This document shows positions 1 through 64,000 of a DNA stretch of 64,000 bases, piece by piece. Both the position numbers and the translations under genes were made by a program. Below the pieces are notes generated by a model. It was given only the letters and a program-made list of their open reading frames with translations. It was not told where the DNA came from and did no database searches. Source of the stretch: Mumia xiangluensis (lineage in GTDB: Bacteria > Actinomycetota > Actinomycetes > Propionibacteriales > Nocardioidaceae); assembly GCF_010994095.1 (NCBI RefSeq), contig NZ_WJYO01000003.1, forward strand, positions 186,001 through 250,000, in the 5' to 3' direction. Every line of letters begins with the position of its first letter. Within the stretch, counting starts at the first letter, position 1.

Positions 1-1293
1 CGTGTCTTCGAGCATCTCGGTGACGAGTGCCGCGACCGGTGAGCGCTCCGACCGGGTCAGCGTCACGTGCGCGAACAGCGGGTGTCCCTTGAGCTTCTCG
101 ACGACGGCCACCACGCCGTCGTACCGGCCGACGCGGAGGTTGTCGCGCTGCGCGACGTCGTGGGTGAGCACGACCCGCGAGTTGGTGCCGATCCGCGAGA
201 GCACGGTCAGCAGCACGTTGCGCTCGAGCGACTGCGCCTCGTCGACGATCACGAACGCGTCGTGCAGCGACCGGCCACGGATGTGCGTCAGCGGAAGGAC
301 CTCGAGCATGCCGCGGTCGATGACCTCGTCGACGACGTCGCCTGACGTGACGGCGCCGAGCGTGTCGAACACCGCCTGCGCCCAGGGACCCATCTTCTCG
401 GCCTCCGAGCCGGGCAGGTAGCCGAGCTCCTGGCCGCCCACCGCGTACAGCGGCCGGAACACCACGACCTTCTTGTGGAGCCGGCGCTCCATCACCGCCT
501 CGAGGCCGGCGCAGAGTGCGAGCGCGGACTTGCCGGTGCCTGCGCGTCCGCCCATCGACACGATGCCGATCTCGGGGTCGAGGAGGAGGTCGAGCGCGAC
601 CCGCTGCTCGGCCGAACGGCCGTGCAGACCGAACGCCTCGCGGTCACCGCGGACGAGCTTGACCCGCTTGTCGGGCGTCACGCGTCCGAGCGCGCTCCCC
701 CGCTCCGACAGCAGGACGAGGCCCGTGTGGCAGGGCAGCTCGCGCGCCTCCGGGAGGTCCGCGACACCGCTCTCGTACAGCGCGTCGACGTCCTCGCCGA
801 TCACCTCCAGCTCGACCATGCCCGTCCAGCCGGCCTCGAGCGCGAGCTCAGCGCGGTACTCCTCGGACGGCAGGCCCATCGCCGACGCCTTGACGCGCAT
901 CGGCAGGTCCTTCGAGACCAGCGTGACGTCGTTGCCCTCGTCGGCAAGGTTCTTGGCGACCGACAGGATCCGAGTGTCGTTGTCCCCCAGCCGGAATCCC
1001 GACGGCAGTGCGCTCGAGTCCGTGTGGTTGAGCTCGACGCGGACGGTGCCGCCGTCGTCGTTGACCGGGAGAGGGCTGTCGAGCGTGCCGTGGCGGACGC
1101 GCAGCTCATCGAGGAGTCGGAGCGCCGAGCGTGCGAAGTAGCCGAGCTCGGGATGAGCCCGCTTGTCCTCGAGCTCGGTGATGACGACGACCGGGATGAC
1201 GACCTCGTGCTCGGCGAACCGGGTCAACGCCCGCGGGTCGGCGAGAAGCACGCTGGTGTCGATCACGTACGTGGTGGGGATGTCAGCAGCCAC
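1..1293 (-). CDS. PhoH-family ATPase with N-terminal PIN domain (PhoH2/YlaK type), 3' end cut by window edge
   Basis: The 431 codons visible give almost the whole of a PIN-PhoH fusion, a toxin-like ribonuclease plus ATPase with reported RNA-unwinding and cleaving activity in mycobacterial PhoH2. The N-terminus ([12 protein letters not shown]) is a PIN start with the first acidic metal ligand. It is followed by further PIN acidic blocks and, after residue about 245, by the PhoH ATPase with Walker A (GGRAGTGKS) and Walker B (FVIVDEAQS). The start is GTG at 1293, preceded by an AGGAGA ribosome binding site. No stop codon is reached at base 1, so the last residues lie outside the window. Stand-alone PhoH lacks the PIN half, so this is the fused form. 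Family assignment is secure; the cellular role is inferred from the family. Confidence 0.93.
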
Positions 1294-1447
1294 GGCAATC
1301 TCCTCGTACGAGCCCACGCGCGCCCCGCGCCGGCTCACTCTCTCGCGAATGGAGCCGGGTGCAGGACAGCAGGCCCGGGGGCGGGCCGACCTCCCCACGT
1401 GCGCACCGAACCAGCGCCTGCGCCGAGCGTTCGGTGATGCACGAAGG

Positions 1448-1470
1448 ACCTCCCGGTGCCGGTGGGAGGT
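1448..1470 (-). terminator. Weak hairpin in the 265-base gap upstream of the PhoH gene
   Basis: An inverted repeat with arms ACCTCCC and GGGAGGT lies about 90 bases past the stop of the DUF3592 gene, both on the minus strand. There is no clear U-run, so termination is only a guess. The rest of the 1294-1558 gap shows no other gene or RNA that I can recognise. Confidence 0.3.
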
Positions 1471-1558
1471 TGCCCCGCCGACGTGCACGACGGTACGCCG
1501 CAGCCGGGTGTGATCCGTTGCGACACGCCACCGGCCAGATGAACGTCTGGTTACGCGG

Positions 1559-2077
1559 TCAGCGGCGCCGCGCCGCGGTCGACCGACGGATCCCGCCGGC
1601 GATCCCGCGGCCGATCGCGCCGACCACGACGAGACCGCACACGAGGGCCAGCGCAAGGCCTCCCCAGCGGTACCAGGGGTACGTGCGACCGCTGCGGGCG
1701 AGGCCGGACGCGACCTCGTCGGTGTCGATGAACCGCGTGTAGCCGTCGGGGTCGTAGATCACCGGGATCGTCGAGCCGAGTGCGGGGAGGTCGTCCCGGT
1801 CGCGCTCGCAGTCCCCGATGATCGTCGAGCGGAGGTCGCCGTCGGCGAAGCTGTAGACCGGGCAGAACACCGTGTGGACCCGCATGCCGCGACGCCCGCC
1901 CGAGCGCTGCTCGCGTTCGTGCACGTCGGTCATCGTCCCGGTCACGCTCACACCCGCGCCGGCGCGGAGCCGCTCGAGCTCGGCCAGGTCGTCCGCCCCG
2001 CTGTTGCCGGTGAGTCCCGTGAGCCAGAAGAGGAGGGCGCCGATCCCGCCGAGCAGGACGACGGCGCCGTACCTCAC
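1559..2077 (-). CDS. DUF3592-type membrane protein
   Basis: This 172-residue protein has a membrane segment at each end (residues about 4-18 and 138-158) and a soluble beta-rich middle. The motif [11 protein letters not shown] is the 'Y-P-D-P' signature seen in DUF3592 proteins. The GTG start overlaps the stop of the upstream prenyl synthase gene (GTGA), so the two are translationally coupled. An upstream ATG at 2194 would extend the protein with an Arg/Pro-rich stretch that merely reads the synthase gene out of frame, so I rejected it. No biochemical function is known to me for the family; a membrane or envelope role is inference. Confidence 0.75.
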
Positions 2078-2835
2078 TGGCCGAACCGGCGCTCGCGCTC
2101 CGCGTACGAGCGGATCGCACGCAGGAAGTCCACGCGCCGGAAGGCGGGCCACAGGGCCTCGCAGAAGTAGAACTCGCTGTGGACGCTCTGCCACAGGAGG
2201 AAGCCCGAGAGCCGCTGCTCACCGGACGTGCGGATGACGAGGTCCGGGTCCGGCTGGCCCTTGGTGTAGAGGTGCTCGGCGATGTGCTCGACGTCGAGGA
2301 CCTCGGCCACCTCGTCGATCGTGCGACCCTGCTCGGACTGCTCGCGCAGGAGGGAGCGTACGGCGTCCGTGAGCTCCTGGCGGCCGCCGTACCCGACACA
2401 CAGGTTGACCTCCATGCCGTCGACGCCGCTGGTCGACGCGGCAGCAGCCTCGAGCGAGCCGGCAAGGTCGGACGGCAGCAGGTCGAGGTTGCCGATGAGG
2501 CGCACGTGCCAGCGCTGCAGCGCGGTGAGCTGGTCGACCAGGTTGCCGATGACCCCGAGGAGGACGCGGATCTCGGGCTCGGGGCGCTGCAGGTTGTCGG
2601 TCGAGAGCAGCCAGAGCGTCACGACCTTGACGTCGAGGTCGTCGCACCAGCCGAGGAAGTCGATGATCTTGTCGGCACCGGCCTGGTAGCCGCTCACGAC
2701 GTCGCCGCCCGCACCCTTCGCCCAGCGCCGGTTGCCGTCGACGATGACGCCGACGTGCGCCGGGACCTGGTCCGGCCGGAGCCTGCCGAGCAGCTGGCGC
2801 TCGTACGCCGAGTAGAGCAGATCTCGAACCGACAC
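2074..2835 (-). CDS. Short-chain cis-isoprenyl diphosphate synthase (UppS family)
   Basis: The enzyme condenses isopentenyl diphosphate with an allylic diphosphate in cis, feeding polyprenyl-phosphate carrier synthesis for cell-wall glycans. At 253 residues it has the family hallmarks VIVDGNRRWAK (catalytic Asp and phosphate-binding Arg) and VIRTSGEQRLSGFLLW near the C-terminus. Its neighbours (hlyIII, DUF255 protein, mca, greA) match the context of the M. tuberculosis Z-farnesyl diphosphate synthase (Rv1086, from memory), rather than the long-chain decaprenyl synthase beside recO/era. I therefore favour the short-chain Z-FPP activity. Chain length cannot be decided from sequence by eye. The ATG start at 2835 is the first plausible one. 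Confidence 0.9.
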   Translation of the reverse strand: MSVRDLLYSAYERQLLGRLRPDQVPAHVGVIVDGNRRWAKGAGGDVVSGYQAGADKIIDFLGWCDDLDVKVVTLWLLSTDNLQRPEPEIRVLLGVIGNLVDQLTALQRWHVRLIGNLDLLPSDLAGSLEAAAASTSGVDGMEVNLCVGYGGRQELTDAVRSLLREQSEQGRTIDEVAEVLDVEHIAEHLYTKGQPDPDLVIRTSGEQRLSGFLLWQSVHSEFYFCEALWPAFRRVDFLRAIRSYAERERRFGQ

Positions 2836-2898
2836 CGATCGGCCTCTCGTGAGGAGTCTTACCTACGCTTCCGTAGGTTCGTTGGATAAGGTCCTGTT

Positions 2899-3591
2899 GT
2901 GACCAACCAGCAGGCTGTCCCCTACCCCGTCGGCGATCGTATCCGCGATGCCGTCGTCGAGATCAAGCCTAGACTGCGCGGCTGGCTGCACGCCGCCACC
3001 TGGCCCCTCGCGCTGGCGGCGTTCATCGTGCTGCTCGTGCTCGCCCCGGGCGCCAAGTCCAAGACCGGCGTCGCCGTCTACATGGTGAGCGCTCTGCTGC
3101 TGTTCGGCGTGAGCGCGGTCTACCACGTCGGACGCTGGGGTCCGCGCACTCAGATGCTGCTGAAGCGGTTCGACCACGCCAACATCTTCCTGCTGATCGC
3201 CGGCTCGTACACGCCCTTCGCGCTCATCCTGCTGCAGCCGCGCGACGCCGCGATGCTGCTGACGCTGGTGTGGGTCGGCGCGATCGGCGGCGTGGCTTTC
3301 CGGGTGTTCTGGGTGCACGCCCCGCGCTGGCTCTACACACCGATCTACGTCCTGCTGGGCTGGGCGGCGCTGCTGTGGCTCGACGAGTTCGCCGCGGCGT
3401 CCTCGACGGCCGTGCTCGTGCTGATCATCGTGGGCGGCTCGCTCTACTCGCTCGGTGCCGTGGTCTACGGACTGCGCTACCCGGATCCGTTCCCCCGCTG
3501 GTTCGGCTTCCACGAGGTGTTCCACACGCTGACCATCGCGGCGTTCGTCGTGCACTACGTGGGCATCTCGCTCGCCGCGTACGCGGCCTGA
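2899..3591 (+). CDS. Hemolysin III (PAQR) family membrane protein
   Basis: The 230-residue polytopic protein has about seven hydrophobic segments and belongs to the PAQR/TrhA superfamily. Family histidines expected to bind zinc are visible in YHVGRWG and in the C-terminal FHEVFHTLTIAAFVVH block. Some homologues influence membrane energetics or fluidity; haemolysis is only a historical name. The GTG start at 2899 lies just downstream of the divergent prenyl synthase. The gene ends shortly before a pair of dispersed repeats that separate it from the convergent DUF255 gene. Confidence 0.9.
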   Translation: MTNQQAVPYPVGDRIRDAVVEIKPRLRGWLHAATWPLALAAFIVLLVLAPGAKSKTGVAVYMVSALLLFGVSAVYHVGRWGPRTQMLLKRFDHANIFLLIAGSYTPFALILLQPRDAAMLLTLVWVGAIGGVAFRVFWVHAPRWLYTPIYVLLGWAALLWLDEFAAASSTAVLVLIIVGGSLYSLGAVVYGLRYPDPFPRWFGFHEVFHTLTIAAFVVHYVGISLAAYAA

Positions 3592-3622
3592 CCCCGGCCG
3601 GTCGCCCCCGCCGGTCGCCCCC

Positions 3623-3732
3623 GCTGGTCGAGTAGCCCCGAGCCGCTAGGCGAGGGGCGTATCGAGACCCCCATCGCCCCCGCTGGTCGAGTAGCCCCGA
3701 GCCGCTAGGCGAGGGGCGTATCGAGACCCCCC
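3623..3732 (+). repeat. Two tandem copies of dispersed hairpin repeat type A
   Basis: Two nearly identical 47-base units begin at 3623 and 3682, 59 bases apart. Each begins GCTGGTCGAGTAG and ends TATCGAGACC. The plus strand can fold into a stem: GGTC/GACC, a GA/GA step, G-C, TA/TA with two bulged bases, GCCCC/GGGGC, a second GA/GA step, GCC/GGC and a four-base loop GCTA. The second copy overlaps the 3' end of the DUF255 gene and supplies its stop codon. Related copies lie in mfd (61925-62079). The role is unknown; it could act as a bidirectional hairpin between the two convergent genes or as a REP-like mobile unit. Confidence 0.9.
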
Positions 3733-5717
3733 AGCTCGCCCGGGTCCGTCACGGGGCGCTCGCAGGCGAACCCCCGGCACACGTACGCCGCCGCGTGGCC
3801 GTCGACCAGGTCCTTGTAGGCGAACAGCGGCACCGGTGTCCCGACCGGCGCGGCGACGACCACCGCTCCTGGCGAGGGCAGCGCCAGCGCCGCACGGTGC
3901 AGACGCGCGGCGTCCTCGCCGTCGCCGACGACGGCGATCTCGAGCGGACCGGCGAGCATCGCCTCGGCGACGGCGAGCGTCCACCCGGCGAACCGCGGCG
4001 CACCGGTCGCGAGCGCGGAGGCTGACCGGACCGCGTCCTCGGCCGCCGTGCGGAAACGGTCCTCGCCCGTGACCGCGGCGGCCGCGAGGAAGGCTGCAGC
4101 CACCGACGACGTACCGGACGGCGTGGCGTTGTCGCCGAGGTCGCGCGGGCGTACGACGAGGCGCTGGGCGTCGTCGGCGGTGTCGTAGAAACCGGTGGCG
4201 CCCGCGTCGCTGCCGACGGCGAAGTGGTCGAGAACCGCGTCGAGCAGAGTCGTCGCGCGCTCGAGCCAGACGGCGTCGCCGGTGACCCCGAGGACCGCGA
4301 GGTATGCCTCGGCGACGCAGCCGTAGTCGTCGAGGACGCCTGCGTTGGTCGACGCCATCCCGTCACGCGAGGTCCGCAGCAGGCGGCCGTGCGGGTCGGT
4401 GTGCACGGTCGCGAGCAGGGTGGCTGCGACGACGGCGGCGTCCGTGTACTCGGGCTCGCCCAGCAGGACCCCCGCTTCCGCCAGCGCCGTGACGGCGAGC
4501 CCGTTCCAGGCGGCGACGACCTTCTCGTCGCGCGCCGGAGCCGTACGCTCCGCGCGTCGCGCCGTCTCCAAGCGCTCACGCACCGACGCCCACCGTGCCG
4601 CGTCGTCGGGGTCCTCGCGGAGCTGGAGGGTCGACGTGCCGTGCTCGAACGTCCCCGCGTCCGTCACCGACAGCAGCCGGGTCGCCCACGCGCCGTCGTC
4701 CTCTCCGAGGACCTCGACGAGCTGCCGAGGCGTCCAGACGTAGTAGGTGCCCTCCGCGCCGTCGGTGTCGGCGTCGAGCGCAGACGCGAACCCGCCCTCC
4801 GCGGTCGCGAGGTCGGTCAGGAGGAAGTCGGCCGTCTCCCGGACCACCCGCAGCGCCAGCTCGGACCCCGTCTGCCGCCACAGGTGCAGGTAGACCCGCA
4901 CCAGCAGCGCGTTGTCGTACAGCATCTTCTCGAAGTGCGGCACGACCCAGCCGGCATCCACGCTGTAGCGCGCGAAGCCTCCGCCGAGCTGGTCGTACAT
5001 GCCTCCGCGCGCCATCGCGTCGCAGGTGTGCTCGACCATCGCCAGGGTGTCGGCGGAGCCGGTGCGGTCGGCTGCGCGGAGCAGCTGCTCCAGACACATC
5101 GACGGAGGGAACTTGGGCGCTCCGCCGAACCCACCGCGTACGGCGTCGTACTGGGCTGCGAGCCCGCGCACCGCCTGGTCGAGCGCATCGGCGTCCAGCG
5201 CCGGTCCGTCGCCGGCCTCGAGCGCGCCCAGGTGCGAGACGACCTCGGCGCTGATCCGGTCGACGTCCCCGCGGCGGTTTTCCCACACGTCGACGACCGC
5301 CTCGAGCACCTGACGGAAGGCCGGCATCCCGTGTCGCGGCTCGGGAGGGAAGTAGGTCCCGGCGAAGAACGGGTCCCCGCCCGGCGTCAGCATCACCGTC
5401 ATCGGCCAGCCGCCCTGACCGGTCATCGCCGTCGTCGCCCGCATATAGACGGCGTCTACGTCCGGGCGCTCCTCCCGGTCGACCTTGACCGGGACAAAGT
5501 GCTCGTTGAGGTAGGCCGCGGTCGCCTCGTCCTCGAACGACTCGTGCGCCATCACGTGGCACCAGTGGCACGCGGCGTACCCGACGCTGAGCAGCACCGG
5601 CACGTCCCGCTCCGCCGCGAGCGCCAGCGCCTCGTCCCCCCACTCGTGCCAGTCGACGGGATTCTCGGCGTGCTGGAGGAGATATGGGCTGGTGGCTCGG
5701 CTGAGTCGGTTGGCCAT
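3705..5717 (-). CDS. Thioredoxin-domain DUF255 protein (YyaL/SSP411 family)
   Basis: This 670-residue protein joins an N-terminal thioredoxin-like domain to a long alpha/alpha-toroid domain like those of sugar-processing enzymes. The start at ATG 5717 gives the classic opening [16 protein letters not shown]; a longer reading from 5816 adds unconserved residues. The redox motif is C50-H-W-C53, followed by the conserved REERPDVD and GQGGWP blocks. The toroid half shows [11 protein letters not shown] and [14 protein letters not shown]. The last residues (GGLDTPLA) and the TAG stop come from dispersed repeat A, so the original C-terminus has been replaced or extended. Substrate and physiological role are unknown. 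Confidence 0.92.
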
Positions 5718-5802
5718 GCCTCCACCGTAGGCGCAATCACGGGGTGCGAACCCGCGCGGAGTCGATAGCGTCAGGGCACCGTATCGACGAAGGGGAACGA
5801 CG

Positions 5803-6333
5803 ATGGCATTCGACACGATGGTGGTCTTCGCGGCGAGCTACGCGGACGAGGACGACGCGATCGCCGACTACGAGGCGGTCAAGGACTTCTACCAGGAGAG
5901 CGGCCTCATCGACACCTACGACGCGGCGGTGATCTCGAAGCACGACGACGGCAAGGTCAAGATCGTCAAGAAGCACGAGCAGCCGACCCGACAGGGAGCG
6001 TGGGGCGGCCTCGGGATCGGACTGGTCGGCGGTGCCGTGATCGCACTGTTCCCCGCGGTCGCGATCGGCGGCGCCCTCGTGGCCGGCGGCGCGGCGGGCG
6101 GTGCTCTCGGCGCCCTCGCCGGGCACGTGGCTGGCGGGATGAGCCGCAGCGACCTGAAAGACCTCGGCGAGACGCTCGACGAGGGTCAGAGCGGCCTCGT
6201 CGTGGTGGCAGCCACCGACATGGAGGCGCACGTCCAGGAGGCGATCAAGCGCGCGGGAAAGCTCGCGAAGAAGCAGCTCCGCGCGGACGAGAAGGCGCTC
6301 GAGGCGGAGATCGACAAGGCGACCGGGGCCTAG
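5803..6333 (+). CDS. DUF1269-type membrane-associated protein
   Basis: The 176-residue product has a soluble N-terminal half (residues 1-65), a Gly/Ala-rich hydrophobic segment (about 68-108) that can span or insert in the membrane as a hairpin, and a Lys/Glu-rich helical C-terminus. This architecture matches DUF1269 proteins, some of which are stress-induced. The ATG at 5803 has a GGGGAACG-type purine stretch upstream. It is divergent from the DUF255 gene. Its TAG stop shares the four-base palindrome CTAG with the stop of the next, convergent gene, so the two genes end inside each other. Confidence 0.78.
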
Positions 6334-6542
6334 CCCGCGAACGCGCTCCCACGTGCGGCCAGCTCCTCGCGAAGGATCCGCACCGCCTTCGGCCCGACCC
6401 CGTGGATCGCGAGCAGGTCCTTCTCACGAACCGTGGCCAGCTGGGCGTACGTGGTGAACCCGTGGTGCGCGAGCTCGCGCCGTGCGGTGCGGCCGATCTC
6501 GCGGGGGTACTCGGTGGGGACGGGAGAGTCCTCGGGCGGCAT
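6330..6542 (-). CDS. Small helix-hairpin-helix protein
   Basis: This 70-residue protein carries one helix-hairpin-helix motif (LLAIHGVGPKAVRILREEL), the non-sequence-specific DNA-backbone binding fold of DNA-repair proteins. Such stand-alone proteins resemble the C-terminal domain of RNA polymerase alpha (the 'RPA C-term/HhH' small proteins common in actinobacteria). An AGGAG site precedes the ATG at 6542; an upstream ATG at 6581 would overlap the permease and lacks a ribosome binding site. Function beyond nucleic-acid binding is unknown. Confidence 0.8.
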   Translation of the reverse strand: MPPEDSPVPTEYPREIGRTARRELAHHGFTTYAQLATVREKDLLAIHGVGPKAVRILREELAARGSAFAG

Positions 6543-6555
6543 CGGGCACTCCTGT

Positions 6556-8049
6556 TCAGCTCTGCGTGGAGGCGTCGGCATCGGCGCGTCGCGCCAGCTG
6601 CGCGTGACGGTAGCCGTAGCCGAAGTAGACCGCGAAACCTAGCAGCAGCCAGACCAGGAACCGCAGCCACGTCTCGACGGCGAGGCTCGCCATCAGCCCG
6701 ACGCAGCACACCACGGCGAGGATCGGGACGAGGGGCACGAGCGGGGTACGGAACGGGCGCGACATGTCCGGCCGGGTGCGCCGCAGCACGACGACGGCGA
6801 TCGCGACCACCACGAACGCGAAGAGCGTCCCGATGCTGACCATCTCCGCGAGCACGGCGATCGGGACCAGGCCGGCGAGCACGGCCACGAAGCCGACCGT
6901 GATCGCCGTCATCACGAACGGCGTCCCCCACGTCGGGTGCACGGCGCCGATCCGCGGCGGGATGAGTCCGTCGCGGGCGAGCGCGAAGCCGATCCGCCCC
7001 ATCGCGACGATGTCGACCAGGATGACCGACGTCAGTCCGGCGACAGCGGCGATGCCGATGAGCACCCCGGCCCACTCGAGCCCGACGTCGCGGAAGACCT
7101 GGGCGACCGCGTCGCTCTCGCTCAGCTCGCGGTAGTCGACCATCCCCGTGACAACGAGGCACACCCCGACGTACAGGACCGAGCAGATCCCGATGGTGCC
7201 CAGCAGGCCGAGGGGCATGTCGCGAGCCGGGTGTCGGGTCTCCTCGCCGAGGTTCGCGACCGCCTCGAAGCCGGAGTACGCGAAGAACACCACGGCGGCC
7301 GCGACGACGACTCCCGCGATCCCGAAGTGCGTCGGCTCCACGCCCGAGAGGAACTGCCACAGCGGCGACTGGAGCGTCCCGGTCGCATCCCCGCTGCTGG
7401 GCTCGGCCGGCGGGACGAACGGGACCAGGTTGTCCGGGTCGATGTGGAAGACGCCGACGGCGATGACGAACAGGCACACCGATACCTTGACGATGACGAG
7501 GCCGTTCGTGACCCACTTGGACTCGCGGATCCCGCGCATCGCCACCCAGCCGAGGACGAGGACGATCGCGATGGCGCCGACGTTCACCGTCGACCCTTCC
7601 TCGGCGAACCAGCGGTCGGGCAGGTCGAAGACGCCGGCGAGATAGCCGGACCAGCCGCGTGCGACGACGGCAGCGCCGAGGGCGAACTCGAGCACGAGGT
7701 CCCACGCGATGATCCAGGCGAAGACCTCGCCGATCGTCGTGTAGGCGTAGGTGTAGGAGCTGCCCGCGGTCGGGACGGCCGCAGCGAGCTCCGCGTAGCA
7801 GAGCGCGGCGAGCAGGCTCACGCCGCCTGCGATGAGGAACGACACCATCACCGCGGGGCCGGCATTCTCCTTCGCCTGGAGGCCGGTGAGGGTGAAGATG
7901 CCGGTCCCGATCACGATCCCGATGCCGAATCCGACCAGGTCGCGGGCACGGAGGTCCTGGTGGAGGCGTCCCTCGCCGTCGATGTCGGCGGGAGGCAGCT
8001 CGTTCTGATGGACGACCGTGTCGACACTCTTCCGGCGAGTGATCCCCAT
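6556..8049 (-). CDS. APC-family amino-acid permease (cationic amino-acid transporter type)
   Basis: A 497-residue inner-membrane transporter of the amino acid-polyamine-organocation superfamily. Around 12-14 hydrophobic helices are visible. TM1 carries the substrate-backbone binding stretch GIGIVIGTGIF, and the FFAYSGFEAV motif marks TM6. The ATG at 8049 starts the typical cytoplasmic head; the open frame continues upstream to 8613 but that part is antisense to the DUF1206 gene. The family resemblance is to YfnA/CAT permeases. The exact amino acid cannot be read from the sequence. Confidence 0.9.
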   Translation of the reverse strand: MGITRRKSVDTVVHQNELPPADIDGEGRLHQDLRARDLVGFGIGIVIGTGIFTLTGLQAKENAGPAVMVSFLIAGGVSLLAALCYAELAAAVPTAGSSYTYAYTTIGEVFAWIIAWDLVLEFALGAAVVARGWSGYLAGVFDLPDRWFAEEGSTVNVGAIAIVLVLGWVAMRGIRESKWVTNGLVIVKVSVCLFVIAVGVFHIDPDNLVPFVPPAEPSSGDATGTLQSPLWQFLSGVEPTHFGIAGVVVAAAVVFFAYSGFEAVANLGEETRHPARDMPLGLLGTIGICSVLYVGVCLVVTGMVDYRELSESDAVAQVFRDVGLEWAGVLIGIAAVAGLTSVILVDIVAMGRIGFALARDGLIPPRIGAVHPTWGTPFVMTAITVGFVAVLAGLVPIAVLAEMVSIGTLFAFVVVAIAVVVLRRTRPDMSRPFRTPLVPLVPILAVVCCVGLMASLAVETWLRFLVWLLLGFAVYFGYGYRHAQLARRADADASTQS

Positions 8050-8137
8050 CGCTCGAACGTAGGGCCAGACCCGGCCGCTGTCAGGGGAGGTCCTCCGCCT
8101 CCTGACACCGCGCCCCAGCACTGGCAGCATCAGTGAC

Positions 8138-8962
8138 GTGACCGGATTGACGAACAACACCCACCGCGCAGGCCGCGAGGTCCGCAACAGCAAAGCCCTC
8201 GAGACGGGCGCGAGGATCGGCCTCGCCGCGTACGGGGTCGTGCACCTGCTGATCGCTTGGATCGCGCTCCAGGTGGCGTGGTCCGGCGGGGGCGACGCGA
8301 GCCAGGGTGGCGCGCTGGCGATGATGTCGGACAACCCGGTGGGGGTCGCGCTCCTCTGGGTCACCGCGATCGGATTCGTCGCGCTGGTCTTCTGGCAGCT
8401 CTCCGACGCCGTGTTCGGGTTCGCCGACGAGGACGGCGCCAAGAAGGCGTTCAAGAAGGCGAAGGCTGCTGGCCGCGCGGTCCTGTACGGGTTCCTGGCC
8501 GGGCTCGCCTTCAAGTCCGCGATGGGCTCGGGCGGGGGGTCGGGAAACGGCGAGGAGACCCTGACCGCCCGGATCATGAGTGCTCCCGCCGGCCGCTGGC
8601 TGGTCGGGATCATCGGTGTCGCGATCGTCGCCGCTGGGCTCTACCAGGGGTACCGCGGTCTCTCGCGCCGCTTCGAGAACGAGCTCGACAGCTCCGCGAC
8701 GAGCGGCACCAGCGGGACGGCGATCGTCCGGCTCGGACAGGTCGGCTACACCGCCAAGGGCATCGCGCTGACGATCATCGGCATCCTGTTCGTCATCGCC
8801 GCGATCGACTACGACCCGCAGAAGGCCGGCGGTCTCGACGACGCGCTCAAGACCGTGCGCGAGCAGCCGTTCGGCCCGTTCCTGCTCACGCTGGTGGCCG
8901 TCGGGCTCGCCGCGTTCGGCGCGTACTGCTTCGGCTGGGCCCGGCACGTCAAGCGGCGCTGA
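8138..8962 (+). CDS. DUF1206 membrane protein
   Basis: The 274-residue protein contains three copies of a two-helix unit, each with a Gly-rich loop (ARIGLAAYGVVHLLIAW, AGRAVLYGFLAGLAFKS, GQVGYTAKGIALTIIG). This is the DUF1206 arrangement with six membrane helices. The GTG start at 8138 lies in a divergent intergenic region with the permease. No function is established for the family. The internal triplication is typical, not peculiar to this copy. Confidence 0.88.
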   Translation: MTGLTNNTHRAGREVRNSKALETGARIGLAAYGVVHLLIAWIALQVAWSGGGDASQGGALAMMSDNPVGVALLWVTAIGFVALVFWQLSDAVFGFADEDGAKKAFKKAKAAGRAVLYGFLAGLAFKSAMGSGGGSGNGEETLTARIMSAPAGRWLVGIIGVAIVAAGLYQGYRGLSRRFENELDSSATSGTSGTAIVRLGQVGYTAKGIALTIIGILFVIAAIDYDPQKAGGLDDALKTVREQPFGPFLLTLVAVGLAAFGAYCFGWARHVKRR

Positions 8963-8986
8963 CCCTGCTGCTCGGCGCGGCGCCGC

Positions 8987-9364
8987 TCACGCCTCCGCGC
9001 CGGGTCGCTGGACCTGCGCGACGAGCCGCGCGGGGGCCTGCAGGCAATAGGCGTCGACGAGCAGCTCGGCCAGCTCGTCCCAGTCGGTGTGGCGGTCGAG
9101 GACCAGGCCGACCACGTTGTCGCCCCACTCCGCACGGAAGTAGGGCGGCCCGAGCTGCTCGAACGCCATCAGCTCGCCGGCCTCGGCCCGGAAGGTGATG
9201 CGGAACAGCTCGTCCTCGCCACCGAAGACGTGGGCCACGGTCGCCGTGCCGACGCGCCAGCGGACGCCGACCCACGCGTCCTCCTCGACGCAGGACGGCA
9301 GCCCGCCGAGCGTCGCACGGAGCCGCTCCACCATCTCGATCGGAACCTCGGGTCGCTCAGCCAC
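8987..9364 (-). CDS. MmcQ/YjbR-family protein
   Basis: The 125-residue product has the family pattern: an N-terminal helix (VERLRATLGGLPSCVEE), a WRVGTATVAHVFG strand pair, a central FRAEWGDNVVGLVL segment and a C-terminal helix. MmcQ/YjbR proteins have a CyaY-like fold and are annotated as DNA-binding, with little functional proof. The GTG start at 9364 was chosen because residues upstream are antisense to the Pr6Pr promoter region and unlike the family. It is convergent with the DUF1206 gene, with a 24-base gap. Confidence 0.75.
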   Translation of the reverse strand: MAERPEVPIEMVERLRATLGGLPSCVEEDAWVGVRWRVGTATVAHVFGGEDELFRITFRAEAGELMAFEQLGPPYFRAEWGDNVVGLVLDRHTDWDELAELLVDAYCLQAPARLVAQVQRPGAEA

Positions 9365-9442
9365 GGGACCAGACTGGCGCACACGTCTGACACAGTGCCG
9401 CGCCGCCGCGTCGCCGGCGCCACCGATCGCTACAGTGACGCG

Positions 9443-10087
9443 GTGAGCGAGCAGGCAGCAGTACGCAGTGCGACACCGGTACGCGTCGCATTCACGGCCC
9501 TGGCGGTCCTCGGCGCCTGGGCCGTCGTCGGTCAGGCGATCCAGTCGGTGTCCGAGGGCCGGAGCCTCGTGAACTACTTCTCGTACTTCACGATCCAGTC
9601 CAACCTGCTCGTGCTGATCACAGCGGTCGCGGTGGCCGTACGCGGACGCCTCGAGGGCTGGTGGCAGCCGGCCTACGTCGCGGGCGTCGTCGGGATCGTC
9701 ATCACCGGCGTCGTCTTCCACCTGCTGCTGGCCGGCCAGCAGACGCTCGAGGGCATCTCCGTCTGGTACGACCTCGTGCTCCACACGCTCGTGCCGATCG
9801 GCGCCGTCGCCGGGTTCCTCCTGCTCCGCCCCAGGCTCGACCGGCGCGCGTGGTGGTTCCTGGTGTGGCCGGTGGCGTGGGCCGCGTACACCCTCGTCCG
9901 GGGCGCGATCGCCGATCCGCGGTTCCCGGGCCCGGAGGGAGAGGCCCCGATGCCGGTGCCGTACGACTTCCTGGACGCGGACAGCCTCGGCTACGGCCAG
10001 GTCGCCCTGACGCTGACGGTGATCGCGGTGTTTACGCTCGTCATCGGCGGCGCTGTGATCGGCATCAGCCGACGCATCGCCCGCTGA
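9443..10087 (+). CDS. Pr6Pr family membrane protein
   Basis: This 214-residue protein has six predicted membrane helices. It shows the typical NYFSYFTIQSNLL signature after helix 1, the FHLLLAG and VLHTLVPIGAVAGFLL segments, and a PYDFLDADSLGYG loop. These define the Pr6Pr family, distantly related to the androgen-induced AIG1/FAR-17a membrane proteins. GTG at 9443 is the start; the longer open frame from 9089 is antisense to the previous gene. Function is unknown. Confidence 0.85.
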   Translation: MSEQAAVRSATPVRVAFTALAVLGAWAVVGQAIQSVSEGRSLVNYFSYFTIQSNLLVLITAVAVAVRGRLEGWWQPAYVAGVVGIVITGVVFHLLLAGQQTLEGISVWYDLVLHTLVPIGAVAGFLLLRPRLDRRAWWFLVWPVAWAAYTLVRGAIADPRFPGPEGEAPMPVPYDFLDADSLGYGQVALTLTVIAVFTLVIGGAVIGISRRIAR

Positions 10088-10093
10088 GCCCGA

Positions 10094-10294
10094 TCACTCC
10101 TCGTCGCGCGGCGGGCTCGTCGGGCGAGGACGCTCGGTGGCCTTCTCGTCGAAGTCGACCTTCTTCATCTGGTGCGCCATGCTGCGCATCAGGAAGAAGA
10201 GGCCGACGCACAGCGCCAGGATGATCAGGAGCGCCACCCAGCCCGCAGGCTTGAAGTTGGTCTGCGAGGCAGCGACGAGGACGTCTGTGGACAT
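10094..10294 (-). CDS. Small single-pass membrane protein next to mca
   Basis: A 66-residue protein with one membrane helix (residues about 17-36) and a charged C-terminal tail rich in Lys, Asp, Glu and Pro. It lies just downstream of mca in the same orientation, 59 bases away. A comparably small membrane protein sits beside mca in M. tuberculosis (Rv1083, from memory), which supports it being a real gene. No catalytic motif is present and the role is unknown. Confidence 0.7.
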   Translation of the reverse strand: MSTDVLVAASQTNFKPAGWVALLIILALCVGLFFLMRSMAHQMKKVDFDEKATERPRPTSPPRDEE

Positions 10295-10353
10295 GGTCCC
10301 AGCGTACGCCTGTGGTCGGCGCGGACTGCTGGCGCAGCCCTGCAGTCACCGGG

Positions 10354-11223
10354 CTAGCGCAGCCCCGCGAACAGGTCGTCCTCCGGCAGCGACGTCTCGA
10401 CGTGGGAGGTCACCAGCTCGTAGTCCTCGGTCGGCCACGCCTCGGCCCGGATCTGCTGCGGGATCGCGAACCAGTGCCCGTCGGGGTCGATCTGCGTGGC
10501 GTGCGCCCGCAGAGCGTCGTCGGCGACACCGAAGTAGTCGGAGCACGGCACCCTCGTCGTAAGCCGCTTCGCGTCCTCGGGGTCGAAGGTCCAGTCCTTG
10601 AGCCGGTCCTTGTACGGCGGCTCGAGCCCGTGCCGCTCCATGGCAGCGTCGATCGCCTCGAACCGCGCGCGCGACCAGCGGTGGTAGTACAGCTTCTGCG
10701 GCTGCCAGGGCTCCCCGAGCTCCGGGTACGCGTCGGCGTCTCCCGCCTTCTCGAACGCGTGCACGCTGATCTTGTGGCACATGATGTGGTCGGGGTGCGG
10801 GTAGCCGCCGTTCTCGTCGTACGTCGTCACGACGTGCGGCCGGAACGAGCGCATCAGCGCGATGAGCGGCTTGGCGGCCTCCTCGACCGGCACCAGGCCG
10901 AAGCAGCCCTCGGGCAGCGGCGGCAGCGGGTCGCCCTCGGGCCAGCCGGAGTCGACGAATCCGAGCCAGTCCTGCTTGATCCCGAGGATCTCGCGGGCGC
11001 GGTCCATCTCCTCGCGCCGGATCTCGCCGATCAGCTCGGGGTTCTCGAGGATGCCGGGGTGCTCGAAGCTGGGGTTGAGGATCGAACCCCTTTCGCCACC
11101 TGTGCAGGTCACCACGTGGACGTCGACGCCCTCAGCGACGTATTTCGCCGTCGAGGCCGCCCCCTTGCTCGACTCGTCGTCGGGATGGGCGTGCACGTGC
11201 ATCAGGCGCAGCTTGTCGGCCAC
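10354..11223 (-). CDS. mca: Mycothiol S-conjugate amidase
   Basis: Mca cleaves mycothiol S-conjugates to a mercapturic acid, which is exported, and GlcN-Ins, which is recycled. It is therefore a detoxification enzyme and marks a mycothiol-using actinobacterium. The 289-residue protein is of usual length. The LmbE-fold zinc motif HPDDE is at residues 13-17 and the second metal site is in the GGYPHPDHIMCH block. Two GTG codons compete for the start. The one at 11223 has a GGAGGAG site at proper distance, whereas the one at 11229 overlaps that site. It is divergent from the DUF4307 gene, a conserved actinobacterial arrangement. Confidence 0.94.
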   Translation of the reverse strand: MADKLRLMHVHAHPDDESSKGAASTAKYVAEGVDVHVVTCTGGERGSILNPSFEHPGILENPELIGEIRREEMDRAREILGIKQDWLGFVDSGWPEGDPLPPLPEGCFGLVPVEEAAKPLIALMRSFRPHVVTTYDENGGYPHPDHIMCHKISVHAFEKAGDADAYPELGEPWQPQKLYYHRWSRARFEAIDAAMERHGLEPPYKDRLKDWTFDPEDAKRLTTRVPCSDYFGVADDALRAHATQIDPDGHWFAIPQQIRAEAWPTEDYELVTSHVETSLPEDDLFAGLR

Positions 11224-11271
11224 TGCCACTCCTCCGGTCGGTCGCGTGACTCACTCCGTCACAATGGTGTC

Positions 11272-11673
11272 ATGCCCAGCACGGAGCCTGACCTGTCCAC
11301 CAGTCGGTACGGCGGCCGCAAGCCGTTGTCGCGGCGGACGTGGGCGATCATCTCCGCCGTCGGGATCACGCTCGGCGTCGTCGCGGCGTGGTTCGTGGCC
11401 GACTACGCCACCAGCAACCGGTTCGACGCCGACGTGATGGCGTTCGACGCGACGTCCGACCACACGATCTCCGTCACGATCCGTGTGAACCACTCGACGG
11501 GCGACCCCGCGGAGTGCGACGTGGCGGCCCAGGCGGCCGATCACACCTACGTCGGAGAGACGACGTTCGCGATTCCGGGCACCGACGGGGACGACTCGAT
11601 CGTCACCGACGTGATCGCCACGGAGCGGCGGGCGGTGACGGCGGTCGTCCAGGAGTGTCGACTCCTCGACTGA
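11272..11673 (+). CDS. DUF4307 membrane-anchored protein
   Basis: The 133-residue product has a short basic N-terminus with YGGRK, one membrane helix (about 26-44), then an extracytoplasmic beta-rich domain with a cysteine pair (C83 and C130 region). DUF4307 proteins are typically encoded between mca and greA in actinobacteria, as here. Function is unknown; the helix-in, domain-out topology suggests an envelope role. ATG at 11272 is the first start after the divergent mca promoter region. Confidence 0.85.
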   Translation: MPSTEPDLSTSRYGGRKPLSRRTWAIISAVGITLGVVAAWFVADYATSNRFDADVMAFDATSDHTISVTIRVNHSTGDPAECDVAAQAADHTYVGETTFAIPGTDGDDSIVTDVIATERRAVTAVVQECRLLD

Positions 11674-11678
11674 AGTCC

Positions 11679-11707
11679 TTGGCCCTGCGCCCAGGCCTTG
11701 CTAGGCT
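11679..11707 (+). promoter_or_regulatory. Candidate sigma-70-type promoter for greA
   Basis: TTGGCC (11679-11684) and TAGGCT (11702-11707) are separated by exactly 17 bases, starting six bases after the DUF4307 stop. Transcription would begin near 11714, just before a hairpin in the greA leader. The match to housekeeping consensus is good for a high-GC genome but unproven. Confidence 0.5.
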
Positions 11708-11719
11708 CGTTGTTTCCAG

Positions 11720-11745
11720 CCCCAGGCATTTGTCTGGGGTTTGTT
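11720..11745 (+). terminator. Hairpin with U-rich tail in the greA leader
   Basis: Arms CCCCAGGC and GTCTGGGG form an eight-pair stem (one G-U) around the loop ATTT, followed by TTTGTT. It lies between the candidate greA promoter and the greA start. It can end DUF4307 transcription and may also attenuate greA. Confidence 0.65.
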
Positions 11746-11765
11746 ACATCCGAGGAGCCATCCCC

Positions 11766-12278
11766 ATGACCACGCCCAACGCAGAGACGAACACGATCTG
11801 GCTGACCCAGGAGGCGTACGACCGCCTCCAGGCAGAGCTGGACCATCTTCGCGGGCCGGCACGCACGGAGATCGCCACGAAGATCGCGGAGGCCCGCGAC
11901 GAGGGCGACCTGAAGGAGAACGGCGGCTACCACGCCGCCCGCGAGGAGCAGGGCAAGTCAGAGGCCCGCATCCGCCAGCTCGAGGACATGCTGCGTCGGG
12001 CCGAGGTCGGCGAGCAGCGTGCCGACGACGGCCTGGTCGAGTCCGGCATGGTCGTGACGATCAAGTTCGCCGGCGACGACGACACCGAGACGTTCCTTCT
12101 CGGGTCGCGCGAGATGCTGAGCCTCGATGCGTCGGTCGACATCGACGTCTACTCGCCGCAGTCGCCCCTCGGTGCTGCGATCGTCGGCAAGAAGGCGGGC
12201 GAGACCGCCAGCTACGAGGCCCCGAACGGCCGCGAGGTCGCGGTCGAGATCGTGGACGCCAAGCCGTACGTCGCCTGA
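11766..12278 (+). CDS. greA: Transcription elongation factor GreA
   Basis: GreA enters the RNA polymerase secondary channel and stimulates cleavage of backtracked RNA. The 170-residue protein has the N-terminal coiled coil with the acidic tip residues in EARDEGDLKENGGYHAA, and a C-terminal FKBP-like domain ending in the usual SYEAPNGREVAVEI pattern. An actinobacterial-type N-terminal extension (about eight residues) precedes WLTQEAYDRL. ATG at 11766 follows a GAGGAG site. The leader holds a possible attenuator, and a strong hairpin lies beyond the stop. Confidence 0.97.
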   Translation: MTTPNAETNTIWLTQEAYDRLQAELDHLRGPARTEIATKIAEARDEGDLKENGGYHAAREEQGKSEARIRQLEDMLRRAEVGEQRADDGLVESGMVVTIKFAGDDDTETFLLGSREMLSLDASVDIDVYSPQSPLGAAIVGKKAGETASYEAPNGREVAVEIVDAKPYVA

Positions 12279-12291
12279 CCCGCACGCGCTG

Positions 12292-12326
12292 GACTCACCC
12301 GTCGCCCGCCGGGCGGCGGGTGAGTC
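12292..12326. terminator. Bidirectional terminator between greA and ilvA
   Basis: A long near-perfect inverted repeat begins GACTCACCCG and ends CGGGTGAGTC, with one mismatched position in the GC-rich centre. It lies between the convergent greA and ilvA genes and touches the ilvA stop codon. Confidence 0.8.
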
Positions 12327-13542
12327 ACGTGTAGGTGATGACGTAGCCGTGCTCGCGCAGCGCCTGCTCGACGGCGAAGCGGTGCTCAGGCCCTCGGGTC
12401 TCGACGCTGAGCGTCACCTCGACCTCGTCGATCGCGAGGGTCGAGGCCGTCCGCTCGTGGACGACGTCGAGGACGCTGACAGCCATCTCGGCGAGCACGC
12501 GGAGCAGCACGTCGAGGGATCCGGGGCGGTCGGAGATCCTCACCCGGAACGACAGGAACCGTCCGGCGGCGGCCAGCCCGTGGCGTACGACGTTCATCAG
12601 CAGCAGCGGGTCGATGTTGCCGCCGCTCAGGACGCACACGACGGGTGCGTCGCTGCCGTCGTCGAAGACCTCGGGGTGCTGCATGATCGCCGCGACACCG
12701 GCGGCACCGGCCGGCTCGACCACGAGCTTCGAGCGTTCGAGGAGAAGCAGGAGCGCCTGGCTGAGCGACTCCTCGGTCACGGTCACGATGCGGTCGACCC
12801 AGCGGGAGATCTCGGCGAACGGGACGTCGCCCGGCCGTGAGATCGCGATGCCGTCGGCCATCGTGCGCTGTGCCTCGATGGTGGTCGGCGCGCCCTGCTC
12901 GAGGGAGATCGGGTACGGGGCGACGCGCTCGGACTGCACGCCGATCACCCGGATGTCCGGCCGCAGCGCCCGTACGGCGAGCGCGACGCCAGCGACGAGA
13001 CCGCCGCCGCCGACCGGGATGACGATCGTGGAGGCATTCGGCACCTGCTCGAGGAGCTCGAGGCCGAGCGTCCCCTGCCCGGCGACGATGTCGGCGTGGT
13101 CGAACGGGTGGATGAGAACGGCGCCGGTGCGCGCCGAGAAGGCGTGCGCCGCTTCGAGCGCCGACTCGACCGACGACCCGGCGAGCTCGATCGTCGCGCC
13201 GTAGTCCCGGGTGGCTGCCAGCTTCGGGAGCGGGGCGCCCTCGGGCATGAAGACGGTCGCGCTGGTGCCGAGGAGCGACGCGGCGAGGGCGACGCCCTGC
13301 GCGTGGTTGCCGGCGCTCGCCGCCACCACGCCGCGGGCCTTCTCCTCAGCCGACAGCCGAGCGATCCTGACGTACGCGCCGCGGATCTTGAACGAACCCG
13401 CGCGCTGCAGGTTCTCGCACTTCAGCAGCACCGGACGCCCGAGCCGCTCGGCCAGCGGACGCGAGGACTCGATCGGGGTCCGCGTGGTCACACCGGCGAG
13501 CAGCTTCTCGGCCGCGCGGACGTCGTCGAGCGTCACGGTCAT
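12325..13542 (-). CDS. ilvA: Threonine ammonia-lyase (threonine dehydratase)
   Basis: The PLP enzyme deaminates threonine to 2-oxobutanoate, the entry to isoleucine synthesis. At 405 residues it has the catalytic domain with Schiff-base lysine K52 in GSFKIRGA, the phosphate-binding glycine loop (VGGGGLVAG), and a single C-terminal ACT-like domain from about residue 325. The single ACT region and total length match the actinobacterial IlvA/TdcB-like form, rather than the two-ACT E. coli IlvA. Feedback control by isoleucine is therefore uncertain. No leader peptide or T-box is visible in the nine bases separating it from the AI-2E gene's 3' end. Confidence 0.92.
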   Translation of the reverse strand: MTVTLDDVRAAEKLLAGVTTRTPIESSRPLAERLGRPVLLKCENLQRAGSFKIRGAYVRIARLSAEEKARGVVAASAGNHAQGVALAASLLGTSATVFMPEGAPLPKLAATRDYGATIELAGSSVESALEAAHAFSARTGAVLIHPFDHADIVAGQGTLGLELLEQVPNASTIVIPVGGGGLVAGVALAVRALRPDIRVIGVQSERVAPYPISLEQGAPTTIEAQRTMADGIAISRPGDVPFAEISRWVDRIVTVTEESLSQALLLLLERSKLVVEPAGAAGVAAIMQHPEVFDDGSDAPVVCVLSGGNIDPLLLMNVVRHGLAAAGRFLSFRVRISDRPGSLDVLLRVLAEMAVSVLDVVHERTASTLAIDEVEVTLSVETRGPEHRFAVEQALREHGYVITYT

Positions 13543-13551
13543 GGCGCCAGC

Positions 13552-15012
13552 CTAAGTTGCCGCGACGGGTGGCGGCTCACCGGCCGACGCAGCCTGGGCA
13601 GCCTCGGCCCTCGCTGACAGGTGGCGTACGACCGCGTTGATGCAGGCGGCCAGCGGCACCGCGATGAGCGCCCCGACGATGCCCGCCACCGTGAGCCCCG
13701 CGCCGATCGCCAGGATGATCGCGAGCGGGTGCAGCTGCACGAGGTGGCCCATGAGGAACGGCTGCAGGATGTGCGCCTCGACCTGCTGGACGGCGATGAC
13801 GCCGGCGAGCATGAAGAGCGCGACCCACGGCCCCTGGTCGACGAGCGCGACCAGCACCGCGACCAGCCCCGAGACGAACGCGCCGACGATCGGGATGAAC
13901 GCGCCCAGGAAGACCAGGGTCGCGATCGCGAGGACCAGCGGCACGCCGAGCAGCCAGGCGACGACCGCGATGCCGATCGCGTCGACGAGGGCCACGAGGA
14001 CGGTCGCCCGGACGAACGACGTGAGCGACGCCCAGGCGATGCGGCCCGACGTGTCGACGGACTCACGGGCGTTGCGCGGGAAGAGCCGCACGACCCAGTC
14101 CCAGATCCGGCCACCCTGGTAGAGGAAGAAGTACGTCGCGAAGAGCACGATGAAGAAGCCGGCGAAGAAGTGCGTCACCGTGGTGCCGACCTCTGTGACC
14201 CGGTCGACCACACCCGTGCCGCTGCTCCCCCACTCCTCGATCGACTCTGTCGCCCGGTCGATCCAGGTGTTGAGCTGGGCGTCGCTGAGCCCGAGCGGTC
14301 CGTTGCGCGCCCAGTCCTGGATCTCTTCCAGCCCGTCGACGACCTTCGTCCAGAGGTCGTCGAACTGCGTCGACACCTGCTGGCCGACGAGCGTCAGCAT
14401 GCCGACCACCGCCCCGAGCCCGAGGATCATCACCAGGAGCGTCGCGAGGCCGCGGTGGACGTGCAGGTTCACGACCCGGTCGACGGCAGGGCGGACCAGT
14501 GCGGTCACGAGGATCGCCACGGCGATGGGGATGGTGATCTCGGAGAAGTAGCCGAGCAGCCACAGCACCCCGAAGCCGGCGCCCGCGATCACGATGATGC
14601 GCCATCCCCAGGCTGCCGCGAGACGGATGCCGTACGGCACGTGCGGGGTCGTCTCGTCGTGGTGCGACGCGATCTGCGTCGCGGCCGCGAGGGCGGCGTA
14701 CGGGCTGGTCGTCGGGACCGGGTCGCCGAGCACCCCTCGGCGTTCCTCGAGCATGGCGATGTCGCGGCGGGCGGTCGCGCGCATCCGCTCGACGAGCTCG
14801 TCCAGCCGTTCGCGCCGCGAGCGTGCGGACGCCTCGTCGGGCGCCTGATCCGGTTGGACCGCGTCACCGAAGGCTGAGTCGGCGAGGGCCTCGTCCGCGA
14901 GAGCCTGGTCCGCACGGGCAGCCTCGTCCGCTTGAGCCTCGTCCGCGAGGGCAGCGTCGTCGGAGCCGCCCGGTGGGAGCTGCTCGCCGCCACCCCCGCT
15001 GCCAGCGGTCAC
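13552..15012 (-). CDS. AI-2E family transporter (PerM type) with repetitive acidic N-terminus
   Basis: The 486-residue protein belongs to the AI-2 exporter/PerM membrane family, many of whose members probably export other compounds. Residues about 1-60 are a low-complexity Ala/Asp/Glu stretch with five-residue periodicity. A predicted helix follows, then about eight membrane helices with the family pattern LVFLGAFIPIVGAF and the C-terminal AHILQPFLMG block. The GTG start at 15012 overlaps the metB stop (GTGA), implying coupled translation. The open frame upstream belongs to metB's antiphase reading. Substrate unknown. Confidence 0.85.
   Translation of the reverse strand: MTAGSGGGGEQLPPGGSDDAALADEAQADEAARADQALADEALADSAFGDAVQPDQAPDEASARSRRERLDELVERMRATARRDIAMLEERRGVLGDPVPTTSPYAALAAATQIASHHDETTPHVPYGIRLAAAWGWRIIVIAGAGFGVLWLLGYFSEITIPIAVAILVTALVRPAVDRVVNLHVHRGLATLLVMILGLGAVVGMLTLVGQQVSTQFDDLWTKVVDGLEEIQDWARNGPLGLSDAQLNTWIDRATESIEEWGSSGTGVVDRVTEVGTTVTHFFAGFFIVLFATYFFLYQGGRIWDWVVRLFPRNARESVDTSGRIAWASLTSFVRATVLVALVDAIGIAVVAWLLGVPLVLAIATLVFLGAFIPIVGAFVSGLVAVLVALVDQGPWVALFMLAGVIAVQQVEAHILQPFLMGHLVQLHPLAIILAIGAGLTVAGIVGALIAVPLAACINAVVRHLSARAEAAQAASAGEPPPVAAT
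14882..14960 (-). repeat. 15-base minisatellite inside the AI-2E transporter gene
   Basis: Units related to GCGAGGGCCTCGTCC begin at 14882, 14897, 14912, 14930 and 14945. Spacings are 15 bases, with one of 18, so the reading frame is kept. They encode the 'LADEA'-like pentapeptide periodicity in the cytoplasmic N-terminus. Copy-number change here would alter tail length without a frameshift. Confidence 0.75.
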
Positions 15013-16190
15013 CGGGCCAGCCGCTCGAACGCGTGGGCCAGGTCGGCGACGAGGTCGGCACCGGTCTCGATGCCCACGCTGACCCGTACGAGGTCTGCCG
15101 GCACCTCGAGCGGGGACCCGGCCGCGGACGCGTGCGTCATGCGACCGGGGTGCTCGATGAGCGACTCGACGCCGCCCAGCGACTCGGCCAGCGTGAACAG
15201 CTCGGTGTGCTCCACGACATCGAGCGCCGCCTGCTCGCCGGCTGCCATCCGGAACGACACCATCCCGCCGAAGCGCTTCATCTGACGGACGGCGACGGCG
15301 TGGCCCGGGTGCTCCGCCAGCCCGGGATAGATCACGTGGGAGACCTCGGGTCGGCTCTGCAGGAACTCCACGACCTGCTCCGCGTTGTCGCTGTGGCGCT
15401 CCATCCGCAGAGCCAGCGTCTTGAGTCCCCGGAGCACGAGCCACGAGTCGAACGGGCCGGCCACCGCTCCCATCGAGTTCTGGTGGAACGCGATCTGCTC
15501 GGCCACCGCCTCTTCACGGGCCACCAGCGCACCGCCGACGACGTCGGAGTGGCCGCCGGCGTACTTCGTCGTCGAGTGCACGACGACGTCGGCGCCGTGC
15601 GCGATCGGCTGCTGGAGGTACGGCGACGCGAACGTGTTGTCGACGACGAGCAGGGCCCCTGCGGCGTGCGCGACCTCGGCGAGCGCCGCGATGTCGGCGA
15701 TGCCCAGCAGCGGGTTCGTCGGCGTCTCCACCCACACGATGCGGGTCTGCGGGCCGATGGCGGCACGGACGGCATCGACGTCGCTGATCGGTACGGGATC
15801 GTACGCGAGCCCCCACCGGGACTCGACCTTGTCGAACAGCCGGTATGTGCCGCCGTACGCGTCGTCGGGGATGATCACGTGGTCGCCGGGTTTCGTCAGC
15901 GCCCGCAGGAGGGTGTCCTCGGCGGCGAGCCCGCTCGCGAACGCGAAACCGCGGACCCCCAGCTCGAGCGAGGCGATGCACTCCTCGAGGGCGGTACGGG
16001 TGGGGTTCGCGCTGCGCGAGTACTCGTAGCCCTCACGCAGGCCACCGACCCCGTCCTGCTTGTAGGTGCTGGTGGCGTAGATGGCGGGGACGACCGCCCC
16101 CGTACGCGGGTCGGGCTCCTGGCCCGCATGGATGGCACGCGTCTCGAAACCGAAGTCACTCACCTTTGCGAGCGTATCGTCTGCGGCCAT
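15009..16190 (-). CDS. metB: Cystathionine gamma-synthase
   Basis: A 393-residue PLP enzyme of the Cys/Met metabolism family. The Schiff-base lysine is K209 in HSTTKYAGGHSD, and YEYSRSANPTR supplies the tyrosine and arginine that contact PLP phosphate. It joins O-acyl-homoserine to cysteine, giving cystathionine; with cbs at 32635-34008 the organism has both arms of transsulfuration. ATG at 16190 is used because it adds only nine residues before the conserved FETRAIHAGQ; a GTG at codon 10 is an alternative start. Distinguishing MetB from a gamma-lyase or O-acetylhomoserine sulfhydrylase by eye is not certain, but length and context (metB/greA/mca) favour MetB. Confidence 0.88.
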   Translation of the reverse strand: MAADDTLAKVSDFGFETRAIHAGQEPDPRTGAVVPAIYATSTYKQDGVGGLREGYEYSRSANPTRTALEECIASLELGVRGFAFASGLAAEDTLLRALTKPGDHVIIPDDAYGGTYRLFDKVESRWGLAYDPVPISDVDAVRAAIGPQTRIVWVETPTNPLLGIADIAALAEVAHAAGALLVVDNTFASPYLQQPIAHGADVVVHSTTKYAGGHSDVVGGALVAREEAVAEQIAFHQNSMGAVAGPFDSWLVLRGLKTLALRMERHSDNAEQVVEFLQSRPEVSHVIYPGLAEHPGHAVAVRQMKRFGGMVSFRMAAGEQAALDVVEHTELFTLAESLGGVESLIEHPGRMTHASAAGSPLEVPADLVRVSVGIETGADLVADLAHAFERLAR

Positions 16191-16223
16191 CGCATGCGGG
16201 ACAGGAGCCCGGTGAGGTGACCG

Positions 16224-17375
16224 TCAGCCGGTCACCGACGCCTGGCGGCCGGACCGGGCACGGACGGCGAGATCCGGGAAGTCGGAGAAGACACCGTCGA
16301 TGCCGAGGGCGTAGAACGCCCGCAGCTCGCCGTCCAGGTCGCCGTGAGCGTTCGGGTCCGTGCCCACGCGGAAGTCCGCCGGGAGGAACTGGTTCTCGGC
16401 GCGGAACGTCCACGAGTAGACGTCCAGGCCAGCCCGGTGGGCATCGCGTACGACGGTCGTCGGCGTGCCGAGCGCACCCGACGCCGTCCGCGGGATCAGG
16501 ACCGACTTCTCGGCGCTGAGGACGTCGGCGTACTTCGCCATCGCCTTGAGACCCGCCGGCTTCACCATGTCGGCGTACGTCGTCGGGTCACCCGCGACGA
16601 CGTGGTCGTAGGGCGCGCCCGTCGGGTTGACGTTCTGGGCGATCGGCACCCGCACCCGCTTGGACAGCGACTTGAGGTTCGCGGACTCGAACGACTGGAT
16701 CGTGACCGGCGACCAGCGGTGGTTCAGACCGCGGCGGTTGAGGATGCGGACCAGCGGATCCTCGAGGTTGTTCCCGATCGACTGGAAGTAGGTGGGGTGC
16801 TTCGTCTCGGGGGCGACACCGATGACGCGGCCGCGTCGGATGGACTCCTTGAGGGCCAGGTCGAGCACCTCGTCGAGGGTCGGCACCTCGTACAGCCCGT
16901 CGTACGCGGTGTTGCCCGGACGGACCAGCGGCAGACGCTCCTTGGCGCGCAGAGTCTTGAGCTCGGCGAGGGTGAAGTCCTCCGTGAACCAGCCCGTGAC
17001 GGGACGCCCGTCGATAGTCTTGGTCGTCTTGCGGGCGGCGAACTCGGGGTGATCGGCGACGTCGGTGGTGCCGCCGATCTCGTTCTCATGGCGCGCCACG
17101 AGGACCTTGTCCTTCGTGATGACGATGTCGGGCTCGATGACGTCCGCACCCTGGCGGATCGCGAGCTTGTACGCGGCCAGCGTGTGCTCGGGGCGGTAGC
17201 CCGAGGCGCCGCGGTGGGCGATGACGATGGCATCGCGGGCGTGGCCGCGGGACGCGGAGGCGTCACGGTCGTGGGAGGAGGCGGAGGCGGCCGAAGCGGA
17301 GGCAGCGGTCACGAGCATCGGCGCGACGAGCGTGGCCGCGACGCCTGCGAGGACGGTGGTGCGAATCGATCTCAT
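16224..17375 (-). CDS. Secreted glycerophosphodiester phosphodiesterase
   Basis: A 383-residue GlpQ/UgpQ-type enzyme that hydrolyses glycerophosphodiesters to glycerol-3-phosphate and an alcohol. Residues 1 to about 33 form a signal peptide (basic start, hydrophobic core, Ala-rich cleavage region). Catalytic H54-R55 are in IAHRGASGYRPEHT, and the metal ligands are in the VIEPDIV block. The C-terminus carries the Trp-containing YSWTFRAEN and the GVFSDFPD signature. Secretion suggests phosphate or glycerol scavenging from phospholipid or teichoic-acid debris. I saw no convincing phosphate-regulon box upstream. Confidence 0.92.
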   Translation of the reverse strand: MRSIRTTVLAGVAATLVAPMLVTAASASAASASSHDRDASASRGHARDAIVIAHRGASGYRPEHTLAAYKLAIRQGADVIEPDIVITKDKVLVARHENEIGGTTDVADHPEFAARKTTKTIDGRPVTGWFTEDFTLAELKTLRAKERLPLVRPGNTAYDGLYEVPTLDEVLDLALKESIRRGRVIGVAPETKHPTYFQSIGNNLEDPLVRILNRRGLNHRWSPVTIQSFESANLKSLSKRVRVPIAQNVNPTGAPYDHVVAGDPTTYADMVKPAGLKAMAKYADVLSAEKSVLIPRTASGALGTPTTVVRDAHRAGLDVYSWTFRAENQFLPADFRVGTDPNAHGDLDGELRAFYALGIDGVFSDFPDLAVRARSGRQASVTG

Positions 17376-17468
17376 GCCTCGATGCCATCGGCGTCGGGTT
17401 GCGTCAACGCGGCTGCCCGAGGTGGGTCGCGTGAACGATCGGCGAACGCCGGGAGCGGCGGGGCGGGC

Positions 17469-17528
17469 GGACGTCAGTCAGTCGTGCGCGGCGGACGTCA
17501 GTCAGTCGTGAGCGACCGACGTCAGTCA
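17469..17528 (+). repeat. Short direct repeats GGACGTCAGTCAGTCGTG
   Basis: Two perfect 18-base copies begin at 17469 and 17493, and a partial third (GACGTCAGTCA) at 17518. The third provides the stop codon of the zinc-ribbon-like gene. They lie between the start of the phosphodiesterase gene and the end of the next gene, where they could be regulator sites or a small tandem expansion. Confidence 0.7.
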
Positions 17529-18118
17529 CGCGTACGGCGGCTCGACGTCACGTACGAGCCGTCGGCACGGCGCGGGCGGCTCTCGTGCACCTCACCCGCG
17601 AGAAGCTGTTCAACGCTCGCGACCATTGTGGATCCGCCGAATCGCTTGCGGAGCCCAGCCGCGTTGCGAGCCAGCCACAAGTCGGCGCACGTCGCGCAGA
17701 GCGCGTGCGCCGACGCGAAGAACTCGTTCTTCGCAGGATCACCGAACACGAGGAGCTCGAGGACGGTCCCGCGGGTGTCGCAGACGTTGCACGAGCTCTC
17801 GCCCCACTCGATGATGTGGAAGTTCGTCATCAGAGGCCGCAACGCCTGATCCTCCGACGCGGGTGGTCGGACTTTCTCGAGCGCGCGGTTCAGCACCGAT
17901 GCAGCGGCACCGGGCGCGTGGCTGGCCCCTCGGCGGCCCCCGTCGGCGTCGACCCATCGCTGTGCCAGAGCCTCGACGTCCCCCGCCTGACGCAGGTCGT
18001 CGCAGGCAGCGCAGAGAAAGGAGCGGCTGCGGGCATCCTCCGGCCCGGTCCCGACCTGCACAGCCGCGTCGCCACGGCAGTGGAAGCACGACACGTCGTC
18101 CCACGTCATCCATGCCAT
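17522..18118 (-). CDS. Hypothetical protein with two duplicated CxxC/CxxC modules
   Basis: I do not recognise a named family. The 198-residue protein consists of two similar halves. Each has a CxxC pair (CFHC at about 11; CNVC at about 109), then 20-30 residues later LCA(A/T)C followed by a DLxxAxxxxxL helix ending in Arg-aromatic. This is what a tandem zinc-ribbon or treble-clef protein would look like. There is no signal peptide, so it is cytoplasmic. The ATG at 18118 follows TAGGGTG. Its stop lies in a direct repeat. Regulatory or adaptor roles are possible, but nothing in the context decides. Confidence 0.7.
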   Translation of the reverse strand: MAWMTWDDVSCFHCRGDAAVQVGTGPEDARSRSFLCAACDDLRQAGDVEALAQRWVDADGGRRGASHAPGAAASVLNRALEKVRPPASEDQALRPLMTNFHIIEWGESSCNVCDTRGTVLELLVFGDPAKNEFFASAHALCATCADLWLARNAAGLRKRFGGSTMVASVEQLLAGEVHESRPRRADGSYVTSSRRTRD

Positions 18119-18134
18119 GCGCGCACCCTAGCGA

Positions 18135-19505
18135 TCAGCGCCGCGCCACTGTCAGCAGATGGCGCAGCCGGTCCTCCATCACCGAACCGTTGCTCATCAC
18201 CGCCATGCTCATCTCCGCGCTGGGGCTGGACGCGCCGGCGCCCGCCGGACCGGTGCCGTGTCGGGAGGCGTATCGATGGCCGGTCGGAGTCTTCCAGGTC
18301 CGCAGGCCGACCGGGTCCTGCTCGACCCGCCAGCCACGCGACTCCTTGACGAGGTTGTCTGCGCGACACGTGCCGGCGGCGTTGTCGATGGTCGTCTCTC
18401 CACCACGGGCGTACGGCGTCGTGTGGTCGATCTCGCGCGCGCGGCACTCGCACCACGGGCGCTCGCAGAGCGCATCGGCGGCGCGCACCATCCGTGCGAC
18501 ACCTGCCGGGAATCTGCGTCGCCTCGGGTCGACCGTCTCGAGCCGGTGGCCGTCGGGTCGGGTGAAGAAGCGCCGCAGCCAGCTCCGCTCGCCGCTCGCG
18601 AGCTGGCGTGCAAGCTCGCCCGGGATCGGACCGTAGCCCTGGAGGTCGGCCGAGGCGTCGTCGGCCCCGAGGAGCGTCTCGGGCCGCATCAGGACCCCGA
18701 CCTCGACGCCGATCGCGGTCGAGCCGTCCGGCGCGACGGCCGCACCGCTGAGCGCCTCGGTGGCGAGGTCGCAGGTGATCTGGGCGATCGTGCGCGGGTC
18801 ACCGTCGGACCGTCGAGCCGATGCCTCGTCGTCGAGCCGCTGCCACGCGGCGGTCAGCGCCGCCGCAGGGCCATACACCGAGAGGGTCGCCATCGCGTCG
18901 AGCTCCGGCCGCAGCCGGAGGTGGCGCTCCTGGCGTGCTCTCACCGTGCGCTCGAACGCCGCGTGCGGATCCTTGTCGAGGACGAGCCGGCGTGCCGCCG
19001 CAGAGGCACGCATCGGGCCGAGGCCCGCGAGGTACGGGGAGAGCTCCGCGTCGACCTCCGCGCGCCGCGCAGGATCGAGGAAGACCGTCTCCCGGCACAC
19101 CGCTGCGACGACGGACTGGTTGACGACGCCGTCTCGGAGCTGCGCGTGCGCCTCCGGGTGGTCGGCGAGGTCACGAGCCAGCCGGTACGTCGTCTCGCCT
19201 GCCGTCGCCGACACCTGCCGCGCGAGCCCGATCTCGGCGAAGAGCGACCGGGAGAGCTCACGCTCGTCGATCGACGGTCCTGTGAAGTCACGCCGCCGAG
19301 CATCGAGATCAGCCACCGCGTCGGCCTGAAGTCCCTGGGCGATCCGGACCACCGTCTCCATCAACGCGACCACCTCGACGGCTCCCGCGCCGGCTGCCAC
19401 CTCGAACTCGTGCGCAGCGTCGACCCGGACAGCGGCCGCGCCCGCAGCCTCGCCGACCCGGTCGATCAGGTCGGCGATCAGACGGTGCGCCATCGGATCG
19501 CTCAT
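18135..19505 (-). CDS. DUF222/HNH endonuclease-like protein (13E12 family)
   Basis: A 456-residue member of the actinobacterial 13E12-repeat family: an alpha-helical DUF222 region (residues about 30-330) then an HNH-type domain. The zinc cysteines (C-x4-C in CERPWC) and the first catalytic pair ([11 protein letters not shown]) are present, but the usual CRxHH block reads CRADN, so the last histidine of HNH is missing. Activity is doubtful on that basis. These genes occur in many copies in related genomes and some are associated with mobile elements or inteins. The ATG at 19505 is preferred; the open frame upstream is antisense to msrA. Confidence 0.85.
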
Positions 19506-19613
19506 GTGTTCGATTCTAGCGCGACGGACACACGTTCGGTCCTCCACAAGGCCATGACGGGAACATGCGGGCGGGTGCGATGGTTGTGCGTGGTGGACCC
19601 GAGGAGGAAAAGA

Positions 19614-20249
19614 ATGTTCTCGTTCAAGACGCACCTCATCTCCCCCGACCAGGCGCTGCCGGGCCGGGAGGACCGCCCGTTCGCGGTCGGCGACAAGCAC
19701 CTCGTCCTGGGGACGCCGATCATGGCCGACCCGCCCGAGGGATACGAGGTCGTGGTGTTCGGCCTCGGATGCTTCTGGGGTGAGGAGCAGACCTTCTGGA
19801 ACGTCCCAGGCGTCTGGTCGACGTCGGTCGGGTACGCCGGAGGGTTCACGCAGAACCCGACGTACGAGGAGGTGTGCTCGGGTCGCACCGGTCACGCCGA
19901 GGTCGTACGCGTGATCTACGACCCCGCCAAGGTCTCCTTCGACGACCTGCTCACGGTCTTCTGGGAGAACCACGACCCGACACAGGGGATGCGCCAGGGC
20001 AACGACCGCGGCACCCAGTACCGCTCGGTCATCTACACCACCACCCCCGAGCAGCAGGAGCTCGCCGAGGCGTCGCGGGCGGCGTACCAGAGGCGGATGA
20101 CCGCTTCGGGGTACGGCGAGATCACCACGGTGATCGCCCCGCTGGGCGACTACTGGTACGCGGAGGACTACCACCAGCAGTACCTCGTGAAGAACCCGTT
20201 CGGCTACTGCCCGAACCACTCCACGGGCGTGAAGTACGCGACGAGCTGA
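19614..20249 (+). CDS. msrA: Peptide-methionine (S)-S-oxide reductase
   Basis: MsrA reduces S-methionine sulfoxide in proteins. The 211-residue protein has the catalytic motif GCFWG (C53) and GYAGG. It also has the [11 protein letters not shown] and YRSVIY blocks and a C-terminal GYCPNHSTG with the likely resolving cysteine. The start is ATG 19614 after a strong GAGGAGGAAA site. The N-terminal 40 residues before the core are typical of the actinobacterial 'long' form. A terminator hairpin follows. Electron supply would be thioredoxin or mycoredoxin, by family knowledge. Confidence 0.96.
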
Positions 20250-20264
20250 TCGTCTGAGCACTGC

Positions 20265-20295
20265 GGCCCACCGCTCCCCTCGGGGACGGTGGGCC
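20265..20295 (+). terminator. Terminator after msrA
   Basis: Arms GGCCCACCG and CGGTGGGCC pair perfectly around a C/G-rich loop and are followed by TTCTC. It sits 16 bases past the msrA stop and before the lipoprotein gene on the same strand. Confidence 0.75.
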
Positions 20296-20341
20296 TTCTC
20301 GTGCCCCGCCAGACCTGGGTCCCGCAAGGCAGACTGGTGCC

Positions 20342-21436
20342 ATGCGGGTCACGCCGGTACGCACAGGGGTGGCCGCGCTCGCCCTCCTGGCGACCGTGGC
20401 GTGCACCGGCGAGCCTACGGACGACGACAGTGGGAACGCGGGCGCACCAGCGACCGCCACGACGTCCCCGACTGCCACGACGACCACCGCGCCGTCGACG
20501 GACGCCGCACCGAGCACAACCCCGACTGCCAGCCCGACAGCGACGCCGGCCCCTCTCCCCACCGCCGAGAGCCCGGTCTCGCTCCCGGCGCTGATGGCCA
20601 AGGAGTACGACGGCCGTGCGCTGCGCCTGCGCCGGGTCCTCGCTCGCACCGACGCGTACGTCCGTCACGCCGTCACCTACCGCAGCGGCGACCTGCGGAT
20701 CTCCGGCATCCTCAACCTCCCCCGCGGTGACGGCCCGTTCCCGGTGGCGATCCTGGCGCACGGCTACATCGACCCGGCGATCTACACGACAGGCCGCGGC
20801 ATGATGCGCGAGCAGGACTACCTGGCACGTGAGGGCTTCGCCGTCCTGCACGTCGACTACCGCAACCATGCGGGCTCCGACGACGACCCGACCGCCGAGC
20901 GCGACCTCCGACTGGGCTACACCGAGGACGTCATCAACGCCGTCCTCGCCGTACGCGGCTCCGACGACCCGCGGCTGGACGGAGACCGCGTAGGTCTCGT
21001 CGGGCGCTCGATGGGCGGCGGGGTCGTCCAGAACGTGCTGGTGACCCAACCCGGCCTCGTCGACGCCGCGGTGGTGTTCGCGTCGGTCAGCAGCGACACC
21101 GTCGACAACTACGAGCGCTGGATCGCCGCGGACCGTCCCGAGGTCGCCGCGGACATCGTGCGGGCACACGGCTCGCCCGAGGAGAACCCGGACTTCTGGG
21201 AGCAAGCCTCACCGCGCACCTACGTCGAGCGTGCGACCGAGCCGCTGCTCATCCTGCACGGCACCGTCGACGACACCTGCCCACCGCGGTGGGCCCGCCG
21301 GACCGCCGCCGCCTTCGAAAGGGCCGGCAAGGACGTCGAGCTGGTCTGGTACGAGGGAGAGGGCCACGCCTTCGGCCCGCAGTGGCCCGCGTCGATGCGT
21401 CGGACCGTACGGTTCCTGCAGGCCCAGATGTCGTGA
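20342..21436 (+). CDS. Lipoprotein alpha/beta hydrolase (S9 prolyl-oligopeptidase-like)
   Basis: The 364-residue product starts with a lipoprotein signal peptide; the lipobox LATVAC places the acylated cysteine at residue 21. A Thr/Ala/Pro-rich linker to about residue 78 is like those of surface lipoproteins. The hydrolase domain has the nucleophile elbow GRSMGG, the aspartate in HGTVDDTCP and the histidine in GEGHAFG, giving a complete Ser-Asp-His triad. It is therefore an extracytoplasmic esterase or peptidase. Substrate unknown. The gene is monocistronic and convergent with the DUF2277 gene. Confidence 0.88.
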   Translation: MRVTPVRTGVAALALLATVACTGEPTDDDSGNAGAPATATTSPTATTTTAPSTDAAPSTTPTASPTATPAPLPTAESPVSLPALMAKEYDGRALRLRRVLARTDAYVRHAVTYRSGDLRISGILNLPRGDGPFPVAILAHGYIDPAIYTTGRGMMREQDYLAREGFAVLHVDYRNHAGSDDDPTAERDLRLGYTEDVINAVLAVRGSDDPRLDGDRVGLVGRSMGGGVVQNVLVTQPGLVDAAVVFASVSSDTVDNYERWIAADRPEVAADIVRAHGSPEENPDFWEQASPRTYVERATEPLLILHGTVDDTCPPRWARRTAAAFERAGKDVELVWYEGEGHAFGPQWPASMRRTVRFLQAQMS

Positions 21437-21458
21437 CCGCGACGCGTACGGCGTGGGT

Positions 21459-21737
21459 CTAGCTCGCCAGCGTCCCGTAGCGCTTCGCCGCGCGGGCCTT
21501 GGCCTTCGCGGCCTCGACCTCGCGGTCCTTCGGAGGCGCCTGGGTGACCAGGTCGTCCAAGAGGTGCTGCGTGATGTGCGCGATCTCGTGGACGGCCTTC
21601 TCGAACACGTCGGCATTGGCCTGCGAGGGCTTGGTCATCCCGCTGACCTTGCGGACGTACTGGAGGGCCGCGGCCTCGATCTCGTCATCGGTCGCGTGCG
21701 GCTCGAAGTTGTGAAGGGTTCGGATGTTGCGGCACAT
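21459..21737 (-). CDS. DUF2277 protein
   Basis: This 92-residue protein begins MCRNIRTLHNFEPHAT, the hallmark of DUF2277, followed by the conserved AALQYVRKVSG segment and a basic Ala/Lys-rich C-terminus. The start at 21737 is chosen on that signature; the longer frame to 21926 overlaps the divergent flavoprotein gene. The function is not known. The small size and basic tail are compatible with nucleic-acid binding, but that is speculation. Confidence 0.88.
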   Translation of the reverse strand: MCRNIRTLHNFEPHATDDEIEAAALQYVRKVSGMTKPSQANADVFEKAVHEIAHITQHLLDDLVTQAPPKDREVEAAKAKARAAKRYGTLAS

Positions 21738-21810
21738 GTCCCCCACGCTACGCCGCGGCACTGACGACGTCAGCCGACCCGACCGGCCACGTGCAGTAGA
21801 GTCCCGCGCC

Positions 21811-23424
21811 ATGGCGGGCAACGACGCAACGCGGTCGTGGTGGGGCTGGGGCACGCTCGACGGAGCCCTCGACCCCCACGAGACACAGTCCCTGGTCCAG
21901 CGTGTCTCGGGCATGCTGCCCGACACCGACCTGACGGCTCACGAGCCACCGATCCCTGCTGCGGACGTGCTTCCCGCCGTCCGGGTCGAGCCCCCCGCGT
22001 CCTTGGCCGACCTGTGCAGCACCGATCCCGTCGACCGCGCCGGCCACACGCACGGCAAGGCGTACCGCGACGTCGTACGCAACCTCCGCGGCGACCTCGC
22101 CCACGCTCCGGACGTCGTCGTCCGCCCTCGCACCGAGCGTGACGTCGTCGACGTGCTCGACTGGTGCTCCGGGGCGGGCGTCGCCGTCGTCCCGTACGGC
22201 GGTGGGAGCTCCGTCGTCGGGGGCGTCGAGGCGAGGCTCGACGGCGACTACGCGGGAGCCGTCTCGCTCGACGTCACCGCGATGGACCAGGTGCTCGAGG
22301 TCGACCGGACGAGCCGAGCCGCCCGCATCCAGGCCGGGGTGCTGGGCCCGCACCTCGAGGACCAGCTCCGCCCGTACGCCCTCACGCTGCGGCACTTCCC
22401 GCAGTCGTTCGAGTTCTCGACGCTCGGTGGATGGCTCGCGACCCGGGCGGGCGGCCACTTCGCCACCCTCCACACGCACATCGACGACCTCACCGAGTCG
22501 CTGCGGGTCGTGTCGCCGTGCGGCGTCGGAGAGTCGCGGCGCCTCCCCGGCTCCGGCGCCGGCCCGTCACCCGACCGGATGTTCCTGGGCTCGGAGGGCA
22601 CGCTCGGCGTGATCACCGAGGCGTGGATGCGCCTGCAGGAGCGGCCACGATGGCGCGCCGGGGCGTCCGTGCACTTCGACGACTGGGACGACGCCGTCAC
22701 CGCGACCCGCGTCGTCGCGCAGTCCGGCCTGCACCCTGCGAACTGCCGCCTCCTCGACCCGGCCGAGGCCTACCTCAACGCCGGTGCGGCGGTCGGTGGC
22801 GGCGTGCTCGTGCTCGGGTTCGAGTCGGCCGACCACCCCGTCGACAGCGCCCTGGCACGCGCGGTCGAGATCTGCCGCGACCACGGCGGCGTGCCCGCCG
22901 CTCCGGCCGACGGCGCGACCGCCGGCGACGAGCCCAGCGCGGCTCGCGACGCGTCCGCCTCCACCTGGCGGTCGTCCTTCCTCCGGATGCCCTATCAGCG
23001 CGACGCGCTCGCGCAACGGTCGGTGATCGCGGAGACCTTCGAGACCGCCACCACCTGGGCTGCCTTCCCTGCACTGCACGCAGCGATCACCGCTGCCGCG
23101 ACCGAGGCGATCCGCGAGGTGTGCGGCGTCGGCGTCGTGACGTGTCGGTTCACCCACGTCTATCCCGACGGGCCGGCGCCCTACTACGGCGTCTACGCCG
23201 GGGGGCGGTGGGACAGCCTCGTCGCCCAGTGGGACGAGGTGAAGGCGGCGGTCTCGGAGGCGATCATCGGCCACGGCGGGACGATCACGCACCACCACGC
23301 GGTCGGGCGCGACCACCGACCCTGGTACGACGAGCAGCGGCCGACCCCGTTCGCCGCGGCGCTCGCGGCAGCAAAACGTACGCTCGACCCCGCGGGGATC
23401 CTCAACCCCGGCGTCCTGCTCTGA
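21811..23424 (+). CDS. FAD-binding oxidase of the alkyldihydroxyacetonephosphate synthase (AGPS) type
   Basis: A 537-residue PCMH/VAO-family flavoprotein. The FAD pyrophosphate loop is PYGGGSSVVGGVE and the second FAD segment is SEGTLGVITEAWMRL. The C-terminal histidine cluster ITHHHAVGRDH corresponds to the AGPS active-site histidines. The N-terminus WWGWG plus HTHGKAYRDVVRNLRG are also AGPS-like. Eukaryotic AGPS swaps the acyl of acyl-DHAP for a fatty alcohol; bacterial relatives are often annotated this way without proof and may be D-lactate- or glycolate-type oxidases. ATG 21811 sets the start. Overlapping divergent promoter region with the DUF2277 gene. Confidence 0.85.
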   Translation: MAGNDATRSWWGWGTLDGALDPHETQSLVQRVSGMLPDTDLTAHEPPIPAADVLPAVRVEPPASLADLCSTDPVDRAGHTHGKAYRDVVRNLRGDLAHAPDVVVRPRTERDVVDVLDWCSGAGVAVVPYGGGSSVVGGVEARLDGDYAGAVSLDVTAMDQVLEVDRTSRAARIQAGVLGPHLEDQLRPYALTLRHFPQSFEFSTLGGWLATRAGGHFATLHTHIDDLTESLRVVSPCGVGESRRLPGSGAGPSPDRMFLGSEGTLGVITEAWMRLQERPRWRAGASVHFDDWDDAVTATRVVAQSGLHPANCRLLDPAEAYLNAGAAVGGGVLVLGFESADHPVDSALARAVEICRDHGGVPAAPADGATAGDEPSAARDASASTWRSSFLRMPYQRDALAQRSVIAETFETATTWAAFPALHAAITAAATEAIREVCGVGVVTCRFTHVYPDGPAPYYGVYAGGRWDSLVAQWDEVKAAVSEAIIGHGGTITHHHAVGRDHRPWYDEQRPTPFAAALAAAKRTLDPAGILNPGVLL

Positions 23425-23454
23425 GGTACGACCGCCCCGCTCCCACGGTCACGC

Positions 23455-24492
23455 TCAGCCCCGTCCGCCACCGCCGGTCCACGCGAGCAGGTCGCCGAGC
23501 GGCCAGGTGTTGATCACGCGGTCCGCCGTGATGCCGACCGCCTCGGCCCGTACGCACGCGAGGCCCTGCCACGACAGCTGGCCCGGCGCGTGCGCGTCGG
23601 TGTCGATCGAGAACAGGCATCCGCGCTCGACGGCGACCTCGAGCAGGCGGGACGGAGGGTCCCGGCGCTCCGGGCGGCTGTTGATCTCGAGCGCCGTCCC
23701 GAACTGCTTGCACGCCTCGAACACCAGCTCGGCGTGGAACGACGACTCCCCTCGCGTGCCACGGGACCCCTCGACCAGCCGGCCGGTCACATGGCCGAGG
23801 ACGTCGGTGTGCGGGTTCGCGACCGCCGCGACCATCCGGCGCGTCATGGTGTCGGCGTCGTCCTTCAGCCGGGAGTGGATGCTTGCCACGACGATGTCGA
23901 GCCGTTCGAGGAGCTCCGGCTCCTGGTCGAGGCTGCCGTCGTCGAGGATGTCGACCTCGATGCCGGTGAGGATCCGGAACGGTGCCAGCTCCTCGTTCAG
24001 CCGGGCTACGACGTCGAGCTGCTCACGCAGACGCTCCGGCGAGAGGCCCCGTGCGACCGTGAGCCGCGGCGAGTGGTCGGTGAGCGCGCAGTAGTCGTGA
24101 CCGAGCCGGACGGCGGTCCGCATCATCTCGTCGATCGACGCGCCGCCGTCCGACCAGGTCGAGTGCGTGTGCAGGTCGCCACGCAGCGCTGCCCGCAGCG
24201 CGGTGTCGTCACCGTCGATCGGCTCGCCGCCGGCTCGCAGCCGCGCGAGGGTCTCGGGAACCTCGCCGGCCAGCGCCTGGGTGATGACCGCAGCGGTCTT
24301 CGGCCCGATCCCCGCGAGCTCCGACCACGAGTCACGGCGCGCGAGCGCCTCGCGTCGGGAGTCGTCGAGGCCGTCGTAGACGTCGGCCGCCTTGCGGTAC
24401 GCCATCGGCCGCCGCGGCTCGGCCCGGGAGCGTTCGAGCCAGTACGCGATCTCCCGCAGCGCAGCCGACGGTCCGGGGGCGACGGTCGTCAC
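23455..24492 (-). CDS. PHP-domain phosphoesterase with N-terminal helix-hairpin-helix (PolX-like, no polymerase domain)
   Basis: The 345-residue protein has an N-terminal helical segment with a helix-hairpin-helix (LAGIGPKTAAVI, about residue 60) like the 8-kDa region of family X polymerases. It then has a complete PHP domain: DLHTHSTWSDG, ALTDHSP, GIEVDIL, SIHSRL and a final SIDTDAH. PHP domains in bacterial PolX are 3'-5' exonucleases or phosphatases. Between the two there is no nucleotidyltransferase palm, so it looks like PolX with the polymerase removed. ATG at 24492. A nuclease or DNA 3'-phosphatase role is inference. Confidence 0.85.
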   Translation of the reverse strand: MTTVAPGPSAALREIAYWLERSRAEPRRPMAYRKAADVYDGLDDSRREALARRDSWSELAGIGPKTAAVITQALAGEVPETLARLRAGGEPIDGDDTALRAALRGDLHTHSTWSDGGASIDEMMRTAVRLGHDYCALTDHSPRLTVARGLSPERLREQLDVVARLNEELAPFRILTGIEVDILDDGSLDQEPELLERLDIVVASIHSRLKDDADTMTRRMVAAVANPHTDVLGHVTGRLVEGSRGTRGESSFHAELVFEACKQFGTALEINSRPERRDPPSRLLEVAVERGCLFSIDTDAHAPGQLSWQGLACVRAEAVGITADRVINTWPLGDLLAWTGGGGRG

Positions 24493-24543
24493 GCGCGACT
24501 CCGGACCGTCAGGCCCTGCGAGGCACGGATGGGAGCGGAGTGC

Positions 24544-24843
24544 TCAGACCCGCATCTGGTACGTGAGGCAGTCGGCCTTGTCCTTGCCGGGACCGACCCG
24601 GATGGCGTCGGCGCTGCACTCGAGCTCGTCGTTGTGGACACAGTCCGTACGGTGGCATGCTCCGACGCGCGCCACCACCTTGGCCAGCCCTCCGCTGGCT
24701 CCCAGGTCGATGAACGTGCCGCACGTCGCGTCGTGCGGGCTCCCGGAGATGGTGATCGCGCCTGCGTGGCACGCGTGCTCGTGGTTGTAGGAGCAGCCTG
24801 CGGCCGCGCACTCGTGGACCTCGGGAAGCTCCATGACACTCAT
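24544..24843 (-). CDS. Tandem DUF1540 cysteine-rich protein
   Basis: Two DUF1540 units make up this 99-residue protein: CAAAGCSYNHEHACHAGAI and, after about 45 residues, CHRTDCVHNDELECSADAI. Each unit has the C-x4-C-x7-C spacing expected to hold a metal, and each also has a later cysteine. The start at 24843 is set by the beginning of the repeat; the frame upstream to 25032 is intergenic. A strong terminator lies upstream, at the end of the secreted-protein gene. The role is unknown; metal binding is inferred from spacing. Confidence 0.82.
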   Translation of the reverse strand: MSVMELPEVHECAAAGCSYNHEHACHAGAITISGSPHDATCGTFIDLGASGGLAKVVARVGACHRTDCVHNDELECSADAIRVGPGKDKADCLTYQMRV

Positions 24844-24953
24844 GCCCGACCCCCTGATCGATGACCGTGGTCCCAGGCTAGGCCTGGGGGTCTGGCGTAA
24901 GGCAAGACTCAGGGCAGCGGCGCTAAGGCCAGCCTCGCCGCACCCGTGCACGA

Positions 24954-24995
24954 CACTGGGTCCGGTGCCGTCCCTCCCGGACACCGGACCCAGTG
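24954..24995 (-). terminator. Strong terminator after the secreted-protein gene
   Basis: A perfect 14-pair stem (arms CACTGGGTCCGGTG and CACCGGACCCAGTG) encloses a 14-base loop. It lies 60 bases past the stop of the minus-strand gene ending at 25055. Such a strong hairpin suggests that this gene is highly transcribed. Confidence 0.8.
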
Positions 24996-25054
24996 GTTCG
25001 TCGAGCACCGCGCGCGACCGTGGGCAGATCACGCGCGGCGCTCAGTCAGGGTGC

Positions 25055-25696
25055 TCAGAACTGGATCGGGCCAGCCTTCAGCGACATCGTGTTGCCGGGT
25101 CCCGACAGCAGCGAGGTGAGCAGCAGGTCACGGCCGCTGGTCGGACCGATCTTGAAGCCGCAGCCCTCGAACTTCGGGATGGTGAACTCGCCCTCGAGGC
25201 TGACCGGCTCGGTCAGCGAGAACGGCGACGTGGAGTGCAGCGTGGTCTTGATCTCGCCGGTGTGGCAGCCGCTGCGCACGATGTTGATGAACGGGAGCAG
25301 GTCGGAGGAGACCCGGGGGACGTCGAGGCGGAACGTGAGGTCGACGTTGACGATGCCGCCGTCACCGACCGATGCCTTGGTCTGTCCCGTCTGGACCAGG
25401 TTCACCTTGGACGTCGTGTCACCCAGGCCGGGGATGCCGAGGAGTCGGATCTGGGCGTTGATCGTCGGGATGTTGACGTCACCGACCACCGAGATCGGCG
25501 GTCCGAAGCTGAAGTCGCCATCGAGCGATGCGCCTTCGGGGATCGTGAGCGTCGCGTTCTGGGCGGCGACGGTGGTCGTCCCGGTGATCGGCAGCGTGAC
25601 GGGCTGAGCGTTGGCCGGCGTGACCGTCGCTGCGAGGCCACCGAAGATCATGGCGCCGACCGCGGCGGCACCTGCAAAGCGCTTGGTGATGGACAT
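25055..25696 (-). CDS. Secreted protein of unknown function, beta-rich
   Basis: The 213-residue product starts with a signal peptide: basic MSITKR, a hydrophobic core, and the cleavage site ANA-Q near residue 30. The mature part is rich in Thr, Gly, Val and Ile with alternating hydrophobic residues, suggesting an all-beta fold. It has two cysteines (in RSGCHTGE and FEGCGFK) that could form a disulfide. ATG 25696 follows a GGGAGGGAG site; a promoter fits at 25771-25799 and a 14-pair terminator lies downstream. I do not recognise a family. The signals suggest an abundant exported protein, possibly of the cell envelope. Confidence 0.8.
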   Translation of the reverse strand: MSITKRFAGAAAVGAMIFGGLAATVTPANAQPVTLPITGTTTVAAQNATLTIPEGASLDGDFSFGPPISVVGDVNIPTINAQIRLLGIPGLGDTTSKVNLVQTGQTKASVGDGGIVNVDLTFRLDVPRVSSDLLPFINIVRSGCHTGEIKTTLHSTSPFSLTEPVSLEGEFTIPKFEGCGFKIGPTSGRDLLLTSLLSGPGNTMSLKAGPIQF

Positions 25697-25770
25697 GGGT
25701 CTCCCTCCCAGTCGGACGGCACGGTCGGGGTTGCCCTCGGGCTGAGCCGTCTCTGTGTCGTAGGTCACGA

Positions 25771-25799
25771 ACAGTACTGAGAAGTAACGTGTGCTGCAA
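25771..25799 (-). promoter_or_regulatory. Candidate promoter of the secreted-protein gene
   Basis: On the minus strand TTGCAG (25799-25794) and TACTGT (25776-25771) are 17 bases apart, in a local AT-richer stretch. The implied leader is about 65 bases. Confidence 0.45.
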
Positions 25800-25842
25800 C
25801 CCTCAGTTACAAACCTGACGACACCCTCACCTTAGGGAGCGG

Positions 25843-26568
25843 TCAGCCGACCAGACGCTCCCGCACGCGGTCGATCACCGCCGACTCCGCGCCCGCGTCG
25901 TGCAGCCAGCCCGCGGTGCCGCCGGGGTGTGCGTCCCAGACGTCGAGGACGGCGTCGATCGCCTCCTGAGGGATCGCGAGGTACGACCGTGGCGCAGGAC
26001 GCGACACGTCCATCGGCGGTGCCAGCCTCAATCGTTGGAGGACGGCGTCCATCGACGCCCCCGTCGCCAGGTAGTCCTTCACAACTGCGTCGCGCTCGAC
26101 CCCCGCCGTACGGAGCAGCATCGCCACGGCGACACCCGTCCGGTCCTTGCCGGCAGCACAGTGAAGCAGGGTCGCGCCGTCGTGGTCGGCGACCAGCGTG
26201 GCGACCTGCGCCAGCTCTGCCCGTGCGACCTCGAGCATGCCGAGGTAGAGGGCCTCCAGCCCGCCGGTCGCCATGCGCGCCACGATCTCGGGACTCGCCG
26301 ACTGCGGGCCGTCCGGTCGCAGCGCCTCCAGCAGGGAGATCTGGCGAACCGTCGAGCCGGCGACGGCGAGCGGGTGGTCCGGCCCGGACTCCGCCGACGA
26401 CCGCAGGTCCAGGACCAGGCTCGGCGGCCACGCGACGCCGTCGAGCCCGCGGTCGTCTGCGCTCGGCATGGCCGACCGGAACAGCACGCCGTACGACGTC
26501 GCCGCGCCGTCCTCGGTCGGCAGACCGCCGAGGTCGCGGAGGTTCGGGACCAGGGTCGCCTCAGACAT
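25843..26568 (-). CDS. Tyrosine-protein phosphatase (PTP-like, Y_phosphatase3)
   Basis: A 241-residue cytosolic phosphatase. The P-loop is C137-x5-R143 in HCAAGKDRTG, and the N-terminal NLRDLGGLPT plus LFRSAMPSA segments are typical of the PtpB-like Y_phosphatase3 family. The general-acid region is expected in the 58-66 loop. M. tuberculosis PtpB shares this type of signature, but nothing here implies virulence. It overlaps the upstream LLM oxidoreductase gene by eight bases, so the pair is likely co-transcribed and translationally coupled. Confidence 0.9.
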   Translation of the reverse strand: MSEATLVPNLRDLGGLPTEDGAATSYGVLFRSAMPSADDRGLDGVAWPPSLVLDLRSSAESGPDHPLAVAGSTVRQISLLEALRPDGPQSASPEIVARMATGGLEALYLGMLEVARAELAQVATLVADHDGATLLHCAAGKDRTGVAVAMLLRTAGVERDAVVKDYLATGASMDAVLQRLRLAPPMDVSRPAPRSYLAIPQEAIDAVLDVWDAHPGGTAGWLHDAGAESAVIDRVRERLVG

Positions 26569-27499
26569 CGGCCACCGCCGGCAGGACCTGCTCGCCGAGG
26601 AGTGCGACGTGGTCGAGGTCGGCCAGGTCGAGCACCTGGAGATAGATGCGCTCCGAGCCTTCGGCGGCGTACGCGGCGATCCGCTCGGCGACCTCGTCAG
26701 GGGTCCCGCAGAGCCCGTTCACGCGGAGCTCGTCGACGTCGCGCCCGATCGCGGCAGCGCGGCGCGCGACCTCGGCGTCGTCGCGCCCGCAGCACACCAC
26801 CAGCGCGCTGGAGTACGTAAGGTCGTCAGGATCGCGGGCGATCTCCTCGCACGCCGCGCGCACCCGGTCGTACATCGCACGGTGCTCGTCCACCGGGACG
26901 AACGGGAGGTTGAACTCGTCGGCGTACTGCGCCGCCAGGGCAGGCGTGCGGCGCGCTCCCTTGCCACCGACGAGCACGGGCGGCCGAGGCGCCTGCACCG
27001 GCTTCGGCAGCGCCGGGGAGTCGACGAGGGTGAAGTGCTTGCCGTCGTGGTCGAAGCGTTCGCCGACCGGCGTCTCCCACAGGCCGGTGAGGATCTGGAG
27101 CTGCTCCTCGAACCGGTCGAAGCGCTCCCCCGTCGTCGGGAACGGGATGCCGTACGCCTCGTGCTCCGCAGCGAACCAGCCCGCACCGATCCCGATCTCG
27201 GCGCGCCCGCCACTCATCTGGTCGACCTGGGCCACCTGGATCGCCAGGACACCGGGGTGGCGGAACGTCGCCGACGTCATCAGCGTGCCGAGCCGGATCG
27301 TGCTCGTGTCCCGCGCGAGTCCTGCCAGCGTCGTCCACGCGTCGGTCGGCCCGGGCAGGCCCGCCCCGTCACCCATCACGAGGTAGTGGTCGGACCGGAA
27401 GAAGGCACCGAATCCCTGGTCCTCGGCCGTGCGAGCGACCGCGAGGAGGTCGTCGTACGTCGCGCCCTGCTGTGGCTCGGTGAAGATACGCAGCTCCAT
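26561..27499 (-). CDS. LLM-class flavin oxidoreductase (probably F420-dependent)
   Basis: This 312-residue TIM-barrel protein belongs to the luciferase-like monooxygenase class. Visible signatures are FFRSDHYLVMG near residue 35, RLGTLMTSATFRHPGVLA, the glycine-rich EIGIGAGWFAAEHEAYG and PPVLVGGKGARRTP. The variant with RSDH and GGKG is common among actinobacterial F420-dependent LLM enzymes. Cofactor (F420 or FMN) and substrate cannot be fixed by eye. It is the first gene of a pair with the tyrosine phosphatase. Confidence 0.88.
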   Translation of the reverse strand: MELRIFTEPQQGATYDDLLAVARTAEDQGFGAFFRSDHYLVMGDGAGLPGPTDAWTTLAGLARDTSTIRLGTLMTSATFRHPGVLAIQVAQVDQMSGGRAEIGIGAGWFAAEHEAYGIPFPTTGERFDRFEEQLQILTGLWETPVGERFDHDGKHFTLVDSPALPKPVQAPRPPVLVGGKGARRTPALAAQYADEFNLPFVPVDEHRAMYDRVRAACEEIARDPDDLTYSSALVVCCGRDDAEVARRAAAIGRDVDELRVNGLCGTPDEVAERIAAYAAEGSERIYLQVLDLADLDHVALLGEQVLPAVADV

Positions 27500-27523
27500 G
27501 CGTTCACTCTGCCATCAGGGTGG

Positions 27524-30500
27524 TCAGGGCTTCTCCAGGGTCCCCTCCCCCTCGTCGTCTGCAGCCGCTCGGCGGTTCCGCGACGCGATGAGCCACGCGC
27601 CCACAACCAGCATCAGCAGCGCGAGCACGGAGATCCAGCCCGCCGGTCCGCCCGTGAACGGCAGGTCGGGGGGCGGCGTCGGCGGCGTCGCCTCTGGCGG
27701 CGTCTCGTGCGTCGTGGTCCGGCAGTCTTCTGCAGCGGCCGCCGCGCGTGCGGACGACAGCTCAGGTCCGTCCGGCGGGCAAGGCTGCGCGCCGTCCCCG
27801 GTGACCACGTTGCGCAGCACCACGTCGCGGGCGTCGTCGTCGACCGTCACCCGATAGGTGAGCGTCTGGGTGCCGGTCAGCGTGCCGACCGCCCACGTCA
27901 ACGTCGTCCCTGAGACGCTCGCCGAACCGGCGCTCGCCGTGATGCTGCCCTCGACCAGCGTCGCGTGGTCGAGGACCCGCGAGAGGTCGTCGACCACGGT
28001 GACCCCGTCGACGCTCGTGCCGGAGACGATTCCAGCCCGCACCGTGTACGTGACGACGTCACCGGGATCGACGTCCGACCCGGAAGGCGGGTCGCTCGAC
28101 TTCACCACCGTCCAGGTACTGGCGGGCGGGACCGCGTCGTCGTCGTTGGTGATCGTGCAGGTGACGTCATCACCGGGGGCAAGCGTGATCGTCGCACCGT
28201 CGAGCGCGGCTTCGCCGGCGGTCGCGACGCACTCCCAATCGGAGGCGGTGTAGCCCGAAGGACCGCTCTCGGCGAGGGCGTAGGCGCCCGCGGCGGTCGA
28301 CACCGCGGTCACGGCATCGGAGCCGGTCACCCCGCTGTGGGTGCTCGGCCCAGTCGCCGACAGCGTCCAGTCCGTCGCTGCCGCGGTCCCCCCGTCGTCG
28401 TTCACGACCTCCTTGACGAGCGTCAGTGTCGGCGCGTCGTAGGTGTTCGTGATCGTGCAGGTCACGTCGCTGCCATTCGGGACGGTCACGGTTGCGCCCG
28501 CGAGCGCCGCCTCCCCGCAGTCCCACTCGGACGGCGTGTAACCGGCAGGCCCATCAGACTCCGACAGGTCGTAGTCGCCCGCATCCACCTCGGCACCTGT
28601 GACCGCGGGGGCGCCCGTCACACCCGTGATCGTCGTCTCGCCACCGGTCGCTGCCAACGTCCAGTCGGTCGGATCTGCCGCGCCGCCGTTGTCGTTGACG
28701 ACCTCCTTGACAAGTGTCAAGGAGCCTGGCTCGTCGTCGTTGACGATCGTGCAGGTGACGTCCGCGCCGAGACCGACGGCGACGTTGGCGCCCTCCATGG
28801 TCGCCTCGCCGCAGTCCCAGTCACCGGCTGTGTACCCGGCAGGACCGCCCGTCTCGGACAGGGCGTACCCGCCGGCGTCGACCTCGACCGCAGTCACGGC
28901 CGGAGTCCCGGTAGCGCCCGTGATCGACGTCGGGCCGTCAGCCGTCAACGTCCACTCCGTGGCCTCTGCGGTGCCGCCGTCGTCGTTGGTCACCTCCTTG
29001 ACCAGCGTCAACGTCCCCGGCTCGTCGTCGTTGACGATCGTGCACGTGACATCGCCGCCGTTCGGGACTGTCACGGTCGCACCCTCCAGCGTCGCACTGC
29101 CGCAATCCCAGTCACCCGCGGTGTAGCCGACCGGACCCCCGGCCTCCGACAGGTCGTACGCCCCCGCGTCCACCGTCGCACCGGTGACCTCGGCAGCCCC
29201 GGTCGTACCCGTGATCGACGTCGGACCGTCAGCCGTTAACGTCCACTCCGTCGCCTCCGCCGTACCGCCGTCGTCGTTGACGACCTCCTTGACGAGCGTC
29301 AGCGTGCCCGGCTCGTCGTCGTTCACGACGGTGCAGGTCACGTCCGCGCCGTTGGCGACCGAGACTGCTCCGGCGACGACCGGAAGCTCGCCGTCGGTGG
29401 TGATGCACACCCAGTCCGAGGGGGTGTATCCCGACGGGCCGGTCTCGGCCAGCGCGTACGACCCCGCGTTCACGGTCACGCCCGTGACCGTCACCGATCC
29501 GGTCGGCCCGCTGACGCCCGTGGTCGGCCCGTCCGCGGACAACGTCCACTCCGTCGGCTCCGCCGTGCCGCCGTTGTCGTTCGTGACCTCCTTGACCAAC
29601 GTCAACGTCCCCGGCTCGTCGTCGTTGACGATCGTGCACGTCACGTCGCCACCGCTCGGGACGGTGACGGTCGCGCCTTCGAGCGTCGCGTCGCCGCAGT
29701 CCCAGTCACCCGCGGTGTAGCCCGTCGGACCGCCGGCCTCCGACAGGTCGTAGCTGCCCGAGCTGACCTCCGCGCCGGTCACCGCCGCAGAACCGGACGC
29801 GCCGGAGATCGGCGTCGGCCCGTCCGCGGACAACGTCCAGTCCTCGGGTTCGGCAGTGCCACCGTCGTCGTTCGTCACGTCCTTCACCAGGGTGAGGTGC
29901 GCCGGCTGCTCTCGGTTCGTGAAGGTGCAGAGACCGGCGAACTGAGCCTGGATGGTGATGTTCCGGGTGCTGGCTGGGATCGCCGGCCCGATCGCGCACG
30001 TCAGGTCGACGAACGTGTATCCCGGCGGGCCTCCGGACTCGGTCAGCGTGTACTCCACGCCGGGTCGGATGTTGAACGGCTCCACGGCCGTCGAGCCGGT
30101 CACGGTCACAGGCTGCAGACCCGCCGGTCCATTCACCGGCGTCGCAGTGAGGGACCAGTCGGACGGCACTGCGCTCCCACCGAAGGGGTTCTCCACGACC
30201 TTGCGCAGCGCTAGCCTCGCGGTGTCGTTGAAGGTGGTGCACCGGACGTCGTAGCCGAGCGGCACGTTCACGCCGCCGTTCAGGCCGTCTGCGTAGCCCG
30301 GGATGACCTCGCCGTCGGGCCCGATCTGCTGACAGGTCCAGCTGCCGGAGTTCCCGGCCGGGATCACGGCGTTGGGATCCTCGAACTGGACGAAGTTCAC
30401 GTCGCCCTCAGACTCCGTGAGCCCGTAACGCACGCCCGGCGTCACCTCGATCAAGGTCGCGCTGTCGCTTCCGGTCGCACCCGCTGGACCCTCGAGCGCG

Positions 30501-32506
30501 CCGTCCGGGGCGATCGACGTCAGGGTCCAGTCGGTCGGGTCGCCCGTCCCTCCGCGGATCTGCTTCTCGAGTGTCAGCCGCGACGTGCAGGTGACCACGT
30601 TTGTGACCGTGTAGGTGTTGGCAGTCTGCGTGAGGGTCTCGTCCGCTGGCAGGCTCACGGAGACGGGCGTGCCGTTGCGCGACGTGAGCTGCTGGGAGTC
30701 CAGGGTGCAACCCGGGCGGGTCGACAGGTCGACGACCTCACCGATCTCGACGACGTCGTTGAGGAAGTAGCCGCTCTGGGCCACCCCCCAAGGCGCGTCG
30801 ACCCCGTCGATGCTCCCGGCCGCGATGAACCCGCTCGGCTGAGCCCCGTCCGCGAACGGCGTACCGTCGATCACCCACTGCTTGTTGACCGTCACCGTCA
30901 CCGGCGGGTTCGGGGCGCGGTTGTAGACCGTGCAGCTGATCGGGAAGGCAGCGTTCGCGGTCACCGAGAAGCCGACCGCGCCGGAGTTGGTCGAGGGCAC
31001 AGCTGCGCCCGTGTCGGTCCGGACGCAGGTCGCGTTGAACCCGTTCACCGGTTGGAGCGTGAATCCGCCCTGCACCTCCTCGATGAACGAGACCGCGCCC
31101 GAGGTCGTCCCACCCGCGAACTCGAGCGGGAAGTTGACGGCACCCGTCTCGCCGGTGACGCGGAACGCGGGCGGGGTGATGGTCACGCCAGGCGCGCTGC
31201 CTGTCGCCGTGAAGGTCCAGCCCGGGGCGGGGAGCGCTCCTGCGGTCGACCCGGGCGGGGCACTCGGCGGCACGACCTGCTTGACCACCGAGACCGAGCC
31301 CTGGCACGAGCCGAGCGCGAGCGCCCGCAGCTGCTGCGCGGCCTCGGCGTAGTTCGCGGACTGGTAGTAGTCGTCGTTCAACGTCGTCCCGGAGATCGCC
31401 CGCAGGTTCTGCCCGCTTCCGGCATTGCCGACGCCGTCTCCGACACCGACGGCGACGACGCGCGTTCCGGTCGCCTTGATCGCGTTCGCCGAGAAGATGC
31501 CGTTCTCGACCTCGCGGAAACGCGTACGGCTGCCGGGCCCTTCCACGTTCTGGCCGTAGAAGGTCGGGTTGCCGTCGGTGATGAGGACAGCGACGTCGAA
31601 GGACGAGGTCGACTCGGCGACCTGGGCGAACCCGCGGTCCCAGTTCGTGCCGCCCGCGTTGCCGCCAGGCTTGGTGAACCCGGCGATCTTGTTCTTCACC
31701 GAGGTCGCACCGGCCGCCGTGGCGACCGAGGTGAGCGGGAGCGTCGTGTTGGTCGCGCCGGTGGCGGGGGCGTTGCTCGCGAACGTGAAGGTGCTGACAG
31801 CAGACGGCGTCCCCGTGAGCGAGTCGACGAACGACTGGCTGGCAGCTTTGAGACTCACCAGCTGGGCGTCGGTGACCGAGTTCGAGAGGTCGTGGACGAT
31901 CGCGACGTTGATTCCGCACTGTGCGGGGAAGTCGGGGTTGTCCAGCGAGTTCTGCCAGATGCCGCCCGAGGCCTGGTTGTTCTCGTTGCCGGTACCGATC
32001 ATGAAGTTCACGGTCGAGCTGTAGGTCTGGCCGTTCTGGAGGGCCGTACCGGTCTGGAACCGGTACGGGTCGGCCGCGACCGTGGTGCCGGTGCCCAGGC
32101 TCGGGTTCGTGTACCAGCCGGCCGGGGCGGCGACCTGCCGCACCCAGAACCGGCGGTTGCGGTTGACTCCTCCGACAGCCTGCGTGTTCGGAACGACGAT
32201 CGAGCAGTCGCCGTCGGCGTCGGAGGTGCAGGTGAAGGCCGGAGTCCCACCGGTCGCGGCGTCGTAGAACCCGAGCTCTACTCCCGCGAGACTCGTCACG
32301 CCGCTCGTTCCCGAACGACTCCCGCCGACCTTGACGGTGATCACCGCGTTGTTGCCGGTGGCCGGCGGGACCGCCTGCGGCATGACGACCTCAGGCAGCA
32401 GTGCCGGGGCGGGCGCGGAGACCGCACCCAGCCCGGCCGTCAGTGCCGTCGCTCCGAGAACTGCCGCAACTCGTCGCCAACGTCCCGAAACGTTGCCTGT
32501 GACCAT
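27524..32506 (-). CDS. Giant sortase-anchored surface protein with VWA domain and tandem prealbumin-like repeats
   Basis: The 1660-residue protein starts with a basic, hydrophobic export signal. An N-terminal prealbumin-like part is followed by a von Willebrand A domain (about residues 195-395) with MIDAS residues DLSNS and VLITDGNP. Several SpaA-like domains come next, and then six close tandem repeats (about residues 868-1452), each opening LTLVKEV and closing with a DVTCTI(V/T)N block. A DUF11-like domain (WTVVKSSDPPSG) follows. The C-terminus has a sorting signal: LPFTG near residue 1612, a hydrophobic helix and a basic tail. Lys and Glu placement in the repeats fits intramolecular isopeptide bonds, as in Gram-positive adhesins. 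No sortase gene lies in the window. Role is inferred: adhesion or surface display. Confidence 0.9.
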   Translation of the reverse strand: MVTGNVSGRWRRVAAVLGATALTAGLGAVSAPAPALLPEVVMPQAVPPATGNNAVITVKVGGSRSGTSGVTSLAGVELGFYDAATGGTPAFTCTSDADGDCSIVVPNTQAVGGVNRNRRFWVRQVAAPAGWYTNPSLGTGTTVAADPYRFQTGTALQNGQTYSSTVNFMIGTGNENNQASGGIWQNSLDNPDFPAQCGINVAIVHDLSNSVTDAQLVSLKAASQSFVDSLTGTPSAVSTFTFASNAPATGATNTTLPLTSVATAAGATSVKNKIAGFTKPGGNAGGTNWDRGFAQVAESTSSFDVAVLITDGNPTFYGQNVEGPGSRTRFREVENGIFSANAIKATGTRVVAVGVGDGVGNAGSGQNLRAISGTTLNDDYYQSANYAEAAQQLRALALGSCQGSVSVVKQVVPPSAPPGSTAGALPAPGWTFTATGSAPGVTITPPAFRVTGETGAVNFPLEFAGGTTSGAVSFIEEVQGGFTLQPVNGFNATCVRTDTGAAVPSTNSGAVGFSVTANAAFPISCTVYNRAPNPPVTVTVNKQWVIDGTPFADGAQPSGFIAAGSIDGVDAPWGVAQSGYFLNDVVEIGEVVDLSTRPGCTLDSQQLTSRNGTPVSVSLPADETLTQTANTYTVTNVVTCTSRLTLEKQIRGGTGDPTDWTLTSIAPDGALEGPAGATGSDSATLIEVTPGVRYGLTESEGDVNFVQFEDPNAVIPAGNSGSWTCQQIGPDGEVIPGYADGLNGGVNVPLGYDVRCTTFNDTARLALRKVVENPFGGSAVPSDWSLTATPVNGPAGLQPVTVTGSTAVEPFNIRPGVEYTLTESGGPPGYTFVDLTCAIGPAIPASTRNITIQAQFAGLCTFTNREQPAHLTLVKDVTNDDGGTAEPEDWTLSADGPTPISGASGSAAVTGAEVSSGSYDLSEAGGPTGYTAGDWDCGDATLEGATVTVPSGGDVTCTIVNDDEPGTLTLVKEVTNDNGGTAEPTEWTLSADGPTTGVSGPTGSVTVTGVTVNAGSYALAETGPSGYTPSDWVCITTDGELPVVAGAVSVANGADVTCTVVNDDEPGTLTLVKEVVNDDGGTAEATEWTLTADGPTSITGTTGAAEVTGATVDAGAYDLSEAGGPVGYTAGDWDCGSATLEGATVTVPNGGDVTCTIVNDDEPGTLTLVKEVTNDDGGTAEATEWTLTADGPTSITGATGTPAVTAVEVDAGGYALSETGGPAGYTAGDWDCGEATMEGANVAVGLGADVTCTIVNDDEPGSLTLVKEVVNDNGGAADPTDWTLAATGGETTITGVTGAPAVTGAEVDAGDYDLSESDGPAGYTPSEWDCGEAALAGATVTVPNGSDVTCTITNTYDAPTLTLVKEVVNDDGGTAAATDWTLSATGPSTHSGVTGSDAVTAVSTAAGAYALAESGPSGYTASDWECVATAGEAALDGATITLAPGDDVTCTITNDDDAVPPASTWTVVKSSDPPSGSDVDPGDVVTYTVRAGIVSGTSVDGVTVVDDLSRVLDHATLVEGSITASAGSASVSGTTLTWAVGTLTGTQTLTYRVTVDDDARDVVLRNVVTGDGAQPCPPDGPELSSARAAAAAEDCRTTTHETPPEATPPTPPPDLPFTGGPAGWISVLALLMLVVGAWLIASRNRRAAADDEGEGTLEKP
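28150..29905 (-). repeat. Six in-frame tandem repeats of about 291-304 bases within the surface-protein gene
   Basis: Repeat starts (minus-strand LTLVKE codons) lie near 29900, 29614, 29309, 29018, 28727 and 28433, giving units of 97-101 codons. The neighbouring units at 28990-29610 are the most alike at both DNA and protein level, suggesting recent duplication. Two more diverged copies (LTLEKQ and LALRKV) precede the array. Confidence 0.88.
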
Positions 32507-32634
32507 GGATCCCCCAATCCAGCGGTCTGCCAGCGCAGCCGACAGACCCCTGCATCATGCCGCAAATCCGACATGTGCACCCGAATTGGAGGACGTTTCG
32601 CGCGACGGGGCGACCCGCGACCGACGGCGCGACG

Positions 32635-34008
32635 TCAGAGCGTGGCGACGTACCCCAGGAGATCCTGCCGGGTCAGCACGCCCACGGGGTCGCCGTCCTC
32701 GTGCACCAGCACGGCGTCCGCGTTCTCGAGCTCCGCGACCGCTTCCTCCACCGGCTCACCGGCTCCGACGCTCGGCAGCGGCGGAGCCATGTGGTCCTCG
32801 ACCATGTCCGACAACGCCGCCACGCCGTGGAAGAGCTTGTCGAGGAGGTCGCGCTCGCTCACCGCGCCGGCGACCTCGGCCGCTCGGACGGGCGGCTCGG
32901 CGCGCAGCACCGGCATCTGGGAGACGCCGTACTCGCGGAGGATCTTCACGGCCTCCGCCACCGACTCGTGCGGGTGCGTGTGCACCAGGTCGGGCAGGCG
33001 GCCGTCCTTGCCGCGCAACAGGTCTCCGACCGTCCGCTGGCCTCGCGGCGGGGTGAGGAAGCCGTACTGGGAGAGCCACTCGTCGTCGAACACCTTCGTC
33101 AGGTAGCCGCGTCCGCCGTCGGGCAGGAGGACCACGATGACGGCTTCCGGGTCGTCGAGCTCCTGGGCCAGCCGGACGGCCGCCGCGGCCGCCATCCCGG
33201 CGGAGCCGCCGACCAGCATCGCCTCCTCGCGCGCCATGCGGCGGGTCATCGCGAACGAGTCGGCGTCGCTGACCTCGATGATGCGGTCGGCCACGTCGCG
33301 GTCGTAGGTGTCGGGCCAGAAGTCCTCACCGACGCCCTCCACGAGGTACGGGCGACCGGTGCCGCCGGAGTAGACCGAGCCGTGAGGATCTGCACCGATG
33401 ACCTGGACGCGCCCGTCGCTGACCTCCTTGAGGTAGCGCCCGGTGCCCGAGATCGTGCCGCCCGTGCCGATGCCCGCGACGAAGTGGGTGATGCGTCCCT
33501 CGGTCTGCTTCCACAGCTCGGGACCGGTCGTCTCGTAGTGGGCGCGCGGGTTGTTGGTGTTCGCGTACTGGTTGGGCTTCCAGGCCCCGTCGATCTCGCG
33601 GACGAGCCGGTCCGAGACCTCGTAGTAGGAGTTCGGGTGCTCCGGCGGGACCGCCGTGGGGCACACGACTACCTCGGCGCCGTACGCCTTGAGGACGTTG
33701 CGCTTGTCCTCGCTCACCTTGTCCGGGCACACGAAGACGCAGCGGTAGCCCTTCTCCTGCGCGACCATGGCGAGGCCGACCCCGGTGTTGCCGCTGGTCG
33801 GCTCGACGATCGTGCCGCCCGGCTTCAGCTCCCCCGACGCCTCGGCCGCCTCGACCATCCGCGTGGCGATGCGGTCCTTCACGCTGCCGCCCGGGTTGAG
33901 GTACTCGACCTTGGCGAGCACCAGGCCTGGTGCGCCGTCCGTCACTCTTCTGAGCTTGACCAGTGGCGTGTTGCCGACGAGGTCAAGAAGCGCGTTAGCG
34001 TAGTCCAC
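32635..34008 (-). CDS. cbs: Cystathionine beta-synthase with C-terminal CBS-domain pair
   Basis: The PLP enzyme condenses serine (or O-acetylserine-type substrates) with homocysteine to cystathionine. The 457-residue protein has Schiff-base lysine K44 in GGSVKDRIA, the SGNTG loop, and the PLP-phosphate loop GTGGTISGTG. Residues about 325-457 form two CBS domains that in homologues bind an adenosyl ligand or tune activity. The GTG at 34008 gives the usual start VDYANALLDLVGNTPLVKL; the ATG at 34071 would overlap the divergent SGNH gene. With metB, it supports two-way transsulfuration. Confidence 0.94.
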   Translation of the reverse strand: MDYANALLDLVGNTPLVKLRRVTDGAPGLVLAKVEYLNPGGSVKDRIATRMVEAAEASGELKPGGTIVEPTSGNTGVGLAMVAQEKGYRCVFVCPDKVSEDKRNVLKAYGAEVVVCPTAVPPEHPNSYYEVSDRLVREIDGAWKPNQYANTNNPRAHYETTGPELWKQTEGRITHFVAGIGTGGTISGTGRYLKEVSDGRVQVIGADPHGSVYSGGTGRPYLVEGVGEDFWPDTYDRDVADRIIEVSDADSFAMTRRMAREEAMLVGGSAGMAAAAAVRLAQELDDPEAVIVVLLPDGGRGYLTKVFDDEWLSQYGFLTPPRGQRTVGDLLRGKDGRLPDLVHTHPHESVAEAVKILREYGVSQMPVLRAEPPVRAAEVAGAVSERDLLDKLFHGVAALSDMVEDHMAPPLPSVGAGEPVEEAVAELENADAVLVHEDGDPVGVLTRQDLLGYVATL

Positions 34009-34049
34009 ACTTCGCAGTGTAGGTCGGAAAGGAACGGTGGCCCGAGGCG

Positions 34050-35018
34050 ATGACTCGAGCACGGGCGGCACGCAACCTCGCAGCAGCCGCCGTCGTCGGC
34101 GGCAAGGGCCTCGGCGTCCTCGGACTCCTCGGTGGAAGCGCCTTCGGGATCCTCAAGCTCCAGGCCGGGCACGCGCGCAAGGCGATCGGTGTCTCCGACG
34201 AGCGACCGCCGGCACCCGACGGCCTGTACGGCGCCGACCTCCCTGGCGAGCCGATCCGTTTCGTGATGCTCGGCGACTCGACGGGCGTCGGGTACGGCAT
34301 GACGCGAGCCGAGGACACACCCCCCGCGCTGTTCGGGGCGGGGTTGTCGCAGATCGCGGGACGCCCGGTGGAGGTGACCAGCCAGGCCGTGGTCGGCGCC
34401 GTGTCGAAGGACCTCCCGGGCCAGATCGAGCGGGCCCTGCCGTCGAGGCCGCAGGTCGCCGCCGTCGTGATCGGGGCCAACGACGTCACGCACGTGAAGA
34501 GCGTCCCTGGCGCGGTCGCCGCGCTCGGCGAGGCGGTCCGCACGCTGCGGGAGCACGGGTGCGAGGTCGTCGTCGGCACGTGTCCCGATCTCGGCACCGT
34601 GCGCCCGCTGGGCGTGCCGCTGAGACTCGTCGCCCGCCGGATCAGCCGCCGGCTCGCTGCCGCGCAGATGATCACCGTGGTCGAGGCGGGCGGACGCGCG
34701 GTGTCGCTCAGCGACCTCCTCCAGCGCGACTTCTGGATCGCACCGACCGAGATGTTCGGCGACGACCGGTTCCACCCGTCGGTCGCGGGGTACGCCAGCT
34801 TGGTGGCGGCGATGCTGCCGTCCGTCGCCGTCGCGATCGGTGTCTGGGACGACGACGAGGAGGACGCCCGCTACCCCGAGGGTGTCGTGCTCCCCGTGTC
34901 GTTCGCCGCCGCCGAGGCCGCCGACATCCCCGGCACCGAGGTCTCCCGGACCGAGGTCGGCGGAGCGGACCGCGGCCCGCGCGGACGCTGGGCCGCGCTG
35001 CGCGTCGTACGCCGCTGA
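34050..35018 (+). CDS. SGNH/GDSL-type hydrolase with N-terminal membrane anchor
   Basis: A 322-residue esterase-like protein. Block I is MLGDSTG (Ser nucleophile), block III is GANDV, and block V is DRFHPS with Asp and His of the triad, so all catalytic residues are present. Residues about 8-35 form an N-terminal hydrophobic anchor. The C-terminal 50 residues are acidic and poorly conserved. The gene is divergent from cbs, the same neighbourhood as the M. tuberculosis GDSL esterase Rv1075c (from memory). Substrate unknown; acyl ester hydrolysis at the envelope is likely. Confidence 0.9.
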   Translation: MTRARAARNLAAAAVVGGKGLGVLGLLGGSAFGILKLQAGHARKAIGVSDERPPAPDGLYGADLPGEPIRFVMLGDSTGVGYGMTRAEDTPPALFGAGLSQIAGRPVEVTSQAVVGAVSKDLPGQIERALPSRPQVAAVVIGANDVTHVKSVPGAVAALGEAVRTLREHGCEVVVGTCPDLGTVRPLGVPLRLVARRISRRLAAAQMITVVEAGGRAVSLSDLLQRDFWIAPTEMFGDDRFHPSVAGYASLVAAMLPSVAVAIGVWDDDEEDARYPEGVVLPVSFAAAEAADIPGTEVSRTEVGGADRGPRGRWAALRVVRR

Positions 35019-35043
35019 CCACGCCGCGCCGTACGGTGTGGCC

Positions 35044-35613
35044 ATGATCTTCGACCGGCCGACGCTCGACGGGATCGTCGCTGGCCGGGTCGACCGGGCG
35101 TACCGGCGCTGGACCCGACCGCAGGTGAAGCCCGGCGGCCAGCAGCGCACGGCAGTCGGCGTGATCGGGTTCGGTGACGTCGTACGCGTCGACGCCGAGG
35201 CCATCTCCGACGCCGATGCGCGCGCGGCCGGGCAGCGCGACGCAGCGACTCTCAGGAAGAAACTTGCCCGCAAGGACGGCGACGTGTGGTGCGTCGCGGT
35301 GCACCTCGTCGGCGCCGACCCTCGCGTGGCGCTGCGCAACGACGCCACGATCGATGCGGACGCCCGCGCCGACCTCGACCGGCGGCTCGCCCGGATGGAT
35401 GCTGCGGCGGACCGGCCGTGGACGCGCGCGGCGCTGGAGGCGATCCGAGACCGACCCGCGGTCGTCTCGACAGAGCTCGCCGCATCGCTCGACCTGGAGC
35501 GGTTCCTCTTCAAACGGCGCGTGCGCCGCCTCAAGGAGCTGGGGCTCACCGAGAGCCTCGAGGTCGGCTACCGGATCTCGCCGCGCGGAGCCGCGTACCT
35601 CACCGACCAGTGA
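35044..35613 (+). CDS. ASCH/PUA-like protein with C-terminal winged-helix-like region
   Basis: The 189-residue protein opens MIFDRPTLDGIVAGRVDRAYRRW, resembling the start of ASCH (RNA-binding PUA-like) domains, where a small ligand or RNA is held near the 'GxVxxxxRRW' turn. The second half (ELAASLDLERFLFKRRVRRLKELGLTESL) looks like a winged helix ending in GYRISPRG. It follows the SGNH gene by 25 bases, so it is probably co-transcribed. The assignment to ASCH is by pattern and is not certain. Confidence 0.6.
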   Translation: MIFDRPTLDGIVAGRVDRAYRRWTRPQVKPGGQQRTAVGVIGFGDVVRVDAEAISDADARAAGQRDAATLRKKLARKDGDVWCVAVHLVGADPRVALRNDATIDADARADLDRRLARMDAAADRPWTRAALEAIRDRPAVVSTELAASLDLERFLFKRRVRRLKELGLTESLEVGYRISPRGAAYLTDQ

Positions 35614-35627
35614 CCCCCGAACGCACA

Positions 35628-35659
35628 GCGCCCCGTCCCTCAGAGGAGGGACGGGGCGC
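35628..35659. terminator. Bidirectional terminator
   Basis: A perfect 14-pair stem (arms GCGCCCCGTCCCTC and GAGGGACGGGGCGC) with loop AGAG separates the ASCH-like gene from the convergent Bax-inhibitor-like gene. Confidence 0.88.
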
Positions 35660-35674
35660 CGAGGGTGCGACCTG

Positions 35675-36553
35675 CTAGTTGTCGCCCCGCAGGATCGCGA
35701 GGATGCGCAGGATCTCGAGGTACAGCCAGATCAGCGTGACCGTGAGGCCGAACGCCGCACGCCACGACTCGCGCTCCGGGAGCCCGGCCCTGATGCCGTT
35801 CTCGACGAAGTCGAAGTCGAGGATCAGGCACAGCACGCCGAGGACGACCGCGACCACGCTGACGATCAGGCCGAGCCCGGTCATGTCGCGCAGGCCGAAA
35901 TCGGCACCGAAGAAGCTGAGCACGAAGTTGACCAGCAGCAGCGCGACGAAGCCGAACATGACGGCCGTCAGTCCCCGGCGGAACTTGTCGGTCACCTTGA
36001 TGTTGAAGAAGCGGTAGACGAACAGCGTGCCGGCGAACGCGGCGATCGTGCCGAGCACCGCCTGCGCGACGATCGCGGTGTCGCCGACCCACGACGCGAT
36101 GATCTTGGAGAAGGCGCCGACGAAGACACCCTCGACCACGGCGTAGGCGAGGACCAGCGCGGGGCTGATGACCTTCTTGAACGAGTTGACCATCGCCAGG
36201 ACGAAACCGATGATCGCGCCGCCGGTGGCGAGCGCGCCGGCCTTGGCGATGGCGTCGGTGTCGGCCCCGCTGATGTCGCCGATGAAGTACCAGGCGACCG
36301 CGGCGCTGATCGCGGTGAGGCCGATCGTCAGGGCGGTCTTCTGAACGACCGAGTCGATCGTCATGCGGTCGTCGACGGCCACGCCGTACGGCGGCTGGCC
36401 GGAGCCACCGCCGAAGCCGTCGGGCTGGCCTCCGGGCTGCCCACCGACCTGCCAGGTGCTGGGGTCCGTGTAGCCGGTCGGCGCGGTGCCGGGCTGGGCC
36501 GCGCGACCGTTGAACTCGTCGCTGCGGGCAAAGACGGGGTTGCTGCTCTTCAT
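35675..36553 (-). CDS. Bax inhibitor-1/YccA family membrane protein
   Basis: The 292-residue protein has a Gly/Pro/Gln-rich cytoplasmic head (residues 1-75, with GGQPGGQPDGFGGG), then about seven membrane helices. The C-terminal FDFVENGIRAGLPERESWRAAFGL segment is typical of the family. BI-1 relatives in bacteria have been reported as pH-sensitive calcium leak channels. ATG at 36553 follows GGAGG; the frame upstream is not coding. The head is longer than in YccA and is typical of actinobacterial copies. Confidence 0.9.
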   Translation of the reverse strand: MKSSNPVFARSDEFNGRAAQPGTAPTGYTDPSTWQVGGQPGGQPDGFGGGSGQPPYGVAVDDRMTIDSVVQKTALTIGLTAISAAVAWYFIGDISGADTDAIAKAGALATGGAIIGFVLAMVNSFKKVISPALVLAYAVVEGVFVGAFSKIIASWVGDTAIVAQAVLGTIAAFAGTLFVYRFFNIKVTDKFRRGLTAVMFGFVALLLVNFVLSFFGADFGLRDMTGLGLIVSVVAVVLGVLCLILDFDFVENGIRAGLPERESWRAAFGLTVTLIWLYLEILRILAILRGDN

Positions 36554-36679
36554 CAATCCTCCGTACGCGGGCGGGCTCGGACGAGAGTCCGTCGATGTCA
36601 ACCCTACCGGAAGCAAGGCAACCCAAACTTACGTACGGTTTCCTGGGGCAGTTTCGCCGATATCTCAGAGAATCAGGGG

Positions 36680-36709
36680 TTGCCGAGGACGGTTTCCGGA
36701 GCGTAACTT
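36680..36709 (+). promoter_or_regulatory. Possible promoter for the peptide ABC operon
   Basis: TTGCCG (36680-36685) and TAACTT (36704-36709) with an 18-base spacer lie in a locally AT-rich stretch of the 267-base divergent gap. Other pairings are possible, so this is a weak call. Confidence 0.3.
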
Positions 36710-36820
36710 TCACAGAATCGCGGTCACGAATTCGTTACGGCTGTTCCTTCGCCGCCTTGCGGTGGGGCAGGATCGACACAGCCTCCCGGGCGGATGGGGG
36801 GCCCACTCTTGGAGGCAAAC

Positions 36821-38452
36821 GTGAAGACAGCTCGACTGGCTGCGGGGCTCACGGCCCTGGCCTTGGTGGTGACCGGCTGCGGAGGCGGCGACGAGTCCGA
36901 GGGCGACGGGGATGCGACGGTCAAGCTGACCCTCAGCCAGGACGTCGACACGCTCCTGCCGATGGACTCCAACGTCAGCGACAACATCAGCGTCCTCGAC
37001 GTCGTCTACGACGGCCTCGTCCGGTACGACCCGAAGACGACCAAGCCCTACAACTACGTCGCCGAGGACATCTCGTCGAGCGACAACACCGTCTGGACGA
37101 TCAAGATCAAGGACGGCCTGACGTTCCAGAACGACGAGCCCGTCGACGCCGAGGCGTTCGCCCGCGCGTGGAACTACGCCGCATACGGCCCCAACGCGAT
37201 GGGCAACAACTACTTCTTCGAGCGCGTCGCCGGCTACGACGAGATGCAGGGCGAGTACGAGGAGGACGACGAGGGCAACGTCACCGTCACCACCGAGCCG
37301 ACCGCCAAGGAGCTCAGCGGCGTCAAGGTCGTCGACCCGCAGACCCTCGAGGTCACCCTGAACGGCCCGTTCGCCGGCTTCGCGACGATGCTCGGCTACA
37401 CCGGCTTCTTCCCGATCGCACAGGAGTGCCTCGACGACATCGAGGCCTGCTCGACCCAGCCGATCGGCAACGGCCCGTTCGAGATCGAGGAGTGGGACCA
37501 GGGGCAGTCGCTGACCGCCAACAAGTGGGACGACTACTCGCTCGAGGAGACGCCCGACTTCAGCCGCATCGAGTGGACCGAGTACTCCGGTGACTCCGAC
37601 TGGGCCGACTTCGAGGCCGGCGACATCGACGCGTCGTTCCCGCCGCCCGCCGAGTGGCAGGCCGCGGTGAGCGATCCCGACCTCTCGTCGCGCATGGTCG
37701 AGGGACCGGGCGCCGCGCTGAGCTACGTCGGCTTCCCGATGTACCTCGGCAAGCCGTTCGACGACGTCGAGTTCCGCAAGGCGATCTCGATGGCGATCGA
37801 CCGCGACACCATCATCGAGAAGGTCGTGCCGGGGCGCTTCGTCGCTGCCGACAGCTGGGTGGTTCCCGACGGTGTGCCCGGTGGTGTCGCCGGCACCTGC
37901 GAGTTCTGCACGTTCGACCCCGATGCAGCCAAGGCCGCCCTCGCCAAGGCCGGCGGCTGGCCGAAGGACAAGAAGCTGATCATCCACCTCGGTGAGGACC
38001 CCGAGAGCGAGGCCATCTTCAAGGCGGTCGGCGACTCGATCCAGCTCAACCTCGGCATCCCGTACGAGCTGGACCCGACGCCGGACTACTTCGACCGTCG
38101 CTCGGCTCGCGACTTCACGGGCATCATGCGGGCGAACTGGTTCCCGGACTACCCGCTGAACGAGAACTACCTCGCTCCGGTCTACGCCAGCGGTGACCCG
38201 AAGGAGGGCAACACGAACTTCGGCTACTACAACGCCGACTTCGAGGCGCTCATCCAGGAGGGCGACGCCGCCCCCGACCTCGAGACCGCGGTCACGAAGT
38301 ACCAGGAGGCCGAGAAGGTCCTCGCCTCCGACATGGCGTCGGCACCGGTCGCGTTCAGCAAGAACGTGATGTTCTACAGCGACCGTCTCGACAACGTCGT
38401 CCTCGACCCGTTCAGCGGCGAGGTCAAGCTGCGTCTGCTGCAGGTGAACTGA
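36821..38452 (+). CDS. Peptide/oligopeptide ABC transporter substrate-binding lipoprotein
   Basis: A 543-residue family 5 extracellular solute-binding protein, tethered by a lipobox (LVVTGC; acylated Cys at residue 20) and followed by an acidic Gly/Asp linker. The SBP_bac_5 signature region appears as VKLTLSQDVDTLLPMDS at the start. The central VEFRKAISMAIDRDTII segment is also diagnostic. GTG at 36821 is used because GGAGG (36811-36815) lies five bases upstream; the frame could be opened earlier at 36794 without such a site. It is the first gene of the importer operon and is followed by a strong hairpin. Peptide preference cannot be inferred. Confidence 0.93.
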   Translation: MKTARLAAGLTALALVVTGCGGGDESEGDGDATVKLTLSQDVDTLLPMDSNVSDNISVLDVVYDGLVRYDPKTTKPYNYVAEDISSSDNTVWTIKIKDGLTFQNDEPVDAEAFARAWNYAAYGPNAMGNNYFFERVAGYDEMQGEYEEDDEGNVTVTTEPTAKELSGVKVVDPQTLEVTLNGPFAGFATMLGYTGFFPIAQECLDDIEACSTQPIGNGPFEIEEWDQGQSLTANKWDDYSLEETPDFSRIEWTEYSGDSDWADFEAGDIDASFPPPAEWQAAVSDPDLSSRMVEGPGAALSYVGFPMYLGKPFDDVEFRKAISMAIDRDTIIEKVVPGRFVAADSWVVPDGVPGGVAGTCEFCTFDPDAAKAALAKAGGWPKDKKLIIHLGEDPESEAIFKAVGDSIQLNLGIPYELDPTPDYFDRRSARDFTGIMRANWFPDYPLNENYLAPVYASGDPKEGNTNFGYYNADFEALIQEGDAAPDLETAVTKYQEAEKVLASDMASAPVAFSKNVMFYSDRLDNVVLDPFSGEVKLRLLQVN

Positions 38453-38458
38453 CCACGG

Positions 38459-38494
38459 CCGGTGGCCGGTGCCCCCAGCGGCACCGGCCACCGG
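38459..38494 (+). promoter_or_regulatory. Strong intercistronic hairpin between binding-protein and permease genes
   Basis: A perfect 15-pair stem (arms CCGGTGGCCGGTGCC and GGCACCGGCCACCGG, loop CCCAGC) starts six bases past the stop of the binding-protein gene. There is no U-run. In binding-protein operons such hairpins protect the upstream message and partly stop transcription, so binding protein outnumbers permease; that role is inferred here. Confidence 0.75.
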
Positions 38495-38558
38495 TCCCCC
38501 AGCCGTACGCATCGGTGCGCCGCGTCGTACGGCCCTGATTCGAGGAGATGAGCGAGAC

Positions 38559-39563
38559 TTGGGTCGCTACATCACACGGCGGGTGCTCCAGGGCTTCCTC
38601 ACGCTGTTCCTGGTGATGTTCCTGCTGCACCTGCTGACGACGCTGGCGATCCAGCTCAACGGCAACCCGGCCCAGGCGTTCTTCGGTGACCGCACGCCGA
38701 GCCCGTCGCAGCTGGCGGCGGTCGAGACGCGGTACGGCCTCGACGACCCCTGCTACGACCAGCTCGGCAACCCCTGCATCGGGCCGTTCGTCGAGCGGCT
38801 CGGCGACTACGCGCAGGGCGACTTCGGGGAGAGCCTCCGCGGCCGCCCGGTGACCGACATCGTCTCCACCGCCGCACCCAACACGCTGCGCCTCTTCGTC
38901 GTCGTCACGATCACGTGGCTGGCGATCGGCATGACGCTCGGCGGCATCGCGGCACGCCGCCGCGGCAAGGCCAGCGACCACGGCATCCGCGGCCTCTCGA
39001 TCCTCATCGACGCCCTGCCGATCTTCGTGCTGCTGCTCGTCTACAAGTACATCTTCTCCGTGCCCCTCAGCCGCTGGGCGAAGGACACCTTCGGGTCGGA
39101 CAGCCTCCCGGCGCTCCTGTTCAAACCGTCGTTCTCGCCGCAGCACGCATGGGCGACCCTGATCGTGCCAGGCATCCTGCTCGGCCTCGCCGGCTCGGCC
39201 GCGTTCATCCGCCTGGTGCGGGCCGCACAGCTCGAGACCTACAACGCCGACCACGTCCGTACGGCCCGGTCCAAGGGCCTGAGCGAGCGTCACGTCTCGC
39301 GCCACCACGTCGTACGCAACTCCGCCATCCCCGTCGTCACCGCCGTCGGCATCGTCTTCACCGAAGCCCTCGCCGGCGCCGTCATCACCGAGGGGATGAT
39401 GAACATCTACGGGATGGGCGGCGTCTTGTGGAAGGCAGTCCAAGACAGCGACGTCTCCGTCGTGATCGGCGTCGTCACCCTCCTGGCGGCCGTCACGGTC
39501 GTGGTGATGCTCGTCGTCGACGTCGTCTACGCCGCACTCGACCCGAGGATCCGCTATGAGTGA
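38559..39563 (+). CDS. Peptide ABC transporter permease, DppB/OppB type
   Basis: A 334-residue inner-membrane permease with six helices. The N-terminus GRYITRRVLQGFLTLF is the family start. The EAA loop that contacts the ATPases reads ARSKGLSERHVSRHHVVRNS. The usual first-helix boundary argues for the TTG start at 38559, after GAGGAG; the frame from 38469 would add a Pro/Ala-rich, hairpin-encoded stretch. It overlaps the next permease gene by eight bases. A periplasmic-side insertion with two cysteines (CYDQLGNPC) may form a disulfide. Confidence 0.9.
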   Translation: MGRYITRRVLQGFLTLFLVMFLLHLLTTLAIQLNGNPAQAFFGDRTPSPSQLAAVETRYGLDDPCYDQLGNPCIGPFVERLGDYAQGDFGESLRGRPVTDIVSTAAPNTLRLFVVVTITWLAIGMTLGGIAARRRGKASDHGIRGLSILIDALPIFVLLLVYKYIFSVPLSRWAKDTFGSDSLPALLFKPSFSPQHAWATLIVPGILLGLAGSAAFIRLVRAAQLETYNADHVRTARSKGLSERHVSRHHVVRNSAIPVVTAVGIVFTEALAGAVITEGMMNIYGMGGVLWKAVQDSDVSVVIGVVTLLAAVTVVVMLVVDVVYAALDPRIRYE

Positions 39564-40491
39564 CCCCAGCGTCTCCGCGCTCATCGCGGAGGAGACCCAG
39601 AGCGGCGTCCCGTCGCGGTCGTTGTGGTCGGAGGCGTTCCGTACGCTCCGGCGCCGTCCCGACGTCATCCTCGCAACGATCGTCGCCGTCTTCTTCCTGC
39701 TCGTGGCGCTGTTCCCCTTCCTCTTCACGTCGAAGGACCCGCAGCGCTGCGACATCGCCGAGTCCCGCCTCCCCCCGCAGTGGTTCGGCGGGGAGCACCC
39801 GTTCGGGACCAACGCGTACGGCTGCGACGTGCTGGCGCAGCTCGTGCACGGCACGCGTCCGTCCCTGCTCCTGGCGTTCATCGTCGTCGGGGTGTCGGTG
39901 CTGATCGGCGTCACGCTCGGCACCGTGTCGGGCTACTACCTCGGCATCGTCGACGCCGTCGTCTCGCGGATCGTCGAGGTCTTCCTCGTGATCCCGCTCC
40001 TGCTCGCGGCCCTGCTGCTGCTGTCGCTGTTCCGCAACATCGATCTCGGGGACGGCCCGGTGTCCACGATCGCGCAGCCCGCGATCGTGCTCACGATGTT
40101 CGCGTGGATGGGATACACCCGCTACGTCCGCGCCAGCGTGCTCGAGACCAAGAACCTCGACTACGTCACGGCGGCGCGGGTGCTGGGCGCCTCGGACCTC
40201 CGCATCATGGTGCGTCACGTCCTCCCCAACGCGATCGGCACCGTGACGGCCCTTGTCCCCACGGCCATCGCGGCCGTGATCGGCACCGAGGCCGTCCTCG
40301 CGTTCCTCGGCATCGGGGTCCGCCCGCCGGCGGTGAGCTGGGGGATCATGATCGAGGAGGGGTCGCAGTGGTTCACCGGCGGCTCCGAGTACCTCCTGCT
40401 CTTCCCGCTCGGCTGCCTGATGGCCACGGTGCTGGCGTTCGTCGTGATCGGCGACAACCTCCGCGACGCGCTCGACCCGAAGCTGAAGTGA
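39556..40491 (+). CDS. Peptide ABC transporter permease, DppC/OppC type
   Basis: The 311-residue partner permease has a cytoplasmic N-terminal helix, an EHPFGTNAYGCDVLAQL segment after the first membrane helix (family motif HxFGTDxxGRD), and the EAA loop ARVLGASDLRIMVRHVLPN. In the family motif the usual Arg-Asp reads Cys-Asp here. The ATG start lies inside the end of the previous gene (eight-base overlap), so translation is coupled. Together with DppB it makes the transmembrane pore. Confidence 0.92.
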   Translation: MSDPSVSALIAEETQSGVPSRSLWSEAFRTLRRRPDVILATIVAVFFLLVALFPFLFTSKDPQRCDIAESRLPPQWFGGEHPFGTNAYGCDVLAQLVHGTRPSLLLAFIVVGVSVLIGVTLGTVSGYYLGIVDAVVSRIVEVFLVIPLLLAALLLLSLFRNIDLGDGPVSTIAQPAIVLTMFAWMGYTRYVRASVLETKNLDYVTAARVLGASDLRIMVRHVLPNAIGTVTALVPTAIAAVIGTEAVLAFLGIGVRPPAVSWGIMIEEGSQWFTGGSEYLLLFPLGCLMATVLAFVVIGDNLRDALDPKLK

Positions 40492-40499
40492 GGGCTGAC

Positions 40500-41508
<1,009 letters not shown>

Positions 41509-41522
<14 letters not shown>

Positions 41523-42564
41523 CGTCGTGCTCGAGGTCCGCGACCTCGCGAAGTTCTACCCGGTCCGCCGAGGCATCGTCCTGAAGCGTCACGTCGGAGA
41601 GGTGAAGGCGGTCGACGGGGTGTCCCTGTCGCTGCGCCGCGGCAAGACCCTCGGCCTCGTCGGCGAGTCCGGCTCCGGCAAGTCCACCCTCGCCAAGGTG
41701 CTCGTCGGCATCGAGAAGCCGACCCGCGGGCAGATCCTCGTCGACGGCGAGGACGTGTCGAACCTCGGCCGCGCCGAGCGCCGGGAGCTGCGCCGCCACA
41801 TCCAGATGGTGTTCCAGGACCCCTACACCTCGCTCAACCCGCGCATGTCCGTCGGCGAGATCGTCGGTGAGGCGTACGCGATCCATCCCGACGCCGTCCC
41901 GGCCGGCGGCAAGGCCAAGGCCGTCCGCGAGCTCCTCGACCGGGTCGGCCTGAACCCCGACCACATCCACCGCTACCCCCACCAGTTCTCCGGCGGGCAG
42001 CGCCAGCGCATCGGCATCGCGCGAGCCCTCGCCGTACGCCCGAAGATCCTGCTGTGCGACGAGCCGGTGTCCGCGCTCGATGTGTCGATCCAGGGCCAGG
42101 TCATCAACCTGCTCGAGGAGCTCCAGGACGACCTCGGGCTCTCGTACCTCTTCATCGCCCACGACCTCTCGATCGTCCGGCACATCGCCGACGAGGTCGC
42201 GGTGATGTACCTCGGCCGTCTCGTCGAGAGCGGCACCGACGCGGAGGTGTACGAGGTGCCCAGCCACCCCTACACGCGAGCGCTGATGTCCGCGGTCCCC
42301 GTTCCTGACCCGTCGCTTCGCGACCAGCGGCGGGAGATCGTCCTCGAGGGCGACATGCCCTCGCCCGTCGACCCACCCCAGGGCTGTCACTTCCACACGC
42401 GGTGCTGGCTCGCGCCGCTGATGGAGTCCCGCGTCGACCCGGCCGGCTCTCAGTCACGCTCCATCCCGACGATCTGCCGCACCGAGAGCCCGAAGCTCGG
42501 TGCGCTGGAGTCTCCCGACCACCTTGCCGCCTGCCACTTCGCCGACGATGTCTCCGCTCACTGA
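41509..42564 (+). CDS. Peptide ABC transporter ATP-binding protein, DppF/OppF type
   Basis: The 351-residue second ATPase has the OppF-like N-terminal insertion (KFYPVRRGIVLKRHVG). It also has Walker A GESGSGKST, Q-loop VFQDPYTSLNP, signature FSGGQRQR, Walker B LLCDEPVSALD and switch IAHD. The C-terminal cysteine block (CHFHTRC, C, C) matches the family but has an extra Pro/Ser-rich spacer. It ends overlapping the amidotransferase gene by 17 bases, showing that the operon continues. Confidence 0.93.
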
Positions 42565-43297
42565 GGCGGACGAGACGGCTCGCCCCGCCGTCCTCGTCGT
42601 CAAGAACTCCCCGACCAGCGGGCCCGGGCGCCTCGTCGCCTGGCTCGAGGCGGCCGGGGTCGACAGCCACGTCGTCGACGGCGCGGACCTGCCGCGGTCG
42701 CTCGACGCGTACGACGGCGTAGTCACCCTCGGCGGCGGGTTCATGCCCGACGCCGACGAGCGTGCGCCGTGGCTGCCCCGCGAGCGCGAGCTCACCGTCG
42801 AGGCGCTCAAGCGCGAGGTGCCGCTGCTCGGCATCTGCCTCGGGGCGCAGATGCTCGCGCTCTGCGCCGGTGGGCAGGTCACGGCGGACTCGGGAGAGAC
42901 CGAGCGCGGTTCCTGTCCCGTCGACCTTCTCCCCGCCGCGGCCGACGACCCGGTCTTCGCCGAGCTCGCGGCCGAGACGTCGCTGCGGATGATCCAGAAC
43001 CACTGCGACAGCGTGACCGCGCTGCCGGCGGGCGCCGACCTGCTCGCCACCAGCGACGCGTGCGCGGTGCAGGCGTTCCGCGTCGGCGTGTGCGCGTGGG
43101 GCCTGCAGTTCCACCCCGAGACCGGTCACGAGCGCCTGCGGACGTGGAACGAGGCCGAGCTCGCCAACGACGGCTTCGACCGCGCCGCACTCGTGGCTGC
43201 CGCCGAGGCCGACGCAGAGGTCAACGAGCGGCAGTCCCGCACGCTCGTCGAGGCGTTCGCGCGGGTCGTACGCGACTCCGCCCAGAAGGGAGAATGA
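42548..43297 (+). CDS. Class I glutamine amidotransferase-like protein
   Basis: This 249-residue protein has the triad of class I glutaminases: C97 in GICLGAQ, H189 and E191 in FHPE. It resembles the stand-alone GMP-synthase-like (GuaA N-domain-like) amidotransferases, which include gamma-glutamyl hydrolases and unknowns. Its ATG lies inside the preceding transporter gene, so it is translated with the peptide importer. That context suggests action on imported amides or gamma-glutamyl peptides; this is inference. It is followed two bases later by the serine-hydrolase gene. Confidence 0.85.
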   Translation: MSPLTEADETARPAVLVVKNSPTSGPGRLVAWLEAAGVDSHVVDGADLPRSLDAYDGVVTLGGGFMPDADERAPWLPRERELTVEALKREVPLLGICLGAQMLALCAGGQVTADSGETERGSCPVDLLPAAADDPVFAELAAETSLRMIQNHCDSVTALPAGADLLATSDACAVQAFRVGVCAWGLQFHPETGHERLRTWNEAELANDGFDRAALVAAAEADAEVNERQSRTLVEAFARVVRDSAQKGE

Positions 43298-43298
43298 G

Positions 43299-44102
43299 AT
43301 GTCCGCGACAGGCACCTACAGCGACGGCACGCCGGTGATCGCCTTCCGGGTCGCCACCGCGTCCGGCGACGTGCTCGCCGAGCGGAACGCCGGTGAGGCG
43401 TTCTATGCCGCGAGCACGATCAAGGTCGCCCCGCTCGTCGCTGCCGTCCGTCTGCTCGAGTCGGGCGACCTCACGCTCGACACACCCCTGATCAGCCGCG
43501 ACACGTTCACGAGCCAGGTGCCCGACGCGCCGGACTACCGACTCGTGCCCGACGACGTCGACCACGGCATGGCCCCCGCGGGAGAGCCCATGCCGCTGCG
43601 CGAGGTGCTGGAGCGGATGATCATCGTCTCGTCGAACGAGGCGACCAACATGGTCATCGAGAGAGTCGGGCTGGACGCGATCGCCTCGGTGCTGGCCGAC
43701 GCCGGCGCGCACGACAGCAGGATGTCCCGGCAGTACGGAGACCAGGCGGCAGCAGACGCGTACGGCGCCAGCAACGTGGTCACCGCGGCCGACCTCACAG
43801 CACTGATGGGCGCCCTTGTCGCCGGACGGCTTGCCGGCCCTGAGAGCACACGGTTCATGGTCGACCTGCTCGCTCGGCAGGAGGACCCGCTGATCGCGGC
43901 AGACGTGCCCGACGGGGTCGCGTGGGGCAGCAAGTCGGGATCGGTCGAGGCGATCCGGCACGACGTCGCCTTCGTCGGCACACCCGGCCCTGACGCCGTC
44001 GTGATGGCGGTGTGCACCCGGGGCTATCCCTTTGAGGACGCCAACGAGACGATCCGGGCGCTCGGCGGGCTGGCGATCGCCCTCACCGGCATCGCTCGCT
44101 GA
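43299..44102 (+). CDS. Class A beta-lactamase-like serine hydrolase, cytoplasmic
   Basis: A 267-residue member of the beta-lactamase2/class A fold. The nucleophile motif is S39-T-I-K42, the second motif S111-S-N113 (SDN-type), and the third K212-S-G214 (KTG-type). It lacks any signal peptide, which argues against a resistance enzyme and for an intracellular amidase or peptidase acting on imported peptides. It sits last in the importer operon, one base after the amidotransferase stop, with AAGGGAG as ribosome binding site. It is convergent with the sigma-factor gene, three bases apart. Confidence 0.88.
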   Translation: MSATGTYSDGTPVIAFRVATASGDVLAERNAGEAFYAASTIKVAPLVAAVRLLESGDLTLDTPLISRDTFTSQVPDAPDYRLVPDDVDHGMAPAGEPMPLREVLERMIIVSSNEATNMVIERVGLDAIASVLADAGAHDSRMSRQYGDQAAADAYGASNVVTAADLTALMGALVAGRLAGPESTRFMVDLLARQEDPLIAADVPDGVAWGSKSGSVEAIRHDVAFVGTPGPDAVVMAVCTRGYPFEDANETIRALGGLAIALTGIAR

Positions 44103-44105
44103 GCG

Positions 44106-45020
44106 TCACCGCGCCCACGCACCCAGCTTGTCGGGGTTGCGGACCGCCCACACCCGGGTGATCCGGCCGCGTGTGACCTGGAAGGCGAGGACCGTGACGA
44201 CCGCACGGGCGTCGCGCACGACCAGACCCGGCTGACCGTTGACCGGCCGCGTCTCGAACACGAGCCCCGGCGCACGATCGCGCACACCGAGAAAAAAAGC
44301 CGCGACGTCCTCCGCTCCGGAGACGGGATGCAGCGCGGCAGCGACCTTGCCGCCGCCGTCGACGACCACCGTGGAGTCGGGGTCGAGCACTGCGAGCAGG
44401 GAGCTCATCTCGCCGGTCTCCCAAGCCTCGCGGAACGCTGCCACCACGCCGCCGGCACCCGGCTGCACGGCGTCCTCGACGTCGGCCTCACGCACGCGGC
44501 GCCGTGCCGACGACGCCAGCTGTCGGCAGGCCGCAGGACTGCGGTCGAGCATCTCGCCGACCTCGGCGAAGCTGAACGCGAACACGTCGTGCAGGACGAA
44601 CGCCACCCGCTCGGCCGGGGTCATGGTGTCGAGCACGACGAGCATCGCCATGCCGACCGACTCGTCGATCGTGACGCGCTCTGCCGGATCGACCGCACCT
44701 GTGCCGCCCTGGCTGGACCAGCGTGCCCCCTCGGGGAGCGGCTCGGGGATCCACTCGCCGACGTACTGCTCACGGCGGGCGCGCGCCGACCCCAGGATGT
44801 CCAGGCAGATGCGGCTCGCCACCCGGATCAGCCACGCCGTCGGACGCTCGATCGCGTCGCGCTGCGCGTCGGACAGCGCGAACCAGCGTGCGTACGACTC
44901 CTGGACGACGTCCTCGGCCTCTGCGACCGAGCCCAGCATGCGGTAGCCGACATCCATCAGCGAACGCCGCTGGCGCGCCTCGCCCGCCGCCGTCTCATCG
45001 CGTTCGAGAACCAGGTGCAT
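44106..45020 (-). CDS. ECF41-type sigma factor (SigJ-like) with SnoaL-like C-terminal domain
   Basis: The 304-residue sigma factor has region 2 (YRMLGSVAEAEDVVQESYARW), region 4 (MTPAERVAFVLHDVFAFSFAEVGEMLDRS), then a SnoaL/NTF2-like domain. That domain has the ECF41 hallmarks DGGGKVAAALHPVSG and NPDKL (residues 295-299). In ECF41 proteins this domain replaces an anti-sigma factor and controls activity from within. ECF41 factors usually drive a nearby oxidoreductase, epimerase or carboxymuconolactone decarboxylase gene; the divergent flavin oxidoreductase 98 bases away is the obvious candidate. ATG 45020 chosen; the frame upstream is intergenic. Confidence 0.93.
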   Translation of the reverse strand: MHLVLERDETAAGEARQRRSLMDVGYRMLGSVAEAEDVVQESYARWFALSDAQRDAIERPTAWLIRVASRICLDILGSARARREQYVGEWIPEPLPEGARWSSQGGTGAVDPAERVTIDESVGMAMLVVLDTMTPAERVAFVLHDVFAFSFAEVGEMLDRSPAACRQLASSARRRVREADVEDAVQPGAGGVVAAFREAWETGEMSSLLAVLDPDSTVVVDGGGKVAAALHPVSGAEDVAAFFLGVRDRAPGLVFETRPVNGQPGLVVRDARAVVTVLAFQVTRGRITRVWAVRNPDKLGAWAR

Positions 45021-45118
45021 GCTCCGATCCTGACCGATGGCACTGACAGACCTCACGATTCCGGGCGCTGCGTCGTCGTAAGGGTGAGACACCACGAGGG
45101 ACGAAGGAGCACCACCCC

Positions 45119-46471
45119 ATGACCGACTACACCGCACTCCGCGCCCGCCTGACCGGCACGCTGACCACGCGCGACGTCCCGGACCACACCGCGGGAGCGA
45201 CCGCGTTCAACCTCGCGATCGAGCACGACCCCGATGCGGTCGTCCACGCCGCCACCGAGGCCGACGTGGTGGAGACCGTCCGCTTCGCGCGCGCCGAGGG
45301 CGTGCCGCTCCACCTGCACACCACCGGCCACGGCGCACCCACGGCGTACGCGTCAGGCATCGTCCTCGCGCTCGGGGCCCTCTCCTCGGTCGAGATCGAC
45401 CCGCAGGCGCGGACCGCGACGATCGGCGGCGGCACGCGTTGGGCCGACGTCGTCGCCGCCGCTGCCGAGCACGACCTGGCTCCCGTCACGGGCTCCTCGA
45501 CGAACGTCGGGGTAGTCGGCTTCCTCGTCGGCGGCGGCATCGGGCCGCTCGCCCGCAGCCACGGCTTCGGGTCCGACCACGTCGTCTCCGCCAGGGTTGT
45601 GACCGGCACCGGCGACGTCGTGGAGGCCTCGACGGAGGGAGATGCCGACCTCCTCTGGGCGCTGCGGGGCGGCAAGACCGGCCTCGGCGTCGTCACCGAG
45701 ATCACGGTTGCGCTCTCCGCGGTCCCCGCGCTGTACGCCGGGACGCTCTTCTTCGACCTGGAGGCGAGCACCGACCCGTACGCGCGCTGGCTCGACTGGA
45801 CGACGACCGCGCCCGCGGACGTCACGACCAGCGGGATGATCATCAGGTTCCCCGACCTCCCGTTCATCCCGGACCCGATGCGCGGCAAGCACCTCTTCGC
45901 GCTCCACGTCGCCTTCCCCGGGACCGCCGACGACGGCGAACGCCTCACCAAGCCGCTGCGCGAGCTCGGCGACGTGCACCTCGACGACCTCGGGCCGATG
46001 CCGCTGGGCGAGGTCGCCCGGATCACGGGCGACCCCACGGAGCCGGGCCCGTCCTTCCTGCGCGGGGCGACGCTCTCGCGGGTCGACCGCGACCTCGCCG
46101 ACGCGGTGCTCTCGCTCGCAGGTCCAGGGAGCACGCTCCCGATCATGGGCCTCGAGGTCCGGCACGTGGGCGGGGCCTCGGCAGCAGGCGCGCCCGATGG
46201 GTCGTCGGCGGCTGGCTTCCGCGACTTCGACTACACCGTGACGGTGCTCGGGGTGCCCGACCCGGCGCTCTTCGACGACGTGCTCCCCGGGGTGTTCGCG
46301 CAGGTCGAGGAAGCGATCGGGGCCTGGCGCTCGCCACACCTCTCCCCCAACTGGATGAGCGACCCGTACGACGCCGCCCAGATCGCGCGGACCTGGCCGC
46401 AGGACGTGCTGGCCCGGCTCGAGGCGGTCCGGTCCACCCACGACCCGGATGGTCTCTTCGCGCAGGCTTGA
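45119..46471 (+). CDS. FAD-binding oxidoreductase (berberine-bridge-enzyme-like), candidate ECF41 target
   Basis: A 450-residue VAO/BBE-type flavoprotein. The FAD histidine lies in HTTGHGAP (8-alpha linkage). The second covalent cysteine of bicovalent BBE enzymes is missing: the site reads SSTNVGVVGF, so only one link is expected. GGGIGPLARSHGFGSDHVV and WALRGGKTGLGVVTEI complete the FAD domain. The C-terminal SPNWMSDPYD motif is the usual end-domain turn (here Ser-Asp). Substrate unknown: alcohol, sugar or aromatic oxidation are all possible. A ribosome binding site (GAAGGAG) precedes ATG 45119. Confidence 0.9.
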   Translation: MTDYTALRARLTGTLTTRDVPDHTAGATAFNLAIEHDPDAVVHAATEADVVETVRFARAEGVPLHLHTTGHGAPTAYASGIVLALGALSSVEIDPQARTATIGGGTRWADVVAAAAEHDLAPVTGSSTNVGVVGFLVGGGIGPLARSHGFGSDHVVSARVVTGTGDVVEASTEGDADLLWALRGGKTGLGVVTEITVALSAVPALYAGTLFFDLEASTDPYARWLDWTTTAPADVTTSGMIIRFPDLPFIPDPMRGKHLFALHVAFPGTADDGERLTKPLRELGDVHLDDLGPMPLGEVARITGDPTEPGPSFLRGATLSRVDRDLADAVLSLAGPGSTLPIMGLEVRHVGGASAAGAPDGSSAAGFRDFDYTVTVLGVPDPALFDDVLPGVFAQVEEAIGAWRSPHLSPNWMSDPYDAAQIARTWPQDVLARLEAVRSTHDPDGLFAQA

Positions 46472-46492
46472 CGGGCGTGGGAGCCTGACCGG

Positions 46493-46969
46493 ATGACGCC
46501 ACCCGAGACGTACGAGCCCCGTCTTGCGACGCCTGGCGACGCCGACGAGGTCGCCAGGCTGCTGCACGACTTCAACACCGAGTACGCCTGGCCGTCACCC
46601 GGCGCCGACGTCCTGACACCGCGCCTGCGCAACCTCCTCGGCGGGATCTCGACGTACGCGGTGATCGCTGGCCGGCCCGCGGTGGCGGTCGCGCTCGTCA
46701 CCGTGCGGCCCAACGTCTGGTACGAGGGTCCGGTGGCGCTGCTGGACGAGCTGTACGTCGTCCCGAGCCTGCGCGGGCAGGGCATCGGGACCACGGTGCT
46801 CGACCTCGTGACGGCCCACGCGCGCGAGCGGCACGTCGCCCTCGTCGAGGTCAACGTCGACGAGGGCGACGTCGACGCGCAACGGTTCTACGTGCGGCAC
46901 GGGTTCTCGATGATCGAGCCCGAGACCGGGGAGCGCGCCTTCTATCTCCACCAGGAGATCGGCGACTGA
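46493..46969 (+). CDS. GNAT-family N-acetyltransferase
   Basis: The 158-residue protein has the acetyl-CoA-binding motif A (LDELYVVPSLRGQGIGTTVLD) and the motif B region VNVDEGDVDAQRFYVRHGFS. Substrate cannot be inferred. It starts 21 bases after the flavin oxidoreductase stop, so it may belong to the same transcript and the same ECF41 control. Five bases after its stop lies the 3' end of the tRNA gene on the opposite strand. Confidence 0.9.
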   Translation: MTPPETYEPRLATPGDADEVARLLHDFNTEYAWPSPGADVLTPRLRNLLGGISTYAVIAGRPAVAVALVTVRPNVWYEGPVALLDELYVVPSLRGQGIGTTVLDLVTAHARERHVALVEVNVDEGDVDAQRFYVRHGFSMIEPETGERAFYLHQEIGD

Positions 46970-46973
46970 CGGG

Positions 46974-47048
46974 TGCTCCCGGCGGGACTCGAACCCGCAC
47001 CTTGGACGGGTTTAAGCCGTCTGCCTCTGCCGGTTGGGCTACAGGAGC
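46974..47048 (-). tRNA. tRNA with UAA anticodon and short variable loop (nominally tRNA-Leu)
   Basis: Reading the minus strand from 47048: acceptor GCTCCTG pairs with CGGGAGC, and a D arm has A14 and the GG pair. The anticodon stem GACGG/CCGTC encloses loop CTTAAAC, giving anticodon TAA. A six-base variable region CAAGGT is followed by T stem GCGGG/CCCGC with loop TTCGAGT, and discriminator A. The anticodon reads UUA (Leu). However, leucine tRNAs are class II with a long variable arm, and this one is class I. CCA is not fully encoded (CC then C). The gene call is firm; amino-acid identity is not. Confidence 0.85.
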
Positions 47049-47073
47049 GTGGGACCCATTGTGGCGTACGGGT

Positions 47074-47154
47074 GGTTTCGACTCGCTGCGCTCGCTCAAC
47101 CAGCGGAGGAGGGCTCGCTCAGTCGGCGGAAGGGGGGCTCGCTCAGTCGGCGGA
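47074..47154 (-). repeat. Dispersed repeat type B followed by two partial repeats
   Basis: Bases 47074-47101 are a full type B unit. On the minus strand it has GGTT/AACC ends, three GA/GA steps split by GC pairs, and loop GCA. It is followed by two 24-base units containing GCTCGCTCAGTCGGCGGA at 47113 and 47137, which look like amplified half-units. The last contains the stop codon of the CFA-synthase-like gene. Confidence 0.8.
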
Positions 47155-47940
47155 GGGGGTGCCGGTGATCTCGTACGCGCGGACCGTCCGGCGCTCGAGG
47201 TTGTCGCGCACGAGGACGAGCGACACCCTCCACATCCGGGCGTGCTGGGCGCCGACCGCATCGACGACCGCGTCCCAGTGCTCCTCGAGCCGCGCGCCGA
47301 TGTCCCGGAGGCGGTCGCGCTCCTCGGAGACCACCTCGCGTACGGCGTCGACGACGAGGCCCTCCTGCTCCCACCGCCCGATCGACGCGCTCAGCGGCTC
47401 CGGGTCGGTGTAGACGGTCTCAGCCCGTCCGGCGTCCTCGCCAGCGGCGTGCCCGAGCACGGCATCGGCAAGCTCGGCCGGCAGCTCGGTGCGCATCTGC
47501 CCTGGGACGTCGAGGTAGCCGGTCACGGCATCGACCGGCTCCGAAGGCCCCCGCGGCGCGGGACCCACCGCACCGAGCTGCACGGTCAGGCGCAGCACCT
47601 CACGGCGGTCGGCCGGCTCGAGGGTGCGCTTCGCGGACGCCTGCTCGACGTAGTCGCGCATCAGCCGCACAGCCGTCTCGAGGTCGCCGTCGATGGTGAG
47701 CTCGCCCGCGATGTAGGCCTTGGCGATGCCTTCCTGCCCGGGCGACCACATCAGGCGGCGGACGGTCCGGCGTGACTCGAGGTGCGCCGCGATCCCGACG
47801 TCGCCGGACTCAGGATCGACCCGTGACCCGTCCCACGCGGTGAACGTGACCGGCGGCGCCTCGCCGTACACCTGGACGAGCAGGTCGACCAGCCGTCCGG
47901 CCACGCCGGTGGAATGCGTCCGGGTGATCTCCTCAGTCAT
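47143..47940 (-). CDS. Cyclopropane-fatty-acyl-phospholipid synthase relative lacking the methyltransferase core
   Basis: The 265-residue protein matches both ends of CFA synthases but not the middle. Residues about 25-95 ([38 protein letters not shown]) are the N-terminal lipid-binding region. Residues about 180-260 ([39 protein letters not shown]) match the extreme C-terminus. The roughly 150-200-residue SAM-binding core, with its glycine-rich motif and bicarbonate site, is absent, yet the reading frame is open. Usual length is about 420. It is therefore an in-frame deletion derivative: either a decaying gene or a non-catalytic lipid-binding protein. It overlaps the UDG gene by eight bases. 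Its last residues come from a dispersed repeat. Confidence 0.7.
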
Positions 47941-48754
47941 CGCTGACCTCCTTCGCGCGGGCCATGACGGCGTCGAGCATGGGCTCGGTCAACCGTCCTG
48001 TGAACGTGTTCTGCTGGCTGGGGTGGAAACAGCCCAGGAGACGGACCGTATCCCCCGCAGGTTTCGGGATCGTGACCTCCGCCGCGTGACCGAACTTCGG
48101 CCGTGGTCGCGGCACAGGCGCACCCAGGGCTGCCATCGTCCGCAACGTCGCGTCCCAACCATAGGAGCCGAGAGCGACGATCACGCGAACGGAAGGCAGC
48201 ACGAGTCGGAACTCCTCCTCCAACCAGGGTGCACAGGCGTCGCGTTCATCCGTGGTCGGTTTGTTCGCAGGGGGTGCGCAGCGGACCGCGGCGACCATGC
48301 GGCCGCCGATGAGGCGCTGGCCGTCGCCGGCGTGGACGCTGGTCGCCTGCGCGGCCAGCCCCGTACGGTGCAGCGACGCGAACAACCAGTCGCCGGAGCG
48401 GTCCCCGGTGAAGATGCGGCCGGTGCGGTTGCCGCCGTGCGCGGCGGGTGCGAGACCGACGACGAGGACCCTCGGCTCGGCCTCGCCCCAGCCCGGGATC
48501 GGACGGCCCCAGTACGGCTCGTCGGCAAACGCGCGCCGCTTGGTGACCGCGACGTCCTCGCGCCACTCCACCAGCCGTGGGCAGGCGCGGCAGACCGAGA
48601 CACGCGCGTCGAGCTCGCGCAGCGAACCCGCCCCCGCGGCCAGCTCACCGACCTCCGCCGCGTCGTGAGCCACCGGCGTCGCGGGTGTGGCGACGTCGTC
48701 CGGCCACCCGGTGCCCGGTGTCACGGGCGAGGTGAATCCGGTCCGAGCAGGCAC
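47933..48754 (-). CDS. Family 5 uracil-DNA glycosylase (UDGb)
   Basis: A 273-residue base-excision repair enzyme. The family-5 active-site motif is [19 protein letters not shown] and the C-terminal motif is [12 protein letters not shown]. The cysteines C-x2-C (CRACPRL), CAPPANKP and a later one hold the 4Fe-4S cluster of families 4 and 5. The Ala-rich motif I without an active-site Asp or Asn is typical of family 5, which also excises hypoxanthine and other deaminated bases, useful in a high-GC genome. GTG 48754 was chosen; a TTG at 48781 is an alternative. Confidence 0.92.
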
Positions 48755-48801
48755 GTGTCCCAGCCTAGTCGCGGCGAGCAACGATCGGGCGCGAGCGAAC
48801 C

Positions 48802-48815
48802 TTCACCTCGGTGAA
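48802..48815. promoter_or_regulatory. Dyad TTCACC-TC-GGTGAA upstream of the GH92 gene
   Basis: A perfect six-base inverted repeat around TC lies 89 bases before the GH92 start in the divergent gap. It could be an operator for a sugar-responsive regulator. No regulator gene is adjacent. Confidence 0.3.
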
Positions 48816-48903
48816 ATCTGCCCGTCACGTGGCGTACGTAGCGTCCACGCCACGGGCTCGTGGCGGTGCGAGCCACCGCGGCGCCGGACGAGGGGAGGCC
48901 CCG

Positions 48904-51180
48904 ATGGCTGTCGACCCCTTCATCGGCACGTCCGCCACGGACCTGCCGCCCTCGACCGGGCTGGCGGCCACGTGGTGGTCACCGAAGCCCCAGGTGGGCA
49001 ACACCCACCCCGGCGCGTGCCACCCGCTCGGGATGGTGTCGGCGTGCGCCTACTCGGGTGCCTACCCGACCGGCTACGGACGGTACGACCTCAGCACCGA
49101 GGGCGTGCCGACCGCGATCCTCGACGACCAGGTGGCCTCGGGCGTCACGCACTTCCAGCAGTCGGGCACCGGGGCGATCCGGAAGTACTACAACTACTTC
49201 CGGGTCACCCCGATGCTCGAGCCTCTCGACGCCCTCGGCCGCACGTGGCGGCTCCACGACGAGGAGGCCGAGCCGGGCTGGTACGCCGCCACGCTCGACT
49301 CGGGCGTCCGCTGCGAGGTCACCGTCGGGCCCAAGAGCGCCGTCCACCGCTACACCTTCCCCGCGCACCACGACGCCCGCCTCGTCGTCGACTTCTCGCT
49401 CGGCGGGCTAGCCATCCCGTACGGCGCCACCGTCCCGCTGCGCTCACACCTCGAGGCCGTCTCCCCCGGGGTGGCGCGCGGCGAGATCGTCGTCGAGGGC
49501 GCACCGCTCGCCGTCCATCTGGAGTGCGACGCCGAGCGCTGGCGCCAGATGCTCTGGTACGACCGACGGCTGATGGCGGGCGGCAGCCGGCTCGACTTCC
49601 ACGACATCCGGACGACCACCCTCCGTCCGTTCGGCGTGATGTGGGCCGGGCCGACCGCCGCAGAGCAGGTCGTCGAGCTCCGCCTGGGATTCTCGCTGCG
49701 CGGCACCGAGCAGGCGCGCGAGAACCTCCTCGCCGACTGTGGACCGAGCCGGTCCAGCTTCGCCGTACGCCGCGAGGCCACCGCCCGCGCCTGGGGCGAC
49801 CACCTCGGCCTGATCGACGTGACGTGCCCGGATCCCGAGCGCCGCACGGTCTTCGAGACAGCGCTGTACCACTCGCTCGTCAAGCCGTGCCTCGCACCGA
49901 ACGAGAGCCCGTTCTGGCCGAGCGACGGTCCGTTCGCGTTCGACATCAGCACGATGTGGGACATCTACCGGACGCAGCTCCCGTTGCTGACCGCGCTCGT
50001 GCCCGCGCGGGCGGCCGAGCTCGCCAACGCCCTCCTGCACGTCTGCGAAGAGGAGGGCAACCTCCCCATCGGGTACCGCATGGCGCGCGGCGCCGACGTG
50101 TTCTCACGCCAGGCCAGCGCGCTCGCGCAGACGTTCCTTGCGGACCTGTGCGCGCTCGGGATCGGCGGCATCGACTGGGACTGGGCCCTCGTCCACATGC
50201 ACAACGACCTCCGGCGGGCGTACGGCGAGGACTACCTCCTGCGTGGCGTCGCCCACCCGATCAGCCACACCCTCGACCTCGCGTTCGGCTACTGGTGCAC
50301 GCTCCAGGTCGCGCAGCACGTCGGCGACAAGGCGCTGGTCAGCGAGCTCGAGCCGTACGCCGCCGGCTGGTCGAGCGCGTTCGACCCCGCGACCGGCCTC
50401 CTGCTCGACTCGACCTTCTACGAGGGTGGACGGTGGAACTACTCGTTCCGCCTCGTCCACGACATGGCCGCCCGGATCGTCCTGGCCGGCGGCGCGGAAG
50501 CGTTCGTCGCGCTCCTCGACCGGTTCTTCGGGTACGGAGCCGAGGCCGTGCAGCAGCCGGGAGTGCGCCCCTCGAAGGCGGAGATGGCGGCCGGTTACGC
50601 GCTCGACCGCTTCGAGGGCCTCAACAACGAGCCGGACATGGAGGCCCCCTGGGCGTACCACTACGCGGGGCGCCCGGATCGTACGGCCGAGATCGTGCAC
50701 GCGGTGATCCACCAGCGCTTCGGAACCGGGCACGGTGGGCTCCCCGGCAACGACGACTCGGGCGGGCTGAGCTCGTGGTACGTGTGGGCCGCGCTCGGTC
50801 TGTTCCCCGTCGCCGGGCAGAACATCTTCCTCGTCAACGCGCCGTCGTTCTCCGCCGCCACCGTCAACCTCGCCGACGCACGGCTCGAGATCGAGACGAC
50901 GGGCTTCACCGAACCCGGCCGCGACACTCCCCCGCAGTACGTGCAGGCGGCGTGGCTCGACGGCCGACCGCTGAACCGCACGTGGCTCGACGGCACCGAG
51001 CTCTACCGAGGCGGGCGACTCCTCCTCGAGCTCGGACCCGAACCCGGCTCCTGGGGCCGGGCCCCCGAGTGCGTTCCACCGTCCTTCCCCGCCGGCGCCC
51101 GCCGCGGGCGCCGTCCTGAGCGAGCGAAGCGAGTCGAAGGGGACGTCCTCGCCGTCTCTCCATCGATCGGGGTGTCATGA
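48904..51180 (+). CDS. GH92 family alpha-mannosidase, no signal peptide
   Basis: The 758-residue protein belongs to glycoside hydrolase family 92, inverting calcium-dependent exo-alpha-mannosidases. The N-terminal domain has VDPFIGT and GNTHPGACHPLGMVS. The catalytic domain has the motifs SLVKPCLAPNE, TMWDIYRTQLPLL, NNEPDMEAPWAYHYAGRPD and GNDDSGGLSSWYVWAALGLFPVAG, including the catalytic acid/base region. ATG 48904 follows GGGGAGG and is not followed by an export signal, so it acts inside the cell unless exported otherwise. The last 25 residues (with ERAKRVEGD) are encoded by dispersed repeat B and are not part of the fold. It overlaps the next gene by four bases. Confidence 0.92.
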   Translation: MAVDPFIGTSATDLPPSTGLAATWWSPKPQVGNTHPGACHPLGMVSACAYSGAYPTGYGRYDLSTEGVPTAILDDQVASGVTHFQQSGTGAIRKYYNYFRVTPMLEPLDALGRTWRLHDEEAEPGWYAATLDSGVRCEVTVGPKSAVHRYTFPAHHDARLVVDFSLGGLAIPYGATVPLRSHLEAVSPGVARGEIVVEGAPLAVHLECDAERWRQMLWYDRRLMAGGSRLDFHDIRTTTLRPFGVMWAGPTAAEQVVELRLGFSLRGTEQARENLLADCGPSRSSFAVRREATARAWGDHLGLIDVTCPDPERRTVFETALYHSLVKPCLAPNESPFWPSDGPFAFDISTMWDIYRTQLPLLTALVPARAAELANALLHVCEEEGNLPIGYRMARGADVFSRQASALAQTFLADLCALGIGGIDWDWALVHMHNDLRRAYGEDYLLRGVAHPISHTLDLAFGYWCTLQVAQHVGDKALVSELEPYAAGWSSAFDPATGLLLDSTFYEGGRWNYSFRLVHDMAARIVLAGGAEAFVALLDRFFGYGAEAVQQPGVRPSKAEMAAGYALDRFEGLNNEPDMEAPWAYHYAGRPDRTAEIVHAVIHQRFGTGHGGLPGNDDSGGLSSWYVWAALGLFPVAGQNIFLVNAPSFSAATVNLADARLEIETTGFTEPGRDTPPQYVQAAWLDGRPLNRTWLDGTELYRGGRLLLELGPEPGSWGRAPECVPPSFPAGARRGRRPERAKRVEGDVLAVSPSIGVS
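51115..51140 (+). repeat. Dispersed repeat type B in the GH92 C-terminal tail
   Basis: The unit has ends CCT/AGG in place of GGTT/AACC, with the same three GA/GA steps, GC pairs, GAA loop and bulged T. It encodes ERAKRVE, the same peptide as in mfd. A separate hairpin (GGCGCCCG/CGGGCGCC, 51094-51112) lies immediately before it. Confidence 0.85.
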
Positions 51181-52475
51181 TCATGCAACCGCCGTACCGT
51201 CTCGTCATCGTCGTCCGCGCAGATCCCGTGATCTGCGGACACTCCGGGGAAGCCCGCAACCTCGCCGAGGCGGCGCTCGCTCGAGGGTTCACCGACATCC
51301 GGATCGTCACGTGGCCGATCGACCGGCTCCAGGAGGCCGGGCTCCCGCTCAAGCCGCTCGACTCTGTCCTCCCGTACTCGCCGGGCATCACGGTCGAGCG
51401 CCCCGACCCGGTCGGCGACTACAAGGTTCCGGACGGCCGCTACCTCGCGGGGATCACCGGCCGGCTCGTCGAGCTCTTCACCGACGGCGTCCCGACGGTC
51501 GCGCTGTCGCTCTACCTCAGCCCGCACACGACGGCGGTCACCGACGCCGTACGCATCGCCCGCGCCACCGGTCTGCCGGTCGACGTCACCACGGTCGCCG
51601 AAGCCGTCGGGTCGGACGTCACCGGCGTCGTACGCTCCTGCATCGCGGAGGACCGCTTCGGCGCCGCCGCCCAGGTGCTGACGACGTACCTGAGCAACGA
51701 CGTGTGCCTCGCCGTCTCCGCGTACACGCGCGACCTCGTCGTCGCGTGCGCCGAGGAGGTCGACGCGCGCCACGGGACGCGGTTCGCGGAGCAGTGCCGC
51801 GACCGGATCGGCATCTCGTACCCGGCGATCGACACCCGCGCCTACACCGACCTCGACCCCGACGCGGTCGACGACGCGGTGGCGGCGCGCGGGCTGGAGC
51901 GTGACGGCTACGTGTTCTTCCTGTCGCGGCTCGCCGCCGCCAAGGGCGTCGACGACCTGATCGACGGGTACGCCCGCAGCACGGCCGCGAACACGGTGCG
52001 CCTGGTCGTCGCCGGACGGGGACCCGAGGAGGCCGAGCTCCGCGCGTACGCGGCGGCGTCGCCGGTCGCCGACCGGATCATCTTCCTCGACGACGTCGAC
52101 GACGCGGAGAAGCCGCTCTTGATGGCGGGGTGCGCGGCGTTCGTCCTGCCGAGCAAGCCGCGCCCCGAGTTCGTCGAGACGTTCGGGATCGCCCTGGTCG
52201 AGAAGATGCTCGCCGGTGGCGGGCCGATCGTGACCACCGAGACCGGCGGGATCGGCGAGGCCGTCGGCGACCACGCGACGATCGTCGGCGTCGAGGACCC
52301 CGACGCCATCGCCACCGCGATCGACGGCGCCGTCCTGCGCAGCACCCCTGCGGACCGCGCCCGGAAGGCCGAGGCCGCGCGGGCGTACGCGCTGCAGTTC
52401 GACCGCGCCCACGTGCTCGACGGGATCCTGAGGCAGCTGTGGACAGTGCAGGGCGTCACGGCGATCGGCGCCTGA
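51177..52475 (+). CDS. GT4-type glycosyltransferase coupled to the GH92 gene
   Basis: A 432-residue GT-B-fold enzyme. The C-terminal donor-binding half contains FFLSRLAAAKGVDDLIDGY, VVAGRGPEEAELRAYA and the E-x7-E motif EFVETFGIALVEKM, followed by GGPIVTTETGGIGEAV. The N-terminal acceptor half has HSGEARNLAEAALARG. It starts within the GH92 stop (ATGA overlap), so both are made together. An enzyme pair that removes and adds sugar, probably mannose, suggests remodelling of a mannose-containing cytoplasmic glycan or storage compound; the sugar is inferred. Confidence 0.88.
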   Translation: MIMQPPYRLVIVVRADPVICGHSGEARNLAEAALARGFTDIRIVTWPIDRLQEAGLPLKPLDSVLPYSPGITVERPDPVGDYKVPDGRYLAGITGRLVELFTDGVPTVALSLYLSPHTTAVTDAVRIARATGLPVDVTTVAEAVGSDVTGVVRSCIAEDRFGAAAQVLTTYLSNDVCLAVSAYTRDLVVACAEEVDARHGTRFAEQCRDRIGISYPAIDTRAYTDLDPDAVDDAVAARGLERDGYVFFLSRLAAAKGVDDLIDGYARSTAANTVRLVVAGRGPEEAELRAYAAASPVADRIIFLDDVDDAEKPLLMAGCAAFVLPSKPRPEFVETFGIALVEKMLAGGGPIVTTETGGIGEAVGDHATIVGVEDPDAIATAIDGAVLRSTPADRARKAEAARAYALQFDRAHVLDGILRQLWTVQGVTAIGA

Positions 52476-52496
52476 GCGGGGTCAGCGCCCGGCGGC

Positions 52497-53414
52497 CTAC
52501 GCGAGCGACCAGGCGATGCCGTCGAGGATGTCGCGCTCCGAGACCACCAGGGTGTCCGGCGTCGTACGGCGCAGCAGCCGCGCGACGATCAGCGCGCCGC
52601 CGCCGATGACGTCCGCGCGGCCGGGGTGCATGAACGGCCAGGACCGCCGCTCCTCCACCGGGGCAGCGACGATCCTGTCGCACGCGGCCACCACGTCGGG
52701 CACGGCGAGGCGTGCGTGGTGGATGCGGGCGGAGTCGTACTCCTCGAGCCCGAGGACCAGGGCAGCCACGGTCGTGATCGTGCCCGCGACGCCCACGAGC
52801 GTACGAGCCGTCCCGACGTCGACCCGCACACCCTCGAGCGCCGCGTCGACGTCCGCGACGCAGGCCGCGATCTCGTCGGCGGTCGGCGGGTCGCTGCGCA
52901 GGTGACGCTCGGTCATCCGGACCGACCCGATGTCGAGCGAGTGCTCCGCGTCGGCGACGCCGTCGTGCCCGAGGATCAGTTCCGTAGAGCCGCCACCCAG
53001 GTCGACCACGAGCACAGGCTGCTCGACACCCGGCAGGTCGCGCACCGCGCCGGCGTACGACAACGCTGCCTCCTCGGCGCCGCTCACGACGTCGGGACGC
53101 ACGCCGAGCCGCTCCTGCACGCCTGCCGCGAACTCCTCCGCGTTGTCGGCGTCACGGGTGGCCGACGTCGCCACGAACCGCACCCGCTCCACGCCTGCCT
53201 CGGCGATCACGCCTGCGTAGTCCTCGCACGCGGCGAAGGTCCTCGCGAGCGCCCGCTCGTCGAGGTGTCCCGTGCGGTCGACGCCGTAGCCGAGCCGCAC
53301 GATCTCCATCCGGCGCACGAGGTCGTCCGCCGTGCCGGCGTCGGCGTCGAGGTCGGTGACGAGCAGACGGATCGAGTTGGTCCCGCAGTCGACCGCGGCG
53401 ACCCTGCGGGTCAC
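52497..53414 (-). CDS. Ppx/GppA phosphatase family protein (exopolyphosphatase-like)
   Basis: A 305-residue member of the ASKHA-fold Ppx/GppA family. The phosphate-1 motif is AVDCGTNSIRLLV and phosphate-2 is VVDLGGGSTELIL, with the catalytic glutamate in the GAEEAALSY segment. It is the short form, without the C-terminal HD domain, as in mycobacterial Ppx1/Ppx2. It acts on polyphosphate or (p)ppGpp-type substrates. The GTG at 53414 overlaps the DUF501 stop (GTGA). It is the last gene of the conserved eno-ftsB-DUF501-ppx block. Confidence 0.92.
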   Translation of the reverse strand: MTRRVAAVDCGTNSIRLLVTDLDADAGTADDLVRRMEIVRLGYGVDRTGHLDERALARTFAACEDYAGVIAEAGVERVRFVATSATRDADNAEEFAAGVQERLGVRPDVVSGAEEAALSYAGAVRDLPGVEQPVLVVDLGGGSTELILGHDGVADAEHSLDIGSVRMTERHLRSDPPTADEIAACVADVDAALEGVRVDVGTARTLVGVAGTITTVAALVLGLEEYDSARIHHARLAVPDVVAACDRIVAAPVEERRSWPFMHPGRADVIGGGALIVARLLRRTTPDTLVVSERDILDGIAWSLA

Positions 53415-53965
53415 CGCGCGTCTTCCGGCGGAGCGGAATGCGCGGCAACGTACTGCGGGGACGGTGCGCCGGGCCCGTCGCACGTGCTGCCGGTCCACCA
53501 GTCACCGAGGAGCACGACGGCCTCGTCGCCGAGCGGGTTCACGCCTGGCCCGGTGGCGAGCGCATGCCCGACCAGCACGTGCAGGCACTTCACCCGCGTC
53601 GGCATCCCGCCCGCCGACACGCCGTCGATCTCCGGGACCTCCGCGATCGCCCGACGCGTCGCCAGGTAGTCCTCGTGCGCACGCGCGTACGCCGCTGCGA
53701 GCTCGGGGTCCTCGGTCAGGCGCTCGCTCATCTCCCGCATGAGGCCCGAGCCCTCCAGCGTGCCGATCATGCCGTTGAGACGGGTGCACGTGACGTAGTA
53801 CAACGTCGGGAACGGCGTGCCGTCGGGGAGCCGCGGCTCCGTCTTGACGACGTTCGGGTGGCCGGACGGACACCGGCTGGCGATCGAGACCACGCCACGG
53901 GCCGGCCGACCGAGCTGCTCCTGGATGGCGTCGAGATCGGCTTGGCTCGGGGGTACGTCGGTCAC
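53411..53965 (-). CDS. DUF501 protein
   Basis: The 184-residue protein shows the DUF501 pattern: an N-terminal helix ending QLGRPARGV, the cysteine-containing ASRCPSGHPNVVKTEP, FPTLYYVTCTRL, and the conserved GGMPTRVKCLHVLVGHALATGPGVNPLGDEAV block. The invariant Cys and His residues look like a metal or active site, but function is unknown. It lies between ftsB-like and ppx genes with GTGA-type overlaps at both ends, the standard actinobacterial arrangement. Confidence 0.93.
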   Translation of the reverse strand: MTDVPPSQADLDAIQEQLGRPARGVVSIASRCPSGHPNVVKTEPRLPDGTPFPTLYYVTCTRLNGMIGTLEGSGLMREMSERLTEDPELAAAYARAHEDYLATRRAIAEVPEIDGVSAGGMPTRVKCLHVLVGHALATGPGVNPLGDEAVVLLGDWWTGSTCDGPGAPSPQYVAAHSAPPEDAR

Positions 53966-54525
53966 TGGTCCTCGTCCTGCTTCTGGGGTTTCACGACCTC
54001 GTCCGTGGTGGCCGGGCTCGTCTTCTGCGGCACACCGCCGGCGACCTCGACCGACGTCCACAACGTGGAGTACCACTCGGGCGCGGCCGCCTCCTGCGTC
54101 GCGGCGGGAAGTTCGGGCCCCTTGCCGACAGGGTTGCCGTCCGCATCGATGACGGTGAACCCGATCTCACCCAGCTTGACCCAGCCGAAGCGCGACCGCG
54201 CGAGCGCCTCGACGTACTCGGGGTCGTCGAACCGCGCCTTCTGCCCCTCGAGCTCCTTGATGGCGGCGCTCGACTCGGCGATCTGCGCCTGCGCCGTCGC
54301 GAGAGCGTCCCGTTGCTGGAGGAACGCCTTCAGGCTCGAGGCGTACGAGATCGCGAGCACCAGGAGCACGAGGAGCAGCACCGCCATGCGGCGCGTGACC
54401 CGCGGGGCGCCGTACGTCGTGACGACCTCGTCGGAGGCCGCCGGCGTCGCGGCACGGCCACGCCTCGATGAGCCCGGCCTCGCGGCAGGGCGTCTCGTGA
54501 CGGGACGTCGCGACGTCGGCGGCAC
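53962..54525 (-). CDS. FtsB/DivIC-family septum formation initiator
   Basis: The 187-residue protein has a basic, Pro/Arg-rich cytoplasmic head, one membrane helix (about residues 47-64), a coiled coil (FLQQRDALATAQAQIAES) and the conserved ARSRFGWVKLGEIGFTVI segment of FtsB/DivIC proteins. These bridge FtsQ and FtsL in the divisome. The C-terminal 50 residues are an extracellular Pro/Glu/Lys-rich tail. GTG at 54525 is five bases past the enolase stop, so it is co-transcribed with eno, as in other actinobacteria. Confidence 0.9.
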   Translation of the reverse strand: MPPTSRRPVTRRPAARPGSSRRGRAATPAASDEVVTTYGAPRVTRRMAVLLLVLLVLAISYASSLKAFLQQRDALATAQAQIAESSAAIKELEGQKARFDDPEYVEALARSRFGWVKLGEIGFTVIDADGNPVGKGPELPAATQEAAAPEWYSTLWTSVEVAGGVPQKTSPATTDEVVKPQKQDEDQ

Positions 54526-54529
54526 CGCG

Positions 54530-55816
<1,287 letters not shown>

Positions 55817-55912
55817 CTAGCGAAGGATGGTCTGTGTCGTCCTCATCCTATGGTGACCACGCTGCCGGACCGTTCGGGCGCGTCCCGTGGCGCGCCGGGC
55901 GTCCAGCGCGGG

Positions 55913-56839
55913 CTACGGGACGAGGGCGTTGACCGTCCGGCGGAGCGCGGCCTCGGGATCCTCGCCGCTCGCGCGAGCCTCGATGACCAGCGCGAGGAGT
56001 CGATCCCCCAGTGAGTCTCCGCCTGTCCCGGTGAGGGCACCGTCGCGCTGGAGGCGGCCCACCACCTTGTCGGCGTACGCGAGGGCGGGCAACGTCGGTG
56101 GCACGCCGTCCAGGACGGAGCTGCGCTGCTTCTCGGTCGCCTTGAGCCGCTGCCAGGCCGCGTCGACCTCGTCGGGGGTCGTGGCGTCGCCGTCGGCGAA
56201 GACGTGCGGGTTGCGGCGTACGAGCTTCTCGACGATCCCGGCGGCCACATCGTCGATGTCCCAGCCGTCGGCGTCCACCTCCGGCTCGGCCGGCCGAGCC
56301 GCCACGGCGGCGTGGAAGACGACCTGCATCAGGAGGTCGCCGAGCTCCTCACGGAGCTCGTCGGTGTCGCCGCGGTCGAGGGCGTCGAGCACCTCGTACG
56401 ACTCCTCGAGGAGGTACTGCTGGAGCGACGCGTGGGTCTGCTCCCGCGTCCACGGGCACTCGACGCGCAGCTGGTCCATGACGGCCACGAGGTCGAGCAG
56501 GCGCGCGCCAGGAAGGTCGTACGAGCCGAACACGACCTCGACACCGGCCGACGGGTCCGCGCCGGAGTCCGCACCGGTCGCCGTGACGAGCGAGTCCGCG
56601 ACCCGGCGCGCCCAGGCGAGGTCACCGGTCGGCGCGATCCACAGGGTCTCCGTGCCGTCGGTCGGCCGCAGCGGCGGCGACGGCTCGACGGCGACGGTGA
56701 AGCCCGAGTGGCGCAGCGCATCGACCGTCGGGTCGTCGGCATCGGGGGCGAGGATCCGGTCGGCCTCACGAACGGCGTCCCACGCCGCCAGGGTCATCAG
56801 GCCCGGAGCAACACGGGGGCTGGTGACGAGGATCCTCAC
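55913..56839 (-). CDS. mazG: Nucleoside triphosphate pyrophosphohydrolase MazG
   Basis: MazG hydrolyses (d)NTPs to monophosphates, cleaning the nucleotide pool, and affects stress survival in mycobacteria. The 308-residue protein has a variable N-terminal half, then the MazG helix bundle: CPWTREQTHASL, the EE-x2-E motif in LLEESYEVLDAL and EELGDLLMQVVFHA. A second, weaker C-terminal segment (GDRLLALVIEA) follows. GTG 56839 overlaps the upstream lipoprotein stop (GTGA). Confidence 0.93.
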   Translation of the reverse strand: MRILVTSPRVAPGLMTLAAWDAVREADRILAPDADDPTVDALRHSGFTVAVEPSPPLRPTDGTETLWIAPTGDLAWARRVADSLVTATGADSGADPSAGVEVVFGSYDLPGARLLDLVAVMDQLRVECPWTREQTHASLQQYLLEESYEVLDALDRGDTDELREELGDLLMQVVFHAAVAARPAEPEVDADGWDIDDVAAGIVEKLVRRNPHVFADGDATTPDEVDAAWQRLKATEKQRSSVLDGVPPTLPALAYADKVVGRLQRDGALTGTGGDSLGDRLLALVIEARASGEDPEAALRRTVNALVP

Positions 56840-57507
56840 TCGCTCGACTCTACGCCGTGGCACTGCTGGTTCGCGGGGAGCGTCGAGGGGTCGACCTCGG
56901 CCAGCTGCTCGCTCGACGCGGACAGGCTGAGGCCCGCATCGGGCTGCCCGACGCCGTCGACGCCGAACCGCGGGTCGACGCTGGCGTCGAGGGTGCTCAG
57001 CTCCTCGACGACGGCGGCCGAGCCGAGCTCCGTGAGCTCCTGGGTGTTCTCGGGGGTCACCGGCTCACCGGCCTCGGCACCGCCGATCGCCGCCCGCAGC
57101 GCCAGGCTCTGGTAGTCGCGCTCGAGCAGCTCCTTGGCCGTCTCGAGATCGTCGCCGCTGAACATCTCCTTCAGCTGCTCCTGCTGGGCCAGCGGCAGCT
57201 GCCACTGGGCCTCCGGCACCTCGATGCCCTCCCGGGCGGCGACGGCGAGCGCCCCCTCGAGCTGGAGCGCCTGCGTCACGATCACCTGGCGCACCGCCCC
57301 CTGCCCCGGCACAGCCGAACCCTGCGACGCCGCCGCGGTCGCGAGGAACGTACAGCCGGCGTCGGCGAGCTCGTCGAGCTTGGTCATCGAGAGCCGCGAG
57401 TCCCCGACGACGACGGCGTCACCCGGCTGCACGGTGCCGCACCCGGCCAGCACGAGCGATGCGGCGGCGGCTGCGAGGAGCGGGCGGATCGGCAGGCGGC
57501 GGGGCAT
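56836..57507 (-). CDS. SurA-N-like lipoprotein
   Basis: The 223-residue lipoprotein has the lipobox LVLAGC (acylated Cys at residue 23) and GDAVVVGDSRLSMTKLDEL, the start of a SurA N-terminal-like chaperone domain. No PPIase (parvulin) domain follows, so it is not an isomerase. Position between mfd and mazG matches the lipoprotein gene of the mycobacterial block. A chaperone or trapping role at the membrane is inferred. The start at 57507 is chosen for the intact signal peptide. Confidence 0.82.
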   Translation of the reverse strand: MPRRLPIRPLLAAAAASLVLAGCGTVQPGDAVVVGDSRLSMTKLDELADAGCTFLATAAASQGSAVPGQGAVRQVIVTQALQLEGALAVAAREGIEVPEAQWQLPLAQQEQLKEMFSGDDLETAKELLERDYQSLALRAAIGGAEAGEPVTPENTQELTELGSAAVVEELSTLDASVDPRFGVDGVGQPDAGLSLSASSEQLAEVDPSTLPANQQCHGVESSE

Positions 57508-57591
57508 GAGGGTCCTCTCGTACGACGAGCTGCACGTGACGCGTGACACACGCGGCACGCACAGCCTAACCACACACGTGCGGAAGCACGT

Positions 57592-57608
57592 CGGCGGTCA
57601 CACCGCCG
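57592..57608 (-). terminator. Hairpin after the exported-protein gene
   Basis: Arms CGGCGGT and ACCGCCG with a three-base loop lie 12 bases past the minus-strand gene ending at 57620. No U-run follows. Confidence 0.4.
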
Positions 57609-57619
57609 GAGGCGATCGA

Positions 57620-58468
57620 TCAGCGCCGGACAACGACGACCGTGCGCTTGAGCGTCGTCGAGCCGCTGCGCACCGTCACGGTGACCTTGTACCGGCCCTT
57701 CCGGGTGGTCCGCACCTTGAAGACCTTCGTCTCTCTCGTGCCGTCGACCACCGACCCGTACGAACGCGCCTGGGGACCCTTGACCTTCACGCGCTTGCTG
57801 CCTGCGACCCGCACCCGCACGCGGCTCGCCGTCCCCGTCCCGGAGTTGCGGACGGTCACCTTGACCTTCACCCACGTGCCGCCGCGCACGACGCGCTTCT
57901 TCGGCGCCGCCTTCGCCGACAGCCGCGGGGTCGCGCGCACCGAGGCAAGGCTGACGGGCGAGAAGCGCTGGAGGTCAGCGCTGTTCGCTCCTCGGTGGGC
58001 GGCGATCGCGCACGTCCACTCCCGCGAGGCGATCCGGGTGTCGTGCAACGACGCCGTCACCGAGCGCGCTGCCCGGGTGGCCTGCCCCAGCACCGGAGCA
58101 CCGGAGAAGGGGATGTAGACCTCGAATCCACGCTCGCCCGCATAGGCGTGCGCTCCGTCGTCGCCGTCGACGTCGCACTCCTTGCCGTTCCACCTGCCGA
58201 AGCCGACGGCGATCGTCTTCGGGACGGTGCCGGCGCTCCAGCGCGCGGAGACGGCCAGCGTGCTGTGCTGGAGGTCCTGGCGGACCGTGATGCTGGTGAC
58301 GGTGGCGGTCCCGGCGGGCACGGTCCCCGTGTACGTCGTCAGTGCGCCCGTCTTGGCGAGCACCGTGCCCGCCGGTGTCGCGGCGGCCGTCGGCGCACCT
58401 GCCACCGCCCCCGTGGTGAGCGCGGCGGCGCCGGCGAGCACGACCGCGCGCATGAACCCGAGTCTCAT
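57620..58468 (-). CDS. Exported protein with C-terminal Ig-like (CARDB-type) domain
   Basis: The 282-residue protein has a signal peptide (residues 1 to about 30, cleavage near AAA-TP), a central domain with two cysteines (KECDVDGDDG and REWTCAIAAH), and a very basic C-terminal beta-sandwich (VKVKVTVRNSGTGTASRVRV) like CARDB/NEW3 cell-surface modules. The family is not recognised. A 41-base segment of its 3' end is repeated at 58533-58573, upstream of its own start, hinting that a second paralogous copy once stood there. It interrupts the otherwise conserved mfd-mazG order together with two plus-strand genes. Confidence 0.78.
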   Translation of the reverse strand: MRLGFMRAVVLAGAAALTTGAVAGAPTAAATPAGTVLAKTGALTTYTGTVPAGTATVTSITVRQDLQHSTLAVSARWSAGTVPKTIAVGFGRWNGKECDVDGDDGAHAYAGERGFEVYIPFSGAPVLGQATRAARSVTASLHDTRIASREWTCAIAAHRGANSADLQRFSPVSLASVRATPRLSAKAAPKKRVVRGGTWVKVKVTVRNSGTGTASRVRVRVAGSKRVKVKGPQARSYGSVVDGTRETKVFKVRTTRKGRYKVTVTVRSGSTTLKRTVVVVRR

Positions 58469-58525
58469 GACAACCTCCGAGCGACGAAACCTGCGGGCAG
58501 GTTAGCGGATCCGGGCTGCCGCGGT

Positions 58526-58573
58526 ACGACGGCGACCGTGCGCTTGAGCGTCGTCGAGCCGCTGCGCACCGTC
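58526..58573 (-). pseudogene. Relic of the 3' end of a paralogue of the exported-protein gene
   Basis: Bases 58533-58573 are identical to 57637-57677 (41 bases), and the similarity continues with mismatches to 58526. In the same frame they encode TVRSGSTTLKRTV, the near-terminal segment of the exported protein. No start or upstream coding part exists; the sequence before it runs into the arsC-like gene. It is best read as the remnant of a tandem duplicate. Confidence 0.7.
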
Positions 58574-58626
58574 TGGCCATCAGACCGCCCGGCTCACGGG
58601 CAGCGCGAGCGGCCTACCCTCGGGCC

Positions 58627-58980
58627 ATGGAGATCTGGGTCAACCCCGCCTGCAGCAAGTGCCGGACCGCCGTGTCGGCTCTCGACGAGGCAGGCGTCGA
58701 CTACACCGTACGGCGCTACCTCGAGGATCCGCCGACGGTCGAGGAGCTGGCGACGGTCGTCGACCGGCTCGGCCTCGAGCCGTGGGACCTCGCGCGGCCG
58801 AAGGAGGCACGCGAGGCCGGCCTCACCGCGATCGCGAAGGACGCCGAGCACCGTACGGCGTGGCTCGCCGGCCTGGCCGCGAACCCTCGCGCGATCCAGC
58901 GTCCGATCATCACCGCCGACGACGGCACCACGGTCATCGCGCGCGACGACGAGACCCTCGGCAGCATCCTCGCGCACTGA
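58627..58980 (+). CDS. ArsC/Spx-family thioredoxin-fold protein
   Basis: The 117-residue protein is of the ArsC/glutaredoxin-like type: NPACSKCRTA places C9 and C12 at the N-terminus of the first helix, followed by RRYLEDPPTVEEL and the C-terminal PRAIQRPIIT that includes the usual cis-proline. True arsenate reductases of this fold use the first Cys with a basic pocket. Many actinobacterial relatives are simply ArsC-like oxidoreductases, and no other arsenic gene is nearby. Arsenate reduction is therefore unproven. Confidence 0.85.
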   Translation: MEIWVNPACSKCRTAVSALDEAGVDYTVRRYLEDPPTVEELATVVDRLGLEPWDLARPKEAREAGLTAIAKDAEHRTAWLAGLAANPRAIQRPIITADDGTTVIARDDETLGSILAH

Positions 58981-59031
58981 CCACTCGCCGGCGCGGAGAT
59001 GAGTTTCTGCGCGCCGCGCGGTCGTACGAGC

Positions 59032-59424
59032 ATGGACGACTCCGAGATCCGTGACCTCGTCACCGGCTGGGCCGAGGCGGTCCACGCCGGTGACCTCCCG
59101 CGAGTCCTGGCCGATCACCGCGACGACATCGTGATGTTCGACGTGCCTCCGCCACACGTCGGCGTGCGGGGGATCGACGCCTACGCGCAGACGTGGCCGC
59201 CGTTCTTCCAGTGGCAGCGCGGAGGCGCGTCGTTCGAGATCGTCGAGCTGGACGTGACCGCCGGTGAGGACGTGGCGTTCGTGTGGGCGCTGCTCAACTG
59301 CGGCACGCCGGAGGCGTTGGCTGCGACGCCGGGCCGCTACCTCCGGCTCACGCTCGGACTGACGCGCGAGGACGGTCGCTGGGTCGTCGCGCACGAGCAC
59401 CACTCGTTCGCGGACGTGAGCTGA
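59032..59424 (+). CDS. SnoaL/NTF2-like protein
   Basis: The 130-residue protein has the cone-shaped NTF2-like pattern: an N-terminal helix (DSEIRDLVTGWAEAVHAGD), MFDVPPPHVGVRGIDAY, central strands, and LRLTLGLTREDGRWVVAHEHHSF at the end. Such proteins bind or isomerise small molecules, or are stress proteins. ATG 59032 gives the usual family start; an ATG at 58999 would add 11 residues. It is convergent with mfd, eight bases apart. Confidence 0.8.
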   Translation: MDDSEIRDLVTGWAEAVHAGDLPRVLADHRDDIVMFDVPPPHVGVRGIDAYAQTWPPFFQWQRGGASFEIVELDVTAGEDVAFVWALLNCGTPEALAATPGRYLRLTLGLTREDGRWVVAHEHHSFADVS

Positions 59425-59431
59425 CCACCCG

Positions 59432-62400
59432 CTAGGCGGACGAGGCGATCACGGTGTCGATCAGCGTGCGGCACCAGTCCATGAGCTCGGTGTCGCGCAA
59501 CGGCTGACCGCCGACCTTCGCGGTCTTGGGCCGCGGGACGAGAAGGAGGTTTGCGGTCGCCTTCACCACGGAGCCCGGATAGACCCGCTTGAGCCGCAGC
59601 TGGCGCGACTCCGGCAGGTCGACACCCAGGATGCGGATGTTGTTGCCGGCGACGGTGAGCTCGGAGATGCCGACGTCGCGCGCCCGCACCCGTAGCCGCG
59701 CCACGCCGAGCAGCGCCTCGACCGGCGCCGTCGGCTCGCCGTACCGGTCGACGAGCTCCTCGCGGACCTCCGCGACCTCGGCATCGGAGCGCACGTCGGC
59801 GAGCCGCTTGTACATCTCCAGCCGCAGGCGCTCGCTCTCCACGTAGTCGTGCGGCAGGTGCGCGTCGACCGGGAGCTCGAGCTTGACCTCGAGAACCTCC
59901 TCGCCGCGGTCGCCGCGGAACTCCGTGACGGCCTCGCCGACCAGGCGCACGTACAGGTCGAACCCGACGTCGGCGATGTGGCCCGACTGCTCGCCGCCGA
60001 GCAGGTTGCCCGCTCCGCGGATCTCGAGGTCCTTCATGGCGATCGCCATGCCGCCACCGAGCTCGGAGTGCTGCGCGATCGTCGAGAGCCGCTCGTGCGC
60101 GGTCTCGGTGAGCGGCTTCTCCGGCGGGTAGAGGAAGTAGGCGTACGCCCGCTCCCGCGAGCGCCCGACGCGCCCGCGGAGCTGGTGCAGCTGCGAGAGA
60201 CCGAGCATGTCGGCCCGCTCCACGATCATCGTGTTGGCGTTGGAGACGTCGAGACCCGACTCGACGATCGTCGAGCAGACGAGCACGTCGTACTTCTTCT
60301 CCCAGAAGTCCACCATGATCTGCTCGAGCTGGTGCTCCCCCATCTGCCCGTGCGCCATCGCGATCCGCGCCTCCGGCACCAGGTCCTTCAGACGCTTGAC
60401 GGCCTTGTCCATCGAGTTGACGCGGTTGTGGATGTAGAACGCCTGCCCGTCGCGCAGCAGCTCGCGGCGGATCGCGGCGACGACCTGCCGGTCCTCGTAC
60501 GGGCCGACGAAGCTCAGCACGGGGTGCCGCTCCTCGGGCGGTGTCTGGATCGTCGACATCTCACGGATGCCCGTCACCGCCATCTCGAGCGTCCGCGGGA
60601 TCGGCGTCGCCGACATCGACAGCACGTCGACTGCCGCGCGCAGCGTCTTCAGCGCCTCCTTGTGCTCGACACCGAAGCGCTGCTCCTCGTCGACGATCAC
60701 GAGCCCGAGCTTCGGGATCTTGACGCCCTTCTGCAGAAGCCGGTGGGTACCGATGACGAGGTCGATCGAGCCGTCCGCCAGACCGTCGAGGACCTCCTTG
60801 GACTCCTTCTCGGTCTGGAACCGTGACAGTGCCCTCAGGACCACCGGGAACTGCGCGTAGCGCTCGGAGAACGTCGCGAAGTGCTGCTGCACGAGCAGCG
60901 TCGTCGGCACGAGGACGATGACCTGCATGCCGTCCTGGATCGCCTTGAACGCCGCACGGACGGCGATCTCGGTCTTGCCGTAGCCGACGTCGCCGCACAC
61001 CAGACGGTCCATCGGGACCGGGCGTTCCATGTCGCGCTTGACCTCGTCGATCGTCGCGAGCTGGTCCGGGGTCTCGTGGTACGGGAAGGCGTCCTCGAGC
61101 TCGCGCTGCCACGGCGTGTCAGGGCCGAAGGTGTGCCCCTGGGTCGCCTGCCGCGCGGCGTACAGCTTGATCAGCTCCCCCGCGATCTCCTTCACGGCCT
61201 TGCGGGCACGGGACTTGCGCTTGCTCCAGTCGGCGCCGCCCAGCCGGTCGAGGCTCGGCTGCTCGCCACCGACGTACCGGGTGATCTGGTCGAGCTGGTC
61301 CGTCGGGACGAACAGACGGTCCGCGGGCTGACCACGCTTGGAGGCGGCGTACTCGATGACGAGGTACTCGCGGACCGCCCCCTGGATGGTCCGCTGCATC
61401 ATCTCGACGTACTTGCCGACGCCGTGCTGATCGTGGACCACGTGGTCGCCGGGAGCGAGCTCGAGCGGGTCGATCTGCTTGCGGCGGCGCGACGGCATCT
61501 TGCGCTCGCCGCGCGCGGTCGCCGCCGTCTGCCCGACCAGGTCCTCCTGGGTGAGGACGACGAGGTTGATCCCCTCGGCGACGAAGCCGTGGTCGATCTC
61601 GCCGCACATCACGTGGACGACGTGCGGCGTCAGGTCATCGACCGTCACGGCTGGCTGGTGGTGCTCGGCGTGGAAGCGCCCGGCGATGTCGTGCTCCGCG
61701 AGCACCTCGACGCTGCGCGCCGCCTGGCCCTCGCCGGGGGTGACCAGGACGACACGCGTCCCGGTGGCCATCCACCCCTTGAGGTCGACGAGGGCGCGCT
61801 CGACCTCGCCGCGGTACGACGGGGTGGGCGCGAACGGCAGGTTCACGCCGTCGGTGTCGTAGCGGTCGAAGTCGGTTTCGACTCGCTTCGCTCGCTCAAC
61901 CGGCGAAACCTCCGTCTCACCCCCGCTGGTCGAGTAGCCCGAGCCGCCAGCACTCCCCCCGCTGGTCGAGTAGCCCGAGCCGCCAGCACTCCCCCCGCTG
62001 GTCGAGTAGCCCGAGCCGCCAGCACTCCCCCCGCTGGTCGAGTAGCCCGAGCCGCCAGGCGAGGGCGTATCGAGACCCTCGTCCACCAGGAACGGCGACG
62101 TCGACCACCACGCACGCCCCGACGCGAGCGCGTGCTGGCGAACGTCGGCGAGCGACCAGTACGCGGCGGCCCCGAGGTCGATCGGTGCTTTGCCGCCGCC
62201 CGCGGCCGCCGCCCACGACGCCGCGAGGAACTCCTCGCTGGTCGCCACGAGGTCGTGCGCCCGGGTCCGGACGCGTTCGGGGTCGCAGACGAGGATCGTC
62301 GCGTCGGCCGGCAGCAGGTCGACGAGGAGCTCCATGCCGTCGACCAGCGCAGGCGCGAGGGACTCCATGCCCTCGACGGACTGTCCCTCGGCGAGCTTCT

Positions 62401-63178
62401 CGAGCATCTCGCCGAGCTCGGGGTGGGCCTCGGCGAGCTCGCGTGCCTTCGCGCGGACGTCGTCGGTCAGCAGCAGCTCGCGGCACGGGGGCGCCCACAC
62501 GTGCTCCACCGGGTCGGTCGAGCGCTGGTCTGCGACGGAGAAGTGCCGGATCTCGTCGACCTCGTCGCCGAAGAACTCGACGCGGAGCGGGTGGTCCTCG
62601 GTCGGCGGGAACACGTCGATGATGCCGCCGCGGACCGCGAACTCGCCGCGCTTGGTGACGAGGTCGACCCGGGTGTACGCGGCGTCCGCCAGACCGCGGA
62701 CGACGTCCTCGAGCACGGCGTCCTCGCCGCGGCGCAGCGCCACCGGCTCGAGGTCCGCGAGGCCCTTCACCTGCGGTTGCAGCACGGACCGGATCGGCGC
62801 GACGACGACCTGGAGCGGCTTGGCGTCCGGCGTCGAGCCGGGGTGGACGATCCGGCGGAGGACCGCGAGGCGGCGTCCGACCGTGTCGGAGCGCGGCGAG
62901 AGGCGCTCGTGCGGCAGCGTCTCCCAGGCCGGGAAGTCGACCACGTTGTCGGGCCCGATCAAGGACCCGATCTCCTCGGTCAACGTCTCGGCCTCGCGTG
63001 CGGTCGCGGTCACGACGAGGACGCAGGAGCTCGCCGGCACGAGCGTGGCGGCGAGAAAAGGGCGGACGGACGGTGGGGCGGAAACGTCGAGGGCGGTCAC
63101 TCCGGACCGGCGGTCGGAGACCACGCGGGCAAGGGTGGAGTCGGCTGCGACGGCCTCGGCCAAGGCGTGCAAAGACAT
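59432..63178 (-). CDS. mfd: Transcription-repair coupling factor Mfd, with repeat-derived insertion
   Basis: Mfd removes RNA polymerase stalled at DNA lesions and recruits UvrA. The 1248-residue protein has the UvrB-like N-terminal module, the polymerase-interacting CarD-like domain (LELAPGDHVVHDQHGVG), and the translocase with Walker A (GDVGYGKTEIA), DEEQRFG, the SATPIPRTLE motif and the RGRVGRS block. A C-terminal TRCF domain follows. Residues about 367-435 are absent from normal Mfd. They come from dispersed repeats A and B (61874-62079) and include four copies of GGSGYSTSGGSA-like 12-mers. The frame stays open, and without the insert the length is about 1180, normal for the family. ATG 63178 is preceded by GGGGG. 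Confidence 0.96.
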   Translation of the reverse strand: MSLHALAEAVAADSTLARVVSDRRSGVTALDVSAPPSVRPFLAATLVPASSCVLVVTATAREAETLTEEIGSLIGPDNVVDFPAWETLPHERLSPRSDTVGRRLAVLRRIVHPGSTPDAKPLQVVVAPIRSVLQPQVKGLADLEPVALRRGEDAVLEDVVRGLADAAYTRVDLVTKRGEFAVRGGIIDVFPPTEDHPLRVEFFGDEVDEIRHFSVADQRSTDPVEHVWAPPCRELLLTDDVRAKARELAEAHPELGEMLEKLAEGQSVEGMESLAPALVDGMELLVDLLPADATILVCDPERVRTRAHDLVATSEEFLAASWAAAAGGGKAPIDLGAAAYWSLADVRQHALASGRAWWSTSPFLVDEGLDTPSPGGSGYSTSGGSAGGSGYSTSGGSAGGSGYSTSGGSAGGSGYSTSGGETEVSPVERAKRVETDFDRYDTDGVNLPFAPTPSYRGEVERALVDLKGWMATGTRVVLVTPGEGQAARSVEVLAEHDIAGRFHAEHHQPAVTVDDLTPHVVHVMCGEIDHGFVAEGINLVVLTQEDLVGQTAATARGERKMPSRRRKQIDPLELAPGDHVVHDQHGVGKYVEMMQRTIQGAVREYLVIEYAASKRGQPADRLFVPTDQLDQITRYVGGEQPSLDRLGGADWSKRKSRARKAVKEIAGELIKLYAARQATQGHTFGPDTPWQRELEDAFPYHETPDQLATIDEVKRDMERPVPMDRLVCGDVGYGKTEIAVRAAFKAIQDGMQVIVLVPTTLLVQQHFATFSERYAQFPVVLRALSRFQTEKESKEVLDGLADGSIDLVIGTHRLLQKGVKIPKLGLVIVDEEQRFGVEHKEALKTLRAAVDVLSMSATPIPRTLEMAVTGIREMSTIQTPPEERHPVLSFVGPYEDRQVVAAIRRELLRDGQAFYIHNRVNSMDKAVKRLKDLVPEARIAMAHGQMGEHQLEQIMVDFWEKKYDVLVCSTIVESGLDVSNANTMIVERADMLGLSQLHQLRGRVGRSRERAYAYFLYPPEKPLTETAHERLSTIAQHSELGGGMAIAMKDLEIRGAGNLLGGEQSGHIADVGFDLYVRLVGEAVTEFRGDRGEEVLEVKLELPVDAHLPHDYVESERLRLEMYKRLADVRSDAEVAEVREELVDRYGEPTAPVEALLGVARLRVRARDVGISELTVAGNNIRILGVDLPESRQLRLKRVYPGSVVKATANLLLVPRPKTAKVGGQPLRDTELMDWCRTLIDTVIASSA
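61874..62079. repeat. Composite dispersed-repeat insertion inside mfd (one type B, three partial and one full type A)
   Basis: Type B occupies 61874-61901 (GA-rich strand is minus). Type A units start at 61925, 61961, 61997 and 62033, exactly 36 bases apart (GA-rich strand is plus). The first three are truncated after GCCGCCAG and joined by CACTCCCCCC; the last is complete and ends TATCGAGACC at 62079. Unit length is a multiple of three and no stop occurs in the mfd frame. Confidence 0.93.
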
Positions 63179-63250
63179 AGGCCCCCAGGATAGTCCGCCG
63201 GTCAGACGCGCTGCGCCGACGGACGTCCGCTTGGCACGCGGGGCCTGATC

Positions 63251-63284
63251 AGGGGTGCGACGGGACCCGTCCCGCCGCACCCCT
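63251..63284 (-). terminator. Terminator after the ScyD/ScyE-like gene
   Basis: Arms AGGGGTGCG and CGCACCCCT, extended by CGGGAC/GTCCCG around one mismatch, lie 15 bases past the stop of the minus-strand gene and before the mfd start. Confidence 0.75.
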
Positions 63285-63298
63285 GCCAGCTCCGGGAC

Positions 63299-64000
63299 CT
63301 ACCGGTGATGGTGGCCGTGCCACTTCGGCAGCGGGTACTTCACCACCATGCCGCCCGGTGGGTCGGTCGGCGGCTCAGGTCCGGTCGGTGCGCCGATCAG
63401 CGCGCCGGTCGTCGCGTACAGACCCTTCGGCGACAGCTCGACGGCTGCTGGCATGAGAGCCTCGACGAAGGTCGACGGCGTCTTTGCTCCCTTCTTCAGC
63501 ACGGCGATCCGTCCACCGAACAGCTCGGACACGTAGATGTTGCCCTTGCGGTCCACCGCAAGGTTCGTCGACGAGGTGAAGCCCGACGCCACCTTCTTGA
63601 ACTTCCCCGTCCACGGGTGGACCTTGTAGACCGCGCCGCTTCCCGGCGCCTCGAGGCCACCTGGCAGGAGCGTGACGTAGATCCAGCCGTCCGGCCCCCA
63701 CTCCAGGTCGGTCGGGACCGGGTCACCCCAGTACGTCAGACCAACGACACACTCGGGGAACCCGAACTGCGCGGCGATCTCGGGTGTCACGGTCGCCGGG
63801 ATCGGCGGCAGCAGCGCCAACGTCGTGATCTTGCCGCGTGCGCTGATCCGCTGGATCGTGTTGGCGCCGGCGTCGGCGACGAACACGGTGCCGTGTGCGG
63901 CCGGGAGCGTCGCGTACGGATGCGGGTTGATGTCGCCGGTGTACTTCACGGGAGGGAACTCCGGCCCGGTCGGCACCTGCGCCAGGCACTCGTCGCTGAT
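63299..64000 (-). CDS. ScyD/ScyE-like beta-propeller protein, 5' end outside the window
   Basis: About 233 C-terminal residues are visible. NHL-like blades are evident: GTVFVADAGANTIQRI, TDLEWGPDGWIYVTLLPGG, GAVYKVHPWTGKFKKVASGF and NLAVDRKGNIYVSELFGGRIAVL. ScyD/ScyE proteins are exported propellers first named from scytonemin clusters, but actinobacterial members have no known link to that pigment. The C-terminus ends His-rich (WHGHHHR). Two cysteines (in the ISDECLAQ and PECVVG segments) could pair. The signal peptide expected in this family would lie beyond base 64000. Confidence 0.82.
   Translation of the reverse strand: MSDECLAQVPTGPEFPPVKYTGDINPHPYATLPAAHGTVFVADAGANTIQRISARGKITTLALLPPIPATVTPEIAAQFGFPECVVGLTYWGDPVPTDLEWGPDGWIYVTLLPGGLEAPGSGAVYKVHPWTGKFKKVASGFTSSTNLAVDRKGNIYVSELFGGRIAVLKKGAKTPSTFVEALMPAAVELSPKGLYATTGALIGAPTGPEPPTDPPGGMVVKYPLPKWHGHHHR

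Follow-up and report, generated by a model that had tools for sequence, protein, structure and literature searches.

A stretch of 64,000 nucleotides from Mumia xiangluensis (assembly GCF_010994095.1, contig NZ_WJYO01000003.1, forward strand, positions 186,001 to 250,000; hereafter the window) holds short hairpins that recur at distant sites, between genes and within them, and are built on a single plan in which short stems alternate with 5'-GA/5'-GA steps. An earlier note on this DNA, made from the letters alone, read these repeats as either a REP-like element moved by a transposase-like enzyme or a structured RNA. REP-like palindromes without a RAYT have so far had no clear mover, and the question that the locus raises is what recognizes such hairpins and spreads them.

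Hairpin copies in the window and in the genome

The window contains three copies of a type A hairpin, two of a type B hairpin and one copy with a variant stem. All six stand within 3 bases of the positions at which the earlier note had placed them. As it had also claimed, they fold alike on one G-A plan (GGTY-GA-G…T-C-GA-RACC), which is found in all six, with a CCT/AGG outer stem in the copy at 51115, and the differences between copies are compensatory. The first type A hairpin (GGTCGAGTAG..CGTATCGAGACC; 3626..3669, plus strand) is preceded by CCGCT and lies just 3' of an hlyIII/TrhA-like gene (2899-3591); a second, identical copy follows as a direct repeat (3685..3728, plus strand) and overlaps the 3' end of a convergent ORF (3705-5816). 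A type B hairpin (GGTTGAGCGAGCGCAGCGAGTCGAAACC; 47074..47101, minus strand) has a tRNA gene (46974-47048) on one side and an ORF (47143-47940) on the other, and the type B copy with the altered outer stem (51115..51140, plus strand) sits within the 3' end of a GH92-like ORF (48811-51180). Two diverged half-copies (CCGCCGACTGAGCGAGC; 47113-47129 and 47137-47153, minus strand) adjoin the hairpin at 47074.

The remaining copies are clustered within mfd, where a type B hairpin (61874..61901, minus strand) is followed by three direct left-half copies of type A with a 36-bp period (61928..62022, plus strand; 61928-61950, 61964-61986 and 62000-62022), each stopping just past the apical loop, and by a full type A hairpin (62036..62077, plus strand) that closes the array. 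Aligned to the Mfd of M. smegmatis, the window protein matches as far as residue 400 and then again from 475, picking up at the same target residue, 407. The 74 codons that are additional by this alignment (residues 401-474; 61859..62080, minus strand) contain the hairpin cluster and thus form an extra segment made of copies.

A strict form of the pattern matches the window six times, where 0.175 matches would be expected (first-order dinucleotide Markov model, mean of 40); five of the six are named copies, and the sixth (GGTCGAGGTGACGCTCAGCGTCGAGACC; 12397-12424, minus strand) lies in a coding region and looks like a chance match. Separately, the window holds direct repeats with a 291-303-bp period (28132-29929) within an ORF of 1660 aa on the minus strand (27524-32506); they look like a protein domain present several times.

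Genome-wide (4.62 Mb in 9 contigs), a general pattern matches 273 times with nested matches included, exact type A arms occur 22 times around many different inner stems, and GGTTGAG..TCGAAACC, which is mostly type B, matches 99 times including nested matches; the reversed-pattern control for each of these searches returned 0. The same genome has a third type, type C (GGTCGAGGCGCGAAGCGATCGAGACC), which occurs in arrays. A GTAG tetranucleotide stands at the 5' foot of type A and is missing from types B and C. Truncation of the copies is one-sided. Left arms following CGYY number 241 distinct instances at the loci of this genome, 96 of them full and 145 partial, with some chance coding matches among the latter; dozens of the partial copies are left halves that break off near the apex and are followed head-to-tail, across a C-rich spacer, by another left arm. 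Right arms lacking a full hairpin are rare (6 of 105 over three arm types), and several of these are substituted full copies. That partial copies are almost exclusively left halves suggests a nick or a stop near the apex.

Covariation and strand polarity of the fold

The earlier note had predicted covariation at the proposed pairs, and the prediction is borne out by copies gathered from many genomes. The fourth pair of the outer stem is T-A in 294, C-G in 183 and G-C in 1 of 506 unique sequences, and Watson-Crick in 94.5%. For inner modules, defined as the sequence between GAGTA and GTATCGA, the first four pairs are Watson-Crick in 84.6% of cases (271 modules long enough, of 277 unique), compared with a mean of 55.9% and a maximum of 58.9% in 1000 permutations of the stem halves; 22 distinct fully paired inner stems occur. 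Both counts exclude L100-L129, where the matches listed are chance coding ones. The M. xiangluensis genome on its own gives 94.7% Watson-Crick inner pairs, compared with 66.8% when permuted (maximum 80.3%; n = 19).

The claim that only one strand folds well held in part. Internal tandem mismatches are of the GA/GA kind in 57 of the 277 modules and GGA/GGA in 4, while TC/TC, AG/AG, CT/CT, TCC/TCC, AA/AA and TT/TT are each found in 0 of 277. Folding energies are less decisive: the G-A strand came out ahead in all 12 sequences tried, with a small margin of 0.2-2.1 kcal/mol by DNA parameters and one of 0.0-6.0 (one tie) by RNA parameters. Shuffling brings no loss of stability to the type B copies, the TT-loop variant or two of the type A copies, and in types A and C the DNA structure of minimum energy has TCGA paired with TCGA and not GGTC with GACC. 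Energy parameters may undervalue sheared pairs. Covariation, together with the occurrence of GA/GA mismatches and the absence of TC/TC from the modules, establishes that the fold and its strand polarity are real.

A GIY-YIG nuclease gene between inverted hairpins

The gene found beside the hairpins encodes a single-domain GIY-YIG nuclease of about 95 aa (PF01541, E 6.8e-20; PDB 1zg2, E 1.2e-16), which by sequence belongs to the same family as the UPF0213 GIY-YIG proteins (PDB 1zg2, 1ywl). Residues Y5, Y15, R25, H29 and E62 are invariant in 19 sequences; we take them to be the catalytic residues of the GIY-YIG nuclease, intact here. The match to group I intron endonucleases falls below the cut-off (22 against 56 bits), and the gene sits between hairpin arrays. 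M. xiangluensis has two such genes, each occupying a gap of about 340 bp between facing arrays: one (C1:1145788-1146060) has seven type C copies on the plus strand on one side and seven on the minus strand on the other, and the second (C1:1045826-1046098) has type B hairpins on both sides. Type A encloses a nuclease gene in a congener (G085), and no type A-flanked nuclease occurs in the M. xiangluensis genome itself.

A search of hairpin loci for the nuclease motif gave 11 matches, of which three were one and the same M. xiangluensis gene and three apparently spurious; the remainder were the second M. xiangluensis gene, three Anaerolineales genes and one Homoserinibacter fragment, and the complete genes begin 32-66 bp from a hairpin. 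An all-against-all comparison of ORFs near the hairpins of the M. xiangluensis genome, run with length and composition filters, yielded no recurrent mobile gene; it also missed the two nuclease genes, although both lie within the stretches compared, presumably owing to those filters. A 35-nt type B sequence found no counterpart at E<=0.01 in the plasmid and phage collections, where relatives of the nuclease with <60% identity occur in 5 and 4 records, respectively.

The arrangement recurs far beyond this genome. A protein search of 71 genomes of the family gave 28 positives for the nuclease at E<=1e-4, one of the 28 being marginal. Of 30 loci of the family, 28 carry the motif, and among these 28 a hairpin lies within 250 bp upstream in 25, downstream in 25 and on both sides in 23. 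The nearest upstream copy shares the strand of the gene in 24 of its 25 cases, and on the downstream side the nearest copy is oppositely oriented in 20 of 25. A broader set of 62 distinct nuclease genes (from loci L301-L390, 28 of the 90 having been dropped as duplicates, too short, off-centre or motif-less) spans Actinomycetota, Chloroflexota and Treponema. Here a hairpin stands within 250 bp of 58 genes (upstream 54, downstream 52, both 48, none 4), and the same inverted arrangement prevails: of the 54 genes with an upstream hairpin, 46 have the nearest one on their own strand, and of the 52 with a downstream hairpin, 37 have the nearest one on the other strand. At the hairpin density of 14 genomes, a gene would have hairpins on both sides by chance with a probability of about 1e-5 to 2e-3. 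Of nine loci at which the motif search had missed the gene, seven, including the archaeal one, lack a hairpin next to the match.

A scan of named genomes with GGTTGAGTAGC..GTATCGAAACC arms returned at least 120 stretches, those listed including Microbacteriaceae, Aeromicrobium, Gordonia, Anaerolineales, other Chloroflexota, Treponema and one Bathyarchaeum MAG. Among hairpin-bearing genomes chosen from these listed stretches, 23 of 27 have the nuclease; the four without it include two of the three Treponema genomes. In T. bryantii, which has the nuclease, hairpins stand 101 bp before the gene and 10 bp after it. The sequence of the nuclease is weakly correlated with the hairpin subtype (Mantel r=0.105, p=0.026). 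In several genomes (L304, L323, L324, L385, L386) a minimal 19-nt form, for example GGTTGAGCCTGTCGAAACC, flanks the nuclease, and it resembles a CCTGAGCTTGTCGAAGG repeat of other phyla. Viral contigs also carry hairpins (13 and 14 stretches, 25 distinct loci). At three viral sites (L133 2953-2995, L133 9489-9529 and L143 6229-6257) the hairpin, judged by eye, occupies the loop of a larger palindrome, as though it had targeted another hairpin.

Hairpin number also follows the presence of the gene. The nuclease profile is positive in 72 of 196 genomes of the order, and hairpins were counted in the same 196. Tests of copy number used 150 of these; the 46 left out belong to families f3 and f4, where the nuclease is found in 0 of 46 and the 13-40 pattern matches per genome come from genomes mostly of 6-10 Mb, the matches listed looking like coding sequence. 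With p values that ignore kinship among genomes, the median match number in the family of M. xiangluensis (76 genomes) is 92 for positives (n=57) and 17 for negatives (n=19; p=2.5e-9), a difference that also appears within genus g3 (99.5, n=38, versus 15.5, n=8; p=8.9e-6) and genus g2 (51, n=13, versus 18, n=7; p=0.008). A second family (74 genomes) shows a weaker trend with exceptions (14, n=15, versus 6, n=59; p=2.5e-4): 9 of its 15 positives have 19 hairpins or fewer, six of its negatives have 42-250, and genera g12 and g14, taken alone, show no significant difference (p=0.096). Several genomes are rich in hairpins without a nuclease at E<=1e-8 (G180 with 250, G036 with 206, G172 with 122, G080 with 117, G079 with 61, G076 with 45, G019 with 43, G125 with 42). 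Conversely, some genomes of the M. xiangluensis family have the nuclease and few hairpins (G073 10, G064 13, G171 24, G183 24). Match number within this family spans 9 to 624, the low values being near background.

The proposed element and its competitors

We consider it probable, and hold this with fairly good confidence, that a GIY-YIG nuclease element comparable to Ssn/NTS has these repeats as its mobile ends and as its cognate sites in single-stranded DNA. The Ssn proteins of Neisseria are site-specific single-strand GIY-YIG nucleases with genomic NTS/dRS3 repeats, and by analogy they appear closest in action to the pair described here. Both systems join a single-domain GIY-YIG nuclease to hundreds of cognate palindromic repeats per genome. 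They differ in the repeat, which here combines GGTYGAG/TCGARACC arms with tandem G-A steps and variable apical modules, forms inverted ends around the gene, and is found in Actinomycetota, Chloroflexota and Spirochaetota; single-strand cleavage is a prediction for the present system.

On this proposal, the master unit would be the nuclease gene of about 95 codons between inverted hairpins, with the G-A strand pointing inward on both sides, and the dispersed single, paired and arrayed hairpins would be its non-autonomous, REP-like copies. The nuclease probably recognizes the folded G-A strand through its outer stem, the tandem sheared G-A pairs and the G-C pair with the bulged T, at times when the DNA is single-stranded, as in replication or uptake. 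It would then nick that strand, perhaps near the apex, and repair or strand transfer after the nick could add copies. Type A may be a subtype whose own nuclease has been lost in this genome or which is served in trans, since of the two nuclease genes of this genome one is flanked by type B and the other by type C. More tentatively, with somewhat less than even confidence, the hairpins may represent a REP-like mobile class with a GIY-YIG rather than an HUH mobilizer, spread across at least three bacterial phyla and into viral contigs, having inverted G-A ends and a folded single strand that is nicked near the apex, and of which the left-half copies would be the footprint of that nick and of priming from it.

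A related possibility, which we regard as real if rather doubtful, is that the pair forms a host system and not a selfish one, the hairpins marking sites where incoming or lagging-strand single-stranded DNA is cut and so tuning transformation or recombination. This is compatible with the element proposed above, and the probabilities of the two overlap. It would agree with Ssn/NTS in Neisseria and with the hairpins of viral contigs, but the wide span of match number within the family and the copies lodged inside mfd and the GH92-like gene are what would be expected of selfish DNA.

The second reading offered by the earlier note, a structured RNA, we judge improbable. Terminators or stabilizers of mRNA ends would make the transcript the selected strand, and the preference for the G-A strand is indeed larger by RNA than by DNA energies; moreover, the copies at 3626 and 3685 lie just 3' of a gene, on its sense strand. 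The type A copy in mfd, however, is antisense to that gene, and the inverted hairpins on both sides of one nuclease gene go unexplained. The reading has little support because the hairpins have no Rfam match at gathering score, a tRNA being the sole match in the window.

Its first reading fared better in one half than in the other: the repeat is a strand-polar, covarying, REP-like hairpin with an enzyme gene beside it, but the enzyme is a GIY-YIG nuclease. Classical REPs mobilized by a RAYT/TnpA-REP (HUH, Y1) transposase are very unlikely here, although the likeness to GTAG REPs as described in the available parts of PMC3733652 and PMC6006769 is considerable, extending to the short polar palindromes, the dimers and clusters, the intergenic as well as intragenic copies and, in type A, the GTAG with which the inner hairpin begins at its 5' foot. 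Types B and C lack GTAG, the present repeats have an extra outer stem and G-A steps, and their companion gene is a GIY-YIG one. The RAYT with adjacent copies that the earlier note had suggested did not turn up: PF01797 has no match at E<=1 in the M. xiangluensis genome, and at E<=0.001 it is matched in none of the 76 family genomes and in 6 of the 196 genomes of the order. Within genus g14, Y1 is missing from two genomes rich in hairpins (89 and 99 matches), and the two Y1 carriers have 4 and 7. Hairpin-bearing genomes elsewhere have Y1 in 7 of 23, all Chloroflexota, and of the 26 Y1 loci listed in them a single one lies within 250 bp of a hairpin, there a loose match of 19 nt; another control set of Y1 loci gave 1 of 21. 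From these searches of its own genome, the 196 genomes of the order and the 23 hairpin-bearing genomes, RAYT/Y1 was rejected as the mobilizer.

DUF222-HNH (13E12) proteins were likewise rejected as mobilizers, and are a most improbable choice, since one of the six DUF222 genes in the M. xiangluensis genome adjoins hairpins (within 250 bp) but the other five have none nearby. Two hairpins, one type C-like and one type A, lie just upstream of the adjoining gene (G000:C2:860773-861708, L083).

Among the papers listed in literature searches, none deals with the hairpin element. The word Actinobacteria does not occur in the available text of PMC3733652 or PMC6006769, and no word beginning with nuclease or transposase occurs in that of PMC12306157. 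According to the accessible part of PMC3733652, the CGTC-tagged REPs form a super-family without a dedicated transposase; they differ from the present repeats in sequence and are reported there from other phyla.

The hairpin is thus best understood as a putative recognition site, and probably a mobile end, of the GIY-YIG nuclease, which probably recognizes and spreads the hairpins in place of the expected transposase. A tiny nuclease gene and a covarying hairpin co-occur across phyla, so that a single protein of 95 aa and one oligonucleotide would be enough to test what recognizes and spreads these repeats. Given the tandem G-A steps, DNA may well be recognized as a folded single strand, and the nuclease may offer a structure-specific tool for nicking single-stranded DNA.
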